Positions 1 to 36,637 of a DNA stretch of 36,637 bases are shown here, piece by piece. Where the stretch lies: contig NZ_JADWYU010000202.1 in NCBI RefSeq assembly GCF_016786325.1, forward strand, positions 50,036 through 86,672, read 5' to 3'. Both the position numbers and the translations under genes were made by a program. Every line of letters begins with the position of its first letter. Positions within the stretch are counted from its first letter, which is position 1. Origin of the DNA: Frankia nepalensis. Its GTDB lineage: Bacteria; Actinomycetota; Actinomycetes; Frankiales; Frankiaceae. The notes beneath the pieces were generated by a model that had not been told where the DNA came from, did not search any database, and was given only the letters and a program-made list of their open reading frames with translations.

Positions 1-154
1 ACGGTGGGGGGGCCCGCGTCTGTTTTTAATACCCCCCCGGGGGGGACGTGTCAAACGTCCCGACGGCGAAGCGGCGGGCAGTTCGTGAAGACCGCTGCCC
101 GTGGACCACCGCTGTTTCTGGAGGACCGGCGGGCCCGGGAAGGACCGGGGGCGG

Positions 155-445
155 TCAGTCGCGTGGGTCGGCGGCCACGGTGGCGTCGGCCTCCACCCGG
201 GCCTCGCGCAGCCGGGCCAAGAGGCTGCTGCGCAGTGACTCCGGGGCACGCTCACCGCCACACTTGCGGGCCACCAGGAGCTTCACCTCGTGCTCGACGC
301 CGAACTCCCGCAGACACGGCGAGCACTCGTCCAGATGCGCACGGATCAGACTTTTTTGAGCACCGTCACATTCGCCGTCAAGGTACAGAAAAACCGCGTC
401 GAGAACCTTGCGGCAGTCGATCTCGTGCGGGTGGCCGCAGCTCAC
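155..445 (-). CDS. rsrA: Zinc-binding anti-sigma factor RsrA (mycothiol system anti-sigma-R)
   Basis: This 96-residue protein is the expected size for the RsrA/RshA family. It contains the ZAS motif H-x3-C-x2-C in the stretch HLDECSPC (about residues 33-40), with further cysteines near the N-terminus (CGHPHEIDC). In this family the Cys/His cluster binds zinc and holds SigR inactive in the cytoplasm until thiol oxidation forms disulfides and releases it. The start is GTG at 445, which shares four bases (GTGA) with the sigR stop codon, so the two genes are translationally coupled. No separate promoter is visible. The identity rests on motif, size and partner gene and is strong. Confidence 0.93.
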
Positions 446-1122
446 GAAGCACCGCCCTCGTTCCCAGTGGAGCCGGCGGGTACCAGCCCGCGCTCCCTGG
501 CGTACTCCTCCAGCGACTTACGCAGGCCACGTCGGCCCCTGTGCAGCCGGGACATCACCGTGCCGATGGGGGTGCCCATGATCTCGGCGATCTCCTTGTA
601 GGCGAAACCCTCCACGTCGGCCAGGTAGACCGCCATCCGGAAATCCTCGGGAAGCGCCTGCAATGCCTCTTTGATGTCGCTGTCGGGCAGATGCTCGAGC
701 GCTTCCATCTCGGCGCTCTTCAGGCCGGTCGAGGTGTGGGACTCCGCCTCGGCGAGCTGCCAGTCCTCGACCTGCTCGGTCGGGCTCTGCAGCGGCTGCC
801 GCTGCCGCTTCCGGTAGTTGTTGATGAAGGTGTTCGTCAGGATGCGGTACAGCCAGGCCTTGAGGTTGGTGCCCTCTTGGAACTGGTGGAACGCCGCGAA
901 CGCCTTCACGAAGGTCTCCTGAACGAGATCTTCGGCATCCGCCGGGTTGCGCGTCATCCGCAGCGCCGCCGCGTACAGCTGGTCGAGGTAGGGAAGGGCG
1001 TCGCGCTCGAACCGCGTGCCCCGCTCCTCGGTGGTCTCGTCGACCAGGATCACTCCCTTATGCTGGCCGCCCGCCGTCATCACCGTTCCGGTGTCCGTAA
1101 CCGTTGGGACTTCTCCGGTCAT
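442..1122 (-). CDS. sigR: RNA polymerase sigma factor SigR (SigH/ECF family), short isoform start
   Basis: This ECF sigma factor controls the thiol-oxidative stress regulon. Region 2 shows the signature [15 protein letters not shown], followed by [19 protein letters not shown]. Region 4 shows [37 protein letters not shown], the promoter -35 recognition helix. Starting at ATG 1122 (preceded by GGGAAG) gives 226 residues, matching the usual ~227 of SigR. The frame stays open upstream to a TTG at 1290, giving a longer isoform described separately. It overlaps rsrA by four bases. The stop is TGA at 444-442. Confidence 0.93.
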
Positions 1123-1290
1123 GTCTTCCCATCGCGGGATCGGCTGCGCGGAGCGGCTGTCACCGGTCTTCCGTGGGGACGATACCCCGGTAACCGGTGG
1201 TACGCCCGTCCGCGAGCCGCTCTCCGGCCGATAGTCGGAGCCTTCCTCCGCCGCGCCGTCGGGCTGCCACAGCTGGCAATCAGGCGTCAA
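1123..1290 (-). other. N-terminal extension for a long SigR' isoform
   Basis: The sigR frame continues 56 codons upstream of ATG 1122 to a TTG at 1290. That TTG is preceded by a clear ribosome-binding site, GGAGG five bases away (about 1296-1300). A SigR-type promoter lies a further ~35 bases upstream. In Streptomyces coelicolor a stress-induced, unstable SigR' isoform with an extension of about 55 residues is made from an upstream start under the autoregulated promoter. The same layout is seen here. The extension is Ser/Gly/Pro-rich and has no recognisable domain. That it is translated is inference. Confidence 0.65.
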
Positions 1291-1324
1291 TCGAACCTCC
1301 GTGGCCTTCGCTTACCTCACGCCC

Positions 1325-1351
1325 AACGACATGGCCGGGCCCTTGATTCCC
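1325..1351 (-). promoter_or_regulatory. SigR-dependent autoregulatory promoter of sigR-rsrA
   Basis: On the minus strand GGGAAT (1351-1346) is followed by exactly 18 bases and then GTT (1327-1325). This is the SigR/SigH consensus GGAAT-N18-GTT. The predicted transcript starts around 1318, just upstream of the GGAGG and the TTG start of the long isoform, consistent with positive autoregulation. It overlaps the 3' flank of the upstream hydrolase gene. Confidence 0.75.
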
Positions 1352-1363
1352 GGGCCGAGGGGC

Positions 1364-2182
1364 TCACGCGCGCAGCCGGCTCAGCAGCCACGCGGCGCCC
1401 AGCCCGGCGGCCTCCTCGACGACCTCGGCGGCGCTTCGGCCGTCGCGCACCCGGACCTTGAACGAGTGGTCGGCCCCGGCCACCACGGCCACCTCCACCC
1501 CGCGCGCCGGGTCGGCCTCCGGGCGGCCGAAGGAGTCCCGCTCGCCCTGCAGGACGTAGACCGGCACGCCGGCGCCGTCGAGCTCGGGCTGGCGTGAGGG
1601 GCGCCCGCCAGGGGGGTGCAGCGGGAAGCCGAGCGCCAGCACGCCGCGCGCGCCGACCGCCCGGGCGGTCCTGGCCGCCACCCGGGAACCCATCGACGCC
1701 CCGGCCAGCCCCAGCCGAAGCGGCGAGTCAGCCCCCAGGGTCGCCGGACGGAGGTCCGCCAGCGCGGCGACGGCCGCCATGAGCACGGCATCCAGCCGGG
1801 CGGGCCGGTCCGGCGCCTTCCGGCCCGCCACCCGGTAGGGCATCTCGAGCCGGCCGACCGTGACACCGGCCGCGACCAGCAGCTCACCGAGGCGCCGCGG
1901 CACCGGGGCGTCGGTACCAGAACCCGCGCCGTGCAACAGCACGACCGCCGGCCACCCGCCGGCGGCCGGCGAATCGGGCATCGGCGGCACTCCGGTGCCA
2001 CCCGGCGCGCCGGCCATGACACGCCGGCCAGCTGCGGGAACCACCAGGAGTTGCCCGCCGTCCACAGGTATGACGGTTTCGGGGACGGCCGTTGTGGCTA
2101 TAGCGATCGGGGCTTTGGCGATCGGAGCGAGGGCGTTCTGGGTGACGGCATGGGGCAGGTCTTCGGTGAGCTCTCGGGTCAC
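1364..2182 (-). CDS. Alpha/beta hydrolase, KANL3/Tex30 (dienelactone hydrolase-like) type
   Basis: This 272-residue protein has an alpha/beta hydrolase core. The oxyanion region is VVLLHGAGSG (about 80-89), and the nucleophile elbow is GASMGS with Ser153. A candidate acid is Asp216 in GERDSF, and the catalytic His is His239 in GADHSF. The spacing and the short lid fit the KANL3/Tex30 group of small predicted hydrolases. The substrate cannot be read from sequence. The first ~60 residues are low-complexity Ala/Pro/Val, so the true start (GTG 2182 is used here) may lie further in. It is upstream of sigR on the same strand and separated from it by the SigR promoter. Confidence 0.8.
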   Translation of the reverse strand: MTRELTEDLPHAVTQNALAPIAKAPIAIATTAVPETVIPVDGGQLLVVPAAGRRVMAGAPGGTGVPPMPDSPAAGGWPAVVLLHGAGSGTDAPVPRRLGELLVAAGVTVGRLEMPYRVAGRKAPDRPARLDAVLMAAVAALADLRPATLGADSPLRLGLAGASMGSRVAARTARAVGARGVLALGFPLHPPGGRPSRQPELDGAGVPVYVLQGERDSFGRPEADPARGVEVAVVAGADHSFKVRVRDGRSAAEVVEEAAGLGAAWLLSRLRA

Positions 2183-2462
2183 GCCGCGAGTCTGGACGCA
2201 CGGCGTCCACGCCGTCCGCGCCGCCCGGCCCGACGGTCTCGGGTCGCGGTCCCGGGCGACGACGCGCCGGCCACGATCGCGCGGGCCCGGCCCGTCACGG
2301 CCGCGGCACGCGACCGTCCACCCCGAGGGTCACGGACGGGCCCACCGATCCCGCGATCCGCGATCAAGGCTCAGTCGGTCCGGGTCCTTCGGCCTTCGAG
2401 ACTTCTGGCCCAGATGTGTGACATGCCTCGCATCGCGGCTCTTTGAAGGGTAGGAATGGTCC

Positions 2463-3296
2463 ATGCTGTCTGGTCCCGGCACCGATCCGGACCTGGGTGA
2501 TCCGGAGTTTCGTTACCGTCCCGCCGCTCCCACCGTGGTCTGCGAGGCACCCGCGGGCAGTGACGATCCCTACTGGTCCTTCTACGACGAGGTAGCCGCC
2601 GTCCAGCTGCGCGAGTGGCTGCCGGCCGCGTCCTCCCGGGTGCTCGACGTCTCTGGCCAACGGGACCGGTTCGCCCGCCAGATGGCCGCCGCCGGCCACC
2701 GGGTCGTCCGGGTGGTCGCCGACCAGGCCCAGCCTGCCGCCGCCCGCCAGGGCGAGCACCCGGACGGGTCCCTGCCACCCGGTGGCCTGTTGCGGGTCGC
2801 CGGTGATGCCCGCAGCCTCGACTGGTTCGCTCCCGAGTCGTTCGACGCCGTGCTCGCGGAGGGCAGGGCGCTGTCGTTCTGCCTGGCCACGGAGAGCACC
2901 CTCGAGGAGATCTACCGGCTGCTGCGCCCGGGCGGGCAGCTGCTGCTCTGCGTCGACTCGCTGCTGCTGGGCCTGGCGCGGCTGGCCGAGCAGCACCGGT
3001 GGGCGGAGCTGTCCGACGTGCCGCGCGCCGACGTGGTGCTGGTCCCGGCCGAGGACGGCACCATCACCCGCTGCTTCTGGCCGGAGGAGCTCAAGGCCGT
3101 GCTCACCAGCGCCGGTCTTCAGGTCGACTGGGTCCGCCCACGCAGCGTGCTGTCCGCCGAGGCGGTCAAGCGGGCGTTGGCCGCGGACATGTCCTCCTTC
3201 CCCACCCTGGTCCGCACCGAGGTCGAACTCGCCGCGGAGCGCGAGGGTGAGTCCATCGGGATCCATCTGATCGCCTCCGCCCGCCGCCCCGCCTGA
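2463..3296 (+). CDS. Class I SAM-dependent methyltransferase-like protein
   Basis: This 277-residue protein has a Rossmann-like methyltransferase pattern. SSRVLDVSGQRDRFARQMAAAGHRVV takes the place of the first SAM-binding strand and loop. FDAVLAEGRALSFC and LEEIYRLLRPGGQLLLCVDSLLLG are the strand 4/5 elements typical of the Methyltransf_11/25 group. Motif I is degenerate: the usual GxGxG is replaced by DVSGQRD, so SAM binding is not certain. ATG 2463 is preceded by AAGGGTAGGA. It ends just before a block of tandem repeats and does not overlap aroA. No substrate can be assigned. Confidence 0.75.
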   Translation: MLSGPGTDPDLGDPEFRYRPAAPTVVCEAPAGSDDPYWSFYDEVAAVQLREWLPAASSRVLDVSGQRDRFARQMAAAGHRVVRVVADQAQPAAARQGEHPDGSLPPGGLLRVAGDARSLDWFAPESFDAVLAEGRALSFCLATESTLEEIYRLLRPGGQLLLCVDSLLLGLARLAEQHRWAELSDVPRADVVLVPAEDGTITRCFWPEELKAVLTSAGLQVDWVRPRSVLSAEAVKRALAADMSSFPTLVRTEVELAAEREGESIGIHLIASARRPA

Positions 3297-3317
3297 CCTG
3301 GCCGCCTCTCCCGTCCA

Positions 3318-3733
3318 GACCGGCAGGAACCCGACCCGACGCAACCGCCACGCACCCACCAACCCGACACACAACGCGGGCAGGCAGTAGAAGCTGCCCA
3401 ACGGTGCCATACATGGCGACCGGCGACCGACGGCGTCGCGTCCAGACCGGCAGGAAACCCGACCCCGACGCAACCACCGCGCACCCACCAACCCGACACA
3501 CAACGCGGGCAGGCAGTAGAAGGCGCCCCACAGCGCCACGCAAGGCGACAAGCGGCCGGCGACCGGATGTCACGTCAAGACCGGCAGGAAACCCGACCCC
3601 GACGCAACCACCGCGCACCCACCAACCCGACGCGCAACGCGGGCAGGTAGTAAAAGGCGCCCCACAGCGCCCGCACGGCGACAAGCGGCAGGCGACCGGC
3701 GGAAGCATGGCGACAAGCGGCAGGCGACCGGCG
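3318..3733. repeat. Three-copy 127-134 bp tandem repeat plus a 32-bp repeat, between methyltransferase and aroA
   Basis: The whole intergenic gap of 438 bases is filled by repeats. A unit beginning GACCGGCAGGAA starts at 3318, 3445 and 3579 (periods 127 and 134). Each unit carries a conserved core of ~90 bases and a more variable tail ending in a GGCGAC-rich part. The tail of the third unit is itself a 32-bp tandem repeat starting at 3677 and 3709, which runs up to the aroA start. One-base insertions or deletions between copies (for example GAACCCGACCC against GAAACCCGACCCC) break every reading frame. I therefore read it as noncoding. I do not recognise the family. Confidence 0.85.
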
Positions 3734-3734
3734 G

Positions 3735-5096
3735 ATGCATGCTAGGGATGTGACGACAGCGACGCGTGTTCCCGTCGATCCCTGGCCGGCACCGACGGCG
3801 AGCGGCCCCGTGCGGGCCGTCGTGCGGGTCCCCGGTTCGAAGTCCGGGACGAACCGGGCACTGGTCCTCGCCGCGGCGGCGGACGGCGTCTCCCGGTTGC
3901 GGGGCGCGTTGCGCTCCCGGGACACGCTGCTGATGGCCGGCGCCCTGCGCGCGCTCGGCGCCCAGGTCGACGTCCCGGCTCCCGACGGCGCGGACACCGA
4001 GTGGGTGGTCACCGGCGGGCTCGGCCGCGACGCCGGCTCTCCCGCCGCGATCGACTGCGGCAACGCGGGCACGGTCGCCCGCTTCACGCCCGCGCTGGCC
4101 TCGCTGACCGCCACCGACGTCACGTTCGACGGCGACCCGCAGATGCGCCAGCGCCCGCTCACCCCGCTGCTCGGCGCGCTGCGCCGCCTCGGGGCCGCGA
4201 TCGACGGCGACGTGATGCCCTTCACCGTCCGTGGCCGCGGCGGCATCCCCGGCGGCGCCGTGACCGTGGACGCCTCCGACTCCAGCCAGCTCATCTCCGG
4301 CCTGCTGCTGGCCGCGCCCGGCTACGACCGGGGCGTCGAGGTCAGCCACGTCGGCGGCCGGCTGCCGTCGGGCCCCTACCTCGAGATGACGGTGGCCGAT
4401 CTGCGCGCCGCCGGCGCGACGGTCGAGGCCGAGCCGGGTGACCCGGCGGACCCGACGGGCCGGCCGCCCACGTGGCGGGTAGCGCCGGGCCCGCTGCGGC
4501 CCCGTGACCACGCGATCGAGCCGGACCTCAACAGCGCGGCGCCGTTCCTCGCCGCCGCGGTGGCCACCGGCGGGGAGGTGCTGATCCCCGACTGGCCCCA
4601 GGACACCACCCAGCCGGGACGGCTGCTGCCCGGCCTGCTCGAGGCGATGGGCGCGCGGGCCGAGTGGACGCCGGCCGGCCTGCGGGTGCGCGGCGGCGAC
4701 GGCGTGCACGGCCTGGACGTCGATCTTGGTGATTTCGGCGAGGCCGCCCCGGTGCTCACCGCGCTCGCGGTGCTCGCCGACTCGCCGTCGCGGCTGCGCG
4801 GGATCGCCCACCTGCGGCTGCACGAGACCGACCGGCTCGGCGCTCTCGCCGACCAGCTGGGCCGGCTCGGCGCCGACATCACGGTGACCGACGACGGCCT
4901 GGCGATCCGGCCGGCGCCGCTGCGCGGCGCCCGGCTCGACCCGCTCGCCGACCACCGGCTGGCGATGACCTACGCCGTCGTCGGGCTCGCGGTGCCGGGC
5001 GTCACCGTCGACGACATCGCGACGACCGGCAAGACGGTGCCCGAGTTCCCAGCGATGTGGGCGGCGATGCTCGCCGGCCCGCGCCTGGCCTCGTAG
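3735..5096 (+). CDS. aroA: 3-phosphoshikimate 1-carboxyvinyltransferase (EPSP synthase)
   Basis: It joins phosphoenolpyruvate to shikimate-3-phosphate in the shikimate pathway to aromatic amino acids. The protein has 453 residues. The N-terminal substrate loop is VPGSKSGTNRALVLAA (about 32-47). DCGNAGTVARF is the PEP-binding motif, followed by QMRQRPLTPLL. HLRLHETDRLGALADQLGRLGA and ADHRLAMTYAVVGLA are the C-terminal signatures. ATG 3735 lies inside the second 32-bp repeat and has no good ribosome-binding site. GTG 3750 (VTTATRV), close to an AGGG, is a realistic alternative. rsgA begins seven bases after the stop, so the two are likely co-transcribed. Confidence 0.95.
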   Translation: MHARDVTTATRVPVDPWPAPTASGPVRAVVRVPGSKSGTNRALVLAAAADGVSRLRGALRSRDTLLMAGALRALGAQVDVPAPDGADTEWVVTGGLGRDAGSPAAIDCGNAGTVARFTPALASLTATDVTFDGDPQMRQRPLTPLLGALRRLGAAIDGDVMPFTVRGRGGIPGGAVTVDASDSSQLISGLLLAAPGYDRGVEVSHVGGRLPSGPYLEMTVADLRAAGATVEAEPGDPADPTGRPPTWRVAPGPLRPRDHAIEPDLNSAAPFLAAAVATGGEVLIPDWPQDTTQPGRLLPGLLEAMGARAEWTPAGLRVRGGDGVHGLDVDLGDFGEAAPVLTALAVLADSPSRLRGIAHLRLHETDRLGALADQLGRLGADITVTDDGLAIRPAPLRGARLDPLADHRLAMTYAVVGLAVPGVTVDDIATTGKTVPEFPAMWAAMLAGPRLAS

Positions 5097-5103
5097 ACAC
5101 CGG

Positions 5104-6177
5104 ATGAGCGGCGCGCGACGAGACCGCCGGGACCTCGACGAGGACGACGTCCGTACCCGGCCGGGGCGGGGCTCGCGCCCACGCACCCGCGATCGCCCGG
5201 AGCACGCCGACGCGGTCGACGCGGTGGTGGTCGGCGTGGACCGGGGCCGCTACACCTGCAGGCTGACCGCCGCGGATGACCGGCCCGCCGCGCCGGCGCG
5301 GGCCCGGCCAGAGACGCCGGAGAAGCGTTCTGGCGCCTCCTGGGATCCCTCGGGCGTCCTGATCGAGGCGATCCGGGGCGGGGAGCTGCGCCGGACCCCC
5401 GTCGTCGTCGGCGACCGGGTCGCCCTGGTCGGCGACGTGTCCGGCCGGCCAGGGGCGCTCGCCCGGATCGTGCGCCGCGCCGAACGGACCAGCGTGCTGC
5501 GGCGCACCGCGGACGACTCCGACCCGGCCGAGCGCCCGATCGTCGCGAACGCCGAGAAGCTGATCATCGTGGCCGCGCTGGCCGACCCGCCGCCGCGCAC
5601 CGGCCTGATCGACCGCTGCCTGGTGGCCGCCTACGACGGCGGGCTGGAGCCCGTGCTCTGCCTGACCAAGGCCGACCTCGCGGACGACACCGCGCTGCGT
5701 GAGCTGTACCGGCCACTGGGTGTGACAATCGTCACCAGCCGGCCGGACGTCGACCCGGTCGAGCTGCGCGGGCTCATCGCCGGCCGCGTGAGCGTGCTGT
5801 TCGGCCACAGCGGCGTCGGCAAGTCCACCCTGGTCAACCGGCTGGTACCGGACGCGGCCCGCGAGATCGGCGCGGTGAACGTGGTGACCGGGCGTGGCCG
5901 GCACACCTCGTCCGCGGCGGTGGCGCTGCCGGTGCCCGGCGGCGGCTGGGTCGTGGACACGCCGGGGATCCGCTCGTTCGGACTGGGCGCGGTGAGCCCC
6001 GCGCGGGTCCTCTCGGCGTTCGCCGAGCTGGCCGAGGCCGCGGCCGACTGCCAGCCGGGCTGCACCCACGCCGAGGGCCTCGCGGACTGCGGGCTCGACG
6101 AGGCGGTCCGCGACGGCCGAGCCGACCCCGCCCGGCTCGCGAGCCTGCGCCGTCTGCTCGCGGCCCGCCCGGGATGA
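5104..6177 (+). CDS. rsgA: Ribosome small-subunit-dependent GTPase A
   Basis: This circularly permuted GTPase acts in late 30S subunit maturation. The motif order is the permuted one: G4 TKAD (Thr188), then G1 GHSGVGKST (about 234-242), then G3 DTPG (Asp285). A C-terminal zinc site follows, with Cys316, Cys320, His322 and Cys329. An OB-fold-like N-terminal part precedes them (VVVGVDRGRYTC). The first ~35 residues are Arg/Asp-rich and charged. It has 357 residues, normal for actinobacteria. It follows aroA with a seven-base gap. Confidence 0.95.
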   Translation: MSGARRDRRDLDEDDVRTRPGRGSRPRTRDRPEHADAVDAVVVGVDRGRYTCRLTAADDRPAAPARARPETPEKRSGASWDPSGVLIEAIRGGELRRTPVVVGDRVALVGDVSGRPGALARIVRRAERTSVLRRTADDSDPAERPIVANAEKLIIVAALADPPPRTGLIDRCLVAAYDGGLEPVLCLTKADLADDTALRELYRPLGVTIVTSRPDVDPVELRGLIAGRVSVLFGHSGVGKSTLVNRLVPDAAREIGAVNVVTGRGRHTSSAAVALPVPGGGWVVDTPGIRSFGLGAVSPARVLSAFAELAEAAADCQPGCTHAEGLADCGLDEAVRDGRADPARLASLRRLLAARPG

Positions 6178-6350
6178 CGGCCCGCGCCCCGCGGGACTGC
6201 CCTGTTCCAGGGCCGTGGCGGTCCGTTCGCCGCCGCCCGCCGGTGGCCGGCGAGTGATCCGCGGGCACCCGCCGGGCGGGCGGAAGGTAAACCGCCGGGC
6301 GGGAAAGGTCCCCCTGGTCACAGAGTGGATCCCCCGGCTGGGCGGGCCCG

Positions 6351-6356
6351 TAGGCT
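6351..6356 (+). promoter_or_regulatory. Probable -10 element of hisN, leaderless transcript
   Basis: TAGGCT fits the TAnnnT -10 pattern and lies eight bases before GTG 6365, the spacing expected when transcription starts at the start codon. No ribosome-binding site precedes that GTG. No convincing -35 is visible. Confidence 0.4.
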
Positions 6357-6364
6357 TTAAACCC

Positions 6365-7231
6365 GTGAAGCTGTCTGACCCGGCGGCGGCCGTCTCCGCC
6401 ACCCCGACCGGCCCCGCGACGACGGCGGCGACGGACACCGACAGCGGGTTCTCGCCGGCCGACGACCTGGCCCTCGCGCTGAGCCTCGCGGACGCCGCGG
6501 ACAAGATCACCCTTGCGCGGTTCCAGGCGGTGGACCTGCGGGTCGAGTCGAAGCCGGACAACACCCCGGTGTCGGACGCGGACACGGCCGTCGAGTCGAT
6601 GATCCGCGAGCGGCTGGCCACCGCGCGGCCAGCCGACGCGGTGCTCGGCGAGGAGGAAGGGCTGACCGGTGACGCCCGCCGGCGCTGGATCCTCGACCCG
6701 GTGGACGGCACCAAGAACTTCGTGCGCGGCGTGCCGGTCTGGGCCACGCTGCTCGGGCTCGAGGTGGACGGCGAGATGGTCGTCGGGGTGGCGAGCGCCC
6801 CGGCGATGGGCCGGCGCTGGTGGGCCGCCCGGGACAGCGGCGCGTACACCCGCACCGCCACCGGCGACACCCGCGCGCTGCGGGTCTCGTCGGTTGCCCG
6901 GCTGGAGGACGCGTTCCTGTCGTTCGCCTCGATCGAGACCTGGACGGAGCGCGGCCGCCTCGACGAGCTGCTGCACCTGGCCGGGCAGGTCTGGCGGAGC
7001 CGGGCGTACGGCGACTTCTGGTCGCACATGATGGTGGCCGAGGGCGCCGTCGACGTCGCTCCCGAGTCGGTGGTCTCGCTGTGGGACCTGGCCGCGCTGC
7101 AGGTCATCGTCGAGGAGGCCGGCGGGCGGTTCACCGACCTGCGCGGCCGCCGCGGCGCCGGCCACGGCACGGTGCTGTCGAGCAACGGGCTGCTGCACGA
7201 CGCGGCGCTCGGCTCCTTCAAAGCCGAATAA
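6365..7231 (+). CDS. hisN: Inositol monophosphatase-family protein, histidinol-phosphatase HisN type
   Basis: This 288-residue Mg-dependent phosphatase shows the family metal sites: GEEEG (VLGEEEGL), DPVDGTKNFV with Asp111, and the C-terminal WDLAALQVIVEEAGG. Actinobacteria use this family member for histidinol-phosphate removal in histidine synthesis. The assignment follows from the recurring aroA-rsgA-hisN order; inositol-1-phosphate is the alternative substrate. GTG 6365 is chosen over upstream starts because the family homology begins shortly after it and a -10 box sits at leaderless distance. The upstream 150 bases, although open, encode a basic low-complexity stretch. Confidence 0.85.
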   Translation: MKLSDPAAAVSATPTGPATTAATDTDSGFSPADDLALALSLADAADKITLARFQAVDLRVESKPDNTPVSDADTAVESMIRERLATARPADAVLGEEEGLTGDARRRWILDPVDGTKNFVRGVPVWATLLGLEVDGEMVVGVASAPAMGRRWWAARDSGAYTRTATGDTRALRVSSVARLEDAFLSFASIETWTERGRLDELLHLAGQVWRSRAYGDFWSHMMVAEGAVDVAPESVVSLWDLAALQVIVEEAGGRFTDLRGRRGAGHGTVLSSNGLLHDAALGSFKAE

Positions 7232-7239
7232 CGCGGGCA

Positions 7240-8013
7240 GTGCTGACCTCCCAGCTCGGCTCCCCGCCTCCGGCGGGGGCTCCGGGAGGACCGATCGGGT
7301 TCGCGCACCGGGGAGCGCCGGCCTGGTACCAGCGGGAGAACACGCTGGCGGCCTTCAACCGGGCGCTGGCGTTCGGGGCGTCTGGCCTGGAGTCGGATGC
7401 CTGGCTCGCCGCCGACGGCGTGCCGGTGCTGCACCATGACGGCGAGTTCGGTCCGCCCGGCCTGCGGCGGTCCGTGCCGGCGCTGTCGTCCGGCGCGCTG
7501 CCCGGCTGGCTGCCGACGTTGCCCGCGCTCTACCAGCAGCTCGGCACCGAGTTCGAGCTCAGCCTGGACATCAAGGCCCCCGCCGGCCACGCCGCCGACG
7601 CCACGACGACGGCGGTGCTGGCCGCGGCGCGGGCGGCCGGTGGGGTGGCGGCGGTCCGCCGGCTATGGCTCTGTGGCCCGCTGGGCAGCCTGCGGGCCTG
7701 GCGGGAGCTGGACGCGGACGTGCGGCTGGTCAACTCGGCCAGCGTGCGCGACATCCGCGAGGCCGGCGGGATCGGGCCGTATACCCGCGAGCTGCGCGCC
7801 GCCGGAGTGGCCGCCCTGAACCTGCGGGCCAGGGAATGGGCCGCGCCCACCGCGGCGATCGCCAGGGTGCTGCATGACCATGAGCTGCTCGCGTTCGGCT
7901 GGGACGTGCAGCGCCCGCCCACGCTCGCGCGGCTGCTCGGCTACGGCCTGGACGGTGTCTACTCCGACCACGTCGACCGTCTGGTGGCCGCCACGGGGCG
8001 CCGGGCCGGCTGA
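7240..8013 (+). CDS. Glycerophosphodiester phosphodiesterase
   Basis: This 257-residue GDPD TIM-barrel protein hydrolyses glycerophosphodiesters to glycerol-3-phosphate and an alcohol. Seen motifs are GFAHRGAPAWYQRENTLAAF (the HRG..ENT catalytic and metal signature) and LESDAWLAADGVPVLHHD (E-x-D and H-D metal ligands). ELSLDIKAP follows, and FGWDVQRPPTLARLLGYGLDGVYSDHVD is the C-terminal strand pattern. There is no signal peptide, so it is cytoplasmic. GTG 7240 starts eight bases after the hisN stop, suggesting the same transcript. The frame is open far upstream inside hisN, but only this part is homologous. Confidence 0.9.
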   Translation: MLTSQLGSPPPAGAPGGPIGFAHRGAPAWYQRENTLAAFNRALAFGASGLESDAWLAADGVPVLHHDGEFGPPGLRRSVPALSSGALPGWLPTLPALYQQLGTEFELSLDIKAPAGHAADATTTAVLAAARAAGGVAAVRRLWLCGPLGSLRAWRELDADVRLVNSASVRDIREAGGIGPYTRELRAAGVAALNLRAREWAAPTAAIARVLHDHELLAFGWDVQRPPTLARLLGYGLDGVYSDHVDRLVAATGRRAG

Positions 8014-8203
8014 GAAGGCGCCGACCCGCCGAAATCGAGCGGACATTGCCCACCGAGAAATGGTCCGTCCGCCACCCGTCAGCATTACGAACAACGAGGG
8101 CGGGCCGCCGGCGTCCTGCTGGGGACGGCCACGCGACGCCCGCGGGGCGCCGGGACACCGGCGATTCTCCCGCCCGGCCGGGTGGCCGCGATGGACACGC
8201 GCC

Positions 8204-8220
8204 GTCCCAAAATATGGGAC
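8204..8220. other. Short perfect inverted repeat in a convergent gap
   Basis: GTCCCA and TGGGAC are separated by an AT-only five-base loop. It lies between the ends of the GDPD gene (plus) and the small protein gene (minus). It could be a weak bidirectional terminator hairpin, but no T-run follows on either strand. Confidence 0.35.
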
Positions 8221-8289
8221 AAGCGACGGCCGAGGCCGCGACGATGTGGCGCGGGCTCGGCGCGGAGCGCGGCGAAAAGGCGAAGAAGT

Positions 8290-8550
8290 TCAGTCGTCGT
8301 CGTCGACGACGACCGCAACTTTCAACATCTGCGCCGGAAAGCCGGTTCGCTGCGCGACGTTGTCCACCGAGTAACCCTGCCGTACCAGGTCGCGAGCCTG
8401 GTCAAGGGTCCAGCCGCGGCCCGGATCGAACCGGGTCACCACGACCTCACTCGCATCTCGGCGTTCCTCCGGCCAGCTGATACGTGCACGGCGTGCCAAG
8501 GATCGACCTCCGAAAGTCTCATCGGTGGGCCCACCCCCGGGGGAAGACAT
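8290..8550 (-). CDS. Small helix-turn-helix-like conserved hypothetical protein
   Basis: This predicted protein of 86 residues starts from ATG 8550, preceded by GGAAGG. Its only structured-looking part is WTLDQARDLVRQGYSVDNVAQRTGFPAQML (about 49-78). This resembles a Lrp/MerR-like helix-turn-helix half, with a turn at RQGYS and a recognition-helix-like VDNVAQRTGF. It ends in a run of four aspartates (VVVDDDD). The N-terminal ~30 residues are Gly/Pro/Ser-rich. A DNA-binding role is inferred only from this pattern. The next upstream start, TTG 8580, is less likely. Confidence 0.6.
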   Translation of the reverse strand: MSSPGGGPTDETFGGRSLARRARISWPEERRDASEVVVTRFDPGRGWTLDQARDLVRQGYSVDNVAQRTGFPAQMLKVAVVVDDDD

Positions 8551-9021
8551 TGAGCCTTCCGCCGGGAGCCCGCGGGGCAAGCCCCTCGGGTAGACATTAC
8601 GGGCGTCCAGAGGCTGGCCCCGAAGGATCAGCGAACAAGGGCGGCCCTGTCGGCACCGGTCACCAACGTTCGAGTCACCAACCTGGCCAGATTGCCGGCG
8701 GCCGGCGCCGCTAACTCTACGGTAGCGCTTCCTCGAGACTAAATGTGGAACATACCCGTGCCTCTTGTCACGGCAAGGCGTGATACGGGTGGTGACTCGC
8801 CCTCCACCGCCGACCGGGATCGGCGAAAGTTCAACGCGGGACCGGCGCCGGGCGGCCGAGCCGCCGAGCCGGGGCGCCGCGCTCCCGCTGACCGGGCCCA
8901 GAACCGAACCCCATCACCAGGCCCCGTCGGCCAGTCCCGTAGGCCAGGCCACATCCGCCAGGGCCCCGTCGGCCAGGCCACGTCGCCGAACCACGAGCCT
9001 CGGACCGCGCCATGGCCCCGG
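8551..9021. other. Intergenic gap with no convincing gene
   Basis: This 471-base stretch separates two minus-strand genes. It must hold the promoter of the small protein gene (8290-8550). A candidate AT-richer patch is at about 8705-8760. A short near-duplicate, GGCCCCGTCGGCCAG, occurs near 8921 and 8962. Open frames here are low-complexity Arg/Pro/Ala and I do not accept them as genes. Confidence 0.6.
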
Positions 9022-10293
9022 CTAGCCGGCCTTGAAGAGGCGTCGGGCCAGTTCGTCGGAGTCGGGCGCCTTCGCGGCCCGCGCCACCTGGTCGCCCGAA
9101 TCCAGCCGGCCCGCCTGCTCGGCCCCCTCATCCTCGGCCACATCCACCGGTAGCGCGCGCGAGCGGAGCAGCGCGCGCCATTTGCGCGCCGAGTGACTGG
9201 CTGAGCGGGTGGTGGCCAGGAAGTCGTTGAGAACGGCTTCGAAACGGTCCGGATCGGTGTGATGCGGGAAGTGGCCCGCTTCGGGAAAGATCTCCAGACG
9301 GCTCCCGGGCATGGCTTCGTGGGCGATCCGGGCGTGCGCGACCGGTATCACCGCGTCATGCTCTCCCCAGATGATCAGGGTTGGCATGCCCTGAGCGAGG
9401 TAACAGCGATCCAGCATGGTGATTGCCTGGCCGCGCGCGTCCGCGGCGGCTCGCAACGTGCGCAGGAAGGCGGCGCGCGCCGTCGGGGCCGTCAGCGCGT
9501 CGAAGACCCGGCCGAGGTCGCCCGCGTCCCGCCCAAGGTCGGTTCCCAGCAGGCTGAGCGTGCTGATCATGCCACGGCCCGCGAACCGGGCCGCCGGCAG
9601 GCGAAGCACCGAGAGCAGCGCTTCGCCGCCAGGTGAGGCGGCCAGCCGCAGCAGCGGATGCAACTGCGGGCCGACCCCACCGGTGCCGACCAGCACCAGC
9701 CGCTCGCACCGCTCCGGGAACTGGTAGGCGAACTGCATCGCCACGCCGCCCCCCAGCGAATGCCCCACCACGGTGACCCGCTCGATGCCGAGAACGGACA
9801 GCAGGTCGCGCATCCCGCAGGCGAACCCGCCGATCGAGTAGTCGCCGCGTGGCTTGTCGGACAGGCCGTGGCCGAGCAGGTCGGGGGCGATGACCGTGTG
9901 CCGGCGGGCGATCCTCGGCAGCACCGGCGCCCAGGTGGCCGAACTGTCGCCGATGCCGTGGATGAGCAGCACGGCCGAACCACGACCGGCGCGCAGGTAT
10001 GCGCGCCGGTAGCCGTGCACCGTGACGAACCGAGGCGCGAGCTGGTCCACCCGCCCGGCGCGGCGGACGGAACCGGCCGCGCCGGCACCGGCCTGCGCGC
10101 GCCCGGGCCCTGTCGACTCGACCGGAGCCCGCGGACCGGTACCGACCCGAGCACCCTTGGCTCCGGCCTCCTCCGCCGACGAGGACGCGGCCGCCCCCGG
10201 TCCAAGCAGCCGATCCGCCGGCGCCGGCGGATCATCCGCGCTGTCGAAACCCAGCCAAGATCCTGACCCCAGGCCAGTACCGACCCCAGTCAT
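9022..10293 (-). CDS. Alpha/beta fold hydrolase
   Basis: This 423-residue protein has a classic alpha/beta hydrolase core of ~270 residues: LLIHGIGDSSATW (oxyanion hole), APDLLGHGLSDKP, nucleophile elbow VVGHSLGGGVA, acid in IIWGEHDAVIP, and histidine in EAGHFPHHTDP. This pattern is typical of the epoxide hydrolase/acyltransferase-like Abhydrolase_1 group. The ~80-residue N-terminal extension is Ala/Gly/Pro-rich and probably disordered. The ~60-residue C-terminal tail is charged. ATG 10293 is preferred because GGGAGG lies eight bases upstream. Substrate unknown. Confidence 0.85.
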   Translation of the reverse strand: MTGVGTGLGSGSWLGFDSADDPPAPADRLLGPGAAASSSAEEAGAKGARVGTGPRAPVESTGPGRAQAGAGAAGSVRRAGRVDQLAPRFVTVHGYRRAYLRAGRGSAVLLIHGIGDSSATWAPVLPRIARRHTVIAPDLLGHGLSDKPRGDYSIGGFACGMRDLLSVLGIERVTVVGHSLGGGVAMQFAYQFPERCERLVLVGTGGVGPQLHPLLRLAASPGGEALLSVLRLPAARFAGRGMISTLSLLGTDLGRDAGDLGRVFDALTAPTARAAFLRTLRAAADARGQAITMLDRCYLAQGMPTLIIWGEHDAVIPVAHARIAHEAMPGSRLEIFPEAGHFPHHTDPDRFEAVLNDFLATTRSASHSARKWRALLRSRALPVDVAEDEGAEQAGRLDSGDQVARAAKAPDSDELARRLFKAG

Positions 10294-10341
10294 CCAGGTC
10301 ACCTCCCGGCCCAGGTCTCGCCGGGCACCCCAGCGCCCGCC

Positions 10342-10429
10342 GGGCGGAGCGGCCCGGGGTGCCTGCCGGGTCGACTTCGTCGACCCGGCAGGTCTGGGTC
10401 GCGCAAGCGACCTTCCGGCCGCTCCGCCC
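10342..10429 (-). terminator. Nested inverted repeats at the 3' end of the aldehyde dehydrogenase gene
   Basis: An outer perfect 13-bp inverted repeat (GGGCGGAGCGGCC at 10342-10354 and its complement at 10417-10429) touches the dehydrogenase stop codon. It encloses a perfect 14-bp stem (10362-10375 with 10379-10392, three-base loop). It also encloses a 6-bp stem with a four-base loop (10397-10412). The fold would be a three-way junction. It probably ends or stabilises the minus-strand transcript. No T-run follows, so Rho-independent termination is not proven. Confidence 0.6.
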
Positions 10430-11859
10430 TAGAACTCGATGTTGTGCATTACGTGCTTGATCCGGGTGTAGTCCTCAAGGCCGTAGATCGACAGATCCTT
10501 GCCATAGCCGCTCTTCTTGAAGCCGCCGTGCGGCATCTCCGCCACGATCGGGATATGCGTGTTGACCCAGACGCAGCCGAAGTCGAGCCGGCGCGCGACC
10601 CGCATCGCCCGGCCGTGGTCGGACGTCCAGACGCTGGACGCCAACCCGTACTCGACGCCGTTGGCCCATCGCACCGCCTCGTCCTCGTCGGAGAACCGCT
10701 GCACGGTCACCACTGGCCCGAAGATCTCCTGCTGGGCGAGCTCGTCGCCCTGGCGAACCCCGGCGACGACCGTGGGTGAATAGAAGTACCCAGGACCATC
10801 GACCTTCATGCCTCCGGCCACGATCTCGGTGTGCGCGGGCGCCCGCTCGACGAACCCGCTGACCCGGGCCAGCTGGTTCGGGTTGTTGAGCGGGCCGAAC
10901 GCCGCCTCGGAGTCGGACGGCGGGCCGGTGCGGGTGCCGCGGGCGACGTCGGCGAGCGCCGCGACCAGGTCGTCGTGGATGCCGGGCGCGGCGAGCACCC
11001 TGGTCGCCGCGGTGCAGTCCTGGCCGGCGTTGAAGTAGCCGGCGCCCGCGATCCCCTCCGCGGCCTTCGCCGGGTCGACGTCGTCGAACACGATGACCGG
11101 CGCCTTGCCGCCGAGCTCCAGGTGCACCTTCTTGAGGTCGTCGGCGGCCGCGCGCGCGACCTCCATGCCGGCCCGCACGCTGCCGGTCACCGACACCATC
11201 GACGGCACCTCGTGGGCGACGAGGGCCCGGCCGGAGTCACGGTCCCCGCACACGACGTTGAGCACGCCCGGCGGCAGGAACTCGGCCGCGATCTCGGCGA
11301 GCAGCAGGCTGCTGGCCGGGGTGGTGTCGGACGGCTTGAGCACCACCGTGTTGCCGGCGGCGATGGCCGGGGCGATCTTCCAGATCGCCATCATGAACGG
11401 GTAGTTCCACGGGGTGACCTGGCCGCACACGCCGATCGGCTCGCGCCGCACGTAGCTGGTGTGCCCGTGCAGGTACTCCGCGGCGGCCCTGCCCTCCAGC
11501 AGCCGGGCCGCGCCCGCGAAGAACCGGACCTGGTCGGCCGACGGCGGGATCTCCTCGTCCAGGGTGAGCTGGACCGGCTTGCCGGTGTTACGGCTCTCGG
11601 CGGCGACGATCTGTTCGGCCCGATCCTCGATCGCGTCGGCGATCCTGAGCAGGGCGCGCGCCCGCTCGCTCGGCGTCGCGTCCCGCCAGGTCTCGAACGC
11701 CGCGGCCGCCGCCGTGACGGCCCGGTCGACGTCCGCCGCGCCCGACAGCGGCGCCTCGGCGTACTGCTCGCCCGTCGACGGGTCCACGATCGGCATGGTG
11801 CGGCCGTCGGCCGCCGGCACCTGCTCGCCGCCGATGAAGTTGCTAAAAACCGTGCCCAT
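10429..11859 (-). CDS. Gamma-aminobutyraldehyde dehydrogenase-type aldehyde dehydrogenase
   Basis: This 476-residue NAD(P)-dependent aldehyde dehydrogenase has PWNYP at about 150-154, general base Glu248 in LELGGKAP and catalytic Cys282 in NAGQDCTAATR. The NAGQDC context and the ending PHGGFKKSGYGKDLSIYGLEDYTRIKHVM are characteristic of PatD/YdcW-type enzymes. These oxidise 4-aminobutanal to GABA in putrescine catabolism. ATG 11859 follows GGGAGAGGG and gives the family length; the open frame upstream is not homologous. It is divergent from an FAD amine oxidase. The aldehyde substrate is inferred from family and neighbours. Confidence 0.9.
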   Translation of the reverse strand: MGTVFSNFIGGEQVPAADGRTMPIVDPSTGEQYAEAPLSGAADVDRAVTAAAAAFETWRDATPSERARALLRIADAIEDRAEQIVAAESRNTGKPVQLTLDEEIPPSADQVRFFAGAARLLEGRAAAEYLHGHTSYVRREPIGVCGQVTPWNYPFMMAIWKIAPAIAAGNTVVLKPSDTTPASSLLLAEIAAEFLPPGVLNVVCGDRDSGRALVAHEVPSMVSVTGSVRAGMEVARAAADDLKKVHLELGGKAPVIVFDDVDPAKAAEGIAGAGYFNAGQDCTAATRVLAAPGIHDDLVAALADVARGTRTGPPSDSEAAFGPLNNPNQLARVSGFVERAPAHTEIVAGGMKVDGPGYFYSPTVVAGVRQGDELAQQEIFGPVVTVQRFSDEDEAVRWANGVEYGLASSVWTSDHGRAMRVARRLDFGCVWVNTHIPIVAEMPHGGFKKSGYGKDLSIYGLEDYTRIKHVMHNIEF

Positions 11860-12273
11860 CCGCCCTCTCCCGTCCCGACGTCCCGCCCACGGCGATCCAC
11901 GCCCGCCGAGGCGCACCGGCCACGTTCCAGCGCCGAAACGCCCACCGCGAAGCTGTGGCCGACCTACGGATGCCGTCTTCGGACCAGGCAAGTACGGTCG
12001 AAGTCGGCAGTTGCTCGCAGACTAGGGCACGGATACCGCGTCCGTGCAGGCATCTGGCTGTGTCGGCTCGTCGGCGGCGGACGCGGTGCGCACCCACCAG
12101 GGTGGAGTGCGCGAAAGTTGCGGGGAACGCGGCAAAGCGCCGACTCGCGCTCTGTAGCGCCGATGTCGGCCGAATCATTTCGGATACACCGTAGAAACAG
12201 ATGACGCACCCCGCTCCGCGGATCGCCGGACGAGAATCGGTGCGTGTCCCGCTTCGAAGGGTAGGCAGGGCTG
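11860..12273. promoter_or_regulatory. Divergent control region between aldehyde dehydrogenase and amine oxidase genes
   Basis: The 414-base gap contains no convincing gene and must hold two divergent promoters. Candidate features are an interrupted palindrome CCGAA...TTCGG near 12163-12176 and an AT-richer patch with GATACACCGTAG at 12181-12193. The amine oxidase start GTG 12274 is preceded by GAAGGGTAGGCAGGG. An Lrp/AsnC regulator encoded 3.4 kb away is a possible binder, but no Lrp site is obvious. Confidence 0.5.
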
Positions 12274-13632
12274 GTGGCTGACGCGAGCCGGATCCTCCGC
12301 TGGACAGGCCGGCGCACGGCGCCCACGACTCTCCCGGCCTCGCTGTGGACCGACCAGCTGGCGGGGCCGGTGACGCCGCGGGCCGCCGTGCGCGGCGAGG
12401 AGCGGGCCGACGTGTGCGTCGTCGGCGCCGGTTTCACCGGGCTATGGACGGCCTACCACCTGGCCGCGCTCGCGCCCGGGCGTCGGATCGTGGTGGTGGA
12501 ACGGGCGTTGGCCGGCTTCGGCGCGTCCGGCCGCAACGGCGGCTGGTGCTCGGCGCTGTTCCCGGTCGCCGCGCTCGCCGACGAGATGCGCGCCCCACTG
12601 GTCGCCACGGTCGACGAGGTCGGCGCGGTCGCGGACGCCGAGGGCATCGACTGCGACTACGCGAAGGACGGCTACCTGCGCGTGGCGACGACGCCGGCCC
12701 AGGCGGCCCGGCTGCGCGCCGAGGCGGGCGACGGCTGGCTGGACGCGAACGCCGTCGCCGCGCGGATCCGGGTCTCCGGCGCGCTGGGCGGGGTGTTCGA
12801 CCCGGACTGCGCCGCGCTGTCCCCCGGCAAGCTGGCCAGGGGCCTCGCGGAGGCGGTCGAACGGCGGGGCGTGACGGTCTTCGAGCAGTCCCCGGCGCGG
12901 CGGATCGGGCCGGGACTGGTCGAGCTCGACGGCGGCGCCGTCCGCGCCGACGTGGTGATCCGGGCGACCGAGGCGTGGACGTCCCGGCTGCCCGGCGGCG
13001 GACGCGAGATCGCGCCGCTCTACTCGCTGGTCATCGCCACCGAGCCGCTGCCCGCCGCGGCCTGGGACGAGATCGGCTGGCGGGAGCGGTTCACCCTGAA
13101 CGACGACCGCCGACTGATCATCTACGCGCAGCGCTCCGCCGACGGGCGGATCGTGCTCGGCGGCCGCGGCGCGCCCTACCACCTGGGCTCGCGGATCAAG
13201 CCGGCGTTCGACCACGAGGACGCCGTCTTCGAGCATCTGCGCCACACGCTGGGCACCCTGTTCCCAGCCGCCGCGCGGGCCAGGATCACCCATCGGTGGG
13301 GCGGGCCGCTCGGGGTGCCGCGGGACTGGACCCCCGCGGTGCGTTTCGACCCGTCGCGCGGGCTGGGCAGCGCCGGCGGCTACGTCGGCGACGGCGTCGC
13401 GGCCGCGGCGCTCGCCGGGAAGACGCTCGCCGAGCTGGTGGCCGGCCTGGACACCCCGAACACCAGGCTGCCCTGGGTGAACCGGCCGGTACGGCAGTGG
13501 GAGCCGGAGCCGCTGCGCTGGATCGGCATCAACGCCGGCCGGCTCGGCGCCGCCGCGAGCGACGCCCGTGAGAACCGCACCGGCCGCCCCTCCCGCCTCG
13601 GCAAGGCGGTCGACCGCCTCACCGGCCACTGA
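12274..13632 (+). CDS. FAD-dependent amine oxidase / glycine oxidase family (PuuB/OrdL-like)
   Basis: This 452-residue DAO-family flavoprotein has its dinucleotide-binding motif VVGAGFTGLWTAYHLA (Gly51-Gly56). A GASGRNGGWCSALFPV stretch follows, a hallmark of gamma-glutamylputrescine oxidase/OrdL-type enzymes. The C-terminal FAD signature is GLGSAGGYVGDGVAAAALAGKTLAELVAG. Such enzymes oxidise amines to aldehydes with release of hydrogen peroxide. Divergent placement next to a 4-aminobutanal-type dehydrogenase suggests it supplies that aldehyde. The exact amine is not determinable. The start is GTG 12274. Confidence 0.85.
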   Translation: MADASRILRWTGRRTAPTTLPASLWTDQLAGPVTPRAAVRGEERADVCVVGAGFTGLWTAYHLAALAPGRRIVVVERALAGFGASGRNGGWCSALFPVAALADEMRAPLVATVDEVGAVADAEGIDCDYAKDGYLRVATTPAQAARLRAEAGDGWLDANAVAARIRVSGALGGVFDPDCAALSPGKLARGLAEAVERRGVTVFEQSPARRIGPGLVELDGGAVRADVVIRATEAWTSRLPGGGREIAPLYSLVIATEPLPAAAWDEIGWRERFTLNDDRRLIIYAQRSADGRIVLGGRGAPYHLGSRIKPAFDHEDAVFEHLRHTLGTLFPAAARARITHRWGGPLGVPRDWTPAVRFDPSRGLGSAGGYVGDGVAAAALAGKTLAELVAGLDTPNTRLPWVNRPVRQWEPEPLRWIGINAGRLGAAASDARENRTGRPSRLGKAVDRLTGH

Positions 13633-13743
13633 CGCCCGTCCCGGCGGCGGCCGCCCGGACCGGCACCCGGCCGCCACGGGACCGGCACCGGGCCGCTACC
13701 GGGCCGGCCGGGCCGCCCCGGCCCAACGAAAACAGCCAAAGTA

Positions 13744-13755
13744 CCGTGTACACGG
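13744..13755. promoter_or_regulatory. Perfect 12-bp palindrome upstream of ltrA, possible operator
   Basis: CCGTGTACACGG is a perfect palindrome about 42 bases upstream of the putative ltrA -10 box. The position suits a regulator operator. No regulator gene is adjacent. Confidence 0.35.
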
Positions 13756-13796
13756 ATCGAAAAACCAGACGGAATTTATCCGCATAAGCGGGACAT

Positions 13797-13802
13797 TAGA
13801 CT
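13797..13802 (+). promoter_or_regulatory. Probable -10 element of ltrA, leaderless transcript
   Basis: TAGACT matches TAnnnT and lies seven bases before ATG 13810. No ribosome-binding site is present in the intervening CCCGCGC, which fits a leaderless mRNA. Confidence 0.5.
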
Positions 13803-13809
13803 CCCGCGC

Positions 13810-15042
13810 ATGGAGAACCTGCGGCATCGGGCGCTGCGGATGTCGGGGCGGGACCCGGGCGAGGCGCACCGGGCGGCCACCACTCTGGAGCTGCTCTTCG
13901 ACCTCGCGTTCGTGGTGGCTTTCGGGACCGCGGCGAACGAGCTGGCGCACGCGCTGGCCGCCGGTCACGTGGGCGCGGGGATCAGCGGCTTCGTCTTCGC
14001 GACGTTCGCCGTTTCGTGGGCCTGGATCAACTTCACCTGGTTCGCGTCGGCCTACGACACCGATGACTGGCGCTACCGGCTGACCACGATGCTGCAGATG
14101 GTCGGAGTGCTGGTGCTCGCGCTCGGCCTGCCTGCGATGTTCGCGTCCCTGGACCACGGGGAGACGCTCGACAACGACGTCATGGTGTGGGGCTACGTCG
14201 TGATGCGGATCGCGATGGTGCTCCAGTGGTGGCGCGCCAGCCGGCAGGATCCGGGCCGCCGCGCCGCGCACACCGGCTACATCGTCTCGATCGTGGTCTC
14301 ACAGATCATCTGGGTGGCTCTGGCGCTTCTCGACTTCTCTGTCGGCGTGTCGTTCGCCCTGCTGGCGATACCGCTGCTCATCGAGCTCGGAGGGCCGATC
14401 GTGGCGGAGCGCCGATTCGGTGGCACGCCGTGGCACCCGCACCACATCGCCGAGCGGCACGGGCTGATGGTCATCATCGCGCTCGGCGAAGGGCTGATCG
14501 GCACCATGGCCAGCCTGACCGCGCTCACCGGCGAAGGCCTGACCATGGACGTCGCGCTGCTCGCCCTCGCCGGCACCGCGATGACGTTCGGGATGTGGTG
14601 GACGTACTTCGTGATCCCGCACGGCGAGATCCTGCGCGCGCGCCGGAACCGATCGTTCGGTTGGGGATATGGCCATTTACCGCTCTTTGGCGCCATTGTC
14701 GCCGTGGGTGCGGGACTACATGCGGCGGCGTACTTCCTGGACCACCACAGCGAGCTGTCCCTGGTCGGAACGGTAATGACCGTCGTCGCGCCGTTGGCTT
14801 TCTACGTGTTGGCGCTTTACGTGTTCTACGCGGCGGTCAGCCGCAGCCTCGACCCGTTCCATCTGCTGCTGGTCCTGTCGTCCGTCGGCTTCCTCGTCGC
14901 GCCGGTCGTCATGGCGGCGGCGGGCGTGTCGGTCACCTGGTGCTTGCTCGTGCTGGCGCTGACGCCCTGGGTAACCGTGCTCGGCTATGAAACCGTCGGC
15001 TACCGGCACAACACCGCGGTCCTCGAGGCCCTGCGATCCTGA
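13810..15042 (+). CDS. Low temperature requirement protein A (LtrA) family membrane protein
   Basis: This 410-residue protein has the LtrA family start ATTLELLFDLAFVVAFGTAANELA. About ten predicted transmembrane segments follow, spread through the protein. FVFATFAVSWAWINFTWFASAYDTDDW and the acidic/His-bearing AERHGLMVIIALGEGLIGTM are typical family motifs. The family is named for a Listeria gene needed for growth in the cold; its biochemical function is unknown. It lies between the amine oxidase and the Lrp/aminotransferase pair but has its own promoter, so a shared pathway is doubtful. Confidence 0.9.
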   Translation: MENLRHRALRMSGRDPGEAHRAATTLELLFDLAFVVAFGTAANELAHALAAGHVGAGISGFVFATFAVSWAWINFTWFASAYDTDDWRYRLTTMLQMVGVLVLALGLPAMFASLDHGETLDNDVMVWGYVVMRIAMVLQWWRASRQDPGRRAAHTGYIVSIVVSQIIWVALALLDFSVGVSFALLAIPLLIELGGPIVAERRFGGTPWHPHHIAERHGLMVIIALGEGLIGTMASLTALTGEGLTMDVALLALAGTAMTFGMWWTYFVIPHGEILRARRNRSFGWGYGHLPLFGAIVAVGAGLHAAAYFLDHHSELSLVGTVMTVVAPLAFYVLALYVFYAAVSRSLDPFHLLLVLSSVGFLVAPVVMAAAGVSVTWCLLVLALTPWVTVLGYETVGYRHNTAVLEALRS

Positions 15043-15181
15043 GCGCGGAGACGGCCTCCGCCGCCCGAACCGGCCACGGCCCCAGCTGCCTACGGCCACG
15101 GCCCATCAGCCGAGGAGCGGCGGGAGCCAACGGGTGGCGGGCCCGCGACGCGGCCGCGACGCGACGGCCGGCTGGCTGGCT

Positions 15182-15223
15182 GGCGCGGCCGGCTGGCCAG
15201 CTGGCCGGCCGGCCGGCCGCGCC
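15182..15223. terminator. GC-only inverted repeat downstream of ltrA
   Basis: GGCGCGGCCGGC (15182-15193) pairs perfectly with its complement at 15212-15223, and the interior is also self-complementary. It lies in a 312-base gap (15043-15354) that is otherwise low-complexity, with GGCTGGCTGG runs and no gene. There is no T-run, so it is at best a Rho-type or structural terminator of ltrA. Confidence 0.45.
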
Positions 15224-15354
15224 AGGTCACCACGGACCCGGACGAACAGGGCGAACAGCCACGGGAAACAACTGACACACAACCAATGGGTGGCCTCGGC
15301 AGTCGGATAGACACGAGGCCGGACGTCAGCCGGCCCGGGCAGATAGGACGGCCC

Positions 15355-15624
15355 ATGCCACTGGTCGGACGCGAGCCACATGACGACACCCTGGTCACCC
15401 ATCTCGGTGGCGCCGAGATCACAGTCCGGCCGGAGCCGCCGGCGAGCCACGGGAAGGCGTCGGCCATCCTGCTTCGCCTGGTGTCCCCGATGTTCGACAC
15501 TCTGGCGGTCGCCTACCTGGGCCCGGCCGAGGCCAGGTCCCTGGCCCGAGCCCTGCTCGCCGCCGCCGACGCGGCCGACTCCACCGGCCCCGGCGGCTGG
15601 CGCCGCCCGCCCTGGCGCGCCTGA
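15355..15624 (+). CDS. Small hypothetical protein
   Basis: The start ATG 15355 is preceded by AGGAC at good spacing and gives 89 residues. The middle part, LVTHLGGAEITVRPEPPASHGKASAILLRLVSPMFDTLAVAYLGPAEARSLARALLAAADAA, alternates hydrophobic and polar residues like a small beta-alpha domain ending in an amphipathic helix. The tail is Trp/Arg/Pro-rich. I do not recognise the family. It is convergent with the lrp gene 41 bases away. Confidence 0.55.
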   Translation: MPLVGREPHDDTLVTHLGGAEITVRPEPPASHGKASAILLRLVSPMFDTLAVAYLGPAEARSLARALLAAADAADSTGPGGWRRPPWRA

Positions 15625-15665
15625 CGGCCCGGCGGGCGCGGTCACCCGCACGGTCGGGCGGTGAT

Positions 15666-16154
15666 CTAACGCACGCCCCAGGTGTAGGTCTGCTTGACCA
15701 GGCGGAGGTAGACGAAGGTCTCGGTCTCACGGACCTGCGGCAGCGCCCGGATGTGATCGTTGATCAGCGAGATCAGATGCTCGTCATCCTCGGCGACGAT
15801 CTCCAGCAGCAGGTCGAACGAGCCCGCGGTGATCACGACGTAGTCGACCTCGGGCAGCGCCGAGAGGGCCTCCGCGACGACCCTGGTGTCGCCGGACACC
15901 CGCACGCCGATCATCGCCTCACGCCTGAAGCCCACCCGGAGCGGGTCGGTGACGGCGACGATCTGCATGATCCCGGCGTCGAGCAGCCGCTGCACCCGCT
16001 GGCGCACCGCGGCCTCGGACAGGCCGACGGCGGCGGCCATCGCCGCGTACGAACGCCGGCCGTCCTGCTGTAGCTGCTCGATGATCGCCTTGTTGACGTC
16101 GTCGAGCAGCGGCTCGGCCGTCGATCGGCCGCCCGGCGACCTGCGCATCTGCAC
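15666..16154 (-). CDS. Lrp/AsnC-family transcriptional regulator
   Basis: The protein has 162 residues with the family architecture. An N-terminal winged helix-turn-helix reads LLDDVNKAIIEQLQQDGRRSYAAMAAAVGLSEAAVRQRVQRLLDAGI. A C-terminal RAM ligand-binding domain follows (AMIGVRVSGDTRVVAEALSALPEVDYVVITAGSFDLLLEIVAEDDEHL). GTG 16154 is chosen because GAGGAGG lies six bases upstream; ATG 16148 is the alternative. It is divergent from the class III aminotransferase, the usual layout for a regulator controlling its neighbour in response to an amino acid. Confidence 0.92.
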   Translation of the reverse strand: MQMRRSPGGRSTAEPLLDDVNKAIIEQLQQDGRRSYAAMAAAVGLSEAAVRQRVQRLLDAGIMQIVAVTDPLRVGFRREAMIGVRVSGDTRVVAEALSALPEVDYVVITAGSFDLLLEIVAEDDEHLISLINDHIRALPQVRETETFVYLRLVKQTYTWGVR

Positions 16155-16344
16155 CGGCTTCCTCCTCGCCCGCGCCCGGGGCCAGCGCCCCGCCCCCCAG
16201 TTCGCCGTGGCCCGCTCGTCGCCCGCGCGGCGCGGATGCTCGGCCAGTGCTCGTTGCCATGTTATGACCACGACGTTTCCGCGAGGATGCGGTAACCAGA
16301 TAAGAGCTTTTCTACGGATTCCATCGCGGCATGGCCGAGTGAGC

Positions 16345-16364
16345 TACGCTTTCAGTATCGATAC
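16345..16364 (+). promoter_or_regulatory. Candidate promoter and palindrome before the aminotransferase gene
   Basis: In the divergent gap (16155-16393) TACGCT (16345-16350) resembles a -10 box. The perfect palindrome GTATCGATAC (16355-16364) sits where transcription would begin, a plausible operator position. The Lrp protein encoded next door is the natural candidate binder. No matching -35 is clear. Confidence 0.35.
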
Positions 16365-16393
16365 GGCTCGACGCCGCCCTCGGGAGGGCTACC

Positions 16394-17821
16394 GTGACCA
16401 TCCCTGACACCAGGCCGGCCGGCACCGACGTGACGACGAGCGCCTCGGCGGCTCTCGCCGCCCGGGCCGCCCGGCTGGCGGACCGGGAGCAGGCCAGGCT
16501 GAAGGCGGCCACCCCCGGCTCCGCCGCGATGTACCAACGCGCCAGGAGAACGATGACGCTCGGCGTGCCGTCCTCGTACCAGGCACGCGACCCCTGGCCG
16601 ATCTACCTCAGCCACGGCCGCGGCTCACGGGTCTGGGACGTGGACGGCACCGAGTACTCCGACTTCCACAACGCCTTCGGCTCGATGGTCCAAGGCCACG
16701 CCCACCCGGCGATCGTGCGGGCCGTCAGCGAGCGGGTCGCGCTCGGCAGCCACTTCGCGATGCCGACCGAGGACGCCGTCATCGTCAGCGAGGAACTGGC
16801 CCGCCGCTTCCGGCTGCCGCAGTGGCGCTACGTCAACTCGGGCTCCGAGGCGACGATGGACGCCATCCGGATCGCGCGCGGGGCCACCGGCCGGGAGACG
16901 ATCGTCAAGATCTTCGGCTCGTACCACGGCCACCACGACTACGTGATGGTCTCGATCGGCGCCCCGTACGCCGACATCGGCCCCGCGGACGACATGAACT
17001 CGCTCGGCTATGGCGGGGGCATCCCGAGCGCGGTGGTCGACCTCACCGTCCCCGTCCCGTTCAACGACGCCCCGGCGATGGAACGCCGGATCGAGCGGCT
17101 GGCCGCCGAGGGACGCAAGCCCGCCTGCGTGATCATGGAGGCGGCGATGATGAACCTGGGCGTGATCCTCCCCGAGCCCGGCTACCTCGAGGCCGTCCGG
17201 GAGATCACCCGGCGGCACGGCATCATCCTGATCTTCGACGAGGTGAAGACCGGGCTGTGCGTGGCGCCCGGCGGCGCGACCGAGCGGTTCGGCGTCGCGC
17301 CGGACATGGTGACCCTCGCCAAGGCGCTCGGCGGCGGGCTGCCGTCCGGCGCGATCGGGGCCACCGACGAGATCATGGAGGTCGTGGCGAAGGACAAGGT
17401 GAAGCAGGTCGGCACGTACAACGGCAACCCGCTCGCCATGGCCGCCGCGCGCGCGTCCCTGTTCGAGGTGCTCACCCCGGAGGCCTACACGCACCTCGAC
17501 CGGCTTAACGACCGGCTGACGGCTGGCTGTGACGAGATCCTGGCCCGCTATGGCATCCCGGGCTACACGGTCGGCATCTCGTCCAAGGGCTGCGTGCACT
17601 TCACCGACGCGCCGATCCGCGACTACACGTCGTTCATGGCGCACCAGAACGAGGCGCTGCCGCTGCTCGCCTGGCTCTACAACGCCAACCGTGGCGTGCT
17701 GATGGCTCCCGGCCGCGAGGAGGAGTGGACCCTCTCGGTCCAGCACACCGACGCCGACGTCGACCGCTACCTGGAGAGTCTCGACGCGATGTGCGCCGAC
17801 CTGACCCGAGCGGCCGGCTAG
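16394..17821 (+). CDS. Class III PLP-dependent aminotransferase
   Basis: This 475-residue fold-type I aminotransferase shows the class III pattern: YVNSGSEATMDAIRIARGATGRETIVKIFGSYHGHHD, IFDEVKTGLCVAPGGATERFGVAPDMVTLAKALGGGLPSGAIG with PLP lysine Lys310, and QVGTYNGNPLAMAAARA. The SGSEATMDAIR...GSYHGH pattern is closest to glutamate-1-semialdehyde-aminomutase-like enzymes. However, the ~40-residue N-terminal extension and the context argue for an omega-amino acid or GABA-type transaminase rather than haem synthesis. GTG 16394 follows GGGAGGG. It is divergent from lrp. The substrate is inferred only. Confidence 0.88.
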   Translation: MTIPDTRPAGTDVTTSASAALAARAARLADREQARLKAATPGSAAMYQRARRTMTLGVPSSYQARDPWPIYLSHGRGSRVWDVDGTEYSDFHNAFGSMVQGHAHPAIVRAVSERVALGSHFAMPTEDAVIVSEELARRFRLPQWRYVNSGSEATMDAIRIARGATGRETIVKIFGSYHGHHDYVMVSIGAPYADIGPADDMNSLGYGGGIPSAVVDLTVPVPFNDAPAMERRIERLAAEGRKPACVIMEAAMMNLGVILPEPGYLEAVREITRRHGIILIFDEVKTGLCVAPGGATERFGVAPDMVTLAKALGGGLPSGAIGATDEIMEVVAKDKVKQVGTYNGNPLAMAAARASLFEVLTPEAYTHLDRLNDRLTAGCDEILARYGIPGYTVGISSKGCVHFTDAPIRDYTSFMAHQNEALPLLAWLYNANRGVLMAPGREEEWTLSVQHTDADVDRYLESLDAMCADLTRAAG

Positions 17822-17978
17822 CAGTACTTCGTCAGGTTGCTCTGACCAGCGCGAACGCGTACCGCGCGGCCACAACGAGCGCGATCATCCTCCCGCACCC
17901 ACACAGGCCACAGACCCGGACGAATGACCGCCTAACCCACGCGCCGGTCCTGGCCACACGACCTGACGAAGCACTACC

Positions 17979-18209
17979 AAGGTCCTTCCCGTGGATCTTG
18001 TCGGGGTCGCTCGGCCGCCGATTCGCGTACACATTTGGTGATCACTGGCCTGGCAAGGGCCTGTCGACTTCCTTGATCGTCAGATGTGTACGGCATCCGG
18101 CGGTTTCTGTCCGTTTTGTCCCTGAATCCCGTACGGATCTGGCGATCTCTCGAGGAGACCGGGACGGGGTGGGGCGAAGATCGCCGGATGTGTACGCGGT
18201 TCGGCAGCC
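17979..18209 (+). repeat. Hairpin-rich dispersed repeat, copy 1
   Basis: This ~231-base element lies in the 570-base gap between convergent genes and matches, in inverted orientation, 22730-22965. It contains two related hairpins. The first pairs 18026-18044 with 18074-18092: 19 continuous pairs including three G-U. The second pairs 18130-18147 with 18179-18196: 17 of 18 paired. Both right arms share the motif GATGTGTACG. Shared unpaired blocks include GGTCCTTCCCGTGG at 17981-17994 and TTGTCCCTGAATCCC near 18116-18130. It does not look coding because a one-base indel between copies shifts frame. I do not recognise the family. The rest of the gap holds no gene. Confidence 0.85.
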
Positions 18210-18359
18210 ATCCGGGCGAAGGCTGGGCACGTGTCAGCACGATGATCGCCCGTCGGCTGACGATCCGGTCACAGGCCCTGTCACCAGTACCAGACGACGC
18301 CAGGGCCGGCAAGCCGGGAACGGATCCAAAGAGGCCGATTTATTCCTACAACGCTTTCA

Positions 18360-18387
18360 GGCCCGGAGATCCAGAGATCTCCGGGCC
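18360..18387 (-). terminator. Terminator-like hairpin after initiator tRNA copy A
   Basis: GGCCCGGAGATC (18360-18371) and its perfect complement (18376-18387) form a 12-bp stem with a four-base loop, four bases past the tRNA CCA end. The downstream bases are TGAAAG, not a U-run. The stem is symmetric and could also stop plus-strand transcription. Confidence 0.7.
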
Positions 18388-18391
18388 CGAT

Positions 18392-18468
18392 TGGTAGCGG
18401 GGGCAGGATTTGAACCTGCGGCCTCTGGGTTATGAGCCCAGCGAGCTACCGAGCTGCTCCACCCCGCG
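18392..18468 (-). tRNA. Initiator tRNA-fMet (CAU), copy A
   Basis: This 77-nt cloverleaf has an encoded CCA. The anticodon loop is CTCATAA. Initiator hallmarks are present: an unpaired C1-U72 at the acceptor end, three G-C pairs at the base of the anticodon stem (GGG/CCC), and A11-U24 in the D-stem (GAGC/GCTC). It differs from copy B by one base in the variable loop (AGGCC against AGGTC). Confidence 0.95.
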
Positions 18469-18646
18469 TCGCTATAAGAAGGACTATACACGCCTCCGGG
18501 CGGAGTCTGCAAAGCCGGTCGACCTTCGCCTGGAGCGGCGCGGCGCGGGGCCGGACGCCGCCAACCAGCCTCAACGCGGCCGTGGCCCCGAAGGACCGCC
18601 CTCGCCGTCGGCCAGCCCTTCCGGACACGTTCCCGCGTCTCCCGAC

Positions 18647-18685
18647 AAAAAAGGCCCCGGCCGAGTGAACTCGGCCGGGGCCTTT
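18647..18685 (-). terminator. Intrinsic terminator after initiator tRNA copy B
   Basis: A perfect 17-bp stem (18650-18666 with 18669-18685) with a two-base apparent loop is followed on the minus strand by a run of six T. It starts three bases after the tRNA CCA. This is a textbook Rho-independent terminator. Confidence 0.92.
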
Positions 18686-18687
18686 CG

Positions 18688-18764
18688 TGGTAGCGGGGGC
18701 AGGATTTGAACCTGCGACCTCTGGGTTATGAGCCCAGCGAGCTACCGAGCTGCTCCACCCCGCG
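18688..18764 (-). tRNA. Initiator tRNA-fMet (CAU), copy B
   Basis: This 77-nt tRNA has an encoded CCA, the same initiator features as copy A and only one base difference. The copies lie 296 bases apart in tandem. An intrinsic terminator separates them, so copy A needs its own promoter in 18469-18646. Confidence 0.96.
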
Positions 18765-18886
18765 TCGGTGAAGCCAGGTTATAGACCGTCGGCGCGGGTT
18801 GTCAAAACGGGCCGCCGTTCAGGACAGATCCCCCCCCGCCGCCAGAGGCGGCCGGGCAGTCCTGCCAAGATCCACGGCAGGGACCG

Positions 18887-21800
18887 CTAGCCCGAGGGGC
18901 CCGCGCTCGTGGCCGGTGTGGCCGGGGTTGCCGGTGTTGCCGGTGTTGCCGGCGGCGCGGGCGTGGCCGACGGGCTGGGCGTCGCCGCGGGCCCGAGCAG
19001 CCCGTTCGCGCGGGAGATCGCCTTGGCCAGGTCGTCCTGGGCCTTGCCGTAGGCGACCCAGTCCGGCGGGTTCTTGGCGAGCGCCTGCCTACTGGCCTCC
19101 TGGGCGGCCGTGATGTCGGCGAGCGCCTGCCGCAGCGCCGGATCCGCCGCCGTGCCGCCGGGCACGCCGGGTGACCCGGTGACCGACGGCGACGGAGTCG
19201 CGGTGGTGCCGCCGGGAGGTGGCGTGCTCGGTGGGCCCGCCTCGCCCCCGCCGCCACCGCCGCCTACCCCGGCCCCGGCGGCCGGCGCTCCGGCGCCCGG
19301 GCCGAACACGTCGTCGAGCGCCGCCTGCAGTGAGTCCTTGAGCGCGACCTTGTTGCCATAGACGACGGCCACCCCCTGCAGGGTCGGGAAGCCGTTCGAC
19401 GCATTCGCCTGGACGTAGTACGGCTCGATGTACACGAGCCCGTCAGCGATGGGCAGGGTGAGCAGGTTGCCCTCGATGGTCCGGATCGTCGTGTTGGAGC
19501 TGCCTCCCCGCCAGAGGGTGAGTTGCTCGGCTGCCTCGCTGTCCGTCTCGATCCTGTTCTGTACCTGTGCCGGCCCCTCGATCGTCTCGCCTTGGGGCAG
19601 CCGCAGCACCTGGAACTCGCCGTAGTTCCGCGGATCGCTGGACACCGCCACGTAGGAGGCGAGCTTGGACGACCGACGCGAGATCAGCGGCGAGGTCAGG
19701 TTGAACGACGGGGCGCCGTGTTCGGGCAGCTGGCTGTACACGTAGAACGGCGGCTGGTCCTTGTTCTCGTCGTCCGGGGCGGGCGAGACGGCCCAGAAGT
19801 CCTCCTGCGAGTAGAACGCCCGCGGATCCGTGACGTGGTAGGCCGAGAGGACGTCCCGCTGCACCTTGAACAGGTCCTCCGGGTAGCGGAAGTGCGCACG
19901 CAGCGACTCGGGGATGTCCTTGGCCGGCTTGACGGTGCCTGGGAATGCCCGCATCCAGGTCCGCAGCACCGGGTCCTGCTCGTCGAACGCATAGAGGGTG
20001 ACCGTCCCGTCGTAGGCGTCGACGGTGGCCTTGACCGAGTTGCGGATGTAGTTGACCTGGTTGGCGGGCTGCTCGGCCCGGTTCTGGCCAGTCAACGCGT
20101 CGGCCGTGACCTCGCCGAGGGTGTTGCGGGCGGAGTACGGGTAGCCGTCCGACGTGGTGTAGCCGTCGATGATCCAGGTCACCCTGCCGTCGACCACCGC
20201 CGGATAGGGATCGCCGTCGAGGGTGAGCCAGGGCGCGACCTTGGCCACCCGGTCCCGCGGATTACGCTCGTAGAGGATCCGCGACTCGTCGGTGATGTCC
20301 GACGAGAAGAAGATGTTCTGGTCCCAGAACCGCAGCGAGAAGACCAGCCGCTTGAACGGGGAGCCGATCGAGACTCCACCGTCGCCCGTGTAGCTGGTCG
20401 TCTGGTTGGTGTCCGCCCCGTCGATCTCCTGCTGTCTCGTGCCGACGATGGAGTACTCCGGCGACATTTCCCCGAAGTAGATCCGGCTCTCGGTGACGTT
20501 GAAGGGCTCGCCCGTCGTGGGGCCACCCTCCTGGAAGACCGGCATGCCTTCCTTGACCGTGTTCGCCGGTGCCGCGACGAAGCCCTTGCCGTGGGTGTAG
20601 ATGAGATGCTCGTTGATCCAGTTGCGCTGCTCCGGCGCGAGCCCGCGCTGGTCGAGCTCGCGCACCGCGACGACGTAGTCCTTGGTGACGGCGTCCTCCC
20701 CGGTGCCGACGGTGTAACGGTCGACGTCGAGGGTCTCGGGGAAGCCGTACCAGCCGCGGAACTGCCGCTGCTGGGTGAACGTCTTCGACAGCTTGTTCGG
20801 GTCGAGCAGCCGGACGTTGGAGACGGTGCTGACGTCTTTCGCGACGTCCTCGGCGCTGATGTCCTGCGCCGCCTTGTAGTCCATCGGTCTGACGTCGGCG
20901 ATGCCGTAGGCCGCCCTGGTGGCCTCGATGTTGCGCGCGATGTAGGGCGCCTCCCGGGACGCCTCCGTCGGCTTCACCTGGAACTGCTGGACGATCGCCG
21001 GGTAGATTCCGCCGATCACCGCCGCGGACAGCACCAGGATCCCGGTGCCGAGCAGCGGCAGCATCCAGCCGCGCTGAAAGATGTTGTAGATGAACAGCCC
21101 GGCGCAGGCCAGCGAGATGAACAGCAGGATGAGCTTGGCCGGCAGTACGGCATGCACGTCGGTGTAGCCCGCGCCCGTGGACACGGCCCCGCGCGAGGAG
21201 AAGACCAGCCCGAACCGGTCCAGGTAGTACCCCCACGCCTTGAGCAGGGCGAGCAGGCCGAGCAGCACCGACAGGTGCGCCTTGGCCGCCGGGGTGACCC
21301 TGTCCCCCGCGATGCCCCGGGCGGATCGGGCCCGGGGCATCTGGATCCGGATGCCACCGAACAGGTAATAGGTGATCACCGCGACGAGGAGCGACAGGAT
21401 CACCGCGCTGAGCAGAAAACCCAGCAGGAACCGCTCGAACGGGTAGGTGAAGGCGTAGTAGCTGATGTCACGGTGGAACTGCGGATCCTCGACGCCGAAC
21501 GACTGGCCGTTGATCCATTGCAGCCAGGTCCGCCACCGCCCGGAGGCCGAGAGGCCGGCCGCCAAGCCGAACACCGTGGTCACCCCGAGCAGCACGAGGA
21601 CCAGGTACGGCTCGAGCGCGGTCCGGTACCGCTCGAGGTTCTGCTGCTCCACGGACAGTGGCCGGATCGGCGGGCGCAGCTTGTAGGCGAGCACCAGGTT
21701 GGTGCCGATCGCCACCGCCATCACCGCGCCGAACAACACGAAGAGCAGCACCCGGGTCCACAGGACCGTGGTGAAGACCTTGCTGAAGTTCACCGACCGG

Positions 21801-21961
21801 TAGAACAGCAGGTCGGTGTACAGCGGCATCAGCGTGAGGAACAGCACCACGAGCACCGCGACCACCAGGAGTGGCACGATCACCCGCAGACGGGTCATGA
21901 ACAGTCGGCGGGTCCCGCCTCCCGACGCGGACGCTCCCCGCGCGGACGGCTCTGTTGCCAC
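18887..21961 (-). CDS. UPF0182 family large membrane protein
   Basis: This 1024-residue protein has about seven N-terminal transmembrane segments in its first ~330 residues (for example VIVPLLVVAVLVVLFLTLMPLY). A very large extracytoplasmic domain of ~550 residues follows, containing family-typical stretches such as YIARNIEATRAAYGI and NWINEHLIYTHGKGFVAAP. A Gly/Pro/Thr-rich linker leads to a short helical region (ADPALRQALADITAAQEASRQALAKNPPDWVAYGKAQDDLAKAI) and a TPA-repeat tail. Function is unknown. GTG 21961 is chosen for its GGAGGAG ribosome-binding site. The gene for the PPA1309 protein is divergent; this neighbourhood (with YlbL and Zincin_2) is conserved in actinobacteria. Confidence 0.93.
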   Translation of the reverse strand: MATEPSARGASASGGGTRRLFMTRLRVIVPLLVVAVLVVLFLTLMPLYTDLLFYRSVNFSKVFTTVLWTRVLLFVLFGAVMAVAIGTNLVLAYKLRPPIRPLSVEQQNLERYRTALEPYLVLVLLGVTTVFGLAAGLSASGRWRTWLQWINGQSFGVEDPQFHRDISYYAFTYPFERFLLGFLLSAVILSLLVAVITYYLFGGIRIQMPRARSARGIAGDRVTPAAKAHLSVLLGLLALLKAWGYYLDRFGLVFSSRGAVSTGAGYTDVHAVLPAKLILLFISLACAGLFIYNIFQRGWMLPLLGTGILVLSAAVIGGIYPAIVQQFQVKPTEASREAPYIARNIEATRAAYGIADVRPMDYKAAQDISAEDVAKDVSTVSNVRLLDPNKLSKTFTQQRQFRGWYGFPETLDVDRYTVGTGEDAVTKDYVVAVRELDQRGLAPEQRNWINEHLIYTHGKGFVAAPANTVKEGMPVFQEGGPTTGEPFNVTESRIYFGEMSPEYSIVGTRQQEIDGADTNQTTSYTGDGGVSIGSPFKRLVFSLRFWDQNIFFSSDITDESRILYERNPRDRVAKVAPWLTLDGDPYPAVVDGRVTWIIDGYTTSDGYPYSARNTLGEVTADALTGQNRAEQPANQVNYIRNSVKATVDAYDGTVTLYAFDEQDPVLRTWMRAFPGTVKPAKDIPESLRAHFRYPEDLFKVQRDVLSAYHVTDPRAFYSQEDFWAVSPAPDDENKDQPPFYVYSQLPEHGAPSFNLTSPLISRRSSKLASYVAVSSDPRNYGEFQVLRLPQGETIEGPAQVQNRIETDSEAAEQLTLWRGGSSNTTIRTIEGNLLTLPIADGLVYIEPYYVQANASNGFPTLQGVAVVYGNKVALKDSLQAALDDVFGPGAGAPAAGAGVGGGGGGGEAGPPSTPPPGGTTATPSPSVTGSPGVPGGTAADPALRQALADITAAQEASRQALAKNPPDWVAYGKAQDDLAKAISRANGLLGPAATPSPSATPAPPATPATPATPATPATSAGPSG

Positions 21962-22164
21962 GTGCTCCTCCGGTACGGCTCGGACCGACGGTGACGCGAA
22001 GCGAGGCCGCGATCGCGCCGTCGCCCGCCTTAACGGTCGGGGCCAGGCCAACCTCCCCGGTGTCTGATCCGGCGCTGAGGCTTTGGCCCGCTACGGGCAA
22101 CCTACGCCAGCCGCCGCGTGGGGCGGCCGGAGAGGCTTCTGGGCCGATCGGGGAGGATGAGCCG

Positions 22165-22674
22165 GTGACGAGCCCCCAACTCCCGGAGCTGACCGAGATC
22201 GCGCTCGAGCTCGAGAAGTACGTCGCCGCGGGCGGCTGGAGCCAGCCTCATCGGCTCTTCGCGCTCGCCCACACCGCCGACCTGCTGGCCTATGACCCGA
22301 ACCTGCGGCACTACCTCGGTGAGGCCGCCACGCGGTCACTGACTCCGATCGAGCAGGAGAACCTGCCGGTGGGGCCGCTGGAGCAGATCCTGGGCACCAT
22401 CGGCTGGCCCGACGAGGTGGAAGGCTGCGTGCTGGTAACCGAGCTGGTGGTACTCCCGCCGAGCGCGGAGGAAGAGATTCCTTACAGCGACCGTGAGATC
22501 GACATCTGGGCGACCAACCACCCGGAGCGGCAGGACATCCGGGTGGCCGTCGCGGTCACCCGCTCGGGCAAGTTCACCTCGTGCCTGCGCCGCCGCGCCG
22601 ACGAGAACGAGGTCGTTGTCGACCCCGACATCGCCGACGCGCTGTTCGACGGCCTGTTCGCGACCTTCCTCTAG
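22165..22674 (+). CDS. PPA1309 family protein
   Basis: This 169-residue soluble protein of unknown function is conserved in actinobacteria beside UPF0182. Features are an N-terminal helical part (LPELTEIALELEKYVAAGGWSQPHRLFALAHTADLLAYDP), a central beta-rich part (GCVLVTELVVLPPSAEEE) and an acidic middle with DIWATNHPERQDIRVAVAVTRSGKFTSCLRRR. GTG 22165 has GGGAGGATGA just upstream. No catalytic motif is visible. Confidence 0.85.
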   Translation: MTSPQLPELTEIALELEKYVAAGGWSQPHRLFALAHTADLLAYDPNLRHYLGEAATRSLTPIEQENLPVGPLEQILGTIGWPDEVEGCVLVTELVVLPPSAEEEIPYSDREIDIWATNHPERQDIRVAVAVTRSGKFTSCLRRRADENEVVVDPDIADALFDGLFATFL

Positions 22675-22729
22675 GGCGCTCCCGTGGATCCTCTAGGGCG
22701 CTCCCCGTGGGATCATGATCCGCGGTCCC

Positions 22730-22965
22730 GGACCGCCGATCCACGCACACAACCAGCGTCTTCACCCCGTCCCGTCCCGGCCCGGCCTCCTCAGAGGATC
22801 ACCAGATCCGTGCGGGATTCAGGGACAAACGGGCAGAAGACGCCGAATGGCGCACACATCTGACGATCAAGGAAACCGACGGGCTCCCCTCCAGCCGGTG
22901 ATCCTCGGATGTGTGCGCTGTTCGGCGGTCGAGCCGCCCCAGCAAGGCCCACGGGAAGGACCCTG
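22730..22965 (-). repeat. Hairpin-rich dispersed repeat, copy 2 (inverted relative to copy 1)
   Basis: This copy fills most of the 368-base convergent gap between the PPA1309 gene and the YlbL-type gene, which holds no gene. Read on the minus strand it aligns with 17979-18209 over its whole length. The first hairpin pairs the arms at 22899-22918 and 22850-22869: 18 of 20 pairs. An extra 7-bp outer stem (CGCCGAA/TTCGGCG) continues across a 2x2 internal loop. Where copy 1 has GUAC-type pairs this copy has GCAC with GUGC, so pairing is kept. The second hairpin is preserved but weaker. Confidence 0.85.
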
Positions 22966-23042
22966 GCGGCGGGAACGCGCCGGGAACCGGTCGCGACAGG
23001 CGAGCTCTCGTCCTCCGCCACGCCCTGACCGGCCCGGGCCGG

Positions 23043-24083
23043 TCAGCAGGTCGGGATGGTGGACTGCCCGGGCCCCCCGAGCTTGTCCAGCGCGTCCAGC
23101 GCGCCGTGCAGGTTGTCGACCTTGACCAGGGTGAGCTCGTCGGACGCCATCCGCTTCGCGTCCGCGCAGTTCGCCGCGGGGACGAGGAAGACGGTGGCGC
23201 CGGAGCCCCGGGCACCGAGGATTTTCTGCTGGATGCCGCCGATCGGGCCGACCTTGCCCGCGTTGTCGATCGTGCCTGTGCCGGCGATGGTGCGCCCGCC
23301 GGTGAGCTGGCCCGGCGTGAGCAGGTCCACGATCCCCAGCGCGAACATCAGCCCCGCGCTAGGGCCGCCGACGTCGGAGATGCGGATCTGAACCGTGAAC
23401 GGGTAGGTCTGTTTCTCCGCGGTCCTGATCCCGATGATCGGCCGCTGGGCGTTGTCCTCGGCCGCCTTGGTGGTGATCACGACAGTCGTGGCGGGATCCG
23501 AGCCGCGCTGGTAGGTGACCTTGACGTCGTCGCCCGGTTTGGCCTTGCCGATCTCCTCGCGCAGCGCCATCTCCGAGTGCACGGCCGTCCCGTTGATTTC
23601 GGTGACCACGTCTCCCGACGACAGTTTGCCCGTCGCGGGCGAGGCGGCGAGCACCTCGTCGACGACGACGGAGGTACCGATCGGCTCGATCCCGAGCTCA
23701 GCCAGCGCCGCCGCGGTCGCGGAGTCCTGCGACTCCACCATCGCCGCGGTGTTCTGCTGCTGGATCTGCTCCTGGGTCTTGCCTGGCGGCTGGATCAGCT
23801 CCCGCGGTACGACCGCGCTGTCGTCCCCGAACCAGTCCTCCAACGCGTCGAGCAGGGTCAGCCGCGGGGTCTCCTCCACGGTGGTGAGCTGAAGCTGCCC
23901 GCTCGTCGGATAGGTCTGGCGTCCCTCGATCTCGATGAGCGTGACGCCCTTGACGCTGCCAAGAGTGTTCGTTACCGGACCAGGGGCGAGGGTGACGAAC
24001 GGCACCGGAAGCCACAGGCCCCAGATTCCGAGCGCGAGCGCGAGCACCGACGCGACAACCAGGGTCTGAGTCCGGCGCGCCAT
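23043..24083 (-). CDS. YlbL-type PDZ domain Lon-like (S16) serine protease
   Basis: This 346-residue protein has an N-terminal membrane anchor (LVVASVLALALGIWGLWLPVPFVTL). A PDZ domain lies at about residues 135-215 (LAASPATGKLSSGDVVTEINGTAV). A C-terminal Lon-type protease domain follows, with Ser242 in GGPSAGLMFALG and Lys287 in GPIGGIQQKILGA, the Ser-Lys dyad with the expected spacing. It is expected to act outside the membrane face on unknown substrates. No gene follows it closely on its strand, because the repeat-filled convergent gap comes next. The start ATG 24083 is well supported by the signal-anchor. Confidence 0.93.
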   Translation of the reverse strand: MARRTQTLVVASVLALALGIWGLWLPVPFVTLAPGPVTNTLGSVKGVTLIEIEGRQTYPTSGQLQLTTVEETPRLTLLDALEDWFGDDSAVVPRELIQPPGKTQEQIQQQNTAAMVESQDSATAAALAELGIEPIGTSVVVDEVLAASPATGKLSSGDVVTEINGTAVHSEMALREEIGKAKPGDDVKVTYQRGSDPATTVVITTKAAEDNAQRPIIGIRTAEKQTYPFTVQIRISDVGGPSAGLMFALGIVDLLTPGQLTGGRTIAGTGTIDNAGKVGPIGGIQQKILGARGSGATVFLVPAANCADAKRMASDELTLVKVDNLHGALDALDKLGGPGQSTIPTC

Positions 24084-24241
24084 GCCCGCAGTCTATGTAC
24101 GCCAGCGGCCCCCGGGGCGATCGGCGCCACTCGTCTCAGGACCGCCGAAAGTCGTCAAACGGTCTCCGCCCGCCGGACCCGCCGTCGCGCCGGCCGCCGC
24201 GAGGCGCCGCGGGCCGACCGGCCCGCGAGGCGCCGGGCCGG

Positions 24242-24670
24242 TCAGTCGCCCAGCGTCTCGGCGGTCCTCGGAACCTCCCGGCGCGCCGCCGGCTCAGGAG
24301 CCGGCGGGGCCGTGGGCACCCGGCCGGCGAACTCCCGCGCGCTCGGGACGAGGGCCTCGGGCTCGTCGGGGCCGGGCCGCGGCGGGATGACCGACACCTC
24401 GGTCCAGCCGGCCTCGCCCGAGCCGGCGCCGGACCGCTCGGGCGCCGGACCGCCGACACCAGCCGCATCGCCGGCTCCGGCGGGATCCCCGGCTCCCGAG
24501 GGATGTCCGGCATCGGCGGGATCGTTGGGATCGGGGGCCAGGGCGGCCACCATGCGGCGGTAGCCCTCAATTGTGATCATCGCTTCATGGGCGCGCGTGG
24601 GCCGGCGACGACGCGCGGTCCACAGCAGCGCCAGCAGCAACGCCGCGGGGGGAATCAGCAGCAACCACAT
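24242..24670 (-). CDS. Small single-pass membrane protein, function unknown
   Basis: The start at ATG 24670 gives 142 residues. One N-terminal transmembrane helix (MWLLLIPPAALLLALLWTARRRR) has a positive stop-transfer flank. A short conserved-looking segment, AHEAMITIEGYRRMVAALAPD, follows. The remainder is Pro/Ala/Gly-rich and probably disordered, facing the cytoplasm by the positive-inside rule. It sits 158 bases upstream of the YlbL-type gene on the same strand. A role with that protease is possible but unproven. Confidence 0.65.
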   Translation of the reverse strand: MWLLLIPPAALLLALLWTARRRRPTRAHEAMITIEGYRRMVAALAPDPNDPADAGHPSGAGDPAGAGDAAGVGGPAPERSGAGSGEAGWTEVSVIPPRPGPDEPEALVPSAREFAGRVPTAPPAPEPAARREVPRTAETLGD

Positions 24671-24849
24671 GGCGGCCTCGACATCGGGGGTCCGGGGGCA
24701 CACCCCCGGGTAGACAGAGCGGCCTCTCGGGAAGCCGGCCAAAGGCCGGCGACCACACCACCCCGGCTCGGCGCCGAGGAAGTGGGGTCGAGACAGGGAG
24801 GGTGGCCAGTTAGCAAGTGAGGTGAGGAGTTACCGTCCTGGACCTAGCT

Positions 24850-25569
24850 CTATCCTAGGTTCCCCGCCGAGCAGGCTCCTACCCATTCCGCCGTGCCGTC
24901 GCTGAACAACTGGCGCTTCCAGATGGGCACCCGGCTCTTGACCTCGTCGATGAGCGCGCGGCACGCCACGAATGCCTCCGCTCGGTGCGCCGCCGACGCG
25001 GCGGCGACGACGGCGATGTCGCCGATGGTCAGCAGCCCGGTCCGGTGCAGCACGGCCACCGCGAGCACGCCACGCCCGGCCGGCGCGCCGAGGCCGGGCA
25101 CGGCGCCGAGGCCGTGTCCCTCAACGTCATGTCCCTCAACGTCATGTCCCTGAACGCCGTGGCCATGAAAATCGTGGCCCTGAACGCCGTGGTCATGGCC
25201 TCCGTGGTCATGGCCTCCGTGGTCATGGCCTCCGGCATCATGATCGCGAGTGTCGACGCCGACCGCGCGGGGCCCGCCGCCCGGCGCGCCTCCCGCCTCC
25301 GGCCAGACGCCCCCGTGTTCGGCCACCTCGCGGGCGACGGCCGCCATCTCCCGCTCGGCCACCGGGTGGGCGACGTACTCCAGTTCGACCACGGAGCGCC
25401 CGCCGTCGTGGTCGCGAACAGTCCCGACGAAAAGCGCGGTTCCACCCGCTTCGGGCAGGCTCACCGCGGCCAGACATTCGTCCACCGACAGCGGTGAGTC
25501 GCGCAGCTCGGCCACGACGAGCGGACGTCGGCCCGCGCGGACCGACGGACCGGCGAGGGAGATATCCAT
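24850..25569 (-). CDS. moaE: Molybdopterin synthase catalytic subunit MoaE with a His-rich insertion
   Basis: MoaE transfers sulfur from MoaD to precursor Z in molybdenum cofactor synthesis. Core motifs are ALFVGTVRDHDGGRSVVELEY, VLAVAVLHRTGLLTIGDIAVVAAASAAHRAEAF and IDEVKSRVPIWKRQ. Lys211 and Lys218 match the two active-site lysines of the E. coli enzyme. At 239 residues it is about 90 longer than usual. The excess is one insertion (about residues 88-167) at the turn before the strand VLAVAVLHR. It contains 13 histidines in 43 residues. The core appears intact, so activity is likely. No moaD is in the window. Confidence 0.9.
   Translation of the reverse strand: MDISLAGPSVRAGRRPLVVAELRDSPLSVDECLAAVSLPEAGGTALFVGTVRDHDGGRSVVELEYVAHPVAEREMAAVAREVAEHGGVWPEAGGAPGGGPRAVGVDTRDHDAGGHDHGGHDHGGHDHGVQGHDFHGHGVQGHDVEGHDVEGHGLGAVPGLGAPAGRGVLAVAVLHRTGLLTIGDIAVVAAASAAHRAEAFVACRALIDEVKSRVPIWKRQLFSDGTAEWVGACSAGNLG
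25114..25242 (-). repeat. 15-bp/pentapeptide repeats coding the His-rich MoaE insert
   Basis: Residues 110-152 of MoaE are built from degenerate five-residue units. HDHGG-type units occur three times in succession, two GHDVE units follow, and HGVQG-like units lie between them. At DNA level the HDHGG units are nearly exact 15-base repeats. Confidence 0.85.
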
Positions 25570-25750
25570 CAGCCGAAGGTATCCGCTGGGTCAGCCCACG
25601 AGCTCTATGATCGAATTTTTATGATCAGATCGCCCGACCGGCGGCGACTAGGTCCTGAGTCGGCGGGGAGAACTATTACGGTGGATACATGTCCGCACAG
25701 CGCGCGGCGTCGGCCGCCACCCGGCCGGCGCGCCGGCGAGGATCACAGCG
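25570..25750. promoter_or_regulatory. Divergent promoter region between moaE and the Zincin_2 gene
   Basis: This gap is the most AT-rich part of the neighbourhood. TATGATC occurs twice, at 25606-25612 and 25620-25626, separated by AT-rich bases. Either could be a -10 element (compare TATAAT), and the direct repeat could be a regulator site. Exact starts cannot be fixed. Confidence 0.4.
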
Positions 25751-27109
25751 ATGAGTAGCCAGTTCCCGTTTGGTTTCAGCCCTGGCGGCGGCGGTGGCGA
25801 CGGCGGGCAAGGCCCGTTCGGCCCGTTTGGCGGCATGGCGCCGTTCTTCGCCGAGCTGGAGAAGCTGCTGTCCTGGCAGGGCGGCCCGGTCAACTGGGAC
25901 CTCGCCAAGCAGGTGGCCGCCCGGACCGTCGGCTCCGACGACCCCAAGGTCACCTCGACCGACGAGGACGCGGTCGCCGCCGCGCTGCGCGTCGCCGACG
26001 TCTGGCTCGACCCGGTCACCACGCTGCCAGCCGGCGGCGCGCTGGCGCAGGCCTGGTCACGGACGCGCTGGATCGACGCGACGCTGCCGGTCTGGCGCAC
26101 GCTGTGCGACCCGGTCGCGGCGAAGGTCGTCGAGGCGATGCGAACCGGCCTGTCCGGCGGGATCGCCCAGCTCGGCTCCGGCGGCCTGCCACCGGAACTC
26201 GCGGCGGCGCTGCCGCCGGGCCTCGACCTCGGCAAGTTGATGGCCTCGGGCGGCCCGGTCCTCGAGATGATGAACCGGATCGGCGGGTTGCTGTTCGGCG
26301 CACAGGTCGGGCAGGCGATTGGCACGCTGGCGCGGGAGGTCGTCTCGTCCACCGAGATCGGGCTGCCACTCGGCCCGAGCGGGACGGCCGCGCTGCTGCC
26401 CGCGAACGTCGCCGCCTTCGGTGACGGGCTCGACATCTCCGCCGACGAGGTCCGGATCTACCTCGCACTGCGGGAAGCCGCCGCGACCCGACTGTTCGGG
26501 CATGTGCCGTGGCTGCGCGCCCATCTGCTGGGCATGGTCGAGGAGTACGCCAGGGGCATCACCATCGACCAGGAGGCGCTCGGCCGGGTGATCCGGATGG
26601 TCGACCCGAGCGCGCTCATGAACCCCGAGAGCCTCGCCGAGGCGCTCGGAGAGGACGTGTTCGCCGACGCCACCACTCCCGAGCAGGAGGCGGCGCTCGG
26701 CCGTCTCGAGGTCGGGCTCGCCCTCGTCGAGGGCTGGATCGACCACGTGACGGACACGGCGGCCAGCGCGCACCTGCCCGCGGCGCCCCGGCTGCACGAG
26801 ATGGTCCGCCGGCGGCGGGCCGAGGGCGGGCCGGCGGAGCAGACCTTCGCGACCCTGGTCGGGCTGTCCCTGCGGCCGCGCCGCCTGCGCGAGGCCGCCG
26901 CGCTGTGGGCCGCGCTGCGCGACGCCCGCGGCACCGACGGGCGCGACGCCATCTGGGACCACCCGGACCTGCTGCCGTCGGCGGACGACCTCGCGAACCC
27001 GGACGCGTTCGTCTCCGGTTCGGGAGCAAGCACCCTCGACCCGATCGCGGAGATCGAGAAGCTGCTCGACCCGCCCCCCGACGAACCGGGCCCGGCCACA
27101 CCGGCGTAG
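25751..27109 (+). CDS. Zincin_2 family (putative zinc-dependent metalloprotease-like) protein
   Basis: This 452-residue protein is of the actinobacterial family often named zinc-dependent metalloprotease or coenzyme F420 biosynthesis-associated. The N-terminus is Gly/Phe/Pro-rich (FGFSPGGGGGDGGQGPFGPFGG). Family blocks are VNWDLAKQVAARTV, LFGAQVGQAIGTLAREV, LPANVAAFGDGLDISADEVRIYLALREAAATRLFGHVPWLRAHLLGMVEEYARG and LALVEGWIDHVTD. From memory, relatives read REAAHxRLF at the key helix. Here residue 245 is Ala instead of His, so the metal site may be incomplete. ATG 25751 has AGGA upstream. Confidence 0.85.
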   Translation: MSSQFPFGFSPGGGGGDGGQGPFGPFGGMAPFFAELEKLLSWQGGPVNWDLAKQVAARTVGSDDPKVTSTDEDAVAAALRVADVWLDPVTTLPAGGALAQAWSRTRWIDATLPVWRTLCDPVAAKVVEAMRTGLSGGIAQLGSGGLPPELAAALPPGLDLGKLMASGGPVLEMMNRIGGLLFGAQVGQAIGTLAREVVSSTEIGLPLGPSGTAALLPANVAAFGDGLDISADEVRIYLALREAAATRLFGHVPWLRAHLLGMVEEYARGITIDQEALGRVIRMVDPSALMNPESLAEALGEDVFADATTPEQEAALGRLEVGLALVEGWIDHVTDTAASAHLPAAPRLHEMVRRRRAEGGPAEQTFATLVGLSLRPRRLREAAALWAALRDARGTDGRDAIWDHPDLLPSADDLANPDAFVSGSGASTLDPIAEIEKLLDPPPDEPGPATPA

Positions 27110-27836
27110 CCGCCAGGACGGCCGCGGAGCACGGCACGGTCCAACGGCCGATGACGCGCCCTCGAGGCGCGTCCCGAGGCGGCCACGGCGGAGCCAACGG
27201 CCGCCAACCGGTCCCGGCCGGCCGGCCACCCGGTTCCGTACTCCGTCCGGTGATGTCGGCGCAACACCGCGACCACCAAAAAGTCACCAGCTCGAGACTC
27301 TTGGTGACCCGATCGCCCAGATGAGGCGACCGCGAACGCTCGGGTCTACCAGGGTCTCCCGCGCCCACGCGCAGCGTGTCCGCCGCGCCCGGGCCCGGCC
27401 GCGCCCGGGCGAGCGAGCGCCCACCGCGAGGCCAGGACGACGCACCCTCAGGGCACGCGCCGGGCGGTCATCGCCGTCCGGATGCGCGGCCGGCCGGTCA
27501 CCCACCGGGCCGGCCCCCTGAACGAGCCGCGGTCCCGCTGGGGAGGATGAGTCCCGCCGCCGCACGAAGGCCGGGCCCGGGGCGACACACCGCCGGGCGG
27601 ACCGGAGATCGCCGGCGGCGGGCGCGGGGCCGACCGGTCAGGCCCGGCCGCGCGCCCCGGGACGGCCCGCCGCGCGCGGGCCGTGAGCCTTCCGCCAGAG
27701 CGTCACCCGGCCAGCCGGGGCCTGACGACAGGACCCCGCGGGCATCGGAAGGCCGTCCCGAGCACCTGTCCTGAGGATCACTGGGCGTCCGCGCCCGGCG
27801 AGGTGGCCGGGCGACGGACCTGGGAAGGGAGACCGC
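27110..27836. other. Long intergenic gap without a convincing gene
   Basis: These 727 bases between two plus-strand genes hold open frames only of Arg/Pro/Gly-rich shadow type. The one clear structure is a minus-strand terminator-like hairpin at 27278-27308. The last part must carry the promoter of the DUF5679 gene, whose ribosome-binding site is AAGGGAG just before GTG 27837. Confidence 0.55.
27278..27308 (-). terminator. Orphan intrinsic-terminator-like hairpin on the minus strand
   Basis: GTCACCA and TGGTGAC (27302-27308 and 27283-27289) form a 7-bp stem with a 12-base loop. On the minus strand it is followed directly by TTTTT. No minus-strand gene lies upstream, so it may end an unannotated RNA or be chance. 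Confidence 0.45.
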
Positions 27837-27998
27837 GTGGCCGACAGCGTCGACAGCTACGAGGGCTACTGCGTCAAGTGCAAGGAGAAGCGTCACTACG
27901 AGGGCGAGGTGCGGATCAGCGAGTCCGGCCGGCGGATGGCCCGGGGCACGTGCCCGGTCTGCGGCTCGACGATCAATCGGATCCTCGGCAAGGCCTGA
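27837..27998 (+). CDS. DUF5679-type small zinc-ribbon protein
   Basis: This 53-residue protein has two Cys pairs, CVKC near the N-terminus and CPVC near the C-terminus, a four-Cys zinc-ribbon spacing. The body EKRHYEGEVRISESGRRMARGTCPVCGSTINRILGKA is typical of the actinobacterial DUF5679 family. The start is GTG 27837 with AAGGGAG seven to eight bases upstream. The function is unknown; zinc ribbons of this type often bind nucleic acid or protein. It stands 310 bases upstream of the RRE/ThiF-like gene on the same strand. Confidence 0.88.
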   Translation: MADSVDSYEGYCVKCKEKRHYEGEVRISESGRRMARGTCPVCGSTINRILGKA

Positions 27999-28045
27999 TC
28001 CTCGGTCGGGATCCCGGCGGGCGGTCCGCGCCGTCGCCTGGTCAC

Positions 28046-28070
28046 GCCGTCCCCGCCCCGAGGGGACGGC
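28046..28070 (+). terminator. Hairpin downstream of the DUF5679 gene
   Basis: GCCGTCCCC and GGGGACGGC form a perfect 9-bp stem with a seven-base loop, 48 bases past the stop. There is no T-run, so termination is tentative. The rest of the 309-base gap to the next gene has no other recognisable feature. Confidence 0.45.
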
Positions 28071-28307
28071 GGCGCGCGACCGGTGACGACCGCGGGCCGC
28101 CAGGCCGGCCGCCGCGAGGGGGACGGGTCCGGCTCCGCTGTCAAGCGGCGGCCGCCCGCCCCCGCGCTCCCGCGATGGGCCGTGCCGGCCGAAGGTGTGC
28201 GACCGTGCCCGCTGGCGCGGCCCACCCGGCTGGCGCCGCCCCATCCGCGCGGTCCGCGCCCCGCTCGCCCGGCTCCCGGGCGGCGCCGGCCGGGTGAGGA
28301 GGTGCCC

Positions 28308-29384
28308 ATGCGCCCGGTACTCAAGCCCGGTCTGCGCCGCCTGTGGCGAGACGGGTCGACCCTCCAGCTCGGGGTCGACCCGTCGCTCGCGCTCGTCCTG
28401 CCCGACGTGACTCCCGCGCATGCCGCCGCGCTCGGCGCGCTCGACGGCTCGCGCACCAGCGCCCGGCTAAGGGCCGACGGCGATCCCGCCACCATCGACC
28501 TGCTCGACCTGCTCGACGAGGCCGGACTGCTCGACGACGCCACCGTTCCCGACGACGACGCCGACGAGCCGCCGCTCACCGCCGTCGAACGGGACCGGCT
28601 GCGGCCGGACCACGCCGCCCTCTCGCTGGCCACCCGGGACCCCGACGGGGCGCGCCGGGCGCTTGCCCGCCGGCGCGCGGCCCGGGTCCGGGTCCAGGGC
28701 GCCGGCCGCGTCGGCGCGCACGTCGCCGCGCTGCTCGCCGCCGCCGGCATCGGCCGGGTGGTCGTCGACGACGCCGGCCTCACGGGCCCGGGAGACGTCG
28801 GCCCCGGGGCGCTGAGCCTCGACGACGTGGGCCGCCCCCGGGCGGCCGCGGCCCTGGCGGCGCTCGGCCGGGTGACCCGGTCCCCCGCCCCCGCGCGCAC
28901 GGCCCGGCCGTTCCGGCCGGACCTCGTCGTGCTCACGCCGGCCGGCCTGCCGGTGCCGCGCCCGGACGAGGCCCTGGCACTGGAGCGAGAAGGCGTCCCG
29001 CACCTGCTGGCCGGCGTGCGCGAGACCACCGGAGTCGTCGGCCCCTTCGTCGTGCCCGGCCGTACCTCGTGCCTGCACTGCCAGCATCTGGTCCGGTACA
29101 CCGCCGACCCGGCCTGGCCGCTGCTCGCCCTGCAGCTCGCGCGGCGGGCCGAGACCGGCCCGGACGCCTGCGAGGTGACCCTCGCCGCGATGGTCAGCGC
29201 GCTCACGGCCGCCCAGGCGCTGGCCTTCGTGGACGCGGGAGCCCACCGGGCCACCGACGAGGAGCTGCCCCGCACCGCGGGCGGCACGCTGGAGATCGCG
29301 CCACCCGACTGGCGGGTCCGGCGGCGTACCTGGCCGCCGCACCCGGACTGCCCCTGTCGCGGGACTCACACCCCCGACGGCTGA
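28308..29384 (+). CDS. TOMM/cyclodehydratase-like protein: RRE-like N-terminus plus ThiF/E1-like domain
   Basis: This 358-residue protein starts at ATG 28308 after AGGAGGT. Residues 1-80 ([18 protein letters not shown]...[13 protein letters not shown]) resemble the PqqD-like/RRE winged-helix that binds RiPP leader peptides. Residues ~125-330 are a ThiF/E1-like Rossmann domain ([29 protein letters not shown]). Zinc-site cysteines lie in CLHC (255-258) and CPC (348-350). In azole-modified peptide pathways such proteins present substrate to a YcaO enzyme. No YcaO or obvious precursor is in the window, and the gene sits in core synteny next to AarF. Its real role is therefore unknown. Confidence 0.8.
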
Positions 29385-29472
29385 GGGCCGACAGACCGGC
29401 CGAGTGGCCGACCCGACGCCGAACCTTGCGCTCCGCGCTCCACGAGCGGGCGAAGACAGCGACGATAGACGG

Positions 29473-31092
29473 GTGTCCGACATTCCCCGCCGGGCCGTGG
29501 TGCGAACCGCCCGGCTCGCGTCCCTGCCCCTTGGCTACGCCGGCCGGGCGACGCTCGGCGTCGGCCGGCGCATCGGTGGCCGTCCCGCCGAGACCATCGC
29601 GACCGAGCTGCAGCAACGCACCGCCGAGCAGGTGTTCCGAGTCCTCGGTGAGCTCAAGGGCGGGGCGCTCAAGCTCGGCCAGGCGCTGTCCGTCTTCGAG
29701 GCGGCCCTGCCCGACGAGGTCGCCGGACCGTACCGGGCGGCGCTGACGAAGCTGCAGGAGGCCGCGCCGCCGCTGCCGGCGGCGACCATCCACAAGGTGC
29801 TGGCCGCCGAGCTCGGCCAGGACTGGCGGGCGCTGTTCCAGTCGTTCGACGACGAGCCGGTCGCCGCGGCCAGCATCGGCCAGGTGCACCGGGCGGTGTG
29901 GTCGGACGGGCGGCCGGTCGCGGTGAAGGTGCAGTACCCCGGCGCCGGCCGGGCGCTGCTGTCCGACCTGGCCCAGCTCGGCCGGGCGGCGCGGCTGTTC
30001 GGCGTGCTGGCGCCGGGCCTGGACGTGAAACCGCTGGTGGAGGAGCTGCGGGCGCGGGTAGCCGAGGAACTGGACTACCGGCTCGAGGCGACCTGGCAGC
30101 GCGCGTTCGCCGAGGCCTTCCGTGACGACCCGGACATCGCGATCCCCTGGCCCGTCGCCGCCGCCGACCACGTGCTGGTGAGCGAGTGGCTCGACGGCAC
30201 CCCGCTGGCCGAGGTGATCGCCCACGGCGAGCAGGCCGAACGCGACCGGGCCGGGCTGCTGCTGTGCCGGTTTCTCTACTCCGGCCCGCCGCGGGCCGGG
30301 CTGCTGCACGCCGACCCCCACCCGGGCAACTTCCGGCTGCTCGCCGACGGCCGGCTCGGCGTGCTGGACTTCGGCGCGGTCAACCGGCTGCCCGACGGGC
30401 TGCCGGAGGCCATCGGCCGGCTGACCCGGCTCGCGGTCGACGCCCGCGCCAGCGCCGCGCACTCCGGCGACGCGCACTCCGGCGACGCGCACTCCGGCGA
30501 CGCCATGGCCGGGAATGACGACGCGGCGGCGCAGGTGATCGAGGGCCTGCGCCGCGAGGGTTTCATCCCGCCGTCCGCCACGGTCGACGCCCACCAGTTC
30601 CTGGAAAGCCTCGGCCCGCTGCTCGACGCGCTCGCGGTCGACGAGTTCGCGTTCTCCCGCGGCTGGCTGCGGGAGCAGGCGACGCGGCTCGCCGACTGGC
30701 GCTCGCCGGCCGCCCAGCTGTCCCGCCAGCTCAACCTGCCGCCGTCCTACCTGCTGATCCACCGGGTCACGATGAGCGGGATCGGGCTGCTCTGCCAGCT
30801 CGAGGCCACCGCCGGGCTGCGGGCGGAGATGGAACGCTGGCAGCCCGGATTCGCCCCGCCCGGCACACCCGCCGCGCGGCACGCCGCCCGGGTGAACCGG
30901 CCGGGCCGCAAGCTCCCCCGCCTGGCGATCCCCCTGGACGCCGAGGCGGCGGACGCGTCACCGCCCGGGCTGGTCCTGTTCGGTCCGCCGCCTGGTCCCC
31001 GGCGTCCCCGCCCGGTTCGAGGAGCCGGGCGAGCGGGGCGCGATCCGCGGGCCACCGAGCCCCCGCCCGACACGGGCCTCGCCTCCGCCTGA
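29473..31092 (+). CDS. AarF/ABC1/UbiB kinase-like protein
   Basis: This ~539-residue atypical kinase has the family signatures. KxGQ lies in [18 protein letters not shown], and the Ala-rich nucleotide loop is [13 protein letters not shown]. Next come VAVKVQYP (lysine) and [26 protein letters not shown] is the catalytic loop, and LDFGAV holds the metal-binding Asp. UbiB/COQ8 relatives support isoprenoid-lipid biosynthesis; the Mycobacterium homologue next to whiB7 has been linked to drug resistance. Three exact AHSGD units (residues 329-343) lie in a loop after the catalytic core. GTG 29473 is the likely start. It ends three bases from the convergent phosphodiesterase gene. Confidence 0.9.
30457..30501 (+). 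repeat. Exact 15-bp tandem repeat (AHSGD units) in the AarF gene
   Basis: Three identical copies of GCGCACTCCGGCGAC lie in frame, followed by a partial fourth unit (AMAG). They fall in a linker after [22 protein letters not shown], where length change should be tolerated. Confidence 0.9.
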
Positions 31093-31095
31093 GCG

Positions 31096-32745
31096 CTAGG
31101 CGCCGGCGGGCCTCGGCTGGGGCGTGGCCTCGGCGGACTCGGCGAGCTCGGGGCCGGCGGTGTCCTCGTCGAGGTCGCCCAGGTAGAGGAAGCCGTAGCC
31201 CTCGTCGCGGAAGGTGACGCCCGCGGCGCGCAGCGCCTCGTCCCAGTCGCCGGTGCAGGTGACCCGCGCGCCCTCGCTGCCGTGATCGGCGGTGAGCAGG
31301 ATGGCGGTCGCCTCGGTCAGCCCGCGGGCGTCGAGAAGATCGAGGAAGACGCCGAGGCGGCGGTCCGCGTCGAGCAGCGAGGCCCGCGACTGCGCGGAGT
31401 ACGGCCCGCCGGCGTGATGGCCCGTGTCCGTGCCCGTGGTGTTCCACCAGGTGAGCACCGGCGGGTCGGCCGACTCCCAGAGCTGGAGCACCTGCGTCAG
31501 CCCGAGCGCGTCGACCCGGCTCGACCACGCGTAGTCCGGGTCGACGGAGGCCCATTCCTGGCTGGTGTGCGGGTCGTCGTCGCTGGAGGGCAGATGGTCC
31601 GCCATGCCGCCGGGACCGTCGAGGCTTTCCAGCGCGCGGACCAGCTCGAAGGTCGAGTAGCCGGCGCCACGGTCGATCGGCTCGTTCACGCAGGCCGTCA
31701 GCGCGCCCGCGCGGGCGGCGCCGACCGCCTCGAACACCGTGCGCACGCCCGGCCGCAGTTTGTCGCAGGCCGTGTGCCAGGCCTTGACCTCGTTGGTGAC
31801 GACCTGACGGCCGGCCGCCCGGTCGAAGTAGACGTTGTGCAGGATCCCGTGCCGCCCCGGGCCGACCCCGGTGAGCGCCGAGGTGTGGTTGGTGAGCGTG
31901 ACGCTCGGGAACTCGGCCACCGCGCCGCCGGTCAGCGCGCAGCCGCGGGCGAGCAGCCGGGCGACGTTCGGCAGCGCGCCCGCCTCGGCCAGCGCGAGCA
32001 GGTCGTTGCAGTTCGTCCCGTCCCAGAGGAGTCCGACGACGTACCGGGGCGGCGCGTGCCGGGGCGACGCGGCGCCGTCGTCGAGCAGGTCGGCGAGCAC
32101 GGTGCCCTCGACGCCCGGCATCGAGGCGCCGGCGAGCGCCGCCAGCGTGGGGGCGATGTCCACGACCCTGGCGTGCCGCGCGATCAGGCCGCGCGCGCGC
32201 ACGCCCGCGCCGGACAGCAGCAGCGGCGCGCGTGACTGGCCCGCGTCGAGGGATCCGTGCTCACCGAGGTGGCCGCCCTGCTCGGGCCAGTAGTGCGCGG
32301 CGCTGTGCACGACGACGAGGTCGGGCGAGCGGGTCGGGTCGGCGAAGACCGAGGCGAGCCGCGGCCCGGCCAGCGGGTAGGAGTTGCGGTCGTTCGGCGG
32401 CGAGGGATCGGCGAGCGCGGCCGCGCGCGGCACCCCGTGCATCGGGTCCTGCCGCTCGACGGGGTTGCGCCCTCGCAGTACCCGCCACTGTCCGGCCGGC
32501 TCGGCGGCGGGGATCCGGGCCGCCCCCGCCGAGTTGGCGACGTTCAGCCAGCCGTCGTCGACCCAGGCGACCAGGTCGACGACCTCTTCCAGAGCAGGGA
32601 CGGTCAGGACCGCCACGGCCCTGGCCAGCTCCGCGGCCCGCTGACCCGCCGAGACGCGGGAGCCGGGCTGGCTGGGCACCGCCTCCGCCCGGACCGGGTA
32701 GGTTCGCTCGCTGCTTGGCACGACCGGAACACTACTGGCGGACAC
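31096..32745 (-). CDS. Alkaline phosphatase superfamily / type I phosphodiesterase with rearranged domain order
   Basis: This predicted protein has ~549 residues. The second half has the normal start of the fold: VVGLLWDGTN (about 236-245, first metal Asp), PSVTLTNHTSALTG (nucleophile Thr region, 280-293), TWWNTTGTDTGHHAG (Asp/His ligands, 432-446) and LLTADHGSEG (Asp-His, 484-492). The closing elements expected after the last motif appear instead in the N-terminal half: GEHGSLDAGQSRAPLLLSGAGV (161-182) and HARVVDIAPTLAALAGASMPGVEG (191-214). This suggests a circular permutation or a partial duplication. No signal peptide is clear. GTG 32745 or GTG 32721 may be the start. Confidence 0.8.
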   Translation of the reverse strand: MSASSVPVVPSSERTYPVRAEAVPSQPGSRVSAGQRAAELARAVAVLTVPALEEVVDLVAWVDDGWLNVANSAGAARIPAAEPAGQWRVLRGRNPVERQDPMHGVPRAAALADPSPPNDRNSYPLAGPRLASVFADPTRSPDLVVVHSAAHYWPEQGGHLGEHGSLDAGQSRAPLLLSGAGVRARGLIARHARVVDIAPTLAALAGASMPGVEGTVLADLLDDGAASPRHAPPRYVVGLLWDGTNCNDLLALAEAGALPNVARLLARGCALTGGAVAEFPSVTLTNHTSALTGVGPGRHGILHNVYFDRAAGRQVVTNEVKAWHTACDKLRPGVRTVFEAVGAARAGALTACVNEPIDRGAGYSTFELVRALESLDGPGGMADHLPSSDDDPHTSQEWASVDPDYAWSSRVDALGLTQVLQLWESADPPVLTWWNTTGTDTGHHAGGPYSAQSRASLLDADRRLGVFLDLLDARGLTEATAILLTADHGSEGARVTCTGDWDEALRAAGVTFRDEGYGFLYLGDLDEDTAGPELAESAEATPQPRPAGA

Positions 32746-32840
32746 GGGACCGGCAGGCGAAGCGCGTCTCACCCCCAGAGGGCGTTTCCAGTAACACCTG
32801 GTTCCGGCGCGAGGCGGCGCGCCAGGCCGCGGGCGCAAGA

Positions 32841-32881
32841 CGTCTGGCCGCCTGGCCGGCCCCGGGCGGGGCGGCCAGACG
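32841..32881 (-). terminator. Inverted repeat between whiB7 and the phosphodiesterase gene
   Basis: CGTCTGGCCGCC (32841-32852) pairs perfectly with its complement at 32870-32881 around a 17-base GC-rich loop. It is placed to end the whiB7 transcript. No T-run follows on the minus strand. Confidence 0.5.
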
Positions 32882-32892
32882 GCCAGTGCGTC

Positions 32893-32946
32893 GGAGTAGG
32901 GACGGGTTTTGGAGTAGGAACGAGGGTTGGAGTGGGGACAGGGGTC
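32893..32946. repeat. Three 18-bp purine-rich tandem repeats downstream of whiB7
   Basis: Units begin GGAGTAGGGACGGGTTTT (32893), GGAGTAGGAACGAGGGTT (32911) and GGAGTGGGGACAGGGGTC (32929). The plus strand is G-rich with repeated GGG runs. They lie between the whiB7 stop and the inverted repeat. Confidence 0.8.
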
Positions 32947-33003
32947 GGGCTCCGGACGGAACGGCTCATGCGACGAGCCGGCGAGGCCTGGCGCGGTGGC
33001 CGG

Positions 33004-33279
33004 CTAGGCGGCGACCACCTTGCGCGGGCGGCCACGGGGGCGCTTGTAGGGCACCACGACGCCGGTGACCACGAGCTCACCACCCCACACACCCCACGGC
33101 TCGTGCCGGTCGAGCGCGGTCGACAGGCAGGCAAGCCGGACGGGGCAGTCGACGCAGATGGCCTTCGCGGCCTCGACGTCCGCCGGCGACTCGGCGAAGA
33201 ACAGGTCGGGATCAGCGTCCCAGCAGGGCAGCGAGAGACGCTCCCGCTCGATCCGGGCGACGATCGAGGGGTCGAACAC
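33004..33279 (-). CDS. whiB7: WhiB family transcription factor, WhiB7/WblC type
   Basis: This 91-residue iron-sulfur transcription factor works with the housekeeping sigma factor to activate intrinsic antibiotic resistance. The four cluster cysteines are Cys19, Cys42, Cys45 and Cys51 (LPCWDADPDLFF, ICVDCPVRLAC). The turn is GVWGG (63-67), and the C-terminal AT-hook KRPRGRPRK is diagnostic for WhiB7. uvrD2 and AarF as neighbours match known whiB7 synteny. GTG 33279 is chosen because GGAGG lies eight bases upstream and the length matches the family. The GTG at 33333 lies in the attenuator T-tract and is unlikely. Confidence 0.94.
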   Translation of the reverse strand: MFDPSIVARIERERLSLPCWDADPDLFFAESPADVEAAKAICVDCPVRLACLSTALDRHEPWGVWGGELVVTGVVVPYKRPRGRPRKVVAA

Positions 33280-33324
33280 CGGTGTCACCTCCGACACAGG
33301 AATCTCTTCGGTGCGGTCAGAAGG

Positions 33325-33366
33325 GCAAAACACAAAGGCCGCGGTCCCCAGCGGGGTCCGCGGCCT
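33325..33366 (-). terminator. Attenuator: intrinsic terminator in the whiB7 leader
   Basis: On the minus strand AGGCCGCGG-A-CCCC (33366-33353) pairs with GGGG-A-CCGCGGCCT (33349-33336). This gives 13 base pairs around one A-A mismatch with a three-base loop, followed by TTGTGTTTT. It lies after the leader ORF stop and just before the whiB7 ribosome-binding site, the position of a transcription attenuator. Confidence 0.85.
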
Positions 33367-33425
33367 CGGGTTCGGGCCTAGGTGCCGGTCTAGACCGGCG
33401 GTTCCGTCCTGGACGGACCCCTGCT
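33350..33425 (-). promoter_or_regulatory. Antiterminator pairing of the whiB7 leader
   Basis: AGC-A-GGGGTCCG at 33425-33414, inside the last codons of the leader ORF, is complementary to CGGACCCCGCT at 33360-33350, the 5' arm of the terminator. That is 11 base pairs with one bulged A. Forming it prevents the terminator. A small hairpin (33403-33417, TCCGTC/GACGGA) competes for the same bases. A perfect 16-base palindrome (33384-33399) is centred on the leader ORF stop. These mutually exclusive folds are seen; the switching is inferred. Confidence 0.7.
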
Positions 33426-33986
33426 GCTTGCGTGGCGTCGGGCGTACGGCTGAATCGGGTTGGCTTGGGCGACGGCGGCCGTCTGGCGGACGGACTTCTC
33501 CTGTGCGGCCTGGGCGGCGGGGCTCGCGGCATGACGCGTCGCCATCCCGGTGGCCGGCTTCAGAGCCGACCAGGCGCCGAACGGGGCGTCATCCGCCAGC
33601 GGTTCCACCGACGCCATGCCGGTGGTCAGCGCCGGGGCTGCCGCCCGACCAGCGGTGCCGATCGGGGAGCTCCCCGCGGCCGCGCGCCAGATCGTCGGCT
33701 CCGTCATCCCCTCGCCGGGCATGGCGTCGCCTAGCACGGCATCGCCGGGCAGCGTTTCGCCGAGCCATGGCGACGCGAGGCCGAAGACCTCCCGGGCACC
33801 GAGTACGCCCCACGTGGCGGCGTCGACGGCGCCGGGCCGCCCATAGAGGGCGTCGGGCGCACCGGTCGTGCCGGGAAGGTCATTGACGAGGCCGCCGCCG
33901 ACGCTGGCCGCGCGCACGCGTGCGTGGGCGGTGCTCTCGAACTGGGCACAGCCGACGCCAAGGAACGCGATACGAATGTTGACCAC
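33390..33986 (-). CDS. 198-codon leader ORF of whiB7
   Basis: The start GTG 33986 has an ideal ribosome-binding site, AAAGGAGG, with GGAGG eight bases upstream. Codon use has the high third-position GC of real genes here. The product begins VNIRIAFLGVGCAQFES, is Ala/Gly/Pro-rich in the middle with no known domain, and ends ANPIQPYARRHASSRGPSRTEPPV. The stop lies in the palindrome before the attenuator. WhiB7/WblC genes are known to be controlled by a leader ORF whose translation sets attenuation. This one is unusually long, so it may also encode a functional protein. Function unknown. Confidence 0.65.
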   Translation of the reverse strand: MVNIRIAFLGVGCAQFESTAHARVRAASVGGGLVNDLPGTTGAPDALYGRPGAVDAATWGVLGAREVFGLASPWLGETLPGDAVLGDAMPGEGMTEPTIWRAAAGSSPIGTAGRAAAPALTTGMASVEPLADDAPFGAWSALKPATGMATRHAASPAAQAAQEKSVRQTAAVAQANPIQPYARRHASSRGPSRTEPPV

Positions 33987-34140
33987 TCCTATCGCCTCCT
34001 TTCGCGCGGCCGGACCGCCTTCACGCGGCCAGGCACCTGTCAGATGCGTGGTTCGTCCACCCAGAACGGCGGTGAGCCAGCCGGCGGCTCGCGACGAGCC
34101 AACTCAGCGTTCAGCGCACCTGCTCCGGTGTTCACGGGTA

Positions 34141-34178
34141 ACGGTAGGGGGACGTCCGGACCGCGACAACCTATTTTT
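34141..34178 (-). promoter_or_regulatory. whiB7 promoter, WhiB7-autoregulated type
   Basis: On the minus strand an AT-rich block (TATTTTT complement, 34172-34178) is followed by -35 TTGTCG (34169-34164), a 17-base spacer and -10 TACCGT (34146-34141). An AT-rich patch directly upstream of the -35 is the known recognition feature for the WhiB7 AT-hook acting with sigma A. The predicted start near 34134 gives an ~850-base leader. Apart from this promoter the 307-base gap 33987-34293 holds only the leader ORF ribosome-binding site and no other gene. Confidence 0.75.
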
Positions 34179-34293
34179 CGAGTCGCCCAGATGACACCCC
34201 ACGTGACCACCGACTTGCGCCAGCCGCGGCAAGCAACAGACAGTAGCGCTAGACGATCAGGCCGCCACCGGCGGGACGGGGCCGGCCGACTGG

Positions 34294-36637
34294 TCAGCCA
34301 CGCGGCGCCGGCCGGCCGGCGACCAGGGCCAGCACGTCGGCGCCAAAGGTGTCGAGTTTCACCTGGCCGATGCCAGGCAGGGCGACCAGCTCGGCGACCG
34401 TGCGCGGCCGGCGCTCCGCGATCGCCTCCAGCGTCGCGTCGGTGAGGACGACGAACGCCGGCCGGCTCAGCTCCTCCGCCTTCGCCGCGCGCCACCTGCG
34501 CAGCCGGTCCAGCAGCGCCCGGTCGACCTGGCTCGGGCAGCTCGCGCACCGGCCGGCGCGGGCGGCGGAGCCGGTCAGCGCCTGCCCGCATACCCGGCAG
34601 TGCACCGCGCCCCGCGCGCGCCCGCGGGCAGCCCCGCCCGGCGCGTCGCCCCCGTTCGCCAGGCCCGCGGTCACCGCCCGGGCGCGGGCCGGGCGCAGGG
34701 CGTCGAGAAACCGGGAACGCCGCCGCGGCCGCCCCCCCTCGGCGCGCGCCAGCGCCCAGGACAGCGTCAGGTGCACTCGCGCCCGGGTGATGCCGACGTA
34801 GAGCAGCCGGCGCTCCTCCTCGATCTCCTCGTCGGTCTGCGCGTGCACGATCGGCACCATGCCGTCGACCAAGCCGACGAGGAACACCGCGTCCCATTCC
34901 AGGCCCTTGGCCGCGTGCAGCGACGCCAGGGTCACGCCCTCGACGGTGGGCACATGCTGATGCGCGACCCGGTCGGCGAGCTCGGCGACGAAACGCTCCA
35001 ACCCGGCCGCGGGCTCCGCGGCGGCCAGGCCGACGGCCAGCCGGTGCAGCGCGGCGAGGTTCTCGAAGCGTTCCCGCTCCGCGCCGCCGACCGGCGCCGT
35101 CGCCCGCCAGCCACCGGACCGCAGCACGTCGGCCACCGTGTCGGCGAGGCCCTCCGGGCGGTCGGTCTCGGCCGAGCGCACCGCGGCACGCAGCAGCCGG
35201 ATCGCGTCACGCACCTCCGGCCGGTCGAAGAACCGCTCACCGCCCTTCACGAGGTACGGGAGGCCAGCGGCGCCGATCGCCTCTTCATAGGCCTCGGACG
35301 CGGCGTTGATCCGGTAGAGCACGGCGATCTCGCTCGCCGGCACCCCCGCGGCGAGCAACGCCCGGATCCTGGCCACCACCGCCTTCGCCTCGGCCGCCTC
35401 GTCCGCGCATTCCAGCACCGTGGGTTCCGGGCCCGGCGGGCGCATGGCGACGAGCCTCGCCCGGCCGTGAGCCGGCCGGACCGGCTTGCGGGCCTCCCCG
35501 GTCGGCTCCGCCGATCGGGAAGGGACCCCGGATCCGGCGGGAGTTCCCGATCCGGCGGGAGCCCCGGCCTTCGTCGTCCCGCCAGCGGTCCCCGCCGAGG
35601 AGCCTGGGCCGTTCCCGGTGGCCGCGTCGAGCAGCGCGTTCGCCAGGCCGACCACCTGGGGGGTGGAGCGGTAGTCGCGGACCAGCCGTACCACGGTGGC
35701 CGCCGGGTAACGGCGCGGGAAGTCCACGAGGTAGCGCGGCGAGGCGCCGCTGAACGAGTAGATGGTCTGGTACGGGTCGCCGACGACGCACAGGCTGTCG
35801 CGACCACCGAGCCAGGCGTCGAGCACCCGCTGCTGCAGCGGGTTGACGTCCTGGTACTCGTCGACCACGAAGTGGCGGTAGCGAGAACGCAGCTCGGTCG
35901 CCACCCAGCCGTGCTCCTCGATGACCGCGGCGGTGAGCAGCAGCAGGTCGTCGAAGTCGAGCGCTCCGGCCGCGCGCTTGGCCCGCTCGTAGTCGGCGTA
36001 GAGCTGGGCGACGGCCTCGGGGCGCCACGAGGTCTCCCGGCCCGCGTCCTCGGCGGCGCGCGGGTAGTCCTCGGGCGTCACCATCGTCGCCTTGGCCCAC
36101 TCGATCTCGGCGGCGAGGTCACGCAGCTCGCTTCGGTCCAGCTGCCGGGAGGAGCGGCTCGCCGCCTTGGCGACCAGCGGGATCCGGCTCTCGACCAGGC
36201 CGGGCAGCGCGGCCCCGGCGACCTTGGGCCAGAAGTAGCCGAGCTGGCGCAGCGCGGCCGCGTGGAAGGTCCTGGCCTGCACCCCCTCGGCGCCCATCGC
36301 CCGCAGCCGGGCCCGCAGCTCACCGGCGGCCCGGTTGGTGAAGGTGACGGCGAGCACCTGGTCGCCGGGGATGCCCTGGGCGACCAGGCGCGTGATCCGG
36401 TGGGTGATGGTCCTGGTCTTGCCGGTGCCGGCGCCCGCGAGGATGCACACCGGCCCGACCGGGGCCAGCACCGCGGCCAACTGCTCGGGGTCCAGCCCCG
36501 GCTGCCCGCCGTCACCGTCGCCGCGGGCACCGTCGCCGCGGGCACCGTCGCCGCGGGCACCGTCGTCGCCGCGGGCGCCGTCGGCCTCGGCCGCGGCCGC
36601 GGCCGAGGCGTCCGTGCGCCGGGCGGCGGGACCGGGC
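34294..36637 (-). CDS. uvrD2: ATP-dependent DNA helicase UvrD2 (5' end beyond the window)
   Basis: This superfamily 1A helicase includes Q-motif-like LDPEQLAAVLAPVGP, Walker A AGAGTGKT, Walker B DEYQDVNP, GDPYQTIYSFSGA, TLASLHAAKGLEWDAVFLVG and RRLLYVGITRARVHL. A four-Cys motif (CRVC and CASC) and a C-terminal HRDC domain (EELSRPAFVVLTDATLEAIAERRPRTVAELVALPGIG) identify the UvrD2 type. The frame is open to the window edge and has no acceptable start, since TTG 36480 would remove part of the Q motif; the gene is therefore cut. The N-terminal segment is Ala/Arg/Gly/Asp repeats. A Gly/Pro/Ser-rich linker (AGSGTP units) is inserted between helicase blocks. Confidence 0.95.
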   Translation of the reverse strand, partial: PGPAARRTDASAAAAAEADGARGDDGARGDGARGDGARGDGDGGQPGLDPEQLAAVLAPVGPVCILAGAGTGKTRTITHRITRLVAQGIPGDQVLAVTFTNRAAGELRARLRAMGAEGVQARTFHAAALRQLGYFWPKVAGAALPGLVESRIPLVAKAASRSSRQLDRSELRDLAAEIEWAKATMVTPEDYPRAAEDAGRETSWRPEAVAQLYADYERAKRAAGALDFDDLLLLTAAVIEEHGWVATELRSRYRHFVVDEYQDVNPLQQRVLDAWLGGRDSLCVVGDPYQTIYSFSGASPRYLVDFPRRYPAATVVRLVRDYRSTPQVVGLANALLDAATGNGPGSSAGTAGGTTKAGAPAGSGTPAGSGVPSRSAEPTGEARKPVRPAHGRARLVAMRPPGPEPTVLECADEAAEAKAVVARIRALLAAGVPASEIAVLYRINAASEAYEEAIGAAGLPYLVKGGERFFDRPEVRDAIRLLRAAVRSAETDRPEGLADTVADVLRSGGWRATAPVGGAERERFENLAALHRLAVGLAAAEPAAGLERFVAELADRVAHQHVPTVEGVTLASLHAAKGLEWDAVFLVGLVDGMVPIVHAQTDEEIEEERRLLYVGITRARVHLTLSWALARAEGGRPRRRSRFLDALRPARARAVTAGLANGGDAPGGAARGRARGAVHCRVCGQALTGSAARAGRCASCPSQVDRALLDRLRRWRAAKAEELSRPAFVVLTDATLEAIAERRPRTVAELVALPGIGQVKLDTFGADVLALVAGRPAPRG
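36520..36564 (-). repeat. 15-bp tandem repeat in the N-terminal coding part of uvrD2
   Basis: Three exact copies of GCCGCGGGCACCGTC (plus-strand view), with degenerate flanking copies, encode a run of RGDGA-type pentapeptides before the helicase domain. The region is probably disordered. Confidence 0.85.

Follow-up and report, generated by a model that had tools for sequence, protein, structure and literature searches.

A 198-codon upstream open reading frame in a probable whiB7/wblC transcription attenuator of a Pseudofrankia-group genome

The whiB7 gene is a main switch for the intrinsic resistance of actinobacteria to ribosome-targeting drugs. In the stretch of genomic DNA analysed here (36,637 nt; hereafter the window), a sequence-only reading had placed a strongly initiated leader ORF of 198 codons between a WhiB7-type promoter (AT patch, -35, and -10) and an attenuator ahead of this gene, which raises the question of whether so long a leader ORF is exceptional and whether its peptide, its length, or only its frame and end position matter. 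The promoter and all the other elements were confirmed at their places on the minus strand (Table 1), in the order UvrD-like helicase gene, promoter, Shine-Dalgarno (SD) sequence, leader ORF (uORF), terminator, and whiB7. The product of the downstream gene is a WhiB protein (PF02467, E = 2.9e-16) whose C-terminus carries RGRPRK, which we take to be an AT-hook, and a whiB7 orthologue is present in all eight genomes of the genus. The home genome, from a relative of the nitrogen-fixing Frankia, is 10.7 Mb in size; by WhiB7, Pseudofrankia asymbiotica and Pseudofrankia sp. BMG5.36 come nearest to it among the best 80 of 161 matches from named genomes, with 95% identity. Promoter scores of at least 11 were obtained in 189 of 194 evaluated loci. 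The whiB7 start called mechanically, GTG 33333 (region 33323-33333), sits inside the U-tract of the attenuator, so that gene callers may add a spurious N-terminal extension to whiB7 here; a likelier start is GTG 33279, which follows GGAGGTGA, and a matching SD and start are also found in the Frankia-family loci L037 and L038. By its anatomy, i.e. WhiB7, promoter, SD-led uORF, terminator, and overlapping antiterminator, the window leader is very probably a uORF-controlled whiB7/wblC attenuator. A search of the window against Rfam at gathering thresholds returned tRNAs only, among them a pair of equally scoring minus-strand tRNA genes (18395-18468 and 18691-18764; 63.6 bits each), and a search of five whiB7 loci at E <= 1 returned only one sub-threshold match, to Pxr in L002.

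Table 1. Features of the whiB7 locus, with positions in the window.
Feature	Position	Strand	Remarks
WhiB7-type promoter	34141..34181	-	A-rich patch, -35 TTGTCG, 17-nt spacer, -10 TACCGT; TCGAAAAATAGGTTGTCG-N17-TACCGT
Leader ORF Shine-Dalgarno AAAGGAGG	33995..34002	-	8 nt before GTG 33986
Leader ORF (uORF), 198 codons	33390..33986	-	GTG start 33986, TAG stop 33392-33390
Antiterminator 5' arm CAGCAGGGGTCCG	33414..33426	-	inside the final 13 uORF codons
Small hairpin GCCGGTCTAGACCGGC at the uORF stop codon	33384..33399	-	RNA folding
Antiterminator 3' arm CGGACCCCGCTG	33349..33360	-	overlaps terminator 5' arm and loop
Intrinsic terminator hairpin AGGCCGCGGACCCC-GCT-GGGGACCGCGGCCT	33336..33366	-	GC-rich; U-tract next, 33324-33335
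whiB7	33004..33279	-	probable start GTG 33279 behind GGAGGTGA

Leader-ORF stalling that changes RNA pairing and thereby turns a resistance gene on would be a principle shared with the ErmCL/ErmBL-type macrolide leaders. Those leaders are short and depend on the peptide sequence, whereas the uORF body in the class of the window is under little peptide selection (see below). A uORF-mediated whiB7/wblC attenuator of actinomycetes was described by Lee, Lee and Roe (2022), as represented in papers that cite their study; for Mycobacterium abscessus, PMC10727445 identifies the whiB7 uORF as MAB_3509c. As far as these sources describe it, that attenuator has the same arrangement as the window (WhiB7-type promoter, uORF, Rho-independent terminator, and whiB7) and likewise forms its antiterminator from overlapping uORF and terminator sequences. 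In the ilvB1 leader of Mycobacterium tuberculosis, the position of the ribosome also selects the terminator or the antiterminator, and the sensor consists of four regulatory codons in a short uORF, according to an excerpt of PMC13236596; no conserved codon block of this kind was seen in the uORF alignments of three groups.

A WhiB7-type promoter and, at the same place, an SD-led GTG ORF were found in 8 of 8 genus genomes, which exceeds chance; the ORF ranges from 146 to 198 codons (198, 155, 158, 158, 160, 160, 172, and 146 in L002-L009, respectively), and in all eight the uORF frame contains no stop, while the other two forward frames contain 1-4 stops each. Within the genus, the ORFs align around their start and at the C-terminal SRGPS, and poorly in the body when subgroups are compared. 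Among 39 pairs from several families, all 60 indels in the uORFs were multiples of three (31 of them free gaps, as the ORF definition forces one such gap per gapped pair), compared with 8 of 52 in the 5' UTR. These pairs were retained from 48 listed after the removal of nine with less than 70% identity, including the pair of the window and L004; one of the 39 is identical, the pairs share lineages, and the ORF of the window is in none of them. In a 28-pair set, 21 of 43 gaps were free and none was frame-breaking. The window ORF, which is only 58-60% identical to its genus relatives, is absent from both sets; its gaps are all multiples of three relative to L003 and L005, but not relative to L004 and L006-L009, and we read these mixed gaps as unreliable alignment and count no support from them. 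Third codon positions are richer in GC than second positions in 157 of 162 loci and richer than both other positions in 128, and in the body of the window uORF their GC content is coding-like (0.86). From the indel pattern and the GC content by codon position, the frame of whiB7 uORFs then is under selection in the class, which is the usual sign of translation. What had been proposed as a leader ORF is a frame-conserved uORF that stops just before the whiB7 attenuator.

The length of the uORF was surveyed in genus, family, and class genomes and in named genomes (best 80 of 161 matches), which yielded 202 loci. After the removal of copies (L032-L035, named copies of genus genomes; L114, L122, and L125, identical to L036-L038) and of L111, L136, L144, and L175, in which the promoter scan was empty, 191 distinct loci remained. 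An SD-led uORF, picked by SD strength independently of its end position, was found in 179 of them, with a median of 92 codons, a 5-95% range of 58-159, and a maximum of 198, which is the window; 78 uORFs have at least 100 codons and 17 at least 150. Examples include those of Streptomyces sp. 150FB (116 codons), Actinocatenispora (134-143), and Kineosporia (90-96). Among the 12 loci without an SD-led uORF, seven have an ORF of ~54-77 codons that follows a weaker SD and stops 22-31 nt ahead of the terminator core, and in five, all MAG records, no uORF was found, four of these also being without a terminator core as search anchor. Apart from three calls under 40 codons, two of which look miscalled (L042 and L107, which have longer end-anchored alternatives) and one of which is ambiguous (L061, Glycomyces), the shortest called uORF has 48 codons. 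The expectation of short whiB7/wblC leader ORFs therefore fails, and 'unusually long' holds for the window insofar as its uORF, unlike those of the other whiB7/wblC attenuators, reaches the very top of the range; because long leader ORFs are normal for whiB7, this is the end of a continuous range and not a separate class. In the literature, the mycobacterial whiB7 uORF is called small in an excerpt of a 2014 paper (PMC4128351), and whiB7 leaders in actinobacteria are described as typically long in an excerpt of a 2023 paper (PMC10727445). Length is also labile, with in-frame gaps of 75 and 120 nt between relatives at 88-89% identity and a span of 91-169 codons inside one genus-level group. Tandem duplication was considered as the origin of the extra length in the window and rejected, a single 19-nt repeat with a period of 9 being found.

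The position of the uORF end is much more uniform. In 160 of 177 distinct loci with both elements, the distance from the stop codon to the terminator is 5-45 nt, with a median of 22 and an sd of 4.2, while the sd of uORF length among those 160 loci is 93 nt. In the window, the terminator starts 23 nt past the stop, and in L006 and L007 the stop directly follows the antiterminator arm. The exceptions are 15 Glycomyces loci, L057 (MAG), and L061 (Glycomyces). The called uORF in 15 of 21 Glycomyces loci (L048, L049, L050, L052, L054, L056, L060, L063, L064, L066, L067, L069, L082, L083, and L099) runs through the terminator, its stop lying 47-211 nt past the start of the terminator 5' arm; five others have the usual stop and one is ambiguous (L061). 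In the covariation set, 65 loci picked by the analyst from 163, 99.4% of the cells of the terminator are paired, two-sided changes occur at 6 of 11 pairs, and the covariation score was matched by 0 of 500 shuffles. RNAalifold found the terminator alone in the 65-locus alignment and nothing when the alignment was truncated. The attenuator terminator (AGGCCGCGGAnCCC...GGGnTCCGCGGCCT) is conserved over the 65-locus alignment A2.

The competing structure was examined in 163 loci, a set that includes the three copies L114, L122, and L125. Stretches of 7 nt that are perfectly complementary to the terminator 5' arm cover 0.14 of the positions 21-30 nt before the stop and 0.00-0.06 in the other bins. 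In a duplex test of a 34-nt segment placed so as to end 8 nt upstream of the stop, the offset that performed best out of 51 (the loci are not independent), native arm pairing was -26.0 kcal/mol vs -20.2 kcal/mol with partners swapped from other loci, and the native partner was better in 146 of 163; other segments of the same leader average -18.2 kcal/mol, with 375 of 2924 as good as the arm. A wider duplex test with the last 63 nt barely discriminated, as 572 of 2015 own-leader segments were as good and the native one was best in 47 of 163. Covariation of the antiterminator in fixed columns was weak (matched by 34 and 39 of 500 shuffles, and a -1 slide scores higher), perhaps through an additional base that puts some families out of register. 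The 34-nt segments ending 28-48 nt before the stop pair more weakly with the terminator arm than those upstream (-15.4 to -16.7 vs -17.2 to -19.2 kcal/mol; 163 loci), as if competing pairings were avoided directly upstream of the antiterminator arm, base composition being uncontrolled in this comparison. The RNA of the window, when cut in the terminator loop before the 3' arm, folds into the antiterminator AGCA.GGGGUCCG : CGGACCCCGCU (-45.2 kcal/mol; z = -3.6, equalled by 0 of 200 shuffles), and the complete RNA adopts the terminator fold (z = -2.5, equalled by 1 of 200). The small hairpin at the stop codon is present in the truncated fold and in the full-fold centroid, but absent from the full minimum-energy fold. 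The strongest pairing in the group of the window uses the terminator arm together with the loop (CGGACCCCGCUG), which sets this group apart from the known whiB7/wblC attenuator.

The window thus very probably carries a uORF-controlled transcription attenuator of whiB7/wblC with a long uORF, in a genome of the Pseudofrankia group. RNA polymerase would start at the WhiB7-type promoter, and a ribosome would load at AAAGGAGG. When the 198 codons are translated without delay, the ribosome would arrive at the stop 23 nt before the terminator, where it would cover or disturb the antiterminator arm in the last codons, so that the terminator forms and whiB7 stays off. When the ribosome stalls or slows down upstream, or is absent there, pairing of the arm CAGCAGGGGUCCG with CGGACCCCGCUG would block the terminator, and whiB7 would be transcribed. 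The peptide would be largely a by-product; the parts retained would be the start with its SD, the reading frame, the place of the stop, and the RNA arms. This reading draws on the anatomy, the conservation of the frame in relatives, the weak or absent selection on the peptide, the complementarity, and the alternative folds, all of which were observed directly; judging from published work on relatives, the uORF is probably translated, drugs would stall ribosomes on it, and the switch would work in the direction given. Undisturbed translation of the uORF leads to termination and stalled translation to the antiterminator in whiB7/wblC, as stated in excerpts of PMC11550727, PMC10727445, and PMC13393426. 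Points that weigh against the attenuator reading are the mixed gaps of the window ORF, the pairs with purifying selection on the peptide, the weak fixed-column covariation of the antiterminator, the poor discrimination of the wider duplex test together with the choice of offset in the narrower one, the stop placement in L006 and L007, the Glycomyces uORFs that run through the terminator, and the five loci in which no uORF was found. The idea that a long uORF offers many stalling positions would be compatible with the data.

Four other readings were weighed against this attenuator. That the uORF encodes a second functional protein, made together with whiB7 and contributing to resistance, as the sequence-only reading had suggested, would agree with the long ORF, its strong SD, and its coding-like GC3, and with the 7 of 28 pairs in which the body pN/pS is below 0.5 (0.10-0.47), indicating purifying selection on the peptide there; because of these pairs, some lineages may keep a peptide constraint. 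However, the pooled pN/pS of the body over the 28 pairs is 0.88 (660/4218 vs 299/1680; single pairs 0.10-1.69). Nei-Gojobori counts overstate this ratio in GC-rich genes, and whiB7 of the same genomes served as the control: in the same 16 pairs from the genus and its sister group, the body ratio is 0.40-1.46 vs 0-0.26 for whiB7 (undefined in one pair), the two pairs with the window giving 1.28 and 1.17. Purifying selection on amino acids like that on an ordinary gene is thus not seen, and the p-distance of the body (0.163) is similar to that of the 5' UTR (0.133). The window uORF has no match in Pfam or NCBIfam at E <= 0.1, a search of its home genome at E <= 0.001 gave a single match, and with a working terminator the uORF RNA would be made while whiB7 is off. 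A second protein is accordingly very improbable, and selection on the uORF peptide appears to be weak or absent. The window uORF itself looks nearly peptide-agnostic, with a constrained 3' end. The first 12 codons align by eye within the genus, but in the 28 pooled pairs this part evolves like the body (pN/pS 0.85, pS 0.174); no N-terminal constraint is therefore claimed. The residues at the C-terminus, the part in which the sequence-only reading had called for a comparison with relatives, are indeed the best conserved of the peptide (SRGPS.TEPPV in the window), and W[SG]PPV-like ends recur in many other families, as would be expected of a specific arrest peptide that senses particular drugs in the manner of ErmCL. 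Synonymous change, however, falls to 0.069 (22/320) in the last 14 codons vs 0.178 in the body (28 pairs), which argues that the 3' end is constrained as RNA; since these codons also form the antiterminator arm, the conservation of the C-terminus is at least partly at the RNA level. Moreover, the peptide ends differ from group to group, the PP count is at the level of shuffles (83 vs 86), and the +X+ motif ([RK]x[RK]), presumably the macrolide-arrest motif, is above shuffles (185 vs 130; ratio to composition expectation 1.41, vs 1.13 in neighbouring proteins) yet sparser, at 1.22 per 100 residues vs 1.47 in those proteins. The body pN/pS of 0.88 likewise speaks against regulation through a conserved peptide, and at the C-terminus conservation of the peptide coincides with that of the RNA. 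An arrest at this point would place the ribosome on the arm itself, and an arrest peptide seems improbable.

The two remaining readings concern the extent of the ORF. A different, shorter ORF might regulate, such as one of the leaderless type that begins with a GTG 5 nt past the -10 in the window and has 31 codons. A GTG or ATG is present at that spot in 6 of 8 genus genomes, but the ORFs have 31, 8, 8, 32, 27, and 8 codons, are missing in the other two, and end far upstream of the terminator, so that such an ORF is hardly to be expected as the regulator. More credible, though still rather unlikely, is that the same switch acts as a length-tuned sensor of ribosome progress, the extra codons being selected for delay or drug trapping so that it answers weaker inhibition. 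A body that is nearly free in sequence and locked in frame is what would be expected if only transit counts, the shortest called uORF (the three calls under 40 codons aside) has 48 codons, and all 32 members of the three aligned groups have at least 90. Against tuning, length shifts freely among close relatives, and drift under a frame constraint would give the same picture. The lability among close relatives speaks for drift, and the floor of ~48 codons speaks for some requirement.

Setting these readings beside the uORF-controlled attenuator, the kind of attenuator is known, and what is new for the window is that it is the longest member in the sample. New for the class are figures that set constrained anchors apart from a body nearly free in sequence and locked in frame; this split was not found stated in the whiB7 literature surveyed, in which Lee et al. 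2022 is represented by citing papers alone, and no priority is claimed for it. The survey sets the fixed parts of the leader (SD and start, frame, stop position, and RNA arms) against the largely free ones (peptide and length), a division that tells stalling on one particular peptide apart from delay anywhere along a track. We tentatively suggest, as a possibility well short of an even chance, that whiB7 uORFs as a class may be peptide-agnostic, frame-locked tracks that meter translation over 50-200 codons and not at a single stall site, with length setting the gain, in which case the leader of the Pseudofrankia group would be the most sensitive known. The window contains the longest natural track in this survey. 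If true, the track reading would explain the response of whiB7 to mechanistically unrelated translation inhibitors and to starvation.
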